The notes under the pieces: model-generated
Database searches by the model: none
What the model saw: only the letters and a program-made list of their open reading frames with translations
Told to the model about the DNA's origin: nothing
Shown here: piece after piece, positions 1 through 64,000 of the stretch
How the letters are laid out: every line of letters begins with the position of its first letter
Numbering within the stretch: position 1 is the first letter of the stretch
Made by a program: the position numbers and the translations under genes
Assembly (NCBI GenBank): GCA_029261715.1
Contig: JAJDAT010000015.1
Span: 1 to 64,000 of the forward strand
Length of the DNA stretch: 64,000 nucleotides
Direction: 5' to 3'
Origin: Nitrospinia bacterium
GTDB taxonomy: Bacteria; Nitrospinota; Nitrospinia; Nitrospinales; JAJDAT01

Positions 1-288
1 ACCTTACGAAATTCTTAAAGAAAAATTAAAATAGCTGCAGAGTCTGTGAACCCTGTGTGTAAACTGCGAAGCAGTTTTCCACAAGTACACAGACAAAATA
101 AAAAACTGTCAACCTATGTTTGTTTCATCACAAGGATGACATGCGATGGGGATTGCTATAAACCAATTTCACTTTTGTTAAGCAACTAACTTTCCTAACT
201 TAAAGGCAAAGTGGTGGTCGTGGTTTCCTTCGACAGGCTCAGGGCAAGCTTAAGGCTCACCATGACATTCTTTTTTGTTCAGGATGCA

Positions 289-1323
289 CTATAGGCGCTC
301 TTTAAAACCATTTCCCACTTTTTCAAAAGTTTGAGTTGTTCTCGAAGCATTCACACCTAGTTCCGGAGAAATTGTTTCTACATAAACCTCAAACATAGAC
401 GCTTTAGTTATTTTAAAAGAAACTTTATCAATTTTTTGATGAACAGCTTTATATTCATTTATGCTTTTCGCACCAATCTCCCACCCTTTTTCAACTCTTT
501 TAAATTCAAATAAACTCAATTTAGTTTCACATCCAACGCAGACTACAGTTGACTCCGAAGAAGATACGATCCCTATTATATTATTAACACTCCCATTAAA
601 AGCTAAATGGAAAAAACCATAAACTTCTTTTATCGCTTTTGCATTTTTTTTATTTAAAATAGATATAACTATTTCTTCTGCCTTCTTTTCGTCCCATTTC
701 CCAACTATTTTAGTTTCATTCTTTTCTTCATCAACAAGAATTCCAACAATCAGTAAAAAAATGAACACTACAAAAAGCGTCTTTAGTGTTTTTCCTATTA
801 TATTCGCTATAAAACTCTTAGGTTTTTTACCTGGCTTCTTTTTTATTTCAGGGGCATTGAGGCTTTTCTCTTTCTTTTCGTTTGTTTTTTTTTCATGTTT
901 AACTTCGTCATTAGAAGACCAATAAGAGTCATTTATCGACAATTTATCTTTAAGGTCTTCTAATAATTTCTGGAAGTTGGAGGAACTTTCAAAATCTTCT
1001 AAATTTGTCAAATCTGCAGTTTGAATATTCCGGTATCCCATCGGAGGCTTTACATTTTCAATTTTTACTGGAATCAAAACCCCTCGCCCTTTTCCTTCTT
1101 GCGCCTCGTCGTCTACCCAATCTGATTCCAAAGAAGTCTTAGACCAAACAACGATGACACATCTGGCTGACGCTAATTCTTCTCCAATTACTTCACGATA
1201 CTTTTTCCCATTGGGAATACTAGGATCCCACCACACAGAAAATCCTTGACGTTCTAGCGCGTTTGCCAGTTTTTTCACTTTAGGACGGTCTGCGCTCGAA
1301 TAACTAAGAAAAATATCGCTCAT
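289..1323 (-). CDS. TIR domain protein with a transmembrane segment and C-terminal domain of unknown function
   Basis: N-terminus MSDIFLSYSSADRPKVKKLANALERQGFSVWWD...SLESDWVDDEAQEG matches TIR_2 pattern; hydrophobic TM stretch TLFVVFIFLLIVGILV mid-protein. Confidence 0.85.
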   Translation of the reverse strand: MSDIFLSYSSADRPKVKKLANALERQGFSVWWDPSIPNGKKYREVIGEELASARCVIVVWSKTSLESDWVDDEAQEGKGRGVLIPVKIENVKPPMGYRNIQTADLTNLEDFESSSNFQKLLEDLKDKLSINDSYWSSNDEVKHEKKTNEKKEKSLNAPEIKKKPGKKPKSFIANIIGKTLKTLFVVFIFLLIVGILVDEEKNETKIVGKWDEKKAEEIVISILNKKNAKAIKEVYGFFHLAFNGSVNNIIGIVSSSESTVVCVGCETKLSLFEFKRVEKGWEIGAKSINEYKAVHQKIDKVSFKITKASMFEVYVETISPELGVNASRTTQTFEKVGNGFKERL

Positions 1324-1592
1324 TATTAAACTTCAGTATTTTTAAATGGGTAACTTATTTTGAAATAAGTATTAATTCTAAATAAAAAAACATATTATTT
1401 CCACTTTGATTAACAATTATTTCCTATACTAAAAATAAGGAGGAGGCTTTACCTAGATCCTTCGTCACCCTCTGTTAGGGCTCCTCTAGGATGACGTCGA
1501 TTTGGAGTTTTATTTTTACGCTGGATTTTTTTTCCTGCAACCATTGAGCTTCCTTCTTTTATAAATCAACACGAAACATGATAATTGGAAAC

Positions 1593-2204
1593 TTAATCGT
1601 TCCACTTCCAATTGTCGGGATCGTTCATACCGGGTTGCCAGAGGGTTTCTTCTTCTCCCATAACCGCTCCAACCCAACGTCCAAAGACGAACAACGCATC
1701 GGACAACCTATTCACATAGGCCAACACATACGGCCCAATCTCTTCGTCGCGGCTCAATCGCACAATATCTCTTTCCGCTCTTCTGCAAACGGTGCGGCTT
1801 TGATGTAAAAACGAATTGACTATTCCGCCTCCCGGTAAAATAAAGCTTGTTAGCGGCTCTAAATCTTCGTTCATTTCATCAATCACGTTTTCGAGCCACA
1901 AAACGTTGCTCTCTTTTAATGTGAGGTCTTCTTCTTTTTTGAAGTCGGGTTTTGTTGCCAGCTCCGCGCCCACATCGAACAGTCTTTGCTGAACATTCGC
2001 TAAAATCAGATCAAATTTATCGCGCTTAACAGACTCTTCTTTTTGGGAGTTGAAATGTCTGACCAATCCGATAATGCTGTTTAACTCGTCGATGGTTCCA
2101 TAAGATTCGATCCTGGGGTGATCTTTTCCTATACGACCTCCTCTACCCAATCCCGTTTCGCCCGCATCGCCGGTTTTTGTATATACTTTATTGATATTAA
2201 ACAA
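1593..2204 (-). CDS. PduO-type cob(I)alamin adenosyltransferase
   Basis: KVYTKTGDAGETGLGRGGRIGKDHPRIESYGTIDELNS...CRRAERDIVRLSRDE...YVNRLSDALFVFGRW: PduO-type ATR signature. Confidence 0.95.
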   Translation of the reverse strand: MFNINKVYTKTGDAGETGLGRGGRIGKDHPRIESYGTIDELNSIIGLVRHFNSQKEESVKRDKFDLILANVQQRLFDVGAELATKPDFKKEEDLTLKESNVLWLENVIDEMNEDLEPLTSFILPGGGIVNSFLHQSRTVCRRAERDIVRLSRDEEIGPYVLAYVNRLSDALFVFGRWVGAVMGEEETLWQPGMNDPDNWKWND

Positions 2205-2350
2205 GTTGCGTCTCCTAAACAGTTTCCCCCTTATTCCCCGCTAGTTTGCGGGAGAATTAAACCTTGACTCATGCGTCCATTCTGTTAAGATTGTGACAAA
2301 TTTGAAGGAAGTTTCTAGATTAAATATAAGGAAATTTCCAATAAGAATCT

Positions 2351-2380
2351 CTTTAAAACAGTCCTGCGAGATTGTTAAGG
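2351..2380 (+). promoter_or_regulatory. Candidate PyrR-binding RNA loop (anti-antiterminator)
   Basis: CUUU-AA-AACAGUC-CUGCGA-GAUUGUU-AAGG folds as 4-bp lower stem, purine bulge, 7-bp upper stem and hexaloop CUGCGA (fits CNGNGA); located 105 bp upstream of the pyrR ATG. Confidence 0.8.
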
Positions 2381-2413
2381 ATCTTACCAAGAATGGAACA
2401 AGATAATTCTATC

Positions 2414-2452
2414 ACCTCCTCCTGCGCTTAAACAATGAGGGGGTATTTTTTT
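2414..2452 (+). terminator. Intrinsic terminator/attenuator in the pyrR leader
   Basis: ACCTCCTC (2414-2421) / GAGGGGGT (2437-2444) 8-bp stem with one G-U, followed by ATTTTTTT and a second T run. Confidence 0.8.
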
Positions 2453-2484
2453 GCCTTTTTTTGGTTCCTTCCTGCAATAACACT

Positions 2485-3021
2485 ATGAACCCAGTTGTTC
2501 TAAATTCACAGCAAATTTCTAGAGCTATCAGCCGAATCGCTCATGAAATTGTCGAAAAAAATTCGGGTTGCGATAATTTGGCTCTCGTAGGTATACGGAC
2601 TCGGGGGGTTCCATTTGCCAAACGCCTGCAAGCTAAAATCAAATCGATTGAAAACGTCACTCTCCAACTGGGGATACTAGATATTACCCTATATCGGGAC
2701 GACATCCAAACGGGAAGATCACATCCAGAAATTAGAAGCACTGAAATCCCCTTCCCAGTGGAAGAAACTAAAATTGTATTGTGCGACGACGTTCTATTCA
2801 CTGGCAGAACAATCCGAGCCGCTATCGACGAATTGATGGATTTTGGAAGACCCGCAGGAGTGCAACTGGCGACCTTGATTGATCGCGGTCACAGAGAACT
2901 ACCTATTCGCCCTGATTATGTCGGCAAAAATATTCCGACCAGTAAATCACAATTGATCAAAGTTAGACTTAATGAAGAGGACGGAGAAGATCAAGTTATT
3001 TTGGTCGACGCCCCACAGTAA
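2485..3021 (+). CDS. pyrR: Bifunctional pyr operon regulator/uracil phosphoribosyltransferase
   Basis: ISRAISRIAHEIVEKNSGCDNLALVGIRTRGVPFAKRL...VILCDDVLFTGRTIRAAIDEL (PRPP motif) ...LPIRPDYVGKNIPTS; ATG at 2485 preferred over the TTG at 2461. Confidence 0.96.
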   Translation: MNPVVLNSQQISRAISRIAHEIVEKNSGCDNLALVGIRTRGVPFAKRLQAKIKSIENVTLQLGILDITLYRDDIQTGRSHPEIRSTEIPFPVEETKIVLCDDVLFTGRTIRAAIDELMDFGRPAGVQLATLIDRGHRELPIRPDYVGKNIPTSKSQLIKVRLNEEDGEDQVILVDAPQ

Positions 3022-3027
3022 TACTTT

Positions 3028-3963
3028 ATGCAATATTCCCAAAAACATCTGCTAGGAATCAAGGGGTTGTCAAAAGAAGACATCCTGGCCGTATTGAACG
3101 CGGCAGATACCTTTAAGGTTTATACTCAGAGGGATATTAAGAAAGTTCCTACTCTGCGCGGCAGAACTATCATCAATATGTTTTTCGAGCCTAGCACTCG
3201 CACCCGAACCTCTTTTGAGATCGCCGGTAAACGAATGAGCGCCGACGTTATAAACATTGCTGGTTCGTCCAGTAGCGTGGTTAAAGGCGAAACGCTAGTC
3301 GACACGGTTAAGAACTTAGAGGCGATGAACTGCGATATCTTGATCATCCGCCACGGTGAAGCGGGAGCGGCAGAATTGGCCGCGCGTCATTTGAGCAACC
3401 CTGTCATAAACGCTGGCGACGGTTACCACGAGCATCCGACTCAGGCTCTTTTGGATTTAATGACTATCCGCGAACATAAACAAGAACTAGAAGGGCAAAA
3501 AGTCACAATCGTTGGCGATATTGCGCATAGTCGCGTGGCCCGTTCCAATATTTACGCGATGAAAACTTTAGGAATGGACGTTTCGGTGGTTGGACCTCCG
3601 ACTATGATCCCTGCCGACATGGAAAAAATGGGCGTTAAAGTTTTCCATAATTTAGAAAAGGGTATTAAGGATGCGGATGTTATAATGATGCTCCGCATTC
3701 AGATGGAGAGACAAAACAAAACTTTTTTCCCTACACTGCGTGAATATTCAAATTTATTCGGCCTGAACCTCCAGAAATTAAAAAAAGCAAAGAAAGACGT
3801 TCTTATCCTGCATCCGGGTCCGGTAAACAGGGGGATAGAAATTTCTACCGACGTGATCGACGGCCCTCACTCCGTAATATTGAATCAAGTAACCAATGGA
3901 GTGGCGATAAGAATGGCTCTCATGTATCTACTATTAGGATTGAGCGATGAAACTGTTAATTAA
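3028..3963 (+). CDS. pyrB: Aspartate carbamoyltransferase catalytic subunit
   Basis: FFEPSTRTRTSFEIAGKRM, HPTQALLDLMTI, HPGPVNRGIEI. Confidence 0.97.
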   Translation: MQYSQKHLLGIKGLSKEDILAVLNAADTFKVYTQRDIKKVPTLRGRTIINMFFEPSTRTRTSFEIAGKRMSADVINIAGSSSSVVKGETLVDTVKNLEAMNCDILIIRHGEAGAAELAARHLSNPVINAGDGYHEHPTQALLDLMTIREHKQELEGQKVTIVGDIAHSRVARSNIYAMKTLGMDVSVVGPPTMIPADMEKMGVKVFHNLEKGIKDADVIMMLRIQMERQNKTFFPTLREYSNLFGLNLQKLKKAKKDVLILHPGPVNRGIEISTDVIDGPHSVILNQVTNGVAIRMALMYLLLGLSDETVN

Positions 3964-5236
3964 AAACGGTCGAGTTATAGACCCGGCTTCTGGCATCAAT
4001 GAAGAACGCGACGTTCTCATCGAAAAAGGCAAAATTGCCGCTGTCGAAAAGAAAGGCTCTATTTCCGAAAGCTCTTTAGATGGAGCTAAAATAATAGACG
4101 CCAACGGCTGTGTTGTCGCTCCAGGGTTTATCGATATGCACGTCCACTTTCGCGAACCTGGTTTTGAATATAAAGAAACCATTGAATCGGGAGCTGAGTC
4201 TGCCGCCGCTGGAGGATTCACCACCGTTGCGGTGATGCCAAACACCAATCCGGTTAACGACGTTCGGTCGATCACTGAGATGATTGTTAGCATCGCGAAA
4301 GCAAAAGCTATCGTGAATATTTTACCGATTGGCGCGATCACTAAAGGACTCAAAGGAGAAACGCTCACTGAAATGGCTGACCTAAAGGAAGCGGGAGCGG
4401 TCGCTTTTTCCGACGATGGTATGCCTGTCTCTAGCAATGAAATAATGCGCCGGGCTTTGGAATACAGCCACATGCTTGATCTTCCTCTCATTCAACACAG
4501 CGAAATGAAAGACCTCACCGCAGGCGGCTGTATGAATGAGAGTATCGTTTCAACGGAACTTGGTCTTGGCGGGATGCCGCGCGAAGCGGAAGACATCATG
4601 GTTTACCGCGATATATCCTTATTGCCCCGCACGAAGGGACGGTTGCATGTCGCGCATATCAGTAGTGGCAACTCGGTTGAGTTGGTTCGTCAGGCAAAAG
4701 CCAAGGGGCTGCCCGTAACTTGCGAAGTGGCTCCTCATCATTTCATCTTAACGGATGAATGCGTTCGTGGTTACGACACCAATACTAAAATGAGTCCTCC
4801 TTTAAGAGAACAATGGGATATCGATATGATTAAAGAAGGTTTGCGCGACGACACTATCGATATTATCGCAACCGATCATGCTCCTCACGATACCGTCGAT
4901 AAGGAAGTGGAATACGCTAAAGCCTGTTTTGGAATTGTGGGTCTCGAAACCGCCCTCCCCTTAACAATGAAGTTAGTCGATGAAGGAGTTCTCACTTTAG
5001 AAAAAGCGGTCGAAAAGCTGACGATAACTCCGGCTAAATTATTCGACCTGGACAAGGGAACTTTAAAACCTGGAAGCGTAGCGGACGTAGTTATATTCGA
5101 TCCTGAAAAAGCTTATAAGATAAATGCGGCGGAGTTTAAATCTAAAAGTAAAAATACCCCTTTTGATGGCTGGGATGTGAAAGGGCAAATCGTCCATACA
5201 TTAGTGCAAGGCAAAATTGTTTATTCAAACACCTAA
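3947..5236 (+). CDS. pyrC: Dihydroorotase
   Basis: GFIDMHVHFREPGFEYKETIESG, TCEVAPHHFILTDE, ATDHAPH; overlaps the pyrB end. Confidence 0.97.
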   Translation: MKLLIKNGRVIDPASGINEERDVLIEKGKIAAVEKKGSISESSLDGAKIIDANGCVVAPGFIDMHVHFREPGFEYKETIESGAESAAAGGFTTVAVMPNTNPVNDVRSITEMIVSIAKAKAIVNILPIGAITKGLKGETLTEMADLKEAGAVAFSDDGMPVSSNEIMRRALEYSHMLDLPLIQHSEMKDLTAGGCMNESIVSTELGLGGMPREAEDIMVYRDISLLPRTKGRLHVAHISSGNSVELVRQAKAKGLPVTCEVAPHHFILTDECVRGYDTNTKMSPPLREQWDIDMIKEGLRDDTIDIIATDHAPHDTVDKEVEYAKACFGIVGLETALPLTMKLVDEGVLTLEKAVEKLTITPAKLFDLDKGTLKPGSVADVVIFDPEKAYKINAAEFKSKSKNTPFDGWDVKGQIVHTLVQGKIVYSNT

Positions 5237-5251
5237 TCAACTGATCAAACT

Positions 5252-6388
5252 ATGAAAGCTAAATTAGCTCTGGCAGACGGTAGAATTTTTGAAGGCGAGT
5301 CCTTTGGGGCTTCCGGGCAAGCGGAAGGCGAAGCTGTGTTCAACACCAGCATGATGGGATATCAGGAAGTCTTGACTGATCCCTCCTATAGAGGACAAAT
5401 GGTTGTGATGACATATCCGTTAATTGGAAATTATGGCATTAATCCTGAAGACTTCGAATCCGATAAGCCACACCTTTCTGCTTTTATCATTAAAGAGTTA
5501 AGTTCAATTCCCAGCAGTTGGCGTTCTACCGAAACTTTAGACGAGTTTCTTAAAAAACACAATATTATGGGAATTCAAGGAATAGACACAAGAGCGTTGA
5601 CTCGCCACATACGGGAAGCTGGAGCGCAACAGGCCGTGCTATCTACCGAATCTATTTCTGACGAAGAGTTAGTCCAATTGGCTAAAAAATCTCCAAGTAT
5701 CGTTGGGCAAGATTTGGTCAAGGAAGTGACCTGCTCCGAACCTTATACTTGGAACGAAGGAGAATGGGATGTTGCATCCGGTTACTCTAAAACTAGTTCT
5801 CAAAACCAATCCAAGCCTCTAAACATAATCGCTTATGACTTGGGTATAAAACGAAATATCTTGAGAAACTTTTTTCAACTAGGTTGCAAAGTCAAAGTTG
5901 TTCCGGCATCGACTTCGGCAGAAACTGTTTTAAGCGAAAATCCCGACGGCGTGTTTATTTCAAACGGTCCTGGCGATCCTGAAGGAGTTCCTTACGTCAT
6001 AGAAACGGTTCGTAATCTTATCGGTAAAGTTCCTATTTTTGGAATTTGCCTTGGGCATCAAATCATTAATTTAGCTTTGGGCGGCAAAACCTTTAAGTTG
6101 AGATTTGGTCATCATGGCGGCAACCAACCCGTTATTGACTTAAAATCAAAAAAAGTAGAAATCACTTCTCAAAACCATTGCTTCGCCGTTGCCTCGCCTC
6201 CTACTAACGAAGACGTAGAGGTAACAACTATTAATTTAAACGACCAAACTGTTGAAGGAATAAGGCATAAAAAACTACCGGTTTTTTCAGTGCAATATCA
6301 TCCTGAAGCTTCTCCTGGCCCTCATGATTCTTCTCACCTGTTTGAAGAATTCATCCAATTTCTGAAGGAAAATCATGCTCCAAGATAG
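5252..6388 (+). CDS. carA: Carbamoyl-phosphate synthase small subunit
   Basis: FNTSMMGYQEVLTDPSYRGQ, GICLGHQIINLALGGKTFKLRFGHHGGNQPV, QYHPEASPGPHD. Confidence 0.97.
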   Translation: MKAKLALADGRIFEGESFGASGQAEGEAVFNTSMMGYQEVLTDPSYRGQMVVMTYPLIGNYGINPEDFESDKPHLSAFIIKELSSIPSSWRSTETLDEFLKKHNIMGIQGIDTRALTRHIREAGAQQAVLSTESISDEELVQLAKKSPSIVGQDLVKEVTCSEPYTWNEGEWDVASGYSKTSSQNQSKPLNIIAYDLGIKRNILRNFFQLGCKVKVVPASTSAETVLSENPDGVFISNGPGDPEGVPYVIETVRNLIGKVPIFGICLGHQIINLALGGKTFKLRFGHHGGNQPVIDLKSKKVEITSQNHCFAVASPPTNEDVEVTTINLNDQTVEGIRHKKLPVFSVQYHPEASPGPHDSSHLFEEFIQFLKENHAPR

Positions 6389-7247
6389 CGTCGAAAAAGT
6401 AATCGAATTCGCCGCCGGACCTTATTGCGCGGATGAAATAAAAGACGCCAAGGCGGAGTATAGCGAAATTCTAGGAAACATTTTTTCCGACGACGAATCT
6501 TTCGATAGCCGAATGGCCTCTTTTTTAGAATGGTACGTCTTTGATAGAAACCTTAAGGCAACTGGCACTCCTCCTATTTCGGTCTATATAAAACACCACC
6601 TTCAAGATTGGCCAGAAGAAACGCAAAGCTATTTTCGCTCTTTTGAGAAAAATGTTCACGGATTGTTTCTCGTAAAAAAACCAATGAAGGGGAGCGTTTT
6701 AGCCATCAATTTGTTCGACAAAATTAAATACAAAGTCGAAGATCCTCAGAGCGAGATGATTTTTAGAAAAAACGATATCTTCGAAGGTCGCGCAATTCCT
6801 TTTTCAGATGGAAATCGTTTTACAGGAACCTATTGTTTTCATCCCCAGCAAACCTCAAAGTTCATTAAAAACCAGATTGAAAAAATTGTAAAAGAACGAG
6901 AGGCTTGGGAAACTCAAATAAAAAGATTGAACTCAGACTTGAACAAGTTGGACTCAAAAATCACAAAATTTACGGTTAAATCAGAACGTCTTTCAAATAA
7001 AATCGAATCGGCAAAATCAGAAGCCAAAAAATCGGTTCTTGAAAATGAAAGAAAAGAAGTTGAATCGGAAAAAATAGATTTAGAAGTTCTTAGACCTCCG
7101 CTTCGCGACGAATTGGATAATATCGAAACTAAAAAACTCGGAATTGAAATTCCACTATTACAAAAGAAACTCATGCATCAATTGTCTTTTATGAACCTGC
7201 GTTGGGAACGATCGCGTCAGATTGATCTCAAGGATATTTACAAGTAA
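6375..7247 (+). CDS. Hypothetical protein with C-terminal coiled coil, between carA and carB
   Basis: ATG inside the carA 3' end and stop 2 nt before carB; charged heptad-like region ([28 protein letters not shown]...); no family recognised. Confidence 0.85.
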
Positions 7248-7249
7248 AA

Positions 7250-10200
7250 ATGCCTAAACGAACGGATATTAAAAAAATTCTTTTGATAGGTTCAGGCCCT
7301 ATCGTCATAGGTCAAGCCTGCGAATTCGATTACTCGGGAACTCAAGCCTGCAAGTCTTTAAAGGAAGAGGGATATGAGGTCATCCTCATTAATAGTAATC
7401 CCGCGACGATCATGACCGACCCTGAGTTTGCCGATCGTACCTACATTGAACCCGTCGATCCGGCCACTGTCGAAAAAATTATTGCGAAAGAAAGACCAGA
7501 CGCTATTTTGCCTACCATAGGCGGGCAAACAGGTTTAAACACTACATTAGCGTTAGCGGAAAATGGCGTCCTCGAAAAATATGGCGTGGAGTTAATCGGC
7601 GCGAAAGTCGACTCGATTAAAAAATCAGAAGACCGCAACCTTTTTAAACAGGCTATGATTTCTATCGGTCAAAAGGTGCTTCCAAGCGGCCACGCACATA
7701 GTCTGGAAGAGGCATTAGAGATTGTTAAAGAAACGGGATTCCCAGCTATTATTAGACCATCGTTTACTTTGGGTGGAACGGGAGCGAGCATCGCTCACAG
7801 TCCTGATGAGTATGAAGAACTCATTTTAAACGCTCTTAAATCCAGCCCAATTAATGAAGTGTTGGTTGAAAAATCTGTTGTCGGCTGGAAAGAGTTTGAA
7901 TTAGAAGTGATGCGTGATCTTCGCGACAACGTAGTCATCATTTGTTCCATAGAAAACTTAGATCCCATGGGTGTCCATACCGGCGATAGCATTACCGTCG
8001 CGCCCGCGCAAACTCTGACAGATAAAGAATATCAAATCATGCGAAACGCCGCGATCGACATCATTAGAGAAATCGGAGTCGATACGGGTGGGTCCAATAT
8101 TCAGTTCGCCACGGATCCAGAAACTGGCGATATGATTGTCATTGAAATGAACCCACGCGTTTCTAGAAGCTCCGCGCTTGCTTCTAAAGCTACTGGTTTC
8201 CCCATCGCCAAAATTGCGGCAAAGCTGGCCGTCGGTTTAACTTTAGACGAAATCCCTAATGATATTACGCGCGAAACCCCTGCTTCTTTTGAGCCCACAT
8301 TAGATTACTGTATTGTTAAAGTTCCGCGATTCACATTTGAAAAGTTTTTCAAAACCGATCAAACGTTAACGACACAAATGAAATCGGTTGGCGAAGTTAT
8401 GTCAATCGGCAGAACGTTTAAAGAAGCTCTCCAAAAATCATTGCGGTCGTTGGAAATTGGCTCCTATGGCTTGGAAGAAAATCCCGCCTGGAAGCTTTCT
8501 GGCCTTGAAAAAGAAGACCAACAAACTCAGCTTAAAAAACTTTTAGCTTCTCCACATTGGGAAAGGCTTTGGCATTTAGCCACTTCTATAAGAAAAGGAA
8601 TTTCCCTTGAGGAATTAAACCGCATTACTTTTGTCGATCCCTGGTTTTTGCATCATCTTAAAGAAATCATTGATCAGGAAGAGGAAATTAAAAATTCCGG
8701 TTTAAACAAAGACACTTTGAGAAAAGCCAAGAAGAATGGTTTCTCGGATATATATTTATCAAAACTTCTTGGCCTAAGCGAAAACGAGATTGTCGAAAAG
8801 AGAAAACAGGAAAATATTAGACCCGTATTTAAACGAGTCGACACCTGCGCCGCCGAGTTTGAAGCTCACACTCCTTATCTATATTCTACATATGAAGACG
8901 AGTGCGAAGCCAATCCGACAGACAGACAAAAAATAATGATTCTAGGCGGTGGTCCCAATCGCATTGGACAAGGCATTGAGTTTGATTACTGTTGTGTCCA
9001 TGCGGCATTTGCGCTGAAAGAAGATGGTTACGAAACCATAATGGTTAACTGCAATCCTGAAACCGTGAGCACTGATTACGATACTTCCGACAGGCTCTAT
9101 TTTGAACCCGTCACATTTGAAGATGTCGTTCACATCGTTGAAAAAGAAAAACCCAAAGGCGTGATCGTCCAATTTGGAGGACAAACCCCATTAAAGCTGG
9201 CGTTAGCTTTAAAGAAAGCGGGAGTCCCTATATTAGGCACCAGCCCAGAAGATATTGACCGAGCGGAAGACAGAAAACTTTTTAAAGAAGTTTTAAATAA
9301 GCTTTCTTTAACCCAACCTGAAAACGACACCGCAACTTCTTTAGAAGAAGCGGTCAAGATTGCCGAAAACCTGGGCTATCCTGTTGTTGTTCGCCCTTCT
9401 TACGTCCTCGGCGGAAGAGCGATGGAGATTGTTTACAACACCGAGAGGCTTAACTTTTACATGAATCATGCTGTGGACGCTTCGCCCGAACATCCTATCT
9501 TGATCGATAAGTTTTTGGATAACGCTACGGAAGTGGATGTTGACGCTATTTGCGATGGCAATGAAGTTGTTATAGGCGGAGTCATGCAACATATAGAAAA
9601 GGCCGGAATCCATTCAGGAGATAGCGCATGTTCCCTACCGCCTTTTTCTCTTTCCAAGCCTTTAATTGAAGAAATAAAAGTTCAAACAGAAGCTCTCGCT
9701 AAAGAATTGAACGTGATTGGTTTACTCAATATTCAATTCGCAATTAAGGATGAAGAGATTTTTATTTTAGAAGTGAATCCAAGAGCCTCGCGAACGGTCC
9801 CATTTGTAAGTAAAGCGATTGGTAGACCATTAGCTAAACTAGCCGCTCAAGTAATGGCTGGGAAAAGCCTTAAAGAATTAGGTTTCACAAAAGAAATAGT
9901 TCCAGACTATATATCCATCAAAGAATCGGTCTTCCCATTCATCAAATTTTCAAACGTGGACGTTTTGCTTGGACCGGAAATGAAATCCACAGGCGAGGTT
10001 ATGGGGATAGATAATTCTTTTGGACGAGCGTTTGCTAAAGCCCAAATTGCGACTGGCCTCAACCTTCCGGAAAAAGGAACGGCCTTTATTAGCGTTAAAG
10101 ACGACGACAAACCCGCCGCTCTTGCTATTGCCAAACAATTGCGCGAAATGAGTTTCAACTTAGTGGCTACGAGTGGAACTGCGGATTACCTTTCCAAAGC

Positions 10201-10474
10201 GGGCTTAAAAGTCGCGTCAATCAATAAATTCAAAGAAGGTTCTCCGCATATTGTAGAAGCGGTAGAAAAAGGCGAGGCGGATATTGTTATAAATACGGTT
10301 TTTGGTCCGCAAGCTATTGAAGATTCGTTCACGCTGAGAAGAACTAGTTTAACCCACAATCTTCCTTACTACACAACCATCGCGGGAGCGGAAGCTATGC
10401 TAGAAGCCTTGAAGGAAACGCGAAATAATCCGCTTACGGTCACTTCTCTTCAAGATAGGTTGGGTCTAAAGTAA
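7250..10474 (+). CDS. carB: Carbamoyl-phosphate synthase large subunit
   Basis: [34 protein letters not shown]... two ATP-grasp halves plus MGS-like C-terminus; 1074 aa. Confidence 0.98.
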
Positions 10475-10491
10475 GCTTTAGGCCAAAAGGA

Positions 10492-11385
10492 TTATTGTAT
10501 TGGCGTTAAGTTGTGGAACTGCCACCACGGTTTTTTTCTGCCCGAAAGAGAAGTATCCCGAGGTTTGACCCAATACTCTTGCTTAAAATCCCCGCCTCCA
10601 ATAATCTCGGCTTCGGAAAAATGTTCGTTAACATTTTTTATTTTAATCACTCCCTGGCGAACCCATTTTTCTCCTAAACTTTGCTTTGTAATGGGATCCA
10701 TGAAACCGCTATCCAAGGAAAACACATGAAACCTATCTCGAATTTTAACTCCTTGAGTAGAGCCTGCGCTAATCATCACAACATCGTTCTCTTTATCAAC
10801 CGCTATAATCATGGCTTCAAATGGTAGATTTTTTACGACCTCGTTTACATAACCTGCAACTTGAGTAACCAAATTACCCATTGCCCTAGCGACGCCTGCA
10901 TTATCGATTTTGACTCCCTTAGGTTCTTCCATCATCGCCAGCTTGCCAAAGTTCTTTCGACCTCCTCCAGAAGAGCTAGTCCAAAACTTTTCTTTAATTA
11001 GAGGTTTCCAGGTTTTACCGCTCACAACTTCCAATTCAATGCCAACTTCTGCTGAAGTTGAGAGTTTGTCGTCCATTGTACGATTTGGATCGACGTCAAA
11101 CGTCAAAATTTTTCCTTGAATTATGAACTGCGCGGGAGATACGGGTTGTGTTTTGGGATCAAATTCTATTAAATGGTAACCGTCCATTTTCCAAAAAGCG
11201 CTTTTTAATTTATCTGATAAAATAGCTCCGGGATTGTATTCTTCTGTCCACCCTAGCGGGTTGTCAAAATGCTTAATCATTACTTTCTTTTTATAAATTG
11301 AGTCTGCGGAATATACCAATTCAATTGGAATAACGACCCAAAATAAAAGAAACCAAAAAATTAAATTTTTGCGCAATTTGGCCAT
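10492..11385 (-). CDS. Secreted protein, CsgG/FlgT-like (curli/flagellar accessory-type) fold suspected
   Basis: Signal peptide; FIIQGKILTFDVD, VARAMGNLVTQVAGYVNEVV, VISAGSTQGVKIRDRFHVF motifs resemble CsgG-related proteins. Confidence 0.55.
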   Translation of the reverse strand: MAKLRKNLIFWFLLFWVVIPIELVYSADSIYKKKVMIKHFDNPLGWTEEYNPGAILSDKLKSAFWKMDGYHLIEFDPKTQPVSPAQFIIQGKILTFDVDPNRTMDDKLSTSAEVGIELEVVSGKTWKPLIKEKFWTSSSGGGRKNFGKLAMMEEPKGVKIDNAGVARAMGNLVTQVAGYVNEVVKNLPFEAMIIAVDKENDVVMISAGSTQGVKIRDRFHVFSLDSGFMDPITKQSLGEKWVRQGVIKIKNVNEHFSEAEIIGGGDFKQEYWVKPRDTSLSGRKKPWWQFHNLTPIQ

Positions 11386-11629
11386 TGACTTAAAATTAGT
11401 TGCGTTCGATTAACATTTTGAATTTATTATAGTTTATTATAACAATTTTAGATCGTTTTTAAAGTTTTCTATTTATGGGAACCTCTAAAAGTCAAGATCT
11501 GCCATGAGCCTAGCGCTTGTTATCAAGGACTAGGCAATAGCAAACTAGCAAAAATATGAATTATTAGAAGCTTTCTTAATTCAAAGATTACCAATTGACA
11601 AAAACATTTCTAAAAGTAAAATTTTCACC

Positions 11630-12376
11630 ATGAAATATTATCTCAATATTCCCTTAGTTTTATTACTCTTGCTTGGAATTGTGCAAGTTTCCAACGCCGA
11701 TACAACCAAAATGAAATTAATAAAAGGCGGTTGTTTCCAAATGGGAACTCCTCAAAAAATCGATTACCATAGCGGCATTGAAAACTATCGAGAACGCCCA
11801 GTGCATGAGGTGTGCGTTGATTCATTTTATATAGATATTTATGAAACCACCCAAAAAGAATGGGCCGATGTCATAGAAGGCGAGATCAATGTCCATCGCA
11901 CCGCTCACCATGGCGAAGATCTGCCAATGGACCACATCGATTTCCCGGAAGCCCTGAGATATTGTAAAAAACTGGGAAAACGTTTGCCAACAGAAGCCGA
12001 ATGGGAATATGCAGCCAGAGCGGGTTCAACAACCTTGTATCCCTGGGGCGAAAAAATAAGCCGAAGGCATAGTTGGTACTCGGGGAGCGCCGTGCGCAAA
12101 CCTCATCCTGTAGGAACTAGAAAACCCAACGCTTGGGGTCTTCATGACATGATCGGAAGCGTTTGGGAATGGACCTCCGATTGGTATGGAGAGCATTATT
12201 ACAAATCAAGCCCTAAAGATAATCCCAAAGGTCCTAAAGGTGGAAGCTGGAGGGTGATTCGTGGAGGCTCTTGGATCGATGAAGCCAATGAAATTAGATC
12301 AGGCGTCCGATTTCCAGGTATGCAAGACGGAACAGAACATTTCCATGTAGGCGTTCGTTGCGTAAAAAATAAATAA
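11630..12376 (+). CDS. SUMF1/EgtB/PvdO-type formylglycine-generating-enzyme-like protein, secreted
   Basis: Signal peptide; CFQMGTP...RPVHEVCVDSFYIDIYETT, RLPTEAEWEYAARAGS, GLHDMIGSVWEWTSDWY, VIRGGSW. Confidence 0.93.
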   Translation: MKYYLNIPLVLLLLLGIVQVSNADTTKMKLIKGGCFQMGTPQKIDYHSGIENYRERPVHEVCVDSFYIDIYETTQKEWADVIEGEINVHRTAHHGEDLPMDHIDFPEALRYCKKLGKRLPTEAEWEYAARAGSTTLYPWGEKISRRHSWYSGSAVRKPHPVGTRKPNAWGLHDMIGSVWEWTSDWYGEHYYKSSPKDNPKGPKGGSWRVIRGGSWIDEANEIRSGVRFPGMQDGTEHFHVGVRCVKNK

Positions 12377-12439
12377 AAAAAACTTCTATTTAATTTCGGG
12401 CTCTATTCACACTTCTCATTAGATTCCTTTGAGCGTTCA

Positions 12440-13072
12440 TTGGATACCAAAACAATAAATAAGCTTTATTCTAAGCTCCATAAGAAACTCGCCGGAGCAA
12501 AATCGGAATTGGATTATAAAAACAATTTCGAACTCTTGATCGCCGTTTTATTGAGCGCGCAATCAACAGATAAGACGGTCAACTCCGTAACCAAAGATTT
12601 GTTTGTTGCCTGCCCTTCTCCAGAAGCGTTTTTAAAAGCTGGAGAATCAAAAGTGAGAGTCCTCATAAAACGAATCGGCTTAGCTCCAACCAAAGCAAAA
12701 AATATAATCAAAACCTGCACAATTTTATTGAACGAACATAAAGGGAAAATCCCCGACAACCGCGCAGATTTAGAAAAACTACCGGGCGTCGGCAGAAAAA
12801 CCGCCAATGTGGTGCTAAACGAGGGCTTTGGAGTTCCTACCATAGCTGTAGATACCCATGTGTTTCGAGTTTCCAACAGAACAGGTTTAGCCCCCAGTAA
12901 AACGGTCGAATTAGTGGAAGAAAAATTGCTGAAGCTTACTCCCAAAAAATGGCTTTTAGACGCGCATCGATACCTCATCCTCCATGGACGCTATGTATGC
13001 AAAGCTAAAAACTTTTCCTGTAAAGAATGCGTCATCTTAAACGAATGTGAATTTCCTGATAAAGTTTTATGA
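12440..13072 (+). CDS. nth: Endonuclease III
   Basis: LIAVLLSAQSTDKTVN, LPGVGRKTANVVLN, VDTHVFRVSNR, C-terminal CX6CX2CX5C 4Fe-4S cluster motif (CKAKNFSCKECVILNEC). Confidence 0.96.
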   Translation: MDTKTINKLYSKLHKKLAGAKSELDYKNNFELLIAVLLSAQSTDKTVNSVTKDLFVACPSPEAFLKAGESKVRVLIKRIGLAPTKAKNIIKTCTILLNEHKGKIPDNRADLEKLPGVGRKTANVVLNEGFGVPTIAVDTHVFRVSNRTGLAPSKTVELVEEKLLKLTPKKWLLDAHRYLILHGRYVCKAKNFSCKECVILNECEFPDKVL

Positions 13073-13830
13073 CCCCTCTTCCTAGAAACTTTAAAATCAT
13101 ATTAGATCGACTTGAAAATTTTTCGCAGGCTGAAAAAATTCCTTTAGAAGTTCTCGGAAAAATCTCCGCAGATGAAGAAACTCTTCCTATTCTCAAACTT
13201 GAACTGAATCCTCAATCCACAGCGCAAAAAAAAGTCTTAATATCTGGAGGCATTCACGGAGACGAACCTGCCGGAGTCGAAACGATTTGCGAGTTTTTAG
13301 AAAATAAACTCTATAGTCCTTTTTTAAAGGATTGGCGCATAACGCTACTACCCTGCTTAAACCCATCAGGTTATCAGAGGGACACTAGAAATAACTATGA
13401 AGATAAAGATTTAAATAGACTCTTCAAATTAGATTCTTCATGCACAGAGGTAGAAAGCGCTCAAAAAGTTTTAGAGTCGCCTTTTGATTTAACCTTAGAA
13501 CTTCATGAAGATTGCGATAGCGATGGGTATTATATTTTTCAAAAAGAAAATCTTCAATCAACCCCGCCCTTAGGCCGAAAGATTTTAAATGCAATAGAAT
13601 CCATTATGCCAATTAATAGAAGTTCGGAAATAGAAGAAATACCGGCAGAGGATGGTCTAATCATGCGACTAAAGGAACCGGACGAAATGCCCTGGTGGCC
13701 TATGGCTTTATACAGTTATCATATTGGGTGCCAACGTTCTTTTACTTTAGAAACTACTCCCAAGCTTTCAATGAACGTTCGCGTTGAAGCGCATTTAAAA
13801 GCTATCGAAATAGCCTTGAGTCAATATTAA
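13069..13830 (+). CDS. M14-family zinc carboxypeptidase/succinylglutamate desuccinylase-like
   Basis: ISGGIHGDEPAGVETICEFL (HxxE), LNPSGYQRDTRNN, LTLELHED. Confidence 0.85.
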   Translation: MTPLPRNFKIILDRLENFSQAEKIPLEVLGKISADEETLPILKLELNPQSTAQKKVLISGGIHGDEPAGVETICEFLENKLYSPFLKDWRITLLPCLNPSGYQRDTRNNYEDKDLNRLFKLDSSCTEVESAQKVLESPFDLTLELHEDCDSDGYYIFQKENLQSTPPLGRKILNAIESIMPINRSSEIEEIPAEDGLIMRLKEPDEMPWWPMALYSYHIGCQRSFTLETTPKLSMNVRVEAHLKAIEIALSQY

Positions 13831-13880
13831 AGTAGATAGTTTAAACTCGCCAAATCACCAAACCATAACAAGGTCGAGAC

Positions 13881-15671
13881 TTGAATACCTTTTGGAATAT
13901 TATCCAAATATACGCAATCCTTTTTGGAACCTTGTCTCTTTGCGTCTTACCCTGCTGGTGTATCTGCGGGAGATTCAAAATGTCTCCATCCGTACGTTTG
14001 TTTGTAACGGCAGCCTTCAACTTCTCTCTTTTTTACATATTAGGATGGATTGTATACATTACTTCTCTTCCCCCTTGGTTTCCCGCTTTCGTGTTATTAG
14101 CGTTAACGGCGGTTTCTGCATTTTTAATTTTATCTAAAAAAGTTCCTCTCTCTATAACCGTGAGCGGTTTAGTATTTTGGGCAATTTTATCTATATGGAT
14201 ATTATCTTTTCAGTTTGGCGTCGTTGTCTATGGCGGGGCTAATTGGTTTGGCGACTGGCGGGAAAACTATGAACACGCCCTGTTTTTTCTGGAACAAAGA
14301 CCTCTAGAAACTCAAGTCTTGTTTAATATGTGGGCTTTACCATCGCATGGCCCTTTATTTAATAGTTCTGTCGCTATTTTAATGAGCCTCTTTGGAAAAG
14401 AATTCTGGGTTTATCAAATAATTTCTACCGTTCTAAGTACGTTTGCGGTTCTTCCATTCGCTTTACTAATCCAGTCCATCGTAAAAATAAAGCAAGCCGC
14501 AGCTCATTGGGTATCGCTATTTATAATGATCTTTGCTCCTTTCGCTTTTCAAATGGAGCTATACACCAATACAAAGTTCTTCACTCTTGCTTTCATTTTA
14601 GGAGCGCTCTATTTATACCGACGCGGTATAAGAACTGATCGCCCTTATTGGTCGGCAGGTAGTATGATTGTTTTTTCATTAGGTTTCCTCGCGCATTATT
14701 CCGTTTTCCAATTCGCTCTCTTTTTTGTGGGACATTTCTTTTTTGTTACCTTCAAAAGGAAATGGGGAATTAAGCCGCCTCTTTATGCGTTTTTAGGATG
14801 TGGGATTTTAGCTTCCAGTCTGTTTTTGCATTTATTTTTTCATCCTGGATTCGAGCAAACTATAAAGTCCAACAACGAAACAGATTCTGAAAAATCAATC
14901 AACCTAACCGAGAGTATCAAGAGAAATTTACTAACCGCAATAATTCCCTACAGCTTTAGAAGAAATTGGGAAGGAGTTGCCGCCGCTCCGGTAATCGCAC
15001 AAAAGGATGACCGATTTGGAAAAGAATTTGAACCGCAAGAAAGCGATCCAACATTCGAGTGGTATTACGATCTTATAAATAATCAAGGAAGCTTATTGAG
15101 CAATTTAGGCATCGCCGGTATTTTGGGTATCTACCTCGCTGCTGGCTGGCTTGTAAGGAACTCAGGTATTCTTAAAAATCGCGCTAAACAGGCAAAGACA
15201 TTATTGGGCTGGAAGTTTTGGGCATTATTTTTTGGCGTTGGAATTCCTATTCATATAGCTCTATCGCCATATGGAACAGCCCAACTCAATCTCCATTTCT
15301 TTGTTTGTTTAACTATAATATGGATCTTTAAATACTTACAACAAATTCCTAATGCCATAAAACAAGCGCTTGCAGTAATTTTTATTGCAGAATCTCTTGT
15401 AACTTTATGGGCATGGATGAATGTGTTGATTCGATCTGTACCGATCTCAATGATTCAGGAAGAAGAACTTTTTATAACAGGAGAGCTAAACTTCAATCCT
15501 TCCTACATTAATAACTTTATTTTAAAGTTAAAAACAGGCTCTATCTTTTTATCGGATAAGGTAGGGGTATATGGACTGCAAACCGGGCTTACATTTAATG
15601 TTGCGCTTTTACTGTTAACAAGCTGGGTTTGCTACTCAACTTATAAAAAGCAGCTGCCAAAAACAAATTAA
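13881..15671 (+). CDS. Multi-pass membrane protein, possibly glycosyltransferase-like
   Basis: Many predicted TM helices, 596 aa; no decisive motif; initiates at TTG in the ORF track. Confidence 0.7.
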   Translation: MNTFWNIIQIYAILFGTLSLCVLPCWCICGRFKMSPSVRLFVTAAFNFSLFYILGWIVYITSLPPWFPAFVLLALTAVSAFLILSKKVPLSITVSGLVFWAILSIWILSFQFGVVVYGGANWFGDWRENYEHALFFLEQRPLETQVLFNMWALPSHGPLFNSSVAILMSLFGKEFWVYQIISTVLSTFAVLPFALLIQSIVKIKQAAAHWVSLFIMIFAPFAFQMELYTNTKFFTLAFILGALYLYRRGIRTDRPYWSAGSMIVFSLGFLAHYSVFQFALFFVGHFFFVTFKRKWGIKPPLYAFLGCGILASSLFLHLFFHPGFEQTIKSNNETDSEKSINLTESIKRNLLTAIIPYSFRRNWEGVAAAPVIAQKDDRFGKEFEPQESDPTFEWYYDLINNQGSLLSNLGIAGILGIYLAAGWLVRNSGILKNRAKQAKTLLGWKFWALFFGVGIPIHIALSPYGTAQLNLHFFVCLTIIWIFKYLQQIPNAIKQALAVIFIAESLVTLWAWMNVLIRSVPISMIQEEELFITGELNFNPSYINNFILKLKTGSIFLSDKVGVYGLQTGLTFNVALLLLTSWVCYSTYKKQLPKTN

Positions 15672-15696
15672 GACTTAATCCCAACAAACACCATCT

Positions 15697-15796
15697 CGTG
15701 TCATCCTGAAGCAAACTTATAAGTTAGGTGAAGCATCATTCTGAATCCTAATATTGTCACCCTGAGCTTGTCGAAGGGTCGCCTCGATTCAATAAA
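15697..15796. repeat. Dispersed intergenic repeat (copy R3, with extra insert)
   Basis: cgtgtcatcctgaagcaaac...ggtgaag.atc...tcgcctcgattcaataaa shared with 17091-17149; contains cctgagcttgtcgaaggg. Confidence 0.8.
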
Positions 15797-15820
15797 ACTA
15801 ATTCCTCTTTATTAATTGAT

Positions 15821-17017
15821 TTAAAGCATTCCCTTATTATCCTGAACTTTCCGCAACGCTTCGTTATAAATTTGCTTAAGCGGAACTTGCATTTGTTTTG
15901 CTAGGATTTTGCAGTCTTCGTATTCAGGCGCTATTTGCAGAACTTCTCCGTTCAAACTACCAATCTTCACGTTGACGGAACCATAAACAGTTTCTACATT
16001 AACGTTTTTTCTATCCAAAATAGCGCGGTCTACCGGGTAGTAGCGCAGCCCGAAAGTAGTCGATTCTTCAAATACAATTTTTTGGATTTTTTGGAAATCA
16101 ATCGATGGAGCAAGGATCGAAAGTTTTTGAGCAGGACGATTTTTTTTCATCAAGATAGACGCGCTAAAAACGTCCACAGCTCCAGCGTCAAACAGTCGTT
16201 GTGAAATATGATCGTAGAATTCAGGATTCATATCGTCGATATTGGTTTCCACCATGATCATATTTCCAGCGGAACCTTTTACCTCCCCCATCTCCCCTAC
16301 AATGAGTCGAAGAAGATTAGGCGTCGATTCAATTTCATGTCCTCCCGCGCCAAATCCTGAGCCTTGAATTTTTAGCGGTGGTAATGAACCAAACTCGTCA
16401 ACCATTTCATTCAAAATCGCTACACCCGTGGGCGTCGCCAACTCTTTTTTAACTCCAGACGAGTAACATGGAATACCTTCTAATAGTTTGACAGTAGCGG
16501 GCGCCGGAACCGGCATCGTGCCATGATCGCACTTCACCATTCCTTCTCCTGTATTAATCGCGGACGCATAAATCTTATCTGCCTTTAATGAAACAATTCC
16601 CGCAACAGAACCGACAATATCAACAATAGAGTCCAAAGCTCCCACTTCATGAAAATGAACTTTCTCTAAAGGGATGTTATGAATCTCCGCCTCAGCCACG
16701 CCGATTTTTTGGAAAACGTTCAGAGATCTTTTTTTAACTTCTTTGGAGAGGTTAGATTCTTCGATGATTTTTTTAATTGAGGAAAGATGGCGACCGTGGT
16801 GGTGAGGATCGTTTTGCGTTTCGGCCAATTCAACATCCACTTTAGTTCCAGAAATTTGACCGCGTTTGGTTTTGTAGGCTTTTAAGGAATATCCCAACAG
16901 GTTTAATTTTTCAAGTTCGCTTTTAATTGTTTCCAAGTCAACGCCCGAATCCACTAGAGCACCAAGGATCATGTCGCCACTAACGCCGGAAAAACAATCA
17001 AAGTATAAGGATTTCAT
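15821..17017 (-). CDS. larC: Nickel-pincer cofactor biosynthesis protein LarC
   Basis: LYFDCFSGVSGDMILGALVDSGVD, HFHEVGALDSIVDIVG, ETNIDDMNPEFYDH; single uninterrupted ORF. Confidence 0.94.
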   Translation of the reverse strand: MKSLYFDCFSGVSGDMILGALVDSGVDLETIKSELEKLNLLGYSLKAYKTKRGQISGTKVDVELAETQNDPHHHGRHLSSIKKIIEESNLSKEVKKRSLNVFQKIGVAEAEIHNIPLEKVHFHEVGALDSIVDIVGSVAGIVSLKADKIYASAINTGEGMVKCDHGTMPVPAPATVKLLEGIPCYSSGVKKELATPTGVAILNEMVDEFGSLPPLKIQGSGFGAGGHEIESTPNLLRLIVGEMGEVKGSAGNMIMVETNIDDMNPEFYDHISQRLFDAGAVDVFSASILMKKNRPAQKLSILAPSIDFQKIQKIVFEESTTFGLRYYPVDRAILDRKNVNVETVYGSVNVKIGSLNGEVLQIAPEYEDCKILAKQMQVPLKQIYNEALRKVQDNKGML

Positions 17018-17090
17018 TTATTATAATTGCTTTAAATTTATAGAATGATCTACAAACGAAGGCCAATCCAGTTTAAGTCATTCCCCAAAG

Positions 17091-17149
17091 CGTGTCATCC
17101 TGAAGCAAACCTTTAGGTTTGGTGAAGGATCTCGCCTCGATTCAATAAA
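17091..17149. repeat. Dispersed intergenic repeat (copy R4)
   Basis: cgtgtcatcctgaagcaaacctttaggtttggtgaaggatctcgcctcgattcaataaa, direct repeat of R3. Confidence 0.8.
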
Positions 17150-17173
17150 TCCACTTCCACTAAGATCAACGGA

Positions 17174-17449
17174 TTAAGAAAACAACCTCTTAAAAAACCC
17201 TTTTTTCTCACCCTTATCTTTAGAAACAGCCTCTAGCTCTTCGCCTTTGGGAAACCGGTCATGATGCTGATCAATAAATAATTGAATCAATACATGGCAA
17301 GAATGACATCCCCCACCCGCTTCGCAAGCTTCAGTCACCTGTTCAACAGTTTCCAGATTACCTTTTGAGATGCAATCGCGGATTATCTCTTCTTTTACCT
17401 GCAAACATTTGCAGATCAGGTCTTGTTCTTCAGGAGGCAGGTCGCTCAT
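17174..17449 (-). CDS. BFD-like [2Fe-2S]-binding protein
   Basis: ICKCLQVKEEIIRDCISKGNLETVEQVTEACEAGGGCHSCHVLI: CxC...CxxC spacing of BFD-like domains. Confidence 0.8.
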   Translation of the reverse strand: MSDLPPEEQDLICKCLQVKEEIIRDCISKGNLETVEQVTEACEAGGGCHSCHVLIQLFIDQHHDRFPKGEELEAVSKDKGEKKGFFKRLFS

Positions 17450-17813
17450 ACTTTATAAATAGGATTGAGAAATTAAGTAAAAATTAAAGTTTTCAGTATT
17501 TTACAGAATAAACACTACCTAGCAAAATAAAAACCTCCGTCCATCCTCTTTCTATGTCCTAGGTTAATTGAATAGTAAAGCTCATCAAACCACTTCACTT
17601 AGATCCGGAGTCAATCGCCTTTTATAGTCCACGGTGAGTTTATCTGAGGTAGTGAAGAAGCTGTCCTCGCTCCAAAAAACCTTACTATTTATGGAATGCA
17701 AAAAAATATATGCTATATTACTATGTCTTTCATAACTTCAAACTGTAATTATGGCTACTACAATACAACCTTAATTTTAAACTATAAAATACAATATAGA
17801 GAGGTGGTTTTTA

Positions 17814-19280
17814 ATGAGCGACCAAATTGTAGAAAACCCAACATATATGGAACACATAAGGCATTTTTTTGAAGATATTGATCTAGATCATATGAGTCAA
17901 AAAGGTATAGACTTATCGACCTATGAAAGTCTCAAGGCAAACTCGACCGATGTTTTTTTTCAGACGCTTCCTCCAAATGCCAATATGCCGCCATCAGATG
18001 AACGTAAATGGAGTAAAAAACGATCTGATACTTTTAAGAATTGGATTCGAAATGGACATCCATTTGGCAGCCCAAAACTTCAAAGTTTAAAACCATCACA
18101 GGCCGGACGCATTCGTAAAGATGCCAGAAATCTATTAGAAGGTGAAATCGACAAGCTAACGCTTGCTTTTAGCGAACTGATGAAAAGAGATACAGATGAT
18201 CCAGACAGTTATTTTGCTCTTGCAGGCATGCATTGGTATCCCCTTCCATTCAAGTGTAAACACCACGAAGATCGTTATAATCCATGGCATCGGGCTTATC
18301 TTGAAAAGTTTGAAAACGCTCTTCGATCTGTTGACGGTTGCGAAGACGTAACGCTTCCCTATTGGGATATCACGTCACCGCCTCCGGAATTCCTGTTTAA
18401 GGAGCCTTTCGACTCTTATACGCTTCCTATAGATATACATGCTAATTATAAAGCCGGATACAAAACGCAACGGTTTTCCGCCAATGATATAGAAACAAAT
18501 GTTCAGAGTGCAAGAATTTCAGATACAATTACACACGCCATGAATCAGCCTGTTTGGGGGGATTTCGTTTCATACACAAATCAAGGAATCGAAAGCGCTC
18601 ATGATGCTGGCCACGGCGCTTGTGGCCCTACCTTATCAAATACAGACGCAGCTTCATTTGACCCAATATTCTGGTTTTTTCATTCTAACTGGGATCGCCT
18701 TTGGTGGGAGTGGCAACAAATTATGAGCGCTACTACCTTGTGGACTTTCAGGAGTACGATTAAAGGCAATACAGAGTTTCTGGAACCGCCCTTTAACGAC
18801 CTTGATCCATTCTCACGTACCGCTGATAAAACAATCGACTTAAATAGCATGGGTATTGGCTATGAGTTACAGTCAGATTTGGAGGAAGCGGATCCTCAAG
18901 CATTAGCGCGTAGTGGATTTGGTAGCTTGATAGCTGGACAAGGCATTCTAGTCAATCAGATGACTCAAGCGTCAGTCAGGCTCAAGGGTATTGATCGACT
19001 AAAAATCCCAGGCAGCTTTAAAGCAATTTTGAAATCTAATGGAGAACTTGTTGGGCAACGTACTTTTTTTCAGTCGACTGAACCTAGGGACTGCGAAAGC
19101 TGCCAAATGAAAGCAAAAGTAAACCTCGATTTTCCTGTTGATATTAACGCAATTGCGGGAAAGGAACTAACAGTCGAAATAAAAGTTTTGACCCCTAACC
19201 CAGATGTTGGCCCACGCATGCCGCTACACGCAATTGGAAACCCAACTCTGAATGTTAGGATGTTACTCCAAGAAAAATAA
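17814..19280 (+). CDS. Tyrosinase/polyphenol oxidase family protein
   Basis: Copper-ligand regions GMHWYP/KHHEDRYNPWHRAYLEKFE and FDPIFWFFHSNWDRLWWEWQ; LPYWD; C-terminal beta-type domain. Confidence 0.93.
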   Translation: MSDQIVENPTYMEHIRHFFEDIDLDHMSQKGIDLSTYESLKANSTDVFFQTLPPNANMPPSDERKWSKKRSDTFKNWIRNGHPFGSPKLQSLKPSQAGRIRKDARNLLEGEIDKLTLAFSELMKRDTDDPDSYFALAGMHWYPLPFKCKHHEDRYNPWHRAYLEKFENALRSVDGCEDVTLPYWDITSPPPEFLFKEPFDSYTLPIDIHANYKAGYKTQRFSANDIETNVQSARISDTITHAMNQPVWGDFVSYTNQGIESAHDAGHGACGPTLSNTDAASFDPIFWFFHSNWDRLWWEWQQIMSATTLWTFRSTIKGNTEFLEPPFNDLDPFSRTADKTIDLNSMGIGYELQSDLEEADPQALARSGFGSLIAGQGILVNQMTQASVRLKGIDRLKIPGSFKAILKSNGELVGQRTFFQSTEPRDCESCQMKAKVNLDFPVDINAIAGKELTVEIKVLTPNPDVGPRMPLHAIGNPTLNVRMLLQEK

Positions 19281-19408
19281 AAATTGTTTGTAATTTTTTT
19301 GTAAGAGTGGTTCAGACAATTTTTTCTGCAGTCTAAATGATGACTACTTAAGCTTAAATACTGCTTTGGGACAATTATTTCTCGAAAGACGACAAGCACA
19401 TTTTGGGA

Positions 19409-19474
19409 AGGAAATGGTAGCGACGCAGGGACTTGAACCCCGGACCTCACGGATATGAGCCGTACGCTCTAACC
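19409..19474 (-). pseudogene. Partial tRNA-Met copy (66-bp direct repeat of 20355-20420), att-like
   Basis: aggaaatggtagcg[a]cgcagggacttgaaccccggacctcacggatatgagccgtacgctctaacc; 1 mismatch to the intact copy; acceptor 5' strand and D-arm side degenerate. Confidence 0.9.
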
Positions 19475-19618
19475 CCATGAACTAAACGTAGTTTCGTCTA
19501 GTAAAAATTTCCATTCAATATCCTATATCTATAAAGTTAAAAAACTAAGTCAAATTGGTTTCTTCTATAAAATTTGATATGATTGCATATGATTACTTTT
19601 AAACAGGAGTGATTATAT

Positions 19619-19864
19619 ATGCCTGAAAAAACTGGAAACGTCACTGTAAGAGTTTCAGCGAAAACACAAAAAAAACTGGACGATGTTGCCGCTAATATGG
19701 ATCGATCACGAAACTGGATCGTAAATGAAGCAATTGAAAGCTATCTAAATATCTACGAATGGCAAGAAAAAAGAATTAAAGAAAGACTCAAAAAGTCGGA
19801 AAAAGGGGGTAAGTTCTATACAGGCGGTCAAGTTGATAAAATCGTTGAGTCTTTCAAACCATGA
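19619..19864 (+). CDS. Ribbon-helix-helix (CopG/ParD-type) antitoxin
   Basis: VTVRVSAKTQKKLDDVAANMDRSRNWIVNEAIESYL; overlaps the toxin start by 4 nt. Confidence 0.88.
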   Translation: MPEKTGNVTVRVSAKTQKKLDDVAANMDRSRNWIVNEAIESYLNIYEWQEKRIKERLKKSEKGGKFYTGGQVDKIVESFKP

Positions 19865-20154
19865 TGGAGGTTGTATGGCTTGAAGACGCTACAAAAGACT
19901 TAAAAGAAATAGGTCTTTTTATCTTTAAAGAAAATCCTGCCGCCGCTTACGACGTTCTCACCAAAATTAAAGCTTCAGCAGATTCCCTAGAACTCAACCC
20001 GGAATTAGGACGAGTTGGACGGGTAAAGAAAACTCGCGAACTTGTTATTGCGGGACTTCCTTATATTATTCCTTATACTATTTATAAAGAACAAATCCGT
20101 ATTTTAGCTGTTATGCATACTTCCAAAAAATGGCCTGATGATTTTATAAAATAA
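19861..20154 (+). CDS. RelE/ParE-type toxin
   Basis: VVWLEDATKDLKEIGLFIFKENPAAAYDVLTKI...LELNPELGRVGRVKKTRELVIAGLPYIIPYTIYKEQIRILAVMHTSKKWP. Confidence 0.92.
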   Translation: MMEVVWLEDATKDLKEIGLFIFKENPAAAYDVLTKIKASADSLELNPELGRVGRVKKTRELVIAGLPYIIPYTIYKEQIRILAVMHTSKKWPDDFIK

Positions 20155-20297
20155 GAATGAAAGTTGAAAATCATATTTAATCGAAGCGAGATTCTTCCTC
20201 ACCCTTTTGGAGTTCATCTGAATGGCAGGTCATGGGGTGGGTTTTAAACTTAATAAATTTTTGCTTAGAATCTCCACACTAAACTAAAATCGGAGAA

Positions 20298-20342
20298 GTG
20301 GTCGTGCTTCGACAGGCTCAGCATGACAATTATTTTATTCAA
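20298..20342. repeat. Dispersed intergenic repeat (cttcgacaggctcag family)
   Basis: gtggtcgtgcttcgacaggctcagcatgaca resembles 211-275 (gtggtcgtggtttccttcgacaggctcagggc...catgaca). Confidence 0.65.
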
Positions 20343-20360
20343 GCTGAAATTTTGAGGAAA

Positions 20361-20443
<83 letters not shown>

Positions 20444-20661
20444 GGTTTCGCGAATCTCTTTGTCTATTTTGCGAAATGAGGATTTTAACCTTTCAATTAT
20501 AACCTGTCAACCCAGCATTTTCAGGAAATTTTACGCCGATTCATCAGGGTTAACATTGAAGGTTTGACCTAGATCCTTCGAACCTTCTAAGAAACTAAAA
20601 TATGGAAGTCGCATTTCGAGAGCCTCAATGTGACAATTTTTATTTTTTGCTTTTAGTTTCT

Positions 20662-22041
20662 TTAAGGCTTTGAGTTTTTCCAGCGGCGGACGTCTTTCAT
20701 GAACTTTTGTCGATCCATTTCGGGTCCGTCTGGAAATAACTGCGCTAGAGGTTGAGGGAATTTATTCTTCTGTGGATACATTTCAAATCGGCCCTGCTCG
20801 ACCCGATATATATTATGGAAGGTTCGGTATTGAGCCGCTACCCCTGCAAAGTCCCAACTGGTTTCACCACGAATGAATTGGTTAAATTCCGACAATCCAA
20901 TACCTTCATATAAATTGATTTTATCCATCCTACCGGAACTAAATTTCACTTCTCCGCCAAAATCGAGGGTCCATATTCTAGATTCATCGGGTCCGAATAA
21001 TTCCAGTTGATAAACAATTTTCCAGCTCTTCCAAGCTTCTACCATTTCACTTTTTACTAAGCGACCTGGCATCTGATTTTCAATAAAGTCTTCGGCGTGC
21101 TTCCACTCTTCTTCTGGACTCTTTCCATTTTTAATAAACGCTATGGGCTCGACTTTGGAAACGGGTTTAAATTCTATACTATGGCCATCGTTATCAGTAG
21201 TTTTCACAAAATCTGAAGCTTGCGGCAGGACCTGAACTTTTTCCGGTGATACTTCCACAACGTCGCCAGGAAAAAAAGTACTGCTTTCAATTTGCGGACT
21301 GAATGTCTTTAAGTCTCCCAAAAATTGTTCCTGCGTTGTGGGAAAAGACTGTTGATTTAAGAAAGCAAATTCCTCTTTGTATTTGAATCCTGCCGATCCG
21401 GGGACGACAAACCTTGGCGCTATAGCGTCCACTACTTTTATAAATGAACTGTATTCTTCGAAAGGCAATTCCACCGCTTGGTGAAAGCTAAAATTACCCT
21501 CTAAAAGCGGTAAAAATCGGGAATGCACTAAATCAACTTTTGGATACATTTGTTTGAGATACTGAATGATTTCTGGGCTGACAATCGTATCCACCTCATT
21601 CCAAATCGTGGTCTCTCCATCATGCACTAACAAACCATGTTCTGGGAAATTTGCCTGAATCAACGATGGTGTCGGGGTTAAAACGGCTCCCTTTACGCGA
21701 AAGGATTCAAAATCTTCCGAAACTCTGGGTTCTGAGTATTCCAACTCTTTCAACACTTCCAGCAAAATGGGATCATTAGGAGCGACAAGGGCAAAATCGT
21801 CTTTCAAAATGGAAGCGTTCTTCAAAAATGCAAGCGTTCGAACGTCAAAATGATCTTGATGTCTGTGGGAAATGTACAAAACATCTACTTTAGGAAACTT
21901 GTCAAAATCGATAGATCTTTGCGGACACAGGACGTTCACTTCCTCCCATAATGGATCGAAAAAAACAGGGTCGGTCAAAATAGTTACGTCAGTGGTTTGA
22001 ATCAACAAACAGGCGTGCGAAATGAGTGTCGTACGAATCAT
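20662..22041 (-). CDS. MBL-fold metallohydrolase (UlaG/L-ascorbate-lactonase-like N-terminus) with C-terminal extension
   Basis: SHACLLIQTTDVTILTDPVFFDPLWEE, YISHRHQDHFDVRTL. Confidence 0.85.
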   Translation of the reverse strand: MIRTTLISHACLLIQTTDVTILTDPVFFDPLWEEVNVLCPQRSIDFDKFPKVDVLYISHRHQDHFDVRTLAFLKNASILKDDFALVAPNDPILLEVLKELEYSEPRVSEDFESFRVKGAVLTPTPSLIQANFPEHGLLVHDGETTIWNEVDTIVSPEIIQYLKQMYPKVDLVHSRFLPLLEGNFSFHQAVELPFEEYSSFIKVVDAIAPRFVVPGSAGFKYKEEFAFLNQQSFPTTQEQFLGDLKTFSPQIESSTFFPGDVVEVSPEKVQVLPQASDFVKTTDNDGHSIEFKPVSKVEPIAFIKNGKSPEEEWKHAEDFIENQMPGRLVKSEMVEAWKSWKIVYQLELFGPDESRIWTLDFGGEVKFSSGRMDKINLYEGIGLSEFNQFIRGETSWDFAGVAAQYRTFHNIYRVEQGRFEMYPQKNKFPQPLAQLFPDGPEMDRQKFMKDVRRWKNSKP

Positions 22042-22098
22042 AGTTTATGCTTTTAAAGAAGCCTCTAAGTTAATGGAATCGTGGGATGATATCGAAGG

Positions 22099-22773
22099 TT
22101 GATAGAAATCTCAAGGATTTATAATGAATACTATAGAGCAAATCGGGATTTATCGTTGACAAGGCGAAAACAGTTGCACAAAATAGATGAAAAAAATAAC
22201 CACCTTATTGAGAAAGTAACCATGGCAGAATCTATACGTTTTGAAGAAGGGCAAATTTGCCCTGTTAGAATAAAAGGAGCTGGAGGCGGTCTCTCATTTT
22301 CGCCTAATGGCGACATGTTATTAATTGGCGCAATCGCTAGCCCTAGCGAAGCTCAGATTAAAACCTGGAGCGAACCGTGGCGCGCTAAATTGGTTGATGA
22401 ATCTGAGTTCCCTTCCATTCCAATATTTGCCATTGGAGAAGGAGAAGATTGGATTTTGGAGGCTCCATGCAATCCTGGCGTTATCGAGCAGGAAGCGCCT
22501 GGTTTTTGCGAAGCTCTTTATGCAAAAGAAGACTATAATATGGCCGCCGTTTTAGTAGATGAAGAGACGGGGATCATTAAAAAAATATCTACGGTAGAGT
22601 TAGACGAAATGTTTATTGAACGCCTTGTTATGGCCTGGAATCCTTATCGGTTTGCTGGCGGGAGTAATGGGTCAGAATACAGTCGCGCCTTTAGCGACGA
22701 AGAGTTCACTAAAAAAATCGGCGAAATTTTTAAGACCAAGTCGTCCCAAGAGCTTTGGCGCACTTCTTATTAA
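22099..22773 (+). CDS. Hypothetical protein
   Basis: Open 224-aa ORF; the true start may be internal (MAESIRFEEGQ). Confidence 0.6.
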   Translation: MIEISRIYNEYYRANRDLSLTRRKQLHKIDEKNNHLIEKVTMAESIRFEEGQICPVRIKGAGGGLSFSPNGDMLLIGAIASPSEAQIKTWSEPWRAKLVDESEFPSIPIFAIGEGEDWILEAPCNPGVIEQEAPGFCEALYAKEDYNMAAVLVDEETGIIKKISTVELDEMFIERLVMAWNPYRFAGGSNGSEYSRAFSDEEFTKKIGEIFKTKSSQELWRTSY

Positions 22774-23014
22774 AATATTTGAAAGCCTTTAGTTAGATAG
22801 CGCATTAAAATCTTTAGAACACCTCCCCTTGAGGGAAATATCATCTTCCTACCCTGCGCATGCTTACAAAATTCAATTTGGGTAAAAAATAACCGTTGAA
22901 AAATAGTTTTTTGTAAGCCCTTCTAGTCTTTTCTTTATTTTTTTGTTTTTTGCATTCAAAATTTTTGCTACCCTAAGCAAAAATTCCCCACCCAACATAA
23001 TTGAGGATCATAAA

Positions 23015-24895
23015 ATGAACACCCAAGAAAAAACCGTGTATAGAGAAGGACGGAAACTTTTTCGCGAGGGTCAGTTTTTTATGACCCATGATTTATTAAA
23101 AAATACTCTAAAAAACCTTCCAAACAGCATTCCTTTAAAACAACTCTCCGCCTTATCTTTGAATAAAATCGAAGCATACGAAGATGCAATTAATATTTTA
23201 CTTCCACTTACGAAACAAAAACATCCAAACAAAGAATCTCTAGAGGAGACTTGGGGTAATTTAGGGAGCTCTTATAAAGGCATTTGGAATCTTACCCAAA
23301 ATAAAGCCCACGCCATTCTTTCAAGAGACAATTACCTAAAGGGATTTGATGAAACAGGAAGAATATGGACAGGTACCAACTCGGCAACCATGTCTTGGGT
23401 TCTAAATGAACAAAGCAAAGCGGAAAAGCTCGCCAAAAAAGTTGTCAGCATTTTTAAAAAACAAATTGGCAACACTAAAGAAAAACAAGATCGCTATTGG
23501 GCTTTAGTAAATGGAGGAGAAGCTTACTTAATTTTAAAAAATTCAAAGGAAGCAAAACGTCATTATGACGAAGCATTCAAAATTTACAAAAAGATGCCAG
23601 GGTTTAATTTTCATTTCTTATCAACTGCAGCGCAACAAATCCAGTTACTTAAAAATCATGGCGTAGATGTAGACCAAGATATTTTAGACCAATTCAAACC
23701 TCTACAAGTTGTTTTGTTTGCAGGACACATGATAGATCGCCCAGGAGCCTCGCCTGAAAGATTTCCCACAAAAATTGAAGAATTAGTAAGACAAGAAATT
23801 AGCGCTCATTTAAAAGAAATTAATCCTCAAATAGGTTACAGCGGAGCGGCATGCGGAGCCGATATCATTTTCTTAGAAGAAATGTTGAAGCTAAAAACCG
23901 AAGTTAATATATTTCTTCCTTTCTCTCAAAAAGACTTTATCGAACAAAGTGTTGGATTTGCCGGAGGGAAGTGGATAGACCGGTTTAAAAATGTTATCGA
24001 AAAAGCTAACGCTATAAAATACGTTACTACTGAAGATTTTTTAGGAGACACACAATTATTTTCACTTGGAGGCTCTATTTTCCAAGGTTATGGGAGACTT
24101 AGAGCGCTAAGGGAAAGTTCTCAACCTGTTCTTTTATCATTATGGGACCACTCACCAGACCAAAAAGTAGGCGGCACCTCACACATAATTAATAGCTGGG
24201 CTGACAAAAAAAATCTCATCACTATCGACATTAACAAGTTACTATCTAAATTCCCAAGCAATGCCCAGGCTCCTAAAGCTAAAAAAACTATTCCCAAAAA
24301 AACCAAAGAGAAAAAAGAAAAAAGCCAACGCACAATAAAAACTCTATTATTTTCCGATATTGCCGGTTTCAGTAAATTAGAAGAGGGCAATTATCCATAC
24401 TTTGTAAAAGATTTTCTTAAAAGAATTTCCAAACAAATTAAACGATTTAAGTCCAAACTAGACTTCATCAATACTTGGGGGGACGCTATTTTTGCAGCTA
24501 TGCCAGAGGAAGAAATCCTTGAAATAACTGATTATGCATTTTGCTTATTAGATGCCGTTCAAGACACTCGCCAGCATTTCCCTAATCTTGCTCAACTAAA
24601 CATCCGTATAGCGCTTCACGTCGGACCAGTATTTGAGGAGATAGACCCAATCACCGAAAGACCAAATATTTATGGCTGTCATGTTAATAGAGCCGCTCGA
24701 CTAGAACCAGTCACTAAGCTTGGTCATATTTATGCAACCGAGCAATTTGCAGCTTTACTAACAATTAAACAATCCGAGCAAGGATCTGGGAAAAAAGCTA
24801 AACCCGCTAAATACTCCTGTCATTATGTTGGCAATCTACCTTTGGTAAAAAACTTTGGATCTCAAACGATTTATAAAATAGTAAAAAAAGCCTAA
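23015..24895 (+). CDS. TPR + SLOG-like/Rossmann + class III adenylate/guanylate cyclase fusion
   Basis: ATG at 23015 with GAGGA upstream; TPR-like region; LQVVLFAGHMID...GAACGADIIFLEEML; cyclase IKTLLFSDIAGFSKL...NTWGDAIFAAM...HVNRAARLEPV. Confidence 0.85.
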   Translation: MNTQEKTVYREGRKLFREGQFFMTHDLLKNTLKNLPNSIPLKQLSALSLNKIEAYEDAINILLPLTKQKHPNKESLEETWGNLGSSYKGIWNLTQNKAHAILSRDNYLKGFDETGRIWTGTNSATMSWVLNEQSKAEKLAKKVVSIFKKQIGNTKEKQDRYWALVNGGEAYLILKNSKEAKRHYDEAFKIYKKMPGFNFHFLSTAAQQIQLLKNHGVDVDQDILDQFKPLQVVLFAGHMIDRPGASPERFPTKIEELVRQEISAHLKEINPQIGYSGAACGADIIFLEEMLKLKTEVNIFLPFSQKDFIEQSVGFAGGKWIDRFKNVIEKANAIKYVTTEDFLGDTQLFSLGGSIFQGYGRLRALRESSQPVLLSLWDHSPDQKVGGTSHIINSWADKKNLITIDINKLLSKFPSNAQAPKAKKTIPKKTKEKKEKSQRTIKTLLFSDIAGFSKLEEGNYPYFVKDFLKRISKQIKRFKSKLDFINTWGDAIFAAMPEEEILEITDYAFCLLDAVQDTRQHFPNLAQLNIRIALHVGPVFEEIDPITERPNIYGCHVNRAARLEPVTKLGHIYATEQFAALLTIKQSEQGSGKKAKPAKYSCHYVGNLPLVKNFGSQTIYKIVKKA

Positions 24896-24942
24896 AACCA
24901 TTTTTCTAGAGGATAAAAACTCATTAACATTTTTTATCAAAC

Positions 24943-26622
24943 TTATGGTTTTATTTGGACAGTTTTCCAGGTGAGATAAGAACCAGAAAGGTTTTTAACG
25001 TTATACCCTTTCTGCGCTAAAAATCGATCGGCAAAATAAGAACGTTGACCGGTTTGGCAATAAACAATAATTTCCTTTTCTAGCGGCAACTCGCTATATC
25101 GCTCTCTAAGTTCCGGTAGTGGGATATGAATGGACTTAGGAATGTATCCCTGATCCCGTTCGTTTTTATCACGAACATCTAACAAGACAGTTTTATTCGA
25201 ATCTAGTTTATCTATTTCGTTCCACTTAGCGTTTTTAACATCATTGTGTACTACATGTTGAGCCACCATTCCCGCTAAGTTCACGGGGTCCTTAGCCGAC
25301 CCAAACGGCGGCGCATAAGCTAACTCTATATCTTCCAACTCATGGACGGTCATCCCCGCTTTTAAAGCTGTTGCAAAAACATCTATCCTTTTATCCACTC
25401 CGTCTCGTCCAACCGCTTGAGCCCCCAGTAGTTTTCCAGTTTTTGGATCGAACAGGACTTTCATAGCGATACGATGTGCGTCTGGATAGTAAGTAGCGTG
25501 AGAAGCGGGATGTAAATAAACCGAATCGTGTGGGATATTAAGTCGTCGCAAATTCTTTTCATTCGCTCCGGTACAAGCGGCGGTTAAATCAAACAACCTT
25601 AAAATAGACGTGCCCCATGTTCCTTGATATTTCATGGAAGAACCGTAGATATTTTCTGCGACGATTCGCCCTTGACGGTTGGCCGGACCTGCAAGCGGAA
25701 TTAGAGTCCATTCTTTTGTGACGCAATCTCGAACTTCGATAGCGTCTCCTATAGCCCAAATATGAGGTTTATTGGTTCTAAGGTGTGAGTCAACTTTAAT
25801 TCCTCCCTTTTCTCCTATTTCTATACCACCTGTTTCAGCCAGAGAGGTTTCCGGACGAACGCCCAACCCTAATATAACCAAATCAGCCGGTAGGCTTATA
25901 CCGTTCTTTAACTGAATAATAGAAGCGCAAGCGTGTTCATCGTCTCTTGGCGTGTCAAACCGGTTGACTGGATTTTCTAGAAAAACATCGACGCCTTGAG
26001 CTTTAAGTTCCTGATGAAGCCAAGCGGCCATTTCTGGATCAAGGGGAGCCATCAATTGATTGAGAGCTTCAAGCACAACAACATTAAAATTTCTTTTGCA
26101 AAGTTGCTCAACCATTTCCAGTCCAATAAAACCGCCTCCAACTACCACCGCATTACGAACGTGATTTTTTGAAATCCATTCATTAATAGCTTCTACATCG
26201 GGAATTCCTCGGACAGTAAAATGTCCAGGTAAATCGATTCCAGGAATAGGAGGCAATAACGGTCGAGAGCCTATTGATAAAATGAGATCGTCGTAAGTTT
26301 CCCAATATTTATCGCCAGATATTCGGTTCAATACTTGGATGCGCTTTTGTTTTGAGTCTATTTCTAAAACTTCTGACATCACGCGAACGTCTAAATTGAA
26401 TCTAGAGCGAAGTCCTTCTGGAGTTTGAACGAGCAACTCGTTTTTTTCTACAATTTCACCGCCTATGTAATAAGGCAAACCACAATTGGCAAATGAAACA
26501 TAAGGACCGCGTTCAAAAATTACAATTTCGGATTCTTCGCATAACCTGCGCGCATGCGCGGCGGCAGTGGCGCCACCCGCCACCCCGCCAACAATAAGAA
26601 CTTTTCTTTTAGACATAATCAA
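24943..26622 (-). CDS. CoA-disulfide reductase-type FAD oxidoreductase fused to rhodanese domain
   Basis: VLIVGGVAGGATAAAHARRL, YVSFANCGLPYYIGG; C-terminal rhodanese LDVRDKNERDQGYIPKSIHIPL...IVYCQTGQRSYFA. Confidence 0.93.
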   Translation of the reverse strand: MIMSKRKVLIVGGVAGGATAAAHARRLCEESEIVIFERGPYVSFANCGLPYYIGGEIVEKNELLVQTPEGLRSRFNLDVRVMSEVLEIDSKQKRIQVLNRISGDKYWETYDDLILSIGSRPLLPPIPGIDLPGHFTVRGIPDVEAINEWISKNHVRNAVVVGGGFIGLEMVEQLCKRNFNVVVLEALNQLMAPLDPEMAAWLHQELKAQGVDVFLENPVNRFDTPRDDEHACASIIQLKNGISLPADLVILGLGVRPETSLAETGGIEIGEKGGIKVDSHLRTNKPHIWAIGDAIEVRDCVTKEWTLIPLAGPANRQGRIVAENIYGSSMKYQGTWGTSILRLFDLTAACTGANEKNLRRLNIPHDSVYLHPASHATYYPDAHRIAMKVLFDPKTGKLLGAQAVGRDGVDKRIDVFATALKAGMTVHELEDIELAYAPPFGSAKDPVNLAGMVAQHVVHNDVKNAKWNEIDKLDSNKTVLLDVRDKNERDQGYIPKSIHIPLPELRERYSELPLEKEIIVYCQTGQRSYFADRFLAQKGYNVKNLSGSYLTWKTVQIKP

Positions 26623-26625
26623 TTC

Positions 26626-27651
26626 TCATTCGCCTTTAAATGTTTTCTTCAAATAAGCAATGAGATCCGCCAAGTCCTGCTCTGGAATTGTCATACCCCA
26701 GTCTGGCATATCTGGCGATTTACCCACGCTCTTTCCACCGTAGAAAATCAAGTTATATAGATAATCGTCTGGATAATCGCTTAAGGGTAACTCTGAATGC
26801 ACTGCCGGTTTGGGATCTAACCCAGCTGCGCCAGGGCCATCGCCCTTGCCTTCCGCTCCATGACACTGCGCGCAATAAGTTTTGTAAATCGGTTCTCCCC
26901 GTTTAGCTTCGGCTTTTTGAAAAGCCTCGCTGGTCCACGGTTCGTAATATTTAAAATCGTCCACGCCTAACGTCATTAAATAACCAATGATATATCGCGC
27001 ACCCAACATACTGAGATCTGCTAAATATTCACCGCTATGAGGGGTAAAATCTTGTGGGTTTTCCGCAAAGCGCGACCACCAATCTAAATTATATCGATTA
27101 CCGGCATCGTAAAGATTAAGGCTAATAGGACCGCCTATTTTTTTGCTGTCTTCTTTTATTTGATGACATCCAAAACACGAAAAGTTTTTATAAATTTCCG
27201 CTCCAAATTCTGCTTCGCGTAAAGTTAACGTCGAGAGATCGACAAAACTTTTTTTAATTCTGGAGTCGAGAAAATGCTTCTCAAAATAATCAGCCACCGC
27301 ATTCGCGTTTGTTTCCGAAAGAACAGGATGCTTAATTTGAGTTCTAGAGAGATCCCATCTATATCCATTAGGATAAAGATTTTCTTCTTTACCAGTTAGC
27401 CACCTAATTAACCAAGGACGTTGGTATTTATTACCCGCCCACATGAGATCCGGTCCCTTTAAGTTAAATTTTGATTCCGGTTTCCCTTCAAACTTATGGC
27501 AACTCACGCATTGAGTATCTAGCAACTTTTTAGTGGCAGCTTCATCAGCCGCTAAAACGGGACTAGTCAATATAGCTAATTGAAACAAAAAACTTACCAA
27601 CAATAAAAACATCCTATTCATTTTTTTCCTCCCCAAAATTCTCACCATCAT
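26626..27651 (-). CDS. Triheme c-type cytochrome
   Basis: Signal peptide; CVSCH, CFGCH, CAQCH. Confidence 0.92.
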   Translation of the reverse strand: MMVRILGRKKMNRMFLLLVSFLFQLAILTSPVLAADEAATKKLLDTQCVSCHKFEGKPESKFNLKGPDLMWAGNKYQRPWLIRWLTGKEENLYPNGYRWDLSRTQIKHPVLSETNANAVADYFEKHFLDSRIKKSFVDLSTLTLREAEFGAEIYKNFSCFGCHQIKEDSKKIGGPISLNLYDAGNRYNLDWWSRFAENPQDFTPHSGEYLADLSMLGARYIIGYLMTLGVDDFKYYEPWTSEAFQKAEAKRGEPIYKTYCAQCHGAEGKGDGPGAAGLDPKPAVHSELPLSDYPDDYLYNLIFYGGKSVGKSPDMPDWGMTIPEQDLADLIAYLKKTFKGE

Positions 27652-28046
27652 AAAGGATTAGATCTATAATCAAATTCATACATTTGGTTTTTACTTGGAC
27701 CTTGTTGTTTCGTATCTTTCCTCCTATCGATACCTTGATATTTAGAGAGGTAATTCAAGATAATATTCCGATCCTTTTTCTCTAACTCCCACATACCCTG
27801 TTCTCTTTGCATCCAATCGATTGTTTCATTCCATGCTTTTCTATCCATATGATTTTGTAAAATAATAGATTCGGAATGACAAATCGTACAATTGCCCACC
27901 ACTAACTCTTTACCAGTTCCCTCTGGCAAATTTTCAAAAGAGATTTTATCCGATTCCGCCCTGAGGGGAGAACCTAAATTCAATAAACAAGCTAGGAAAA
28001 GTAAGACAACAAAAGTTTTTTTATGATTAAGTCCAATAACTGACAT
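27648..28046 (-). CDS. Monoheme c-type cytochrome
   Basis: Signal peptide; CTICH; 4-nt overlap with the downstream cytochrome ORF. Confidence 0.9.
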   Translation of the reverse strand: MSVIGLNHKKTFVVLLFLACLLNLGSPLRAESDKISFENLPEGTGKELVVGNCTICHSESIILQNHMDRKAWNETIDWMQREQGMWELEKKDRNIILNYLSKYQGIDRRKDTKQQGPSKNQMYEFDYRSNPL

Positions 28047-28059
28047 TTTTAGCCTCTTT

Positions 28060-29367
28060 TTAGAAAGCCGTAACGGCTATACGATGCATAGCGTTATTTA
28101 AATAACCCTTAGGATTCCAACCGGGAACCACCATGGGTTGCATAACCCCTTCGCTATCGGTCGCCCTTGCCCAAACTTCGTAATAACCTTTTTTCGGCAA
28201 CTGAATACTTACCTTCCAATTTTGCCAAGCGTATTGATTAATTGGATTGTCTAATTTTGCCTTTTTCCAAGTGGCTCCAAAATCGTAAGAAACATGCACT
28301 TCTTTAACGTAACGATCGCCAGCCCAAGCATGACCTCGAATATCGAACAAGTTCCCTTGCGGAATAGAACCGCCAGTCTGTGGATTGGTTATTAGCGACT
28401 TGACAGGCATCGACTCAATAATTGCCATATCTTCCACAGAAACGTGAGAGCCTGGTTTTACTGGAAATTTTGGAACTCTATAGCTACTCATTTTTTGACC
28501 GTCATGAATCCTATCTCTAACCCAAATCTTTTTTAGCCATTTAGGAGAAGTCGAAGCAGGCCAACCAGGGGTCACTATACGTAATGGGAAACCATGTAAA
28601 TGAGGTAGAGGTTCGGAATTCATATCCCAAGCAATCAGAGTATGATCATCCAAGGCTTTTGGAATGGGCGTTCCTCTAGAAATTGAAACTTTTTCGGGAT
28701 CTCCAGAAAGGTGCAGATCGGCGCCATAGTAGCCTGTATAAACCGCAGAATCTTTTAATCCCGCCGCTTCTAAAATATCTTTCAGGCGCGCTCCCGTATA
28801 TTTTGCGCATCCAACCGCGCCAAACTTCCATTGATTTCCTTTAGCTGGAGGGTAATAGCCCGCTCTCCCATTTCCTCCGCATTCCAATTGTAAAGCGTAT
28901 GTATGGTGTTTAAATTTCTTTTTTATTTCTTCCAAATTAAGTTTCAGCGGTTTATGAACTTCTCCATCAATAGAAATAGTCCACTGGTTGGGATCGTCTT
29001 CAACTTCGGGAGGCAATCCGTTATTCCTAACAAAATGTTTTTCTTTCGGCGTAAAATCGTCGTCTAACAAATGAGCGGAAGGTTCCACGTTTACAGGGCG
29101 ATCGTTTAATACAGTTATCTCTTCTTTACCTTTTATTATTTTGTCTTGGTTCGAATCGGCTATTGCCAAAGGAATCATTCCGCTCGGCATATTCCTAAAA
29201 AAAGGGATATAAGATCCAATGGTAAGAGCCATAGCGGTTAACCCCGTTCTTTTCAAAAAACCACGCCTCGAAAAAGGTTCCGCCTTCCTACCCCAAATTT
29301 CTGCGTCCGCTTTTTCCGGATCTTTTAAATAAAGTTCCCAAAGTCCCCGCTCTTTTTTCTGGTTCAT
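28060..29367 (-). CDS. Molybdopterin-dependent sulfite oxidase/dehydrogenase family protein
   Basis: LQLECGGNGRAGYYPPAKGNQWKFGAVGCAKYTGARLKDIL, HGFPLRIVTPGWPASTSPKWLKKIWV, C-terminal Mo-co dimerisation-type domain; Tat-like SRRGFLKRTG. Confidence 0.93.
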   Translation of the reverse strand: MNQKKERGLWELYLKDPEKADAEIWGRKAEPFSRRGFLKRTGLTAMALTIGSYIPFFRNMPSGMIPLAIADSNQDKIIKGKEEITVLNDRPVNVEPSAHLLDDDFTPKEKHFVRNNGLPPEVEDDPNQWTISIDGEVHKPLKLNLEEIKKKFKHHTYALQLECGGNGRAGYYPPAKGNQWKFGAVGCAKYTGARLKDILEAAGLKDSAVYTGYYGADLHLSGDPEKVSISRGTPIPKALDDHTLIAWDMNSEPLPHLHGFPLRIVTPGWPASTSPKWLKKIWVRDRIHDGQKMSSYRVPKFPVKPGSHVSVEDMAIIESMPVKSLITNPQTGGSIPQGNLFDIRGHAWAGDRYVKEVHVSYDFGATWKKAKLDNPINQYAWQNWKVSIQLPKKGYYEVWARATDSEGVMQPMVVPGWNPKGYLNNAMHRIAVTAF

Positions 29368-29816
29368 CTCACCCCCTTAGTAAAAACTATTCAACTTTAC
29401 TTACCTTTAATAATAGATATATGACCAAGTTATTTATTTCGCCATCACAATTCTCTCTAAGACATAAGAATTGTATGAAAACGAAGCCATTTCTAAAATC
29501 GTCAAAATAGCGAAACTTTTGAAATAAAAACCCGATTATTTTTGTAGGAGAGTTACTACAATTAATCCTACGCAATCAATCAACCATTACCCAAACCGAC
29601 TCTTCATACTCAATAAAAAAAAGAGATACCTCAAATTAGAAATTAAGATACCTCCCTTGAGTTTTTTTCACTAAAGGTTGCTGATAGGCATTATCAATAA
29701 CCGATTTATAATAACTTAAATTTCAATAACTTAAAAAAAATAGTAGTTTTCGCTATCCCTTAGCAATATATTTTACTAGAGGGGTACGACTAGAGTTATT
29801 TACTAACCTAAAAACT

Positions 29817-30317
29817 TTGGATAAGGGGATACCAATGAAACGAAAATTAATATTAATAGTTTTATTATTAGCGGTTTTTGTATTTCCACTAGGCGGGATA
29901 AATTTGGTAAACGCGGAAGTAGTCACACCAGGGCTGATCAAATGTAATCAGGACGCCCAACAAATGAGAGACCTCATGTCGGCAACTTGTAAATATGCTA
30001 ATAGTTTTTACGATGAAGTAGAAGATATGGTTTTTCCATACCAGCAAATCCAAATTAATATGCAAATAAAGTCCGCGAACTTAATCGATTACGCTTGTGA
30101 TGAAAGCTTTAAAGAAACTAGTACATTGGATGTTTGTACGGGGTATTGGAATGAGATGTGTAAAGGCGCCCGCGAATTAGAAATGCAAAGTAATGAAACA
30201 GACGGCGTTCTAATAGATCGAATTAGCACAATCAACGCAGGCGAAAGCAAAAAAGAAAAAAGAAAGGATTTTGAAGAAAAAATACAAAAGATTAAGAATA
30301 TGTCTTGTAGTCAGTAA
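29817..30317 (+). CDS. Hypothetical secreted Cys-containing protein
   Basis: Likely start ATG 29835; signal peptide MKRKLILIVLLLAVFVFPLGGINLVNA; remaining sequence unrecognised. Confidence 0.7.
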   Translation: MDKGIPMKRKLILIVLLLAVFVFPLGGINLVNAEVVTPGLIKCNQDAQQMRDLMSATCKYANSFYDEVEDMVFPYQQIQINMQIKSANLIDYACDESFKETSTLDVCTGYWNEMCKGARELEMQSNETDGVLIDRISTINAGESKKEKRKDFEEKIQKIKNMSCSQ

Positions 30318-30753
30318 TATTTTTCTTCTTTTTATAGAACTCAAAAACATAGGAAACATGTATATCCATTGCGGATATATCAATAGGTCATAGGTGTTTC
30401 AAATTATCAAGGTTTTATCAAGCTTGGGGTAAACTAACTGGCAGAAAAACTATAACTTATTAATTTGATTGGCGAGGCGCTTCTAGGTTGCAATAAGGAC
30501 CTATTGAGTAAGAGTCAGAGGCGGCACATTTTAGTAACTATTTGATATTGAGGCAGTTTCCTTAATCTATTAATTTTTCAATGAGTTAAGAGTATTCCAT
30601 AAATCCCATTGAGTCCATTAATTCTGCTAGGAGAGGAAATTTCTATCAAGGTTTTATCAAGGTCGGGTTTGCAAGGAGCAACTGATTATTTATCAGTAGA
30701 TCTTTCTATTTACTTTGAAGACGTTTTTCAATCAAATTAAGAATTTACAGATT

Positions 30754-32373
30754 TTAGATATCTGCTTCTTTTTCGGAAACATTGTAGTAATATTTTCCGA
30801 GAGTTCCGTTCGCTTTAACTAGTTGCTCTGCCATCCGACGAGTATTGCTCATCTTGTCGAGCAACTCCTCTGCTTTTTCCGAAGATAATTCCCTTAAAAC
30901 TACTGCCCTTAGAAACTCTGCTTTTGTTTCTTGATAATGGAACTGAAATTGGTCCGTGGCAACAAGTTGACTGTTATCCCTTTCCCGTTTCTGAGACAAG
31001 GTTACGATCTTTTGAATATCCGAAAATAACTGCTCCAGTTTATTTCCGCAATTTAATTTTTTAACGATATTAAAGTCGTGTACGAGGGCGTTAGCATCAA
31101 TAGATAACTCAACCGCCTCTTCCAGATAACGTGTTGTACGGATTACTTGAGCCAACTCTTCCGCTACGTCGCATGTCATGTTTTCCATTCGAACTTTCGT
31201 GACAAATTCATGAACGGTCTGTCCCAAAGAAAATGCGAGTTCAGATTTTTTTTTGATTGTTTCGGACTTTGTAAGGGGAAGTTTGATTGCCTCTAATACA
31301 ATGGAACAAACAAAATCGTTTAAGCGTAATAGCTCCTGCCAAAGCGCCACAACGGCCAAGGAAGGCGTTGCGACAACCGTTTTATCCAAATACTGAGGTC
31401 GGCTTAAATCTTCTTGTTCTGTCTTAAAGAGTTTGCTTAGAAAGTTAACCAACCTTGGCGTAAGAGGCAACATGATGGCGACGCCAAATACATTAAATAT
31501 CGTATGAAATAGTGCCAGGATAGATACAGTATTGTTGCCGAAGCCTGCCAGATGCCCGAACTTTGAAGTAATCCATAACAAACCTGGCAAAATTAAGAGC
31601 GCTGCAATTCCTGTAATTACATTAAAAATCACATGGCCTGCTGCCACTCGTTTGGCATTTGGCGTTGCATTTATCGCGGTAAGAGCGGTGGTGGAAGTTG
31701 TTCCAATATTCGCGCCAATAATTCCAGCGGCAGCGGCGTTCACGCCCATAACAGATTCACTAGCCGCCATTAGGATTACCGCAATAGCAGCGCTGGACGA
31801 TTGAGTTAAAACAGTCATCATGAAACCGGCAAAAATATAGGCAAACACCCCACCTATATCACTGCTGGTAATTAAACCAGTACCGAAATTTTGGGCGACC
31901 CCTGAAAAAGAATCTTTTAAAATAGACAGTCCCAGGAAAAACAACCCAAAGCCCGTTAAGGTTTCTCCCAGCGCTTGAATCCTTTTTCGAGACGCCATAA
32001 AACGTAAAGCTACCCCTACGGCAAGTATTGGCATAGCAAAGACTTCAACTTTAAAGCCATGTCCAACAAGATTGACAAGCCACCCTGTCATGGTTGTCCC
32101 GACATTAGATCCGAATATTACGCCGAGAGCCTGAACAAGGGTTAAGATTCCGGCATTTACAAAACCGATGGTTGCAACGGTTACGGCGCTAGAAGATTGC
32201 ACAATACCCGTGACCAAAGCGCCGCTTATAACCCCGCGTAAAGGACTAGAAGTCCATTCGCGAAAAAAGTTTTTAAGTTTGGGGCCAATGAAGATTTTAA
32301 GTCCACCGGTCATCATCAACATGGCCAATAGGATGAGCGCCAGACCGCCCGCTGTATTGAATATAGTCAACAT
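30754..32373 (-). CDS. Na/Pi cotransporter family protein with PhoU-like C-terminus
   Basis: Duplicated QSSSAVTVATIGFVNAG / TQSSSAAIAVILMA and GSNVGTTMTG / GANIGTTSTT motifs. Confidence 0.94.
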   Translation of the reverse strand: MLTIFNTAGGLALILLAMLMMTGGLKIFIGPKLKNFFREWTSSPLRGVISGALVTGIVQSSSAVTVATIGFVNAGILTLVQALGVIFGSNVGTTMTGWLVNLVGHGFKVEVFAMPILAVGVALRFMASRKRIQALGETLTGFGLFFLGLSILKDSFSGVAQNFGTGLITSSDIGGVFAYIFAGFMMTVLTQSSSAAIAVILMAASESVMGVNAAAAGIIGANIGTTSTTALTAINATPNAKRVAAGHVIFNVITGIAALLILPGLLWITSKFGHLAGFGNNTVSILALFHTIFNVFGVAIMLPLTPRLVNFLSKLFKTEQEDLSRPQYLDKTVVATPSLAVVALWQELLRLNDFVCSIVLEAIKLPLTKSETIKKKSELAFSLGQTVHEFVTKVRMENMTCDVAEELAQVIRTTRYLEEAVELSIDANALVHDFNIVKKLNCGNKLEQLFSDIQKIVTLSQKRERDNSQLVATDQFQFHYQETKAEFLRAVVLRELSSEKAEELLDKMSNTRRMAEQLVKANGTLGKYYYNVSEKEADI

Positions 32374-32636
32374 TGTCCAAACCTAGGTCGAATTTGATCT
32401 AAATTACTTTGAGAACTCAATCGGAGGGTAAATGGATCGAAGGTTTTTCAAAACTCGCTTATGGACAAAATTAAAACTATTAGTATGAGCGCGAATAAAC
32501 TCCCAAAAACCGGCCATGCACCTAGTAAATCTTCAATTAGAAAAAATTAGTCTCTCTTGACTTAAAAAAAAATCTTTTCAAAAAAAAACTAAAGATAAAA
32601 AGATTGGAATAGAAAGCTTTTTGTTTTGATCAATCG

Positions 32637-32957
32637 CTAAAAGATGTTTTCTACAAAATTGAATAAAATTTCTCCAAACTTTACGATATCTCCTGGTGGA
32701 ATTTTACCAGAAAATGAAACTTGTGTTTTTTCCGATACGGTCCCCTGAAAAACCGATGAATATTCCAAGTCCAACGGCCCACAGGCTACTCCAAATTTCT
32801 TCGACTGTTAAGAAATAATTCATTGTAATAATGTTAAAAGGATAAAACCATGAAACTGCAAAACTAAGGCCGTGATGTTTTAAAGCTTATGGGAAGTCTT
32901 GGGAAATAATCAATCCAAGGTTTCCGGTTAAGGCCAAAGGTTTCACCATGGTCACTA
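32637..32957 (-). pseudogene. Possible frameshifted small membrane protein gene
   Basis: Minus strand reads MNYFLTVEEIWSSLWAVGLGIFIGFS then, after dropping one G from a GGGG run, GTVSEKTQVSFSGKIPPGDIVKFGEILFNFVENIF*; extent upstream uncertain. Confidence 0.35.
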
Positions 32958-33078
32958 TCGTACTTCCGAAAACATACCTTTTCAACCCAACTCCTTACTT
33001 TAATTAAATAAGCTGATCAATTTATTTCAGGAAATATACCGTGCCAGGTTATCTGGCACGATATACTAAAAAGATGAA

Positions 33079-33645
33079 TCAATCTTCTTTTTTGTCATGA
33101 TCTTTATCTTTGTCGCGATCTTTATCTTTATCATTTTCTGAACTTTTAAATGTCCTTAGTTTAAAATCTCCAGAATTAAATTTAATTTGTTGTTTTGATG
33201 GCAAATGAGCGATTGCAGCTCCATATTTGTACACTAATTCGCCTCCTGTATGTCCGGCTTGCACCAAAGGAAAAATCGCAATCAAACTTAAAATTGCTAA
33301 AGTCAAACGCAAACGATCAGAGTTTTGGCGAAGATACCCAGCCAAGGAAACAAAGAATAAAGTTCCAGCGACCCAAGGAACTAATTCACCATCTTCTTCA
33401 TGCTCTTCAATAACGCGCTCGGACACAACATCTTCTACTTTCTCTTCATCTCTTTCCCCTAATTCCGAAGCCACTAATGCCGAAACACTATAAACCAGCG
33501 CTAAAGCCGCAACTAAAACCCAAACCCTCTGCGGGACGATTTCTTTTTTTATTCCCCACCAAAAGATAAAACCCACAAATGGAAGTAAAACTCCTAAAAC
33601 AATTGGAAAATGAACGACTAAGGGATGCAAGGGTAAATCAAACAT
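33079..33645 (-). CDS. DUF2231-like membrane protein
   Basis: PLHPLVVHFPIVLGVLLPFVGFIFWW; several TM helices; K/D-rich C-terminal tail. Confidence 0.8.
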   Translation of the reverse strand: MFDLPLHPLVVHFPIVLGVLLPFVGFIFWWGIKKEIVPQRVWVLVAALALVYSVSALVASELGERDEEKVEDVVSERVIEEHEEDGELVPWVAGTLFFVSLAGYLRQNSDRLRLTLAILSLIAIFPLVQAGHTGGELVYKYGAAIAHLPSKQQIKFNSGDFKLRTFKSSENDKDKDRDKDKDHDKKED

Positions 33646-33769
33646 GATAACCTCCTTTGTGATTAATAACTTTCAAGTAATTTCAGGCAAAAAACAGGAT
33701 TTTTCCATCCGGTCTTTGGCTTATATAATTACTCTTTAAAATCAATTTGTTATAAAAGACGTAGGTCAA

Positions 33770-34291
33770 ATGGAGGATGCTAAAAGGTTCAATTTAGTCC
33801 TTTTAATTTTGTCGGGAACATTTGCGATCCTAGTAGGATTGGACCTGATCACGGATTATTCCAGCGGGAGCTCAGGAACCCACCTTATTTTTGAAGGGTT
33901 ACTTTTGGGCTTGAGCGCAGGATTATTTGTTTGGGGTATCAGTAGACTGATAAAAGCAAAAAGTGAAATTAAATCTCTGCAAATTAACGTTGAAAAACTT
34001 TTCCAAGAAAAGGAACGATGGAAAACCGAAACTCATCAACTTTTGGAGGGGCTTTCAGTAAAAATAGAGGGGCAATTTTGCAAATGGAAATTAACTCCCG
34101 CAGAAACCGAGGTAGGTTTTTTATTGTTAAAGGGGTTTTCCCTCAAAGAAATTGCGGATTTCCGAAGTACTAAATTGAAAACCGTTCAACAACAATCGCA
34201 AGCCATCTATCAAAAAACCGGTTTGGCGAGCCGCTCGGAACTTGCCGCTTTTTTCTTGGAAGATCTCTTACCTTCGAAGTCCCAAACATAA
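33770..34291 (+). CDS. Membrane-anchored LuxR-type HTH regulator
   Basis: Two N-terminal TM helices; C-terminal LTPAETEVGFLLLKGFSLKEIADFRSTKLKTVQQQSQAIYQKTGLASRSELAAFF. Confidence 0.85.
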   Translation: MEDAKRFNLVLLILSGTFAILVGLDLITDYSSGSSGTHLIFEGLLLGLSAGLFVWGISRLIKAKSEIKSLQINVEKLFQEKERWKTETHQLLEGLSVKIEGQFCKWKLTPAETEVGFLLLKGFSLKEIADFRSTKLKTVQQQSQAIYQKTGLASRSELAAFFLEDLLPSKSQT

Positions 34292-34540
34292 TTAAAGTTT
34301 GTTAAGTTAAAAGCGCCTGTTGACCGGGTAGGCATGCCTTGACAAAATGGATACATACTTAGTTTTAATTTAAAATAGCAAACCTGTGTGCATTATTTGG
34401 AAAAAATAACCACAGAACGCACTTTACTAAATTAGTAAGGTTGAGTGACAATAATATTTATTTTTGTTTTTTCTAGATAGTAAATACGGATAGCATAATT
34501 AAATTTAGATCTGATTTAGAACCCATTTCAAGGAGATGCC

Positions 34541-35938
34541 GTGTCGAAATTAACTTTTTACAATTCAGCAAAAGGTGTCTCCGGGTCTGCATATTTATTG
34601 GAAACAGATTCTTCAACAATTTTATTGGATTGTGGCCTGATCCAGGGGAGACGCGAAGAAGAAAAATTAAATGAGGAACCCTTTCCCTTTAATTTAAAGA
34701 ATCTGGATGCAGTGGTTCTATCTCACGCCCATCTTGATCATTCTGGCCGTATTCCAAAACTCGTTGGCGATGGTTATAAGGGGCCGATCAGTATGACTTA
34801 TCCTACCTATGAATTGCTGACAATTATGTTAAAAGATGCCGCGTTCCTGGAAAAACGGGATACAGAATGGGAGAACAAACGTAGAAAGCGTGCGGGAAAG
34901 CCAGAGGTCCAGCCTTTATTCACGCTAAATGATGTAGATACGGCTCTAAGGCAATGTGAAGGCATGGTGTACGATAAAATCTATGAAATTGCCAAGGGAA
35001 TTCAATTATGCTTTCGAGAAGCAGGGCATATTCTAGGGTCAGCCATTGTAGAAATATTTATTACCGAAAAGGGCTCCATTAAGAAGCTGGTCTTTTCTGG
35101 AGACCTTGGAAACAGTTATGCAGCTTTACTACGCGATCCCGCTACTATTAAAGAAGCGGATGTATTGTTGATGGAATCCACTTATGGAGATCGAAATCAT
35201 CGTTCTCTTGACGAAACACTTCAAGAATTTGAAGAAATAATTACAAAAGCATCAAAAACTAGGGGAAACGTACTTATTCCCTCATTTGCCGTTGGCCGCA
35301 CTCAGGAACTTATCTTTCGCTTGGGCGAGTTATATCAGAGAGGAAAACTAAAGCAACAGGCAATCTATCTGGACAGTCCTATGGCTATAGCGGCGACTGA
35401 AGTTTATCATCGTCATCAAGATGTATATAATCGGGAAGACATGGCAGCGCTACGTCAGGCTAAATCTGGCAGTCTCCATTCTTTCCTTCCTACATTAAGG
35501 TATTCTCAAACCACGGAGGAATCCATTGCCATTAGCAGGATTGAATCCGGTGCCATTATTATCGCTGGCAGCGGCATGTGTAACGGAGGTCGAATCCGCC
35601 ACCATTTAAAACATAACCTGTGGAAAAAAAAGAACCACGTCATAATTGCTGGTTTTCAAGTAAATGGTACTCCCGGTCGTGCGCTGATCGATGGCGCTAA
35701 AACATTTCATATTGGTGGCGAAGAAATTGCCGTCAATGCGAAAATCCATACACTCGGTGGGTTCTCAGCGCATGCAGGTCAAACTCAGCTAATAGATTGG
35801 ATAAGAGGTTTTAAGAATCTGCCAAGAACTTTTCTCGTTCATGGAAACCCAGAGGCGAAAACAGCTCTTTCCGAAAAACTTGCTAAACAAGGTTTTAAGG
35901 TAAATATTCCCGAAGAGAATACTTCCATTAACATATAA
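34541..35938 (+). CDS. MBL-fold beta-CASP RNA-processing nuclease family protein (CPSF/YSH1-like)
   Basis: LSHAHLDHSGRIPKL, ESTYGDRNH, IPSFAVGRTQELI, IAGSGMCNGGRIRHHL, GGFSAHAGQTQLIDW. Confidence 0.95.
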   Translation: MSKLTFYNSAKGVSGSAYLLETDSSTILLDCGLIQGRREEEKLNEEPFPFNLKNLDAVVLSHAHLDHSGRIPKLVGDGYKGPISMTYPTYELLTIMLKDAAFLEKRDTEWENKRRKRAGKPEVQPLFTLNDVDTALRQCEGMVYDKIYEIAKGIQLCFREAGHILGSAIVEIFITEKGSIKKLVFSGDLGNSYAALLRDPATIKEADVLLMESTYGDRNHRSLDETLQEFEEIITKASKTRGNVLIPSFAVGRTQELIFRLGELYQRGKLKQQAIYLDSPMAIAATEVYHRHQDVYNREDMAALRQAKSGSLHSFLPTLRYSQTTEESIAISRIESGAIIIAGSGMCNGGRIRHHLKHNLWKKKNHVIIAGFQVNGTPGRALIDGAKTFHIGGEEIAVNAKIHTLGGFSAHAGQTQLIDWIRGFKNLPRTFLVHGNPEAKTALSEKLAKQGFKVNIPEENTSINI

Positions 35939-36045
35939 TTTTTATTAAATATTCTAATTTCTCTCAACAATCACATCAAGAAGATATACAGAAACAAGAT
36001 AATTTTTAATTAGCTGGTTTGCGTAATCAAAACTTGTTTATAGAA

Positions 36046-37422
36046 TTAACCCTCAACTGTTGGGCTTTCGGTTTTTTTTAACCAATATTCCATAACAACA
36101 GTTGCCGTTAGATCACCTGTCACATTCACAGCGGTTCGGCACATATCTAGAATTCGATCTACTCCTAAAATAAGAGCGATTCCACTACCTGGGACACCAA
36201 TTTCTTGGAGAATTGTTGCCAAGATAACAATCCCGACTCCTGGTGCGCTTGGCGCTCCAATAGAAGCCCCAACCGTGGTTACCATGAGCAAAACAAGACT
36301 TCCAGTAGTTAGATCAATTCCGAAAACTCCCGTTAGAAATATAGCCGCAATTACCTGATACAATGCGGTCCCATCCATATTTATTGTGGCGCCAATTGGT
36401 ATAACGAATTGGGATATTGAAGGGCGGACGTCCAGTTTTTCCTGGGAAGTTTTCATTGAAAGCGGCATCACGGCGGCTGAACTGGATGTCGAAAATGCAA
36501 GCAATTGGGCGCTACGTATCTTTTCTAAAAAAACCAATGGGTTTTGATGGGTAATTAATAAAACGATCACAAGATAAAAAATAAGTAAAATTAGCAACCC
36601 CAGCAAAACAGTCCCCACATATACCGACATACCCACAATGGCATCAAAACCAACCTTTACCGTAACCTGAGCGACTAAGCCAAAAACCGCTAATGGGGCA
36701 AGAACCATGGCCCAACTAACAATTTTCATGGACAGTTCCTGAACCGAACTGGCCAATTCAATTACCGGTTTGGCTTGTTTTTGGGGAATAGCAATTGCCG
36801 CTATTCCAAGCAAAATAGATAGAACCACAATTTGCAGCATACTTCTTTCCAGCGCTGCGCGGGTTGGGCTGGCTGGAATTAGGGCCGCTATTCGTTCTGG
36901 TATGGATTGAGGCGGGGTTCTTATTTTTAAAGGAGGTTCTTGTCGCTGCTCCGTTGACAAGGTTTTTTCAATCAATTTTTTATCGATATATTCTCCCGGT
37001 TTTATCACTAGAGCCACTGAAACTCCAATTCCAACAGCAACAATGGTAGTCCCAATAAAATAAGGAGCAATACGTAGGCCAAGTTTTTTTAATTCCTCCT
37101 GGCTGCCACTTGAAGAAATGCCAATCATTATGGAAGAAATTATCAGAGGGATGACGACCATCTGAATCAACGCTAAAAAGATTTGACCCGGTAGTCCCAA
37201 CCATCCAGCAATAATATCGGCCAAATGAGGAGACACTATTGCTAGACCAGAAGGGGATAAGAATAATCCCACCCCAAATCCTAATGCCAGTCCCACTAAA
37301 ATCTGAGCCCAAAGGCGGTTGCGAATAAGAAAATGAAGTTTATCGACCTGTTCACCAAGAGGCTGGTGATGGGGGTGTTGTTGAAAACGATCAAAAAAAC
37401 TAACCAAGCCCATTGTCCTCAA
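36046..37422 (-). CDS. Dicarboxylate/amino acid:cation symporter (DAACS)
   Basis: STSSSAAVMPLSMK, VIPIGATINMDGTALYQVIAAIF, GAPSAPGVGIVIL. Confidence 0.96.
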   Translation of the reverse strand: MRTMGLVSFFDRFQQHPHHQPLGEQVDKLHFLIRNRLWAQILVGLALGFGVGLFLSPSGLAIVSPHLADIIAGWLGLPGQIFLALIQMVVIPLIISSIMIGISSSGSQEELKKLGLRIAPYFIGTTIVAVGIGVSVALVIKPGEYIDKKLIEKTLSTEQRQEPPLKIRTPPQSIPERIAALIPASPTRAALERSMLQIVVLSILLGIAAIAIPQKQAKPVIELASSVQELSMKIVSWAMVLAPLAVFGLVAQVTVKVGFDAIVGMSVYVGTVLLGLLILLIFYLVIVLLITHQNPLVFLEKIRSAQLLAFSTSSSAAVMPLSMKTSQEKLDVRPSISQFVIPIGATINMDGTALYQVIAAIFLTGVFGIDLTTGSLVLLMVTTVGASIGAPSAPGVGIVILATILQEIGVPGSGIALILGVDRILDMCRTAVNVTGDLTATVVMEYWLKKTESPTVEG

Positions 37423-37779
37423 GTCAGATTAAGCGGCCAGAAAAATTGTGATGGGCCTAGAATATACGTAAATGAAACTCTATGTGGTTTTCACATTAAA
37501 TACAATGGCTGAAAATATACCCACAATAATAATTTAGCCTACTACCCTCCATCGTCCAAAAGTTGTGATTCGCCTTTTTAACCTATAACCTATTTTAAAG
37601 CCAACCACGTCGCACCTTTTTTCCATAGTTATCCCCATAGGCAAAAGTGTATTAATATGATATTACCTTATAATTTTAGATTTGATTGTTTTCTAAGGAA
37701 TGAGTTTCTTTACAATAATTCAGATTTTGTAAATTTTAATTTGGCTATAATTCGCCTTATCGATATATAAGAAATCCCC

Positions 37780-39045
37780 CTACCCTGAAAAACCAGGGTT
37801 TTCACTGGAGGTAAGGGATGCCTGTCGATATCCTGACCATGAACGTTTACGCCACCAGATAACGACACCAGTGATGGTCACCGCCACCGTAACCAGGCCC
37901 ATAATAGAAACCAGAATACGACCCGGAATACCCAGAATTCGTCCCGAGTGTAATGGGAACTGAGCCTGAACAAAAATATCTGCCGCCGTACCCGTCCATG
38001 GCTTGCGAACACCCAGGTAACTTCCGTCTTGACCATCGTAATACAGTGTGGCATGACCTACACCACCTGCGCCGTGTCCCTCTGTAAGATGAAAAAATCG
38101 CACGCCATAAATACCGAAGTTCTGCGAATAGAACACATCCCCGACCGGCTTATTCCATTGACGTCCTTCAGCCTCTGTTGTGGCGGCTGCGATTACTGTG
38201 GCATAATTCTTCTTTGGCGTTACCGGTTCGTGCAAGGGGGTAGGAGCTCGTTGTTCGAAGGGCCCAGGAGTAACTTTGGAAATTTTTGACATTACTGGAT
38301 AAAACACCTCCCCATAAAGGTTCATGGAAAACCCGGTAAAGGCCAGCATAAACAGAAGGGGCCAGGTCCACAGGCCAAAGGCTCGATGAATGTCAAAGTT
38401 AATACGGCCCGACGTACCGCTAGCCTTGATTTTCCAAGCCGATGCCCAGCGGGCCCAAATACTCTCGCTGGCAGACTTGCCATTAGAACTCTTCCTTACA
38501 GGCAAAGTGAGATAGAACCCGACAAAACAATCCAACGTCCATATCAGAGCCACAATCCCCATCAGCCAAATACCCCAGCGGTCTGTTTCCCACAACTCTG
38601 GAATATGCAGCGTGTAATGGAACTTATAAAGAAAGGAGACGAAGGTTTCGCGAGTCACCGGCCAAGCAGCTCCCCATTCCCGGCGACCCTGCTCTTTTCC
38701 CGTCACTGGATCAATGAATACCTGGTTGTAGTTCAGCTTGTGCAAACGACCGGTTGCAGGATCCACTTTGGGTTCAACACCAAACCCCAATGTTCCTCCT
38801 GGTTCTGCCGCTAATGGCACAAAAGAAACTCGAATCCTTGGGTCGCGCCGTTCAACGATTCGGGCCAACTCCAGGGAGCCCATGGAAGGTCCCTTGCTAT
38901 CGGTATGCATTAATCGTGGGTTGAGCCAGTCATCCAGCTCGTGGTCCCAGGAAATTACCGCGCCCGTGAGGCCGGAAAAAATTAGAAACGCCGCAATTCC
39001 AAGCCCTACCCATCGATGTAGGATAATGCACAGCGAGCGAATCAT
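37780..39045 (-). CDS. PepSY-associated TM-helix protein (siderophore-reductase-type)
   Basis: LHRWVGLGIAAFLIFSGLTGAVISWDHELD, FDIHRAFGLWTWPLLFMLAFTGFSMNLY, C-terminal TM ITGVVIWWRKR; 4 nt from the TonB receptor ORF. Confidence 0.93.
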   Translation of the reverse strand: MIRSLCIILHRWVGLGIAAFLIFSGLTGAVISWDHELDDWLNPRLMHTDSKGPSMGSLELARIVERRDPRIRVSFVPLAAEPGGTLGFGVEPKVDPATGRLHKLNYNQVFIDPVTGKEQGRREWGAAWPVTRETFVSFLYKFHYTLHIPELWETDRWGIWLMGIVALIWTLDCFVGFYLTLPVRKSSNGKSASESIWARWASAWKIKASGTSGRINFDIHRAFGLWTWPLLFMLAFTGFSMNLYGEVFYPVMSKISKVTPGPFEQRAPTPLHEPVTPKKNYATVIAAATTEAEGRQWNKPVGDVFYSQNFGIYGVRFFHLTEGHGAGGVGHATLYYDGQDGSYLGVRKPWTGTAADIFVQAQFPLHSGRILGIPGRILVSIMGLVTVAVTITGVVIWWRKRSWSGYRQASLTSSENPGFSG

Positions 39046-39048
39046 AAA

Positions 39049-41331
39049 TCACCAACGGTAAGCGATAGTGCCCCTAATAGAGCGTTTTGCTCCATATGTA
39101 CAAAAGTTTTGTCCTGCCGGAAAACAGGAAGCGACATAGGTTTCGTCGGCAAGATTATGTACATTCAACGCCAGGCGCGCCCCATTCCAATCGTAACGTA
39201 TTGCAGCATCGCCAAAAGTTACACTGGGTACTTCAAAGCTGTTTGTGTCGTCCCCAAAGGTAGAACCAATGTGCCTGACGCCACCGCCGATACCAAGCCC
39301 CCTAAGCGCTCCATCGGGAATCGTATAGTCCAACCATAGGGAGGCCATATGGTCAGGAGTTTGCGCGGGAGTAGAGCCAACCTCGCCTGTTACATTGCTT
39401 GAAGTAATCTCCATATCTAAATAGGTATAAGCCAAATTAAAAGATAAGCCAGAGTCCAAAGTTCCAACAGCTTCCAGTTCAATCCCTTTAGAATTTACTT
39501 CGCCGGTTTGTTCCTGAAATCCAACGTTTGCCAAATCCGAAGTGGTAACATTTTCCCGCGTCAAATCGAAAAATGCCAACGTAATAAAACTGTTCCATCC
39601 ATCGGGTTGGTATTTAAGGCCAAATTCATATTGATCGCCAGTTTCAGGTTTAAAGGCGCCTTGAGAGGCGTCGGTTCCGACGACTTGAAGAAAAGACTCA
39701 GAATAACTGAAATAAGGCGCCAGACCTATTTCGGTTTGGTAAACAACTCCACCTCGAAAGGTAAATTTATTATCATCCTGTTCCGTCTCTGTGCCTGCGA
39801 TGTCATTTTTCGATGTATTTTCCGCCCAATCCTGCCTTCCGCCGATCTGAAAAATTAAGCGATCAACTTTAATTTGATCCTGAAAATACAAACCAACCTG
39901 ATCCTGTGTAGTAACGGTATCGCCAAAAACGGGAGGATCGGTTACAGCTGAACCATATGTGGGATTAAAGATATCTAGATTGGGAGCCGTGCCAAATGCT
40001 TGCACCGAATCAACATGGATATGTTGATAATCAAGTCCCGCAAGAAAGGTGTGCTTAACTGAACCCGTGGCAAACTTTGCCTGGACCTGATTATCAATAG
40101 CAAAGGCCCCAAGCTTACCATCGCTTCCGAAAATACTTCGGGTAATTGTGCGTTGATCATCCAATAGAGAGGTCGTGAAAATAGTAACATCTTCTACATC
40201 CGTAGAATTCAATCGCAAGTTTTGACGTAAAGTCCAGGTTTTATCCACCCGATGCTCAAACAGATATCCCAGGCTGTACTCCCGCCGATCATACTTCTCT
40301 ACACCTTGCTCGCCAGTATAAGTTTCGGTGGGAATCTCCCCATTAATATTGTCGTTCAATGTGCCGCTAGCTGGGAGTCGCTGTGAAATACCGGACCCGT
40401 CATCCTGAAAGCTGGCGAGAAATGTCAGGGTCGTGCCTTCCCTCGGTTGCCAGGTTAACGCCGGGGCAAAAAATATTCGGTCATTGGGAACAAAATCTAC
40501 CTGGGTTCCCGCGTCGCGAATGAGCGCTGTCAATCTGTAAGAAAGTTTTTCATTTCCTTTCACCTTATCGCTGTAATCAAATTTGCCTTGATAATAATCG
40601 AAGTTACCTGGTTCAAAAATGACCTCGTGCAACGGTTCTTTAGTTGGCTTTTTAGAAACGAAATTGATTATCCCCCCGGGGTTTCCCTGCCCATAAAGCA
40701 CGGATGCTGGACCACGAGGAATTTCGATTCGTTCGGCGGAATAGGGTTCAACATTATAACCAATAGCAAAATTTGGATTTCTCAATTGAAGCCCGTCGCG
40801 AAAAAGACCAGTGGTGGTCGCGTCAAATCCTCTTAGTCTTAAATTCGTGAACCGCGTCTCAAAACCAAAGGGTTCACTCCGAACGCCAGGCGTGTACCGT
40901 AAAGCCTCATTTATATTAATAGGTTTTTGATCTCTTAATTGTTTTTGAGTAATAATAGAAATAGACTGCGGAGTTTCAATAAGGGGGATATCGCCTTTTG
41001 TTGAAGAGGAGGCGCTGTTAACAACATAACTGTTGGTGCCTTCCACAATCTTTTGCCGTTTAGCAAATACGTTCACAGGTTCCATTTTGACAGATATCCC
41101 GGTATCTTTAGAGGAGCTTTTTTCAGATTGTTTTTTCTTTGCCTCCTCTGCTTGGGCCATCAAGTAAGAAGCCCCCTCATTATCCATAACGTCTTGTTTA
41201 TTGACTGATACCGTTTTTTCGCCAATTCCCATCTTGGCTGCTTCCTTTTCCTCAGCCCAGACAAGCCCCGAACAAACTATTAGGTAGAGCGAAACTATAA
41301 GAACTGTAGTTATCTTTTTTGATAACCTCAT
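39049..41331 (-). CDS. TonB-dependent siderophore receptor
   Basis: Plug SISIITQKQLRDQKPININEALRYTPGVRSEPFG, VLYGQGNPGGIINFVSKKP; C-terminal beta-barrel ending RGTIAYRW. Confidence 0.97.
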   Translation of the reverse strand: MRLSKKITTVLIVSLYLIVCSGLVWAEEKEAAKMGIGEKTVSVNKQDVMDNEGASYLMAQAEEAKKKQSEKSSSKDTGISVKMEPVNVFAKRQKIVEGTNSYVVNSASSSTKGDIPLIETPQSISIITQKQLRDQKPININEALRYTPGVRSEPFGFETRFTNLRLRGFDATTTGLFRDGLQLRNPNFAIGYNVEPYSAERIEIPRGPASVLYGQGNPGGIINFVSKKPTKEPLHEVIFEPGNFDYYQGKFDYSDKVKGNEKLSYRLTALIRDAGTQVDFVPNDRIFFAPALTWQPREGTTLTFLASFQDDGSGISQRLPASGTLNDNINGEIPTETYTGEQGVEKYDRREYSLGYLFEHRVDKTWTLRQNLRLNSTDVEDVTIFTTSLLDDQRTITRSIFGSDGKLGAFAIDNQVQAKFATGSVKHTFLAGLDYQHIHVDSVQAFGTAPNLDIFNPTYGSAVTDPPVFGDTVTTQDQVGLYFQDQIKVDRLIFQIGGRQDWAENTSKNDIAGTETEQDDNKFTFRGGVVYQTEIGLAPYFSYSESFLQVVGTDASQGAFKPETGDQYEFGLKYQPDGWNSFITLAFFDLTRENVTTSDLANVGFQEQTGEVNSKGIELEAVGTLDSGLSFNLAYTYLDMEITSSNVTGEVGSTPAQTPDHMASLWLDYTIPDGALRGLGIGGGVRHIGSTFGDDTNSFEVPSVTFGDAAIRYDWNGARLALNVHNLADETYVASCFPAGQNFCTYGAKRSIRGTIAYRW

Positions 41332-41403
41332 GTATTTTCTCCTGCAACGAATAAAAATTTAATAAATACCAAGGATGAGAATAAACTTCACCGTAACAAT
41401 ATT

Positions 41404-41422
41404 GAAAATGATAATGAAAGTC
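41404..41422. promoter_or_regulatory. Fur-box-like site upstream of the TonB receptor
   Basis: GAAAATGATAATGAAAGTC matches GATAATGATAATCATTATC at 14/19 positions. Confidence 0.7.
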
Positions 41423-41926
41423 AATATAAAAAAATTAAACATCTCTCCAATTAAGTCTGTACCAATTAATAGGTCAAAAAGTTAAAAGTAGCTTTTCTCA
41501 AAAAAGGTGGGATTTTTAATCATTTCCCGAGGATCTACTAGGCTAAAAGAGGCAATAATATTCAAAAGAATTTACAACTAAAGTCGTTCAGATAGTAATC
41601 TCCGAATAATAATACATAGCGAATTAGTTTTACGAAGGGACATTGATTTATTAAATGCCCTGAAGACGAGATAACACAGGCTTTAGTTTTCGCAAACTTA
41701 TGCAGGGTGATACGGTCAAGAAAGTATCACTTAAATAATCCATCATTGAAAGTCAAAGTAGAGAATCGCAAGAACCATCCAAGTTGGAGGAGATTGAGGT
41801 CTCTGGACTCGACTGATTTTGCAATCCTCTACTGACAAAATTTATTTACTAATTTAAAAGACGGCCAAGAATGAAAAAAGAAATACCCTTTATACTCGAT
41901 ACTTAAACCTTCCCCTCTAACCAAAA

Positions 41927-42463
41927 CTACAAATGCCTTAGCACTTGATCCCACGTATGAGTAAGACGATTGATACCGTCAGTAAGGTGGCGAGAGGATA
42001 GAGTCGCTCCTGAAATATTTTTTATTTGCTCATCTAACCTTAGGATCTCAGTGTGGTCTTTACCCAAGAACTGAGCAAGCCATTTAGGATGTTTAATTTC
42101 AAACCCATAAGTTTCACGATACTGTAGAACCTCAATCCCTTTAACTTTTCCATCATTGGTTAAGGCTACAGCTACATCGATCATTTCATGTTTACCGACA
42201 ACCTGATCAATAATAAACCAACCTCCGGTTTCGGTTTTCCATGCCTTTACTTCATTAGTTCTAACCCTTGTATCGGAAGCATCCTCAATAGAATCCATTT
42301 GATCTTCTGTTAGCGTTACCCCCAAAGGACTCATAGAAGCGCTTCCCCATAACGCCTCTCTTGCTTGCTCATTGGTAAGGTATGTTTCAGCATAAAGCTC
42401 TGTTAAAGGCAATAATGTAAAACCAACAAATGTCGCAATCTTTAAAAAACTTTTTAATATCAT
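41927..42463 (-). CDS. FMN-binding domain protein (predicted ApbE-flavinylated)
   Basis: Signal peptide MILKSFLKIATFVGFTLLPLTELYA; KNISGATLSSRHLTDGI matches the [S/T]GA[T/S] flavinylation motif. Confidence 0.85.
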   Translation of the reverse strand: MILKSFLKIATFVGFTLLPLTELYAETYLTNEQAREALWGSASMSPLGVTLTEDQMDSIEDASDTRVRTNEVKAWKTETGGWFIIDQVVGKHEMIDVAVALTNDGKVKGIEVLQYRETYGFEIKHPKWLAQFLGKDHTEILRLDEQIKNISGATLSSRHLTDGINRLTHTWDQVLRHL

Positions 42464-42467
42464 AATG

Positions 42468-43445
42468 TTAGAAGAGTCGATTTTGGAACTCATAGCCAAA
42501 AATGAGGCCAATATGATATCTTTCATGCTCATCCAAGTTTAGGCTACCTCTGTTATACGCAAACTCTGACCCACCACCGCTAACTTGCCACAACATACCA
42601 ACAGTAGCCCACCAAGATCTTTCGGCATAATGATAAGATGGTCCTATATATTGACCATATTGATGTCTTGAGCCCAATTTGATATTGGTTAAATCAAATT
42701 CAGATGGCTCAAGCGAAGGCTCGTCATATTGGCCTGTTTCAGTATTAAAAGGACTTAAGTGATCCTCCTGACGGCGATATTCGAATCCCACAAAATGCTT
42801 TGGCGCAACTCGATATGAAACGCCAATAGAGCCATCAAATGCAATTTCTTCTTCAAGAATACCGGGAGATTTTCTGCGTTCAAACTCAGTCTGAAAATTA
42901 ATAGCGACGGTTAACGTATCATCAAGCCAATTCTTTTGTAGCCAAATTTTTGGGATATAAGACTTTTGCTCAATGTCTCCACCGTCAAGACGATATTGCT
43001 CTAAACCTTGAAACTGGAAACCAACAGATAGCCCGATAAAATCCTTATAGGGACTGAGAATATTATATTTTGTATTATATGAATAACCTGCATATTGACT
43101 TTTATTAAACCTACCGCCTGCGGCTGTTTGTGTTTCAAACATAGGGTTAAGATCTGGATCTTCTACAGAGTAGTTATGAGCATAAAACAACGCTGTAGCC
43201 GACACAGTCCATTTATTGGTAATCCCTAACTCTATATTGGGTCTAATATCATGAAACGAATAATCTCCATGATCTTTTCCAATTCGCCATCTATCGGTAA
43301 TTTTCATTTCAACACTACCTTTTGGCCTCACGTCAGTTCCTTGAACGTATACCCATGCATTTTCACCAGCTTGGGAAACTTGATAATTAAATAAGAAAAC
43401 TGCGAAAACGCTTGCAGCAATCAAAGATTGTTTAAACTTTTTCAT
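42468..43445 (-). CDS. Outer-membrane beta-barrel-like protein
   Basis: Signal peptide from MKKFKQSLIAASVFAVFLF; alternating aromatic strands, C-terminal GLIFGYEFQNRLF; GGAG upstream of ATG 43445. Confidence 0.7.
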   Translation of the reverse strand: MKKFKQSLIAASVFAVFLFNYQVSQAGENAWVYVQGTDVRPKGSVEMKITDRWRIGKDHGDYSFHDIRPNIELGITNKWTVSATALFYAHNYSVEDPDLNPMFETQTAAGGRFNKSQYAGYSYNTKYNILSPYKDFIGLSVGFQFQGLEQYRLDGGDIEQKSYIPKIWLQKNWLDDTLTVAINFQTEFERRKSPGILEEEIAFDGSIGVSYRVAPKHFVGFEYRRQEDHLSPFNTETGQYDEPSLEPSEFDLTNIKLGSRHQYGQYIGPSYHYAERSWWATVGMLWQVSGGGSEFAYNRGSLNLDEHERYHIGLIFGYEFQNRLF

Positions 43446-43582
43446 AATTAGTAACTCCAAATTACTCATTAGTATTTTCAACTGATTTTTTAAATATTTA
43501 TTACAAATTAAAAAATGAATACTATTGCCATTCATCGCTTCGTCTTGAACTGCCATCACCTAATCACTTATGCTTTTCCCTC

Positions 43583-43650
43583 AAAAAAAAAACGCTCATC
43601 CAGACAGCCAATGCTGTCCGAATGAGCGTCAGTTCTTGCTGATAGCTCTG
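43583..43650 (-). terminator. Strong intrinsic terminator, element copy 1
   Basis: Minus strand: CAGAGCTATCAGCAAGAACTGACGCTCATTCGGACAGC-ATTG-GCTGTCTGGATGAGCG-TTTTTTTTTT; 16-bp stem, 4-nt loop. Confidence 0.9.
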
Positions 43651-43661
43651 ATTAGTTTTTA

Positions 43662-43853
43662 CTATTTACGGCGTGGGTTTACATCTCCTTTTCCATGCTC
43701 ATGTTTCTCCCATTTCCGCCAAACACCATCCGAAAAATGGAATGTGAGCGAACCATTAAACCCCTGCATAGAACCCATCATATATTCCTGTATCAACTGG
43801 CCTATGCTTCTCATTTTATCTGTATCGTTATCGACAACGTTTTTTGCTTCCAT
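43662..43853 (-). CDS. Small protein (63 aa), possibly Fur-regulated; alternatively part of an sRNA
   Basis: ORF lies between a Fur-box-like site (43906-43924) and a strong terminator on the same strand (43583-43650). Confidence 0.5.
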   Translation of the reverse strand: MEAKNVVDNDTDKMRSIGQLIQEYMMGSMQGFNGSLTFHFSDGVWRKWEKHEHGKGDVNPRRK

Positions 43854-43905
43854 CTAGCTTTAAAACCTATGTTTTCAGATATATCGGCAAAAAAGAAATG
43901 AGTTT

Positions 43906-43924
43906 AATTCTCATTATCATTACT
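43906..43924. promoter_or_regulatory. Fur-box-like site
   Basis: Reverse complement AGTAATGATAATGAGAATT, 13/19 match to Fur consensus. Confidence 0.6.
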
Positions 43925-44076
43925 GAAGGTACATATTAATATGAAAAACAAAACTTATCAATAGAAAAAAAGATATTTCTGATTTTAAAAAAAAACTTAT
44001 TGATAATACTCAAAAACCTATAAGTCTTTTAAATTAAATCTCTTATAAAGTTAAAATTCATCCGCAAATCAATTAC

Positions 44077-44095
44077 GCTAATGATTCTTATTGTC
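44077..44095. promoter_or_regulatory. Fur-box-like site upstream of apbE
   Basis: GCTAATGATTCTTATTGTC, 13/19 match to Fur consensus. Confidence 0.6.
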
Positions 44096-44207
44096 AAAAT
44101 CATTTTTGACGCGTATACTAGCCCAATTTGATAAAAATTGTCAACATATTTCTAAAAATCTCAAAATACTTAAACAGTAATTTTGATTTAAGGCAAAGCC
44201 TAGTAAC

Positions 44208-45077
44208 ATGCTGTTAGAATCACCTGCAATTAATCATATCAAGCGCTGTAAGCCTCTACTCGGTACTTATGTCGAAGTAAGCGTTTTATCAGAAAGTGAC
44301 GATAAAGCTTTACTTAGCATAACGGAGGATGTGTTTTCTGAAATACAAAGGATTGAAGACTTGATGAGTTTTCATAGTCCTGACAGTGAACTTTCATTTA
44401 TCAATAAAGAAGCATATAAGCATTCTTGTTCGATTTCTAAGGAAATGGAAGAAGTCTTAACGGTAGCGCTGAATTTAAGTGTAATAACCAATGGTGTCTA
44501 TGATATTTCCATCGCCCCTACCCTCGTTAAAAACGGCTTACTACCAGATCACTCCCTTGATATTGATGAGCAGGCAAATTGGCAAGATGTCTCAATAGCG
44601 AACGGAAACATTCGCTTTAAAAGAAAACTATTACTCGACTTAGGGGGAATCGCCAAAGGTTACGCTGTCGATAAAGCATTATGCCTGGTGGAAAACCGAG
44701 TAAAGAACATAACCATCAATGCAGGCGGCGATTTGCGTATGAAAAAATGGCAAGGCAAAACTGTTGGCATTAAAACTTCAAATACTAAAGGTTTAAAATC
44801 CATAATAAGCATGCCTATGCATCAAGCAGCCGTAGCAACTAGTAATAACTCCTATATGGACAGCAATCAAAGCTCTATCGTACACCCATTCACAAAAAAA
44901 ACCGTGAAAGATAAAAAGAGCATTTCTGTTTTTGCGTCAAGTTGCATGCTTGCCGACGCATTAACAAAAGTAGCTTTTTTGAGTGCAAACCTCAAACCAT
45001 TTATTAATTCAACTAACACTAAAGCCATATCAGTAGATGAAAATGGCAACATTCAAAACTTATGTGAAGTTTTATAA
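44208..45077 (+). CDS. apbE: FAD:protein FMN transferase
   Basis: LLGTYVEVSVLSE, MSFHSPDSELSFIN, LDLGGIAKGYAVDKAL, NAGGDLR, FASSCMLADALTKVAFL. Confidence 0.94.
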   Translation: MLLESPAINHIKRCKPLLGTYVEVSVLSESDDKALLSITEDVFSEIQRIEDLMSFHSPDSELSFINKEAYKHSCSISKEMEEVLTVALNLSVITNGVYDISIAPTLVKNGLLPDHSLDIDEQANWQDVSIANGNIRFKRKLLLDLGGIAKGYAVDKALCLVENRVKNITINAGGDLRMKKWQGKTVGIKTSNTKGLKSIISMPMHQAAVATSNNSYMDSNQSSIVHPFTKKTVKDKKSISVFASSCMLADALTKVAFLSANLKPFINSTNTKAISVDENGNIQNLCEVL

Positions 45078-45078
45078 T

Positions 45079-45552
45079 ATGGTTCAAATCAAAATTCCTA
45101 AGCTCCATCAAATGTGGCTCTTTAGTATTTTTACTCTTGCTTGGTGTAGTGGAGTCGCCTTTTTTGTTCTTAAAACATGGTTTATTGTTGAAGGGGAATT
45201 TGGTCCTGAAAAACATCCGTTCCAATTCACTTCTCTACAAATACATGGTTTGATAGCTTTTTTAATGATGATTACTTATGGCTATTTTATAGGAACACAT
45301 GTGCAAAATACTTGGAAAATGAAATCAAAGCGCACTTCAGGCATTTTGCTTGTTGTCATACCAGCATTCATGATGATCACGGCATATTTGCTCTATTACA
45401 TTGCTAAAGATAGAACCCGCGAAATCATAGGATATGTGCATCTTGGTATAGGACTTATTTTGCCACTTATTTTAACAATACACGTACTCCAAAAAACGCA
45501 AAAGCCCAACACTGTAAATAGAAACAGTATGAACATGGAAAAGGCGATGTAA
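45079..45552 (+). CDS. Four-TM membrane protein with conserved His, possible b-type cytochrome
   Basis: TM helices each carrying His (QIHGLIAF, GTHVQNTW, YVHLGIGL, TIHVLQK); immediately downstream of apbE. Confidence 0.7.
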   Translation: MVQIKIPKLHQMWLFSIFTLAWCSGVAFFVLKTWFIVEGEFGPEKHPFQFTSLQIHGLIAFLMMITYGYFIGTHVQNTWKMKSKRTSGILLVVIPAFMMITAYLLYYIAKDRTREIIGYVHLGIGLILPLILTIHVLQKTQKPNTVNRNSMNMEKAM

Positions 45553-45580
45553 AACCAAGCATTAAACAGTAAAAAGAAAG

Positions 45581-45647
45581 CAGAGCTATCAGCACAAACT
45601 GACGCTCATTCGGACAGCATAGGCTGTTTGGATGGGCGTTTTTTATT
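45581..45647 (+). terminator. Strong intrinsic terminator, element copy 2
   Basis: CAGAGCTATCAGCACAAACTGACGCTCATTCGGACAGC-ATAG-GCTGTTTGGATGGGCG-TTTTTTATTTT; 16-bp stem with wobble pairs; inverted relative to copy 1. Confidence 0.9.
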
Positions 45648-45742
45648 TTAAGTAAAGCTTAGAAGATTGAGTAATAGAAATTTAAAATAACACTCATTTT
45701 AACAACACACGTACTTCACGACCAAAAGAAGAAGCTTAAGAG

Positions 45743-46312
45743 ATGAAAATTAAATGGAACAAAGTAAATCGTCAGACACATCATTGGGGATCGTTTATTT
45801 GTGCCATTCCTGTATTAATAGTCATCGTCACAGGCATATTACTCCAGTTAAAAAAAGAACTCATTTGGGTTCAACCGCCAACAATAAAGGGTAGCGCGAA
45901 AACGCCAACATTAACCTTTGACCAAGTTTTAAATATCGCAAAAACAGTAAAGGAAGCTGCCATTAATGACTGGAAAGATATCGACCGACTTGATGTTCGT
46001 CCTAAAAAAGGTGTGATAAAGATTCGCGCTAAAAATAGATGGGAAATACAAATCGACCACCAGACAGGAAAGCTTTTACAAACTGCTTATAGGCGCTCAG
46101 ATTTAATTGAATCAATACATGACGGTAGTTTCTTTCACGATAATGCAAAGCTTTGGATATTTCTTCCTTCAGCTTTTGTACTCCTAGTTCTATGGATAAC
46201 AGGAATTTATTTATTCACAACGACAACAATGCGCGAAAAAAATAAAAAGACAAACCCAAAAAAGAAAAACCTAAAACGGACTACTAATATTACAAATGAA
46301 GTTGGAGTTTAA
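45743..46312 (+). CDS. PepSY domain TM protein
   Basis: NRQTHHWGSFICAIPVLIVIVTGILLQLKKE; PepSY-like RLDVRPKKGVIKIRAKNRWEIQIDHQTGKLLQ; C-terminal TM. Confidence 0.85.
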   Translation: MKIKWNKVNRQTHHWGSFICAIPVLIVIVTGILLQLKKELIWVQPPTIKGSAKTPTLTFDQVLNIAKTVKEAAINDWKDIDRLDVRPKKGVIKIRAKNRWEIQIDHQTGKLLQTAYRRSDLIESIHDGSFFHDNAKLWIFLPSAFVLLVLWITGIYLFTTTTMREKNKKTNPKKKNLKRTTNITNEVGV

Positions 46313-46970
46313 TTATTATATAAAAAAAATATTATTACTATTTTTAGGCATTTTTTTTGTTGGCGTTTCCACACCCTGCTATGGGTTTGAGCATAATGAA
46401 AAAATATCAATAAAACGTAACGGTCAGGAAGTAACTTTTTCTACTGAAATAGATTATCGCTATGATGGGGACAATAATTTCCGTCGTCATTATGACGTAG
46501 GCGTTAAGGTTCCTTTAAGTTTCCTGGGCGAAGGGTGGTCTGTTGGCGCTAATTTTCGCATGATATATAAAAAATCGCGCGCTGGGGACTGGAATTTAGA
46601 AAAAAGACCTCATGGAACAATTCAAAAAACATTCAAGTCACCTGAATTAGAATGGCTCCCTGAATTGAAATGGACTCTAAGAACGCGACAAGAGTATAGA
46701 ATCAGAGAAAATGGCAGCTATACCACACGTAATCGCATTCGCTATAAAATCAAATCGGAGGAAGAATATTTAAAAGTAAAACCTTTTTTCGGTCATGAGA
46801 TTTTCTATGATTTTGACTTAAAGGATTTCAGTAAAAACAGAATAACTTTAGGAATTCAATTACCTGAAGTTAAAGGAACCACACCGAGTATATATTACAG
46901 GTTCGTAACTGATTTAGACGATGAACCTGTGCATACATTATCAAGTTTGGTATTCAAGTTAGGCTTTTAA
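46296..46970 (+). CDS. Secreted outer-membrane beta-barrel-like protein
   Basis: Signal peptide; alternating beta-strand pattern; C-terminal LSSLVFKLGF. Confidence 0.6.
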   Translation: MKLEFNYYIKKILLLFLGIFFVGVSTPCYGFEHNEKISIKRNGQEVTFSTEIDYRYDGDNNFRRHYDVGVKVPLSFLGEGWSVGANFRMIYKKSRAGDWNLEKRPHGTIQKTFKSPELEWLPELKWTLRTRQEYRIRENGSYTTRNRIRYKIKSEEEYLKVKPFFGHEIFYDFDLKDFSKNRITLGIQLPEVKGTTPSIYYRFVTDLDDEPVHTLSSLVFKLGF

Positions 46971-47100
46971 AAGAAATGAACATATTTAAATTGTCTCGAA
47001 GGATGGACAAAAGGTTTTACCTGTTAGGCAAAAAAATATGAAGAAGAGGTTTCGTTCACAAAAGCCCTTTCACCCCAATTAAGAGAAATGGATTATAAAG

Positions 47101-47373
47101 ATGATCAAGTTATTAAATATATTATTACTTTTGCTCATTGTGTCCTGTGCGTCTACTCGAAAGTTTCCGGAGGAAAACTCCCCTGATGTTAAAGTATTTA
47201 AGACCGTATGTGGTCAGTGTCATAACCCATCACCACATCCAAAAGAGCATATCTCAAAGGATTGGGATAAAACTGTGGACGTTATGGTAATACATATGGA
47301 AAACAGAGGCATGGCATATAATCAAGACGAAATACAGACGATTCGAGATTATTTAAAACGAAATGCTAGCTAA
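47101..47373 (+). CDS. Lipoprotein c-type cytochrome
   Basis: Lipobox-like LLIVSC; single CGQCH. Confidence 0.85.
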   Translation: MIKLLNILLLLLIVSCASTRKFPEENSPDVKVFKTVCGQCHNPSPHPKEHISKDWDKTVDVMVIHMENRGMAYNQDEIQTIRDYLKRNAS

Positions 47374-48040
47374 GAGGTGACGGAAAGAAAAATCTTCTAT
47401 GACATAGTCAATGAAATAGATAGAACTTAAATGATCTTCTGATTTTACATTTATTTTTTTAAAAGCCTCAAAATGTTTGACGCTGAAGTTCCTGGAAAGA
47501 TTAACTTTATAAAAAATTGGATAACCAATTATTTAAATTTCGAAAACCAAATTAATAACATTAAAAACACATCAAAAAACATAAACATTTTAAACAGCTA
47601 AACGTTATTTTTTGATAATTTAAAAGAAATGCCTTTTTAACGTCAAAAACTGTTTTTTTATTGTTTTTAACAATAATTCTCCCTCTCCCATTTGGGCAAT
47701 ATCTTTTACTATTTTAAGTGCAAAGTTTTAGGCGATTTCCGTCTTCATAACTCAACCATTATTGAATTTCAAAACTAAAAAATTACTTAGAAAATCTTCA
47801 CTTTAATTCCTTCATAATTTCGTAAACCAATCACTCTCATCCTCTCCAACTTTTTTAACGCACAGCCTTCCTCTCTAGAAGTGATAATTGTTGTAATGCC
47901 CTCTTTGGACGTTTATACTTAATTTCGCAAATTGATAGCTAATAGTTTCAATAAGTTGTGACTTTTAAAATGCAATAAAACTTTGCGACAATAATAGAAA
48001 TATTCAACCTAAATTCATCTATATAATCAAAGTCCCCGGA

Positions 48041-50062
48041 ATGAATTCCATAAAATTCAAAATTATTTTTTGGTTTGTTCTTATTGGTTCGGTTCCCGCA
48101 ATTGGTATTGGAGCCTATGCCATCAAACAACAATCAGAGACATTAGAACAAGAAGCTATTCAAACTCAACAAAAACTTTTGTCCCAAAAACTCCTTGAAG
48201 TTAATACTTTTTTGCAAGATATTCGATTCGATCTGAAAGAGATTTCCCGCAGATTTACTCTGCAAAACCTAATAGAAGCCATTCCAACTCAAGACCAAGA
48301 GGAAGTTGAATTTTGGCTTGAACCCGTCCAAGAAGACTTTTCAAGGTTCGCTAAAATACGGCAAAGATATAATGTCATTCAATTAGCCAGAATCGATGGC
48401 CAAGAAATAATCCATGTTAATTTTGACGGTAAAGAATCGAAACTTGTAGATAGCCAAGACTTACCATCTGTTAACGGTCAATCTTTTTTCGAAACAATTC
48501 GCGCTCTAGGTGAAGGCCAATACGCAGTCTTACCTCTTATGGCTTTTGATACAAAAGTTTCAAAAGAAAGTTTTCGCGGCCCCGTGATTAGGTTTGGAAT
48601 GCCTCTATTCACTCCTGGGTCTCAAAAAGTAGGAGTCCTAGTTCTTACCGCCTTTGCAGATCATTTACTAGAAACTTTTTCAGATATCTCAAACGGCAAT
48701 ATATTGTTATCCGATTCAGACGGTTATTTAATTGGCCATCCCGATTCTCAGGTTAGAGACAATTGGGTTTTGCATGATAAGGATGAAAAACTCAGACACT
48801 TTTTAGATCAAAGTTTAATTTCAAAAATGTTTAAGCGGGAATCAGGTCTCATTACTGATCACTCAGAAGAAATAATATCTTTCCAAAAAATAGTCTTTAA
48901 CCCGCAAGATACTTCAGATTTTTGGATTGGAATACTAAGCCAAAAAAGAGAAGACGTTTTACTCTCCATCACGCAGTTTCGAACGCGATTCATCTTTATC
49001 ATTTTAACTGTGGTGGCAATTGTCGTTTTTGCCGCAATGTTTTTTGGTAATAATTTAACGCGACCATTACGCAAAGTGGTTAAGCTTGCCAATTCCATTT
49101 CTAATGGAGAACTTGAAGTCGGTCGTCTTAATTACACTTCTAAAGACGAAATTGGCATTCTTGCTGGCACTTTTGACAAAATGGCGGACACCTTACGCAA
49201 AAATATTTTTTCTATTAAAGATGTAGCAAAGACCTTATTTGGTTCTTCCACCGAAATTTCAACTGCGGTACAACAACAGTCTGCCATAATGGCGCAGCAA
49301 TCAGCTTCTATAACTGAAATAACCGCCACTTTAGAAAGTTTGACAACAACTTCTTCGCAAATTGCAGATAACTCTAATTCTGTTGTGCAAATATCCGCAG
49401 AAGCTTTAGAGCAATCTAAAGAAGGAATGAACTCTATTTTAGAAATTAATAAAAAGATGTCCCAAATCGCTGAAGAAAATGAAAACAGCGTTCATGAAAT
49501 TGTAGAATTAGGCCAAAAGTCTAAAGAAATTGGTAGAGTCATGGAAATTATTAACGATATTGCCGATCAAACAAAGCTCATCGCTTTCAACGCAGCAATT
49601 GAAGCTTCAAGCGCGGGGGAAGCTGGAAAAAGATTTGGAGTGGTCGCCATAGAAATACGACAACTCGCCGAAAACGTGATGAGAGCCACTCGTGAAATAG
49701 AAAACAAAGTTGAAGAAACCCAACAAGCAATTAATCGCTTGGTAATCAATTCAGAAAGAGGAGCAAAGCGAGTGGATGAAGGAGCTCAATTAGCCACAGA
49801 GACTCTCGCAAAGTTAGAAAAACTTGTTAATGGCGCTCAATCTACAAACGAAGAAGCCGATCAAATTTCATATTCAACAAAACAACAGAAAAACGCGACA
49901 AGTCAGGTTTTTGTAGCTCTAAAAGAAATCCAGCAAGGAATCCATGAAACATTCTCCGCGATAAAACAGACAAGCTCAATCACCGACAACTTAGCTAACT
50001 CTTCTAAAATGTTAAACGCGCTTGTAGGAGAGTTTAAATTTAATAAAAAAAAGAATCAATAA
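48041..50062 (+). CDS. Methyl-accepting chemotaxis protein with dCache-like sensor and HAMP
   Basis: Two TM helices, HAMP, signalling hairpin IADQTKLIAFNAAIEASSAGEAGKRFGVVAIEIRQLAE. Confidence 0.95.
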   Translation: MNSIKFKIIFWFVLIGSVPAIGIGAYAIKQQSETLEQEAIQTQQKLLSQKLLEVNTFLQDIRFDLKEISRRFTLQNLIEAIPTQDQEEVEFWLEPVQEDFSRFAKIRQRYNVIQLARIDGQEIIHVNFDGKESKLVDSQDLPSVNGQSFFETIRALGEGQYAVLPLMAFDTKVSKESFRGPVIRFGMPLFTPGSQKVGVLVLTAFADHLLETFSDISNGNILLSDSDGYLIGHPDSQVRDNWVLHDKDEKLRHFLDQSLISKMFKRESGLITDHSEEIISFQKIVFNPQDTSDFWIGILSQKREDVLLSITQFRTRFIFIILTVVAIVVFAAMFFGNNLTRPLRKVVKLANSISNGELEVGRLNYTSKDEIGILAGTFDKMADTLRKNIFSIKDVAKTLFGSSTEISTAVQQQSAIMAQQSASITEITATLESLTTTSSQIADNSNSVVQISAEALEQSKEGMNSILEINKKMSQIAEENENSVHEIVELGQKSKEIGRVMEIINDIADQTKLIAFNAAIEASSAGEAGKRFGVVAIEIRQLAENVMRATREIENKVEETQQAINRLVINSERGAKRVDEGAQLATETLAKLEKLVNGAQSTNEEADQISYSTKQQKNATSQVFVALKEIQQGIHETFSAIKQTSSITDNLANSSKMLNALVGEFKFNKKKNQ

Positions 50063-50191
50063 TTCCATGCTTGATAAGCATTTCACCCCCCCAAGCCATA
50101 TAAAACTTTAAATATATTTTTTAGCATTTCTCCCTTAAAACCTTCCTGAAAGCCTTACCAGCTTGTATAACGAAATAATTTAAATTTAACA

Positions 50192-50791
50192 ATGACTATA
50201 CTTAAATTAATTGTATTTATTTCCGGAGCAGTTTTAATGGCGCTAGAGATAGTGGGAAGTCGCTTGCTTTCGCCATTTTTTGGAAATTCAGTCTTTGTTT
50301 GGTCGAGCTTAATATCGGTGTTTTTAATATCATTAAGCGTGGGATATCATTTAGGAGGGAAGTTAGCGGACAAAATGCCCACCCCAAAAATTCTTAGCGT
50401 AATTATTTTTGGGTCGGGAGTCTTAATCTTTATTATTCCTTTTATCCAAGAACCTGTTAATAACGCTATTTTTGATTTAGATCTTGGAATGAAAATTAGT
50501 CCTCTAATCGCTTCATGCTTACTCTTCCTATTGCCAAGTATTTTAATGGGTGCGGTCTCTCCATTTGCCGTTAAGATGAGCGCAACTTCTATTGAAACTT
50601 TAGGCAATGTATCCGGCAATATTTCCGCTATTTCTACAATAGGAAATATCTTTGGAACTTTGTTCACATCGTTTTACTTGATCCCAACAATAGGAACCAA
50701 ATTAATAATTAATTTGCTTGGTTTAACACTTTTGTTGTCTAGCGGACTAATATTTATTTATTGCCGTTTTGTATCAAAAAATACGCAATAG
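50192..50791 (+). CDS. Membrane half of a fused-MFS/spermidine synthase-type protein
   Basis: SGAVLMALEIVGSRLLSPFFGNSVFVWSSLISVFLISLSVGYHLGGKLADK; SPFAVKM; stops before any synthase domain. Confidence 0.85.
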   Translation: MTILKLIVFISGAVLMALEIVGSRLLSPFFGNSVFVWSSLISVFLISLSVGYHLGGKLADKMPTPKILSVIIFGSGVLIFIIPFIQEPVNNAIFDLDLGMKISPLIASCLLFLLPSILMGAVSPFAVKMSATSIETLGNVSGNISAISTIGNIFGTLFTSFYLIPTIGTKLIINLLGLTLLLSSGLIFIYCRFVSKNTQ

Positions 50792-51035
50792 TTCTTTCCT
50801 GTTCTATAAACTCAACTTACTATTTTACGATTCCGCTGCCCTCAATATGAAATCTTGCAGATGATCTCATCTTAAGATTCAGGCTTGATTAAGGATTGAC
50901 TATTATCTACACTTAGATATACGAGTTAACGCAAAAAGCTCTATAACAAATAACTTAGTGAACGTTATTCTTCAAAAATTTTGACAAGCTAAGTAAATAC
51001 TTCAAGAACTTTTAATCTCTTCTCAAATTAACGCA

Positions 51036-52013
51036 TTGAAAAAATATTTCCTAAAACTCCCAATTTATATTTCGGTTAGTATTTTTCTGCTCATTATTGG
51101 ACTTCATAATGCCTTTGCAATTCCGCCTTACTCAAGCGACATAAGGTTCAAACCTGTTCTTGAAAAAGAATCTATTTATAACAACATCGTCGTCTATTAT
51201 TCAGATAAAGATAAATTGGTTATGGCGTTTAAAAGTAAAGGGACGACATATAGCGAAACCGAAATCGATCTATCCGATCCAATAAACCTTACCATTGAAT
51301 ACACTCGGCTTTTTATGTCGACATTATTCTTTGTTCCAGAACCTAAAAACATATTGATAGTTGGATTAGGAGCTGGAGCTATGTCCAATTTCCTCCAGAG
51401 TTATTATCCTAATACAAATATAGACATGATCGAAATTGACGAAGAGGTTGTCAAAATTTCTAGAGAATATTTTGGAATGAGAGAATCTAAATTAACTAAA
51501 GTTCACGTAAAAGACGGTAGAGTTTTTGTTAAAAGGGCCAAGAAAAAATACGACATTATTTTCTTAGACGCGTTTAGAGGAAGTTTTGTTCCATTTCATC
51601 TAAAAACCAAAGAGTTTTACAAAGAAATAAAAAACAAACTAACTCCAAATGGCGTGGTCGCTTCTAATCTATTTGGCGGGTCAGCGCTCTACCCATATGA
51701 TCTAAGAACTTTTAGCGAAGTATACAAAAAACTATACTCATTCAAAGGTCAAGGTAATGTCATCTTGATTGCGGGAAACGATGAGGCTATCAAACTTGAA
51801 GATGCTGGTATGATGGAAGCGGCGAAAAAACTTATGGCCGAAAAAAAATTCAATTTTGACTTTAAATATATCGCGGAAAGTTATTTTCCTGTTGGGTCCA
51901 TCGACAAAAACTTAAGAGCTTTTACCGACGACTTCGCTCCAGTTAACTTCATCAACAGCGTGCAAGACCACAATACGGAATGCTTTGCCTGCCTGTACGA
52001 CACGCGAAAATAA
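51036..52013 (+). CDS. Spermidine synthase-like methyltransferase-fold protein
   Basis: ILIVGLGAGAMSNFLQSYYPNTNIDMIEIDEEVVKISREYFG, DGRVFVKRAKKKYDIIFLDAF; N-terminal TM. Confidence 0.9.
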   Translation: MKKYFLKLPIYISVSIFLLIIGLHNAFAIPPYSSDIRFKPVLEKESIYNNIVVYYSDKDKLVMAFKSKGTTYSETEIDLSDPINLTIEYTRLFMSTLFFVPEPKNILIVGLGAGAMSNFLQSYYPNTNIDMIEIDEEVVKISREYFGMRESKLTKVHVKDGRVFVKRAKKKYDIIFLDAFRGSFVPFHLKTKEFYKEIKNKLTPNGVVASNLFGGSALYPYDLRTFSEVYKKLYSFKGQGNVILIAGNDEAIKLEDAGMMEAAKKLMAEKKFNFDFKYIAESYFPVGSIDKNLRAFTDDFAPVNFINSVQDHNTECFACLYDTRK

Positions 52014-52060
52014 TCTAACTACAGATTGTGTGAAGAAATTTTCTAGAAGAATATTTGAAA

Positions 52061-52558
52061 CTATTCGTAAATTTCAAATTTTTTGAGGTATTTTACAAAA
52101 TCAGCGACATCCACAAGCTCGATGGACTCTTCTCTAACAATTTGACGAGCCTCGTCTGAGAAGTATCCTGTCGTGACCAAGATTCCCTTGGCTGCCCCTT
52201 CCCCTTTAACAGTATCCAAAAACCCGGTTACCATAGTCCCTGGTATAATATTATTGGGAGGTTCAAATACGCAAAGTCCTAAATAAAGACCTCCAACAAC
52301 GGGAGTTTCGTCTTTTAAAGACACCTCTAGTTCATTGTCTTCAGCCCAAACAGAATGTTCGTAATCAAGATTAAATTTTGAAAAAAAGGCTAAGCACTTC
52401 TCCTTAAACTCATTTCTTTCGGTAAGGAAGAGCGGAAGATCGTCTCGTACTTCGTCGCCTAATCTTTCTCTTGGAGGGGGGGGAGCGGTATTTTTTAATA
52501 ATAAGATTAGGACAAGCCCAATCATTATGCCCGCGAAGGCAATTATAAAAATTCCCAC
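52061..52558 (-). CDS. Membrane-anchored Mrr/restriction-endonuclease-like domain protein
   Basis: N-terminal TM; AAKGILVTTGYFSDEARQIVREESIELVDVADFVKYL typical of Mrr-like domains. Confidence 0.7.
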   Translation of the reverse strand: MGIFIIAFAGIMIGLVLILLLKNTAPPPPRERLGDEVRDDLPLFLTERNEFKEKCLAFFSKFNLDYEHSVWAEDNELEVSLKDETPVVGGLYLGLCVFEPPNNIIPGTMVTGFLDTVKGEGAAKGILVTTGYFSDEARQIVREESIELVDVADFVKYLKKFEIYE

Positions 52559-52740
52559 TACTTAATCATTTCGTCGTAAACTTTTTCCTTTTTACCCGCT
52601 TTAATCAATTTATCATGCTTAATCATTTCTTTTATCGCGATCCAAAAGAGGAAAAATACGATACCCAACATAGCCCCAATAGGAATATTATCTGGCTTAG
52701 TTGCAATTAATAGGAAATTTTGAAGAGCTGAGTTTTCCAT
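52558..52740 (-). CDS. Small single-TM protein
   Basis: 60 aa, TM GAMLGIVFFLFWIAI; abuts the 52061-52558 ORF. Confidence 0.5.
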   Translation of the reverse strand: MENSALQNFLLIATKPDNIPIGAMLGIVFFLFWIAIKEMIKHDKLIKAGKKEKVYDEMIK

Positions 52741-52809
52741 GTTAATTTATTTTCTCAAAATTCAAGGTTTAAAAAGTATAAGCCTTCTGAATAATTAAAC
52801 AATAGTTAA

Positions 52810-55527
52810 TTATTCTTCATCCTCATCGTCTTCATCGTCACCACCTTCTTCATCATCGCCGTCTTCCTCATCTCCCTCTTCTTCGCCACCTTCTTCACCA
52901 AATGCTAAATCAAAGTTAATCTCGGCAGTGTTATAGGAAACAATATAGTCTGTTAGACGGTCGACTTGGCGATCGACATCTCCATCCTCAACTTGCTCTA
53001 GGTCGCCAAACTTAGAACTAATGACGTATTTATCGCCTTGTTTAGGCCAATGAGAAGGCATCTTTGTTTCTGGGATCAAATCACGCGTATTTTTAAGCCA
53101 TTTAGGAATCCACTCATGTCTCAATCTAGAACTGGCAATGGAGAAATCAATTCCTTTTTCGCCATCATCATGACAATTACCACAATCCATGTAATTGGCC
53201 ATTTTAACGCCGGTATTTATAGACTCTTGCGGCTTCGCAACATTTAGACCAGATTCATATTTAAGATCTTTATCAGAAGGAACGAGAGCCTCAAAGTAGG
53301 CAGTTAAAGCCATCGCCTCTTCTTCTGAAAAGTTAAAGGTAGGCATTTTAACCTTCAACCAAGTTCTAACTGGAGTCGGATGTTTTAAGAAAGAGAAAAT
53401 CCAAGAAGATTTAATTCTTTCGCCAACATGATAATCGCCTTTTTCTAATGGAGGCGGATACATATTTTTGGCTTTAATATACTTTTGTATGATACCACCC
53501 GCTCCTTCAATAACATGACATCCCTTACAATTATATCTATCGACAATTCTTCTACCAGTTTCTAAAGCTTTTGCTTTAGGGCTCAAATGGTGCTTATAGT
53601 TTGCTGGAATGTTCAATCCACTCCATCCCTTAAGAAGCACTAATAAAGAGTGAATCTCTTTGTCACTCAAACCAAAATTAGGCATTTTATCCAAAACGCG
53701 TTCCGTACGGAATGAGTCTGGTTTTTTTAGTTTAGTTCCCGCCCAAGACTTCCAGGTATGAGGTATATGAGTATCCCCAAACTCTAACTCCCAGGTTTGC
53801 TTACCACCAAAAGAGGAAAGCTCTGGAGCAATTTTTCCTTCTTTCTCCATGCCTTTAATTTCATGACAGGCAAAACAGCCTCTTCTTCTAACAACAGTTT
53901 CACCATGAGCAATGAACTCTTTAGATCGAATTCGATCTTCAATACCCCTAATGTGCTTAGGCTTGCCAAATTGCATTAAATAAGCGGCAATATCGGAAGC
54001 GCTCTCTATACCAACTCGCAAATTAGGCATTTTGCTTTTGGAGTTATAATGAGCTGGGTTTTCAATCCAACTGACCAACCAATCTGAGTTTACTTTATTA
54101 GCTATATTGGATAAATCTGGGGCAAATTCTTCTCCCTTACCATTAACAGAATGACACGCCTGACAACCAACTGACTCAAAAAGCTTTTTGCCATTCTCAG
54201 CATCGCCACCTTTAAACTTATGAGCGACTTTATAACCTTTTTCAGAAGAAGCCATTAAATAAGCCGTAACAGCTAAAGCGTCTTTGTTGTCAAAACCAAA
54301 ATTTGGCATTCTGGTTTTAGGAAGATACCCTTTAGGATTTTTAACCCACTTATACAACCAGGTAGCGTTTACTTTTGAGGCTAATCTCAACAACCCTGGT
54401 CCAACCTTCTGAGCGTCTTGAAACCCATCAGCGAGATGACAGCCGTGACAACCTAACTCTAAAAACAACTCTCTACCATGAGAAAGCTCTTCAGCTCCGT
54501 CTAGATGAATGACCTCTGAATGACAGTTCATACACATAGATTCCATAAATTGCTCATGGACGATTGGCTCATTAATTCCCGCAGATTGATCCATTTCATG
54601 GTGAGAACCATGAGCGTCTTCCGCTGGGGCTGTAGCCGCGCCCTGCCCTTTATGACACCAAGTACATCCCGTCTTTCCAGGAGGATGTTTACCAATTATA
54701 ATTTTTTGTTTTGGATGAGTCTTCAAAGGTTCATGATGATTTTCATAGCCTGGCTTGTCATAAGCGATATGACAAGTCATACACCGATCAACCTTATAGG
54801 TAATCTCTTTAAATTTATTGAGCCTGGCTCCAGGTATAACGGCCTGCTTGATTTCGGCCGGTTTCCAAAAAAAAGGAAAAGGCTTATAGAAATCCATAGC
54901 GCGAACTAAACCGTCTCTTTTGGTAGTGAGCGTTTGAAGTTCTTTCTCTAAGCTCATAGACTTAGCTTTTTGCTCTAAAACTCTTCCTTCAAGCTCATCA
55001 TATTTTGCCTGCAACTTTTTGATTATTGGATCAAAAGCGTCGATTTCCTTCTGAGTATTTATCCATGTAGCTTTTTGAACGGCAAAATTTTCACCTTCAT
55101 GCTGAGCCTTTTTAAAATAGTAATAGGCTTCGTCTAAACGACTACCGGCAAACTTCTTTTCCTCTATCGTTTCGTCTAAACGAATTTTTGCCTCAAGTGT
55201 TTCATCGGCTAGCTGACTAAAACTAGAAGAACTATCTAGCTTATCGCCTTCCTCTTCTAAACCTTTTTGAATTTCCTGCTCTTTAGCGGAAATTTCATCG
55301 TTTACCTTCTTCCACTCTTCTTTCGCCTTAGCAAATTCTTCTTTATAATACTGCTCTTGATATTGCTTGTAGCCACGACGCGCATATTCATCATCCCAAA
55401 ATGACCATAGGGTGACAACTAGCAAAGCGCCAGACATTAAAAAGAAAAGGAAACTATAGGAAACTTCTTCTACCGGGATGTATTCCCCGGTATCTTCTTC
55501 TGGTGTTGTTTTTTCTGGAGTATCCAA
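52810..55527 (-). CDS. Octaheme c-type cytochrome of a bc-type complex, membrane anchored, acidic C-tail
   Basis: Eight CxxCH: CMTCH, CTWCH, CMNCH, CHGCH, CQACH, CFACH, CKGCH, CGNCH; N-terminal TM, coiled coil, polyacidic C-terminus. Confidence 0.95.
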   Translation of the reverse strand: MDTPEKTTPEEDTGEYIPVEEVSYSFLFFLMSGALLVVTLWSFWDDEYARRGYKQYQEQYYKEEFAKAKEEWKKVNDEISAKEQEIQKGLEEEGDKLDSSSSFSQLADETLEAKIRLDETIEEKKFAGSRLDEAYYYFKKAQHEGENFAVQKATWINTQKEIDAFDPIIKKLQAKYDELEGRVLEQKAKSMSLEKELQTLTTKRDGLVRAMDFYKPFPFFWKPAEIKQAVIPGARLNKFKEITYKVDRCMTCHIAYDKPGYENHHEPLKTHPKQKIIIGKHPPGKTGCTWCHKGQGAATAPAEDAHGSHHEMDQSAGINEPIVHEQFMESMCMNCHSEVIHLDGAEELSHGRELFLELGCHGCHLADGFQDAQKVGPGLLRLASKVNATWLYKWVKNPKGYLPKTRMPNFGFDNKDALAVTAYLMASSEKGYKVAHKFKGGDAENGKKLFESVGCQACHSVNGKGEEFAPDLSNIANKVNSDWLVSWIENPAHYNSKSKMPNLRVGIESASDIAAYLMQFGKPKHIRGIEDRIRSKEFIAHGETVVRRRGCFACHEIKGMEKEGKIAPELSSFGGKQTWELEFGDTHIPHTWKSWAGTKLKKPDSFRTERVLDKMPNFGLSDKEIHSLLVLLKGWSGLNIPANYKHHLSPKAKALETGRRIVDRYNCKGCHVIEGAGGIIQKYIKAKNMYPPPLEKGDYHVGERIKSSWIFSFLKHPTPVRTWLKVKMPTFNFSEEEAMALTAYFEALVPSDKDLKYESGLNVAKPQESINTGVKMANYMDCGNCHDDGEKGIDFSIASSRLRHEWIPKWLKNTRDLIPETKMPSHWPKQGDKYVISSKFGDLEQVEDGDVDRQVDRLTDYIVSYNTAEINFDLAFGEEGGEEEGDEEDGDDEEGGDDEDDEDEE

Positions 55528-55545
55528 GAGAAAAGGCCTTACTAG

Positions 55546-56301
55546 CTAAACGTTAAACCAAGGGGTTACCCATATATACTTTATGTTAAAACCCAAACGA
55601 AGGACAATTTTAACCACGATACCGATCATGATTAAATACAAATTTACTTTAATCAACATTCTCACAATACCGACGCTCTTAATCGCTTTTCTTTCTAAAA
55701 ACATATAAGCGGCAGTTCCAACGGCAAAATAGCCTAAAACGACTACACCTCCAAATAGGCAGGCCATCCAATAATCACGGACGCCGAATGCGTATGGTAA
55801 ATCAACGCTGGTAAGAGCAACAACTTTATGAGGATCCCAATACTGCCAAGGCATGAACAGGTTCCAACCTGGACCTCGAAGGAAAACACCCATAATAATC
55901 AAGGCAATCCATAAAACTAAAAAACCAAAGGAATAAACCCAAATAGCGGTCTTTCTTTCAGTGTACGTATAATATCCATTCCCTTTAGGATTTACGTCTA
56001 AATATGGAATCAACATCAATCCAACAATGATCAATACAGGAGCGACAACTCCAGCAAACCAAGGATCAAAGTAAACTAAAATATCCTGTAGCCCCAAAAA
56101 GTACCAAGGAGCCTTTGAAGGATTTGGAGTTTTAGTAGGATTAGCCGCTTCTTCAAGAGGAGCGTCAATAACAATCGACCAAGCTGTTAAACCAACGACC
56201 ACTAGAATGGAACATAAAAATTCCAAACGAACAAGATAGGGCCAAACGTGGACCTTATCGTGAGTGATCTCAGCTCCTTTTTTCTTTATTTCCTCTGCCA
56301 T
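55546..56301 (-). CDS. Cytochrome b C-terminal half/subunit IV of bc-type complex
   Basis: HVWPYLVRLEFLCSILVVVGL, PSKAPWYFLGLQDILVYFDPWFAGVVAPVLIIVGLMLIPYLD. Confidence 0.92.
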   Translation of the reverse strand: MAEEIKKKGAEITHDKVHVWPYLVRLEFLCSILVVVGLTAWSIVIDAPLEEAANPTKTPNPSKAPWYFLGLQDILVYFDPWFAGVVAPVLIIVGLMLIPYLDVNPKGNGYYTYTERKTAIWVYSFGFLVLWIALIIMGVFLRGPGWNLFMPWQYWDPHKVVALTSVDLPYAFGVRDYWMACLFGGVVVLGYFAVGTAAYMFLERKAIKSVGIVRMLIKVNLYLIMIGIVVKIVLRLGFNIKYIWVTPWFNV

Positions 56302-56339
56302 GTTTTTTACCTTTTAAATATCCTTAACGTTCAATCAAT

Positions 56340-57170
56340 TTAAAGCGGACCGGAAATTCCACCATCTTTTCGTATACGCCAGAAGTGGACTATCATCAAC
56401 GCTCCGGCAACCAAAGGAATAAAGATACAGTGTAAAACGTAAAAGCGTAGTAACGCTGGAGGTCCAACAATACTTCCTCCAATCAGCACGGATCTGGCGT
56501 CATAACGTTGCGAAACCCCTACAAACTCAGCAAAAGGCCCTTCATGCCCTAAAAACGGAGTCGCCCTAGCCATATTTGTTCCAACGGTAACAGCCCACAT
56601 AGCTAATTGATCCCATGGCAACAAATAACCTGTAAAGCTCAGCAGCAAGGTAAACGTTACTAAGAATACCCCAATAACCCAATTGAATTCCCGTGGAGGC
56701 TTATAAGAGCCGCTCAGGAAAACTCGGAACATGTGTAGCCAAACTGTAATAACCATAGAATGCGCCGCCCATCGATGCATATTCCTCATCAACATACCAA
56801 ATGGAACGTCGTATTGGAGGTACTTCATATCAAAATATGCGTATTCGCCTACCGGGCGATAATAAAACATCAATATGATGCCGGTGACAACTGTGGACAG
56901 AAACAAAAGAAATGTAATACCACCCATGCACCAAGTAAACCGAATTCTTAAGGCATGGCGGGAAATTTTAACGGGATGTAAGTGCAACCAAACGTTGCTG
57001 GCAATTTGAAGTACCCGGTTTCGAGGTGTATCTGCGTAACCATGCCTAAAAGACGACGTCCAAATTTGGGAATCGGTAACGGCCTTGGCTAATTCTTTCC
57101 AAATTTCCCCACTTTTGATCTTATCGATCAAATCGGTAATACCGGGAATGCCTTGAGTCTTGTTTGCCAA
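56340..57170 (-). CDS. Cytochrome b N-terminal half (b6-type)
   Basis: [79 protein letters not shown]. Confidence 0.96.
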
Positions 57171-57254
57171 AACGTATTTCCTCCAAAGCTAAAACAAAAT
57201 TTAGCGTAAAAATTTATTCAAAAAAACTATTTATGATGAATGACTTAGAAAGTA

Positions 57255-57824
57255 TTAGACCGCTATTATTGAACCAGGCTTATTCCAGTCGTCTTTTTCC
57301 ATAAGAAACTTCTTACTCTTATCAATTTGGATAAGCCCATCAGGACCTAATGAAATTTTTAATCTCTCTAAAGCTCTAGGAGCAGGCCCTTCAAAGTTAA
57401 CGCCCTTCATTGTAAAACCACTGCCATGACAGGGACATTTAAATTTGCTTTCAGTTCTCAACCATTTGGGAGTACAACCAAGATGAGTACAAAAAGCAAA
57501 AATGGCATAAATTCCAGCTTCTTCCCGGACAATCCAGACCCTTTGGTCTTTAACCCATTTGGTGCTTACCTCTCCCAAGGTATAATCGCCAGGCCGGCCA
57601 GCTTTAAAAATAGGAGACGGCTCAAATAAAACCCTAGGGAATAATAATCGAGTAAAAAATGCCCCAGATAAACCTAGAGAAGCCATAAAACCCGCCCATC
57701 CGGCTAAAGAGAAAAAGTCACGCCGAGACCATAAAGTATCCCCGCTCTCTTCACTTTTCTTTTTTTTATCCGGTTTGGATTTAGCTGTCGGTAATTCCAT
57801 CTTTTTTTCTTCGCCTTCTGCCAT
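57255..57824 (-). CDS. Rieske iron-sulfur protein
   Basis: FCTHLGCTPKWLRTESKFKCPCHGSGF; Tat-like SRRDFFSLAGWAGF. Confidence 0.96.
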   Translation of the reverse strand: MAEGEEKKMELPTAKSKPDKKKKSEESGDTLWSRRDFFSLAGWAGFMASLGLSGAFFTRLLFPRVLFEPSPIFKAGRPGDYTLGEVSTKWVKDQRVWIVREEAGIYAIFAFCTHLGCTPKWLRTESKFKCPCHGSGFTMKGVNFEGPAPRALERLKISLGPDGLIQIDKSKKFLMEKDDWNKPGSIIAV

Positions 57825-57965
57825 TGAATACTCCCAAACTTTCTATAAATGGATTTCTTATATTTGATTATGGGACGTAAATAACCCTATATTCACAAGA
57901 AAAAAGGGTTTTAACATATATAAAAAAACGAGTCAAGAGAAGATATGTTTTAACAAAATAACTGC

Positions 57966-59339
57966 TTAACGAGAAGTTTTCAAGTCTGTTAAGATTTCCC
58001 TAGAAGCTTTAATTATTGGATCTATCGACTCCATCGCTCCAAAAGAAAGGTTTGATAAGTCCTTTAAAGTCAAACCTTTTTTAAAAGCCAAATGTAATAT
58101 CGGAATCATTTCCGAAGCATTTGGGGAAACCACTCGAGCCCCTATCATTTTTTTTGTTTCTTTATCTATTGTCAATTTAAACAAACCTTTTTGGGCTATC
58201 TTACCATTTTCATCTGAGCCTTCAACAATCGAGCCTCCACCAAGCGCCCGAAAACCTTTGTAATGAGCATTTTCAAAATGACAACCTATCGATGCAAACT
58301 GAGGATCGGAGTAAATTATTGAAGGAATTTTATCAAGGTTTAAAGACCTTGCTTTGCCTAAACAATTATAAACAGCCACTTTTGCCTCTTCATAATTACG
58401 GTTGGCTACCCTTTGCTGTCTGGTTACGCTTCCAATCGCAAAAACTCCGGGAAAACTTGTTTCCATTTTCTCATCCGCCAAGATTTCTCCATGTTCACCC
58501 AACCTAATATCAGAGGTCTGAATATTTAAAGCTTTTGACCTTGGGGTTCTAACGCCACCAAAAAATATTTTTGAAACAGGAAACTTTATCCCTCCATCCA
58601 ATGAGACATCTATTTCTTTATCTCTTTTATATATAGAAACGATTTTTTTATTTAGGATGATCTTTAGTCTCTTTTTCCGAACTTGCTCTTCGTAAAAATC
58701 CATTATTTCAGAATCTTCATCTTCCAAAACTCTAGAGTTTTGTTCGCATAAAAATGGCTTAGATCCTAAGACTCTTATTAGCGATGCGGCCTCAGCTCCT
58801 TGAGCTCCACCATCAACAATCAAAACCTTCTCCGGGAGTTCCTGAAATTCGCCTAAACTATCCAAAGAGCATATAGTTTTTCCATCAAATGGTATCGTTT
58901 CTGGGTGTTTAGTTTCTGATCCAGTTGCCAGAATAATCTTTTCAGAAGAAATCAAATCAGTTTGATTTGAAGCTTTAATTTCTACTTTCTTAGAACCCGC
59001 AAGACTTCCTTCCCCCGTCTCGATATGAACGCCTTTTTCCTTCAGATTAATCTTCCATCTTTCTGAATAGGCCTGCTTTAAAATACTGGCTTTTTCAAAC
59101 GCTTTTTGAATATCCAATTCAGAGCCAATTTCTACCGAACCTTCTACTTTATATCGCGATGGGTAAAAACCTAAAGTAGTCAAAATCTTTCTTAGAGTAA
59201 AAACTCCGGAATCTAAAAAAGCTCCTCCAAGGTTTCCCTTTTCAATGAGACAAACTTTGGCTCCCAAATCAGCCGCTTGGCTTGCGGCAAAATATCCAGA
59301 TTCGCCTCCTCCAATGATTGTAATATCAAATTTTTTCAT
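57966..59339 (-). CDS. Lpd-like FAD/NAD(P) oxidoreductase lacking the redox-active disulfide
   Basis: ITIIGGGESGYFAASQAADLGAKVCLIEKGNLGGAFLDSGVFTLRK (canonical GGTCLNVGCIPSK); C-terminal dimerisation domain ENAHYKGF...MIGARVVSPNASEMI. Confidence 0.88.
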   Translation of the reverse strand: MKKFDITIIGGGESGYFAASQAADLGAKVCLIEKGNLGGAFLDSGVFTLRKILTTLGFYPSRYKVEGSVEIGSELDIQKAFEKASILKQAYSERWKINLKEKGVHIETGEGSLAGSKKVEIKASNQTDLISSEKIILATGSETKHPETIPFDGKTICSLDSLGEFQELPEKVLIVDGGAQGAEAASLIRVLGSKPFLCEQNSRVLEDEDSEIMDFYEEQVRKKRLKIILNKKIVSIYKRDKEIDVSLDGGIKFPVSKIFFGGVRTPRSKALNIQTSDIRLGEHGEILADEKMETSFPGVFAIGSVTRQQRVANRNYEEAKVAVYNCLGKARSLNLDKIPSIIYSDPQFASIGCHFENAHYKGFRALGGGSIVEGSDENGKIAQKGLFKLTIDKETKKMIGARVVSPNASEMIPILHLAFKKGLTLKDLSNLSFGAMESIDPIIKASREILTDLKTSR

Positions 59340-59363
59340 TATTTTTTAAAAATAAAAACTCAG

Positions 59364-59720
59364 TTAGAAAACGCTAAAGCAAATAACAATCATCAGCATA
59401 ACCAAACCAATGGAAGCAATCACCGCGTGTAATGTCACGTTAATTTTTCTGCTCCATTGAACTACAACGGCAAAATAAAAGAACACAAACCAATCAAAAT
59501 AATTATTTTTCAGAAGCTTGTGATTATAAAATAAAAAAATACCGTACAAGGCTAACACAACCCAAAAACCGATTTTGTGCGCTAGATACCCCTTTTTCCT
59601 CTTATCTTTTGGAAGAATGCTAACTCCAATAAAGACATTGGCAATACAAGCCAAAATAGTCAAAAACAAAGTTATAATATTTGGATAAGAGAAAAATTCT
59701 CCTAAGGTCGACGCGTGCAT
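59364..59720 (-). CDS. Small four-TM membrane protein
   Basis: 118 aa, hydrophobic helices; no family recognised. Confidence 0.6.
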   Translation of the reverse strand: MHASTLGEFFSYPNIITLFLTILACIANVFIGVSILPKDKRKKGYLAHKIGFWVVLALYGIFLFYNHKLLKNNYFDWFVFFYFAVVVQWSRKINVTLHAVIASIGLVMLMIVICFSVF

Positions 59721-59734
59721 GAATGAAACAATTG

Positions 59735-61324
59735 TTAATTATTATTCGAGTTCAATATATTAGGACCAAGATTATAGTCTTTTAAGTTATTTTTTTCTTT
59801 TGTTAATACATGTAGTTCAAATAATTCTTTAATTTTCTTTTCATCATTTCCAGTCTTTGACTCAATCACAGCCAAATTATAATAAGGATCAGGGTCTTTA
59901 GGGTTTAGTTCCCTAGCTCTCATAACATAGACTTTCGCTTTTAAGAATTGCCCTCTATCCATTAAAGTAGCCCCATAATTATTTAATGCTTTTGTTAAAA
60001 AAGGTTTTTTTGTAAAAGCTTTTTTATAAAACTGAAGCGATGATTCAATGTTTTTCGCTTTCCGCTCGACCAATCCCGCTTCAAACTGGGACTCCGCCCA
60101 ATTGGGATAAGTTTTGGCTATGTGTAACCAGAATGGACGAATTTCTTTAAAAACTTTCATATACTGCAAAGTTATTCCAATAAAACAACAGCTAACCATA
60201 AATACTACCCCATATAAAAAAGACCTTCTTTGTTGCAAAAGCTGGCTACTACATATTATGGATGAAAGGAACGCTAAAAGAGCAATTGCGGGCAAATAAA
60301 GATATCGGTCCTGACGAAGTGTATTTAAAGGAATCAAATTGGAAACTGGAGACAACCACAGCACAAACCAACCAACTCCAAAAGCTATCAGAGGACGTTT
60401 TTTTACATTTCTAATAGACCAATAAATAACTCCGGGGACGGCAATATAGCAAACAAAAGTTTTCACACTCTCTAAATCTGGATAAATATAATAGTAATAT
60501 GGAGAAAGTCTTACTGGGAAAAAAATAGAAGATACGTAATCTCCATACACTCTGAACGTATATAAAAAATTTATCCAAAAACTTCCTCCGGCATAAGACA
60601 CCAAAGCTCCAGCTTTTTCACCTTCAAAAACAAGCGTCAAAAAAACTATCGCTATTGCGAATAAAAAATACGGGATCTTTTCTTTGATCCGCCATCCTCT
60701 TTGGAAGAGACATATATCGGCCCAAATCATAACAGCTGGAAGAACGACGGCAATGGACTTACTCAACAATCCACAAATAAAAAACAAGAAAGAATAAAAA
60801 TATAATTTTTTCTCAAATACTCTTTTATCTTGGGCAAACTGTATGTAATAAAAAAATGAAAGCAATGAAAAAAAACTTGCCAAGATGTTTTTTCTTTCAG
60901 ATATCCAAACTACCGTTTCAACATTTAGAGGATGAATAGCAAACAAAACCGCCGTTAAAAACGCAGCATTTTTAACCGTAATTAAACGATTTAAAATCAC
61001 AAAAATCAAAATGGAGTTTGCTCCATGCAACAACACTTGGGTTAAGCGATACCCAGGAGCGTATAACCCCCAAATTGAAAAATCTAAGGAATAAGAAATA
61101 TTCGTGAGCGGAATGTAGGTAAAAAACGCATGAAGATTGGAAAAAATATTCCAAACATTCTCCAATGAAATATTCCTTAAGTATGGGTTCTCGAAGATAT
61201 AGGCTCTATCATCCGATTCATACAAAAAGTTATATGGGAATGAAAAGGAAAAAACCGCAAATGCGATCAAGAAAATACTAAAAGGAGCAAATCTATATTT
61301 TGAAATTGGCATTGTCCACGACAA
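59735..61324 (-). CDS. Multi-pass membrane protein with C-terminal TPRs (O-GlcNAc/PMT-like glycosyltransferase family)
   Basis: HPLNVETVVWISERKNILASFFSLLSFFYYIQF, WLSPVSNLIPLNTLRQDRYLYLPAI; TPR KALNNYGATLMDRGQFLKAKVYVMRARELNPKDPDPYYNLA. Confidence 0.85.
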   Translation of the reverse strand: MSWTMPISKYRFAPFSIFLIAFAVFSFSFPYNFLYESDDRAYIFENPYLRNISLENVWNIFSNLHAFFTYIPLTNISYSLDFSIWGLYAPGYRLTQVLLHGANSILIFVILNRLITVKNAAFLTAVLFAIHPLNVETVVWISERKNILASFFSLLSFFYYIQFAQDKRVFEKKLYFYSFLFFICGLLSKSIAVVLPAVMIWADICLFQRGWRIKEKIPYFLFAIAIVFLTLVFEGEKAGALVSYAGGSFWINFLYTFRVYGDYVSSIFFPVRLSPYYYYIYPDLESVKTFVCYIAVPGVIYWSIRNVKKRPLIAFGVGWFVLWLSPVSNLIPLNTLRQDRYLYLPAIALLAFLSSIICSSQLLQQRRSFLYGVVFMVSCCFIGITLQYMKVFKEIRPFWLHIAKTYPNWAESQFEAGLVERKAKNIESSLQFYKKAFTKKPFLTKALNNYGATLMDRGQFLKAKVYVMRARELNPKDPDPYYNLAVIESKTGNDEKKIKELFELHVLTKEKNNLKDYNLGPNILNSNNN

Positions 61325-61551
61325 CTTAGATTAATAACCGCAATTATTAAGGGTTGTTTTACTTTGTATCTGTGGCAAAAATAAAATTTAACCCTATATC
61401 TAAAGTCAAATAGAAGATTAAAAAAATCAAAAGATATAATCTCATATATTAGAGCAAGACAATAAAAGCCTCTTGATCCGACTCCAGTTTTTGAGTCCCT
61501 GACATCATATTTAATAGCAACTATCGTTTGCTAAAAACTTAAGGAATTTCT

Positions 61552-61938
61552 ATGTTTAGAAGCATTTTAGTCGTGATTTCTGGATTCTTTTCTTGGGGAG
61601 CTATTTGTTTAATCATAAACCAAATACTTTACGCAGTTATACCTGATTCTTTCAATAAAGACGGAATAACCGATAGCGCAACGCTCTTAATATTTTTGCT
61701 CATTATGAGCATTTTTTACTCAATCTTATCGGGATTTGTGACAGCTACTATCGCTCAAAAAAAAGAGATGTTCCATGTCTTTGTCCTAAGCTCAGTGAAT
61801 TTATCTTTTGGAGCTTTTATACAATATCAATATTGGGACAAAATGCCCCTATGGTATCACTTGCCATTTTTAGCGCTGCTAATCCCTGGAATAATATTGG
61901 GAGGAATTCTAGGTAAAAGGAGAAAAATTATTACTTAA
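61552..61938 (+). CDS. Small multi-TM membrane protein
   Basis: 128 aa, four hydrophobic segments. Confidence 0.6.
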   Translation: MFRSILVVISGFFSWGAICLIINQILYAVIPDSFNKDGITDSATLLIFLLIMSIFYSILSGFVTATIAQKKEMFHVFVLSSVNLSFGAFIQYQYWDKMPLWYHLPFLALLIPGIILGGILGKRRKIIT

Positions 61939-62025
61939 AAAGGAATTATCGAACTGAATCAAGACTTTAGCTAGTCTTGGGAAGGAAACTATGGAAGGGT
62001 GTATCAAATTCTAGCGGGGAAGCGA

Positions 62026-62436
62026 TTATTCCCCGTCTACGTTTTCTAATCTAGCGGTAGCCCTAAATAATCGAAGCTGAGCTTCCTCAAACTCAGGCTC
62101 GGAAAGCTTGGCTCCTGCTAACGCTTCTTCTGCCTTAGCTTTAGAAGCTAAAGCTCGTTCTCTATCTATCTCATTTGCAAATTCGGCATTTTCAGCCAAA
62201 ACAATAACTCTATTTTCGGCAACTTCCATAAAACCACCTGTTACAACCAATGTTGTTGACTTGCCATCGACTTCATACGAAAGCGAACCTGGTCGAAGCG
62301 TAGAGATGATAGGCGCATGATTTGGCAAAATCCCCATATCACCTTCAGCTCCAGGTATATTAACCTGTTCAACCTTTTCAGCCACCAATAGCCTCTCTGG
62401 AGTGACTATATCAAGCTCTAACGTTTCGTCAGCCAT
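62026..62436 (-). CDS. atpC: F-type ATP synthase epsilon subunit
   Basis: LELDIVTPERLLVAEKVEQVNIPGAEGDMGILPNHAPIISTLRPG. Confidence 0.97.
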   Translation of the reverse strand: MADETLELDIVTPERLLVAEKVEQVNIPGAEGDMGILPNHAPIISTLRPGSLSYEVDGKSTTLVVTGGFMEVAENRVIVLAENAEFANEIDRERALASKAKAEEALAGAKLSEPEFEEAQLRLFRATARLENVDGE

Positions 62437-62440
62437 AAGA

Positions 62441-63889
<1,449 letters not shown>

Positions 63890-64000
63890 TTAACCTTTGA
63901 GAGCCTCAGCTCCGCTGACGATTTCAGTCAATTCTGTCGTAATATAAGCCTGACGCGCTTTGTTATAAAACAGAGTAAGCTGTTCTATCATTTCTTTCGC
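63890..64000 (-). CDS. atpG: F-type ATP synthase gamma subunit, C-terminal 36 residues (truncated by window)
   Basis: Minus strand translates [36 protein letters not shown]. Confidence 0.95.

Follow-up and report, generated by a model that had tools for sequence, protein, structure and literature searches.

A b6f-like operon of Nitrospina gracilis was described to encode, besides a Rieske protein and a split cytochrome b, an 'atypical octaheme cytochrome c', and the complex was assigned to reverse electron transport (Luecker et al. 2013, PMC3578206). The same text mentions the same arrangement, with 'a similar octaheme protein', in Kuenenia and Methylomirabilis, so that on the strength of this source the combination of octaheme protein, split cytochrome b and Rieske protein has been known since 2013 (PMC3578206). 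For the Kuenenia counterpart, an AlphaFold3 model has long helices wrapping the Rieske protein and hemes unusually close (26-28 Å) to the membrane cofactors, and for residues His62/Arg266/Lys267 of Kustd1481 a role in binding an additional heme b where the two monomers meet was suggested (PMC12954380). Yeast Qcr6 has an unstructured, ~90% acidic stretch (residues 41-73), which cryo-EM shows in contact with cytochrome c (PMC11413003).

The locus analysed here belongs to a bacterium of the order Nitrospinales and lies in a stretch of 64,000 nucleotides, called the window below. Nitrospinota are major marine nitrite oxidisers. Our best reading of the octaheme gene is that it encodes the cytochrome c subunit of a Nitrospinales-type b6f-like quinol:cytochrome c oxidoreductase. 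A conserved acidic tail at the C-terminus of this subunit is a genuine and apparently undescribed feature, while the remaining architecture is mostly known.

The octaheme gene and its neighbours

An earlier note on this DNA had claimed a protein with a membrane anchor, eight CxxCH motifs and an acidic C-terminal run, which takes the place of cytochrome c1/f. The reading frame is indeed found on the minus strand (Table 1), its 905 residues contain eight CxxCH motifs (residues 249, 288, 332, 360, 455, 551, 667 and 782), and the genes for the Rieske protein and both parts of a split cytochrome b (b6 and subunit IV) lie directly upstream in the same direction, which agrees with the proposed replacement. 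Cytochrome f was not among the Pfam or NCBIfam matches of the octaheme protein. Its Pfam matches comprise Cytochrom_C in three stretches and a weak Cytochrome_C7; since no HAO family is among them, an identity as HAO/ONR-type octaheme protein was rejected. By sequence, solved structures matched single cytochrome c domains only. The TTG start codon at 55525-55527 is kept in 25 of 30 relatives, the remainder using ATG or GTG.

Table 1. Features of the octaheme locus (positions within the window)
Feature	Position	Strand	Remarks
Octaheme cytochrome c subunit	52810..55527	-	905 aa, TTG start
Polyacidic tail, predicted disordered	52813..52899	-	residues 877-905; 22 D/E of 29
Five class-I-like heme domains	52900..54507	-	CxxCH 360, 455, 551, 667, 782; Pfam Cytochrom_C; invariant columns
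Three N-terminal hemes	54508..54783	-	CxxCH 249, 288, 332; extra His invariant: 271, 281, 306, 309, 310
Helical neck, predicted out-and-back hairpin	54889..55371	-	residues 53-213; kink at 100, turn 145-148; AF2 and periodicity
Hairpin tip, conserved	55078..55176	-	residues 118-150
Sole membrane anchor	55378..55458	-	residues 24-50; hydropathy and AF2 helix 24-50
Subunit IV-like C-terminal part of cytochrome b	55546..56301	-	PF00032; five predicted TM; APWY at Qo motif
Cytochrome b6-like subunit	56340..57170	-	PF00033; Cys81 (heme cn) invariant; His63/Arg267/Lys268
Rieske protein	57255..57824	-	CTHLGC...CPCHGSG, both 2Fe-2S ligand motifs invariant
Lpd-like FAD/NAD(P) flavoprotein	57966..59339	-	syntenic throughout order; candidate complex member only
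118-aa membrane protein	59364..59720	-	three hydrophobic segments; syntenic

Hydropathy gave one hydrophobic segment in the octaheme protein (residues 22-40, N-terminal), and periplasmic heme attachment would place the N-terminus inside and the hemes outside. An MP motif is invariant in each of hemes 4-8 (Met 407, 500, 615, 728 and 823). Judged from the invariant His and Met-Pro columns, hemes 1-3 are probably bis-His and hemes 4-8 His/Met ligated. The AF2 model of the full protein was modest (mean pLDDT 65, pTM 0.40).

Octaheme orthologues occur in all 28 near-complete Nitrospinales genomes (28/28) with about 57-63% identity, while the phylum search found only one outside the order (G061/L076, 44-45% identity), and a scan of genome contigs with the octaheme protein matched Nitrospinota-type loci only. 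The order-wide gene order is 118-aa membrane protein, flavoprotein, Rieske, b6, subunit IV, octaheme protein and an Mrr-like gene, and with few exceptions it is kept wherever the contig reaches far enough. In L076, two adjoining Rieske/cytochrome b clusters were seen (1-9610); one is Nitrospina-type, the other carries a 9-heme and a diheme cytochrome. An Fe-S/FAD GltD-like oxidoreductase is encoded at 11146-12888 of L076.

The subunit IV-like protein has five hydrophobic segments versus three TM in the plant/cyanobacterial type, and reached 24 bits with TIGR01156 (cut-off 127). In the b6-like subunit the heme-cn Cys81, which we take to be the equivalent of b6 Cys35, lies in TWCMGGIT at the start of the first helix and is invariant in the alignment (A5). 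His63 and Arg267/Lys268 of this subunit show the 204-residue spacing of the Kustd1481 triad His62/Arg266/Lys267, and by this likeness in sequence an extra heme b site may exist in all Nitrospinales. In loci L031-L082 the flavoprotein gene stands beside the Rieske gene, and its product is possibly an extra subunit or a degenerate enzyme.

Some further observations concern other parts of the window and of the same genome. By eye, two adjacent ORFs at 50192-50791 and 51036-52013 (plus strand) resemble a spermidine-synthase-like protein that has apparently been divided into its membrane half and its catalytic half, and a 488-aa ORF at 17814-19280 (plus strand) resembles a tyrosinase-type copper protein. 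On another contig of the genome (C25; L085, 6874-9877), a second Rieske gene and a gene for an unsplit cytochrome b precede one for an octaheme protein of HAO/ONR appearance, an arrangement like that of the ONR cluster described as assimilatory in Nitrospira (PMC6606698).

The helical neck

Residues 1-247 of the octaheme protein were modelled by AF2 with 33 sequences. The neck was predicted to consist of helices 53-99, 101-144, 149-186 and 188-213 (pLDDT about 80-97, and about 90-97 as given for the hairpin), which run ~92 residues out, turn at 145-148 and return for ~65 residues. Hydrophobic periodicity over residues 54-214 peaks at 3.46 residues, a result that about 2/1000 shuffles reach, and is not significant for either arm taken separately. 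The periodicity over residues 54-214 makes 'coiled coil' a fair label, and from the helix-turn-helix layout we infer antiparallel packing. Thus, the coiled coil of ~150 residues proposed earlier stands as a helical and periodic element, but its length is about 160 residues and a hairpin rather than a single rod is predicted. A Foldseek search returned generic coiled-coil matches only (best E 0.026) and no specific fold match.

Conservation within the neck is highest at the turn of the predicted hairpin. The tip reaches 80% identity, and nine of its positions (K125, F126, S129, D132, E133, Y136, K139, A141 and H143) are invariant in 34 sequences, versus 53-62% identity for the neck arms. This finding does not favour the suggestion of the earlier note that the neck sets the distance of the hemes from the membrane, since a plain spacer needs no near-invariant residues at its turn, and the predicted hairpin and this tip led us to reject the spacer as first choice. 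It is likelier, as far as the model goes, that the neck clasps the Rieske protein or partner subunits and does not lift the hemes off the membrane; the AlphaFold3 model of the Kuenenia counterpart, with its helices round the Rieske protein and its hemes near the membrane cofactors, points the same way (PMC12954380).

The acidic tail and its possible partners

The C-terminus of the octaheme protein reads GEEGGEEEGDEEDGDDEEGGDDEDDEDEE, and the tail is predicted to be disordered (AF2 pLDDT 24). In 34 full-length orthologues the tail comprises 14-36 residues with a net charge of -10 to -24 (mean -17) and is composed of 44.5% E, 26% D, 18% G and 0.7% K; its letters are not conserved among relatives, whereas its acidic character is. 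It was present in every complete relative examined, including the sister lineage outside the order (L076), and never absent where the C-terminus was complete. The tail codons are mixed (GAA/GAG/GAT/GAC) and the tail is therefore maintained as protein and is not a young DNA repeat. Absence from relatives, explained by an assembly error, was named in the earlier note as what could count against the tail and does not apply: relatives have it, and an assembly error or frameshift was rejected because the tail was found in dozens of independently assembled genomes. L076 also encodes the paralogue with nine hemes, which has neither neck nor tail, so both features are special to the Nitrospina-type complex.

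Searches of the open literature for such a tail brought up no work dealing with this protein, and the accessible part of PMC3578206 makes no mention of the neck or the acidic tail of the N. gracilis octaheme protein. The question whether close homologues had already been characterised has a divided answer: homologues with the same overall layout were reported, but not characterised biochemically (PMC3578206).

Candidate partners are found among the small cytochromes c. The genome itself encodes several small monoheme cytochromes c with pI 9.6-10.1 and net charges of +12 to +19, pI values being based on crude signal-peptide cuts throughout. A basic monoheme family (CPQPR...CxxCHG) is present in 65/65 Nitrospinales genomes searched, and the members checked have pI 9.4-10.4 and net charges of +8 to +23. 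In the rest of the phylum, matches to this family are absent or weak and distant, and among the small cytochromes sampled outside the order the most basic ones have pI 8.8-9.3 and net charges of +3 to +5. In the tail-bearing G061 the family was not detected at E<=1e-12 and the most basic small cytochrome found has pI 9.3 and net +5, which speaks against a strict pairing of tail and basic family. In addition, the joint occurrence of tail and basic cytochromes is seen within a single order, where common descent acts as a confounder. In favour of the earlier idea that the tail docks basic carriers are a tail conserved in character and an order-wide family with a pI of ~10, and docking as such is plausible.

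Other roles of the tail have to be weighed. The very high density of D/E would suit binding of Ca2+, Mg2+ or other cations, by which heme potentials could be tuned or a domain ordered and docking would become secondary; however, freely shuffled letters with 18% Gly, predicted disorder and the lack of conserved spacing or any EF-hand-like pattern in the tail make this unlikely. We judge it similarly improbable that the tail serves solubility or haloadaptation, or charge balance, acting as an entropic bristle for a large periplasmic cytochrome. Many of the relatives are marine and the letters of the tail are unconstrained, as such a function would allow, but groundwater relatives (L056 and L057, both MAGs) retain the tail and the 9-heme paralogue of L076 lacks one. 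Moreover, the last 30 residues hold 12-24 acids in the orthologues versus <=11 in the non-orthologues among 589 other ORFs, which were called by a crude greedy procedure in the window and in related loci (at least 120 aa). The one other high value in this set (L073, 18 acids) belongs to a truncated orthologue, and the one multiheme protein with 2 acids is the L076 paralogue. A role as intramolecular counter-charge was rejected because the net charge of the heme core, near neutral with a mean of +3, is uncorrelated with that of the tail (r = 0.10), which weakens charge balance as well.

A constant presence with variable sequence would equally be expected of a tail that lies on the basic face of a fixed partner, such as a terminal oxidase, an NXR module or the other complex III monomer, instead of a diffusing cytochrome, and acidic tethers could serve static partners just as well. 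We identified no particular basic subunit that could be such a partner, and regard a supercomplex glue of this kind as quite doubtful. A further alternative concerns the complex as a whole: as proposed for Kuenenia, it might bifurcate electrons in an NAD(P)-linked manner, in which case the low-potential electron would go to the flavoprotein, as a cytoplasmic subunit, and the high-potential electron to the octaheme chain. The flavoprotein gene adjoins the Rieske gene across the order, an NAD(P) oxidoreductase is part of Kustd1480-1485 (PMC12954380), and the His/Arg/Lys spacing of the b6-like subunit matches that of Kustd1481. However, the flavoprotein has no Fe-S domain match, no cysteine clusters and no TM segment, and it diverges fast (31-42% identity versus about 57-91% for the core neighbours). 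Its active-site disulfide is lost, the window sequence being GGAFLDSGVF and relatives retaining at most the first Cys. We therefore consider bifurcation very unlikely.

Proposed function and comparison with known complexes

We propose that the locus encodes a b6f-like oxidoreductase with a hairpin clasp and an acidic tail that collects basic cytochromes c, and give this reading as a whole a probability of about 0.5. Electrons would be exchanged between the Rieske cluster and the eight c hemes, arranged as a chain (probably three bis-His, then five His/Met), while the two long helices would form an antiparallel hairpin clasping the Rieske protein or partner subunits. The tail would hang in the periplasm beside the last heme domain and attract the small, very basic monoheme cytochromes c electrostatically. 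Thereby it could make them locally more concentrated and faster to exchange, in the way the Qcr6 peptide acts in mitochondrial complex III. The main direction in nitrite oxidisers would be the reverse one, in which the complex would deliver high-potential electrons from cytochrome c to the quinone pool. The source organism is presumably a nitrite oxidiser itself, judging from its genes. Identical Tat-signal NxrA-like N-termini were seen at two contig ends of its genome (L150, 2-202; L151, 1489-1689), a pattern that suggests two near-identical nxr copies that may be collapsed in, or break, the assembly.

A concrete candidate docking pair for the reverse electron step to quinone is thus named, consisting of the conserved tail and basic cytochromes that match it. 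We would only tentatively go further and suggest that a bacterial complex III independently evolved an equivalent of the Qcr6 tether, fused to a multiheme cytochrome and tuned to the order-specific basic cytochromes c, and that it also acquired a helical clasp to keep the Rieske protein near the heme wire. If this is true, the tail and the acidic hinge of mitochondria are a case of convergence.

Among the described systems, the N. gracilis octaheme protein, from the same order and the same operon, is evidently the orthologue of the octaheme gene analysed here (PMC3578206). Compared by description, the complex is like Kustd1480-1485 in its b6-like cytochrome b with heme cn, five-TM subunit IV and long-helix multiheme cytochrome; unlike Kustd1480-1485, which includes an NAD(P) reductase with Fe-S clusters, only the gene for a cluster-less flavoprotein is present here (PMC12954380). 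It differs from the b6f complex proper of plants and cyanobacteria by an octaheme protein for cytochrome f and by five instead of three TM in subunit IV. Cytochrome c1 of Paracoccus denitrificans also has a fused acidic extension; this is N-terminal, larger than the tail in the window and attached to a monoheme c1. Like Qcr6, the hinge protein, the tail is a predicted disordered acidic peptide on the cytochrome c side of a Rieske/cytochrome b complex, and since its charge and not its sequence is conserved, it may plausibly work as an acidic cytochrome c tether by analogy. However, Qcr6 is a separate subunit with an N-terminal acidic segment and no homology to the octaheme protein, whereas the tail described here is part of the cytochrome polypeptide and forms its C-terminal end.
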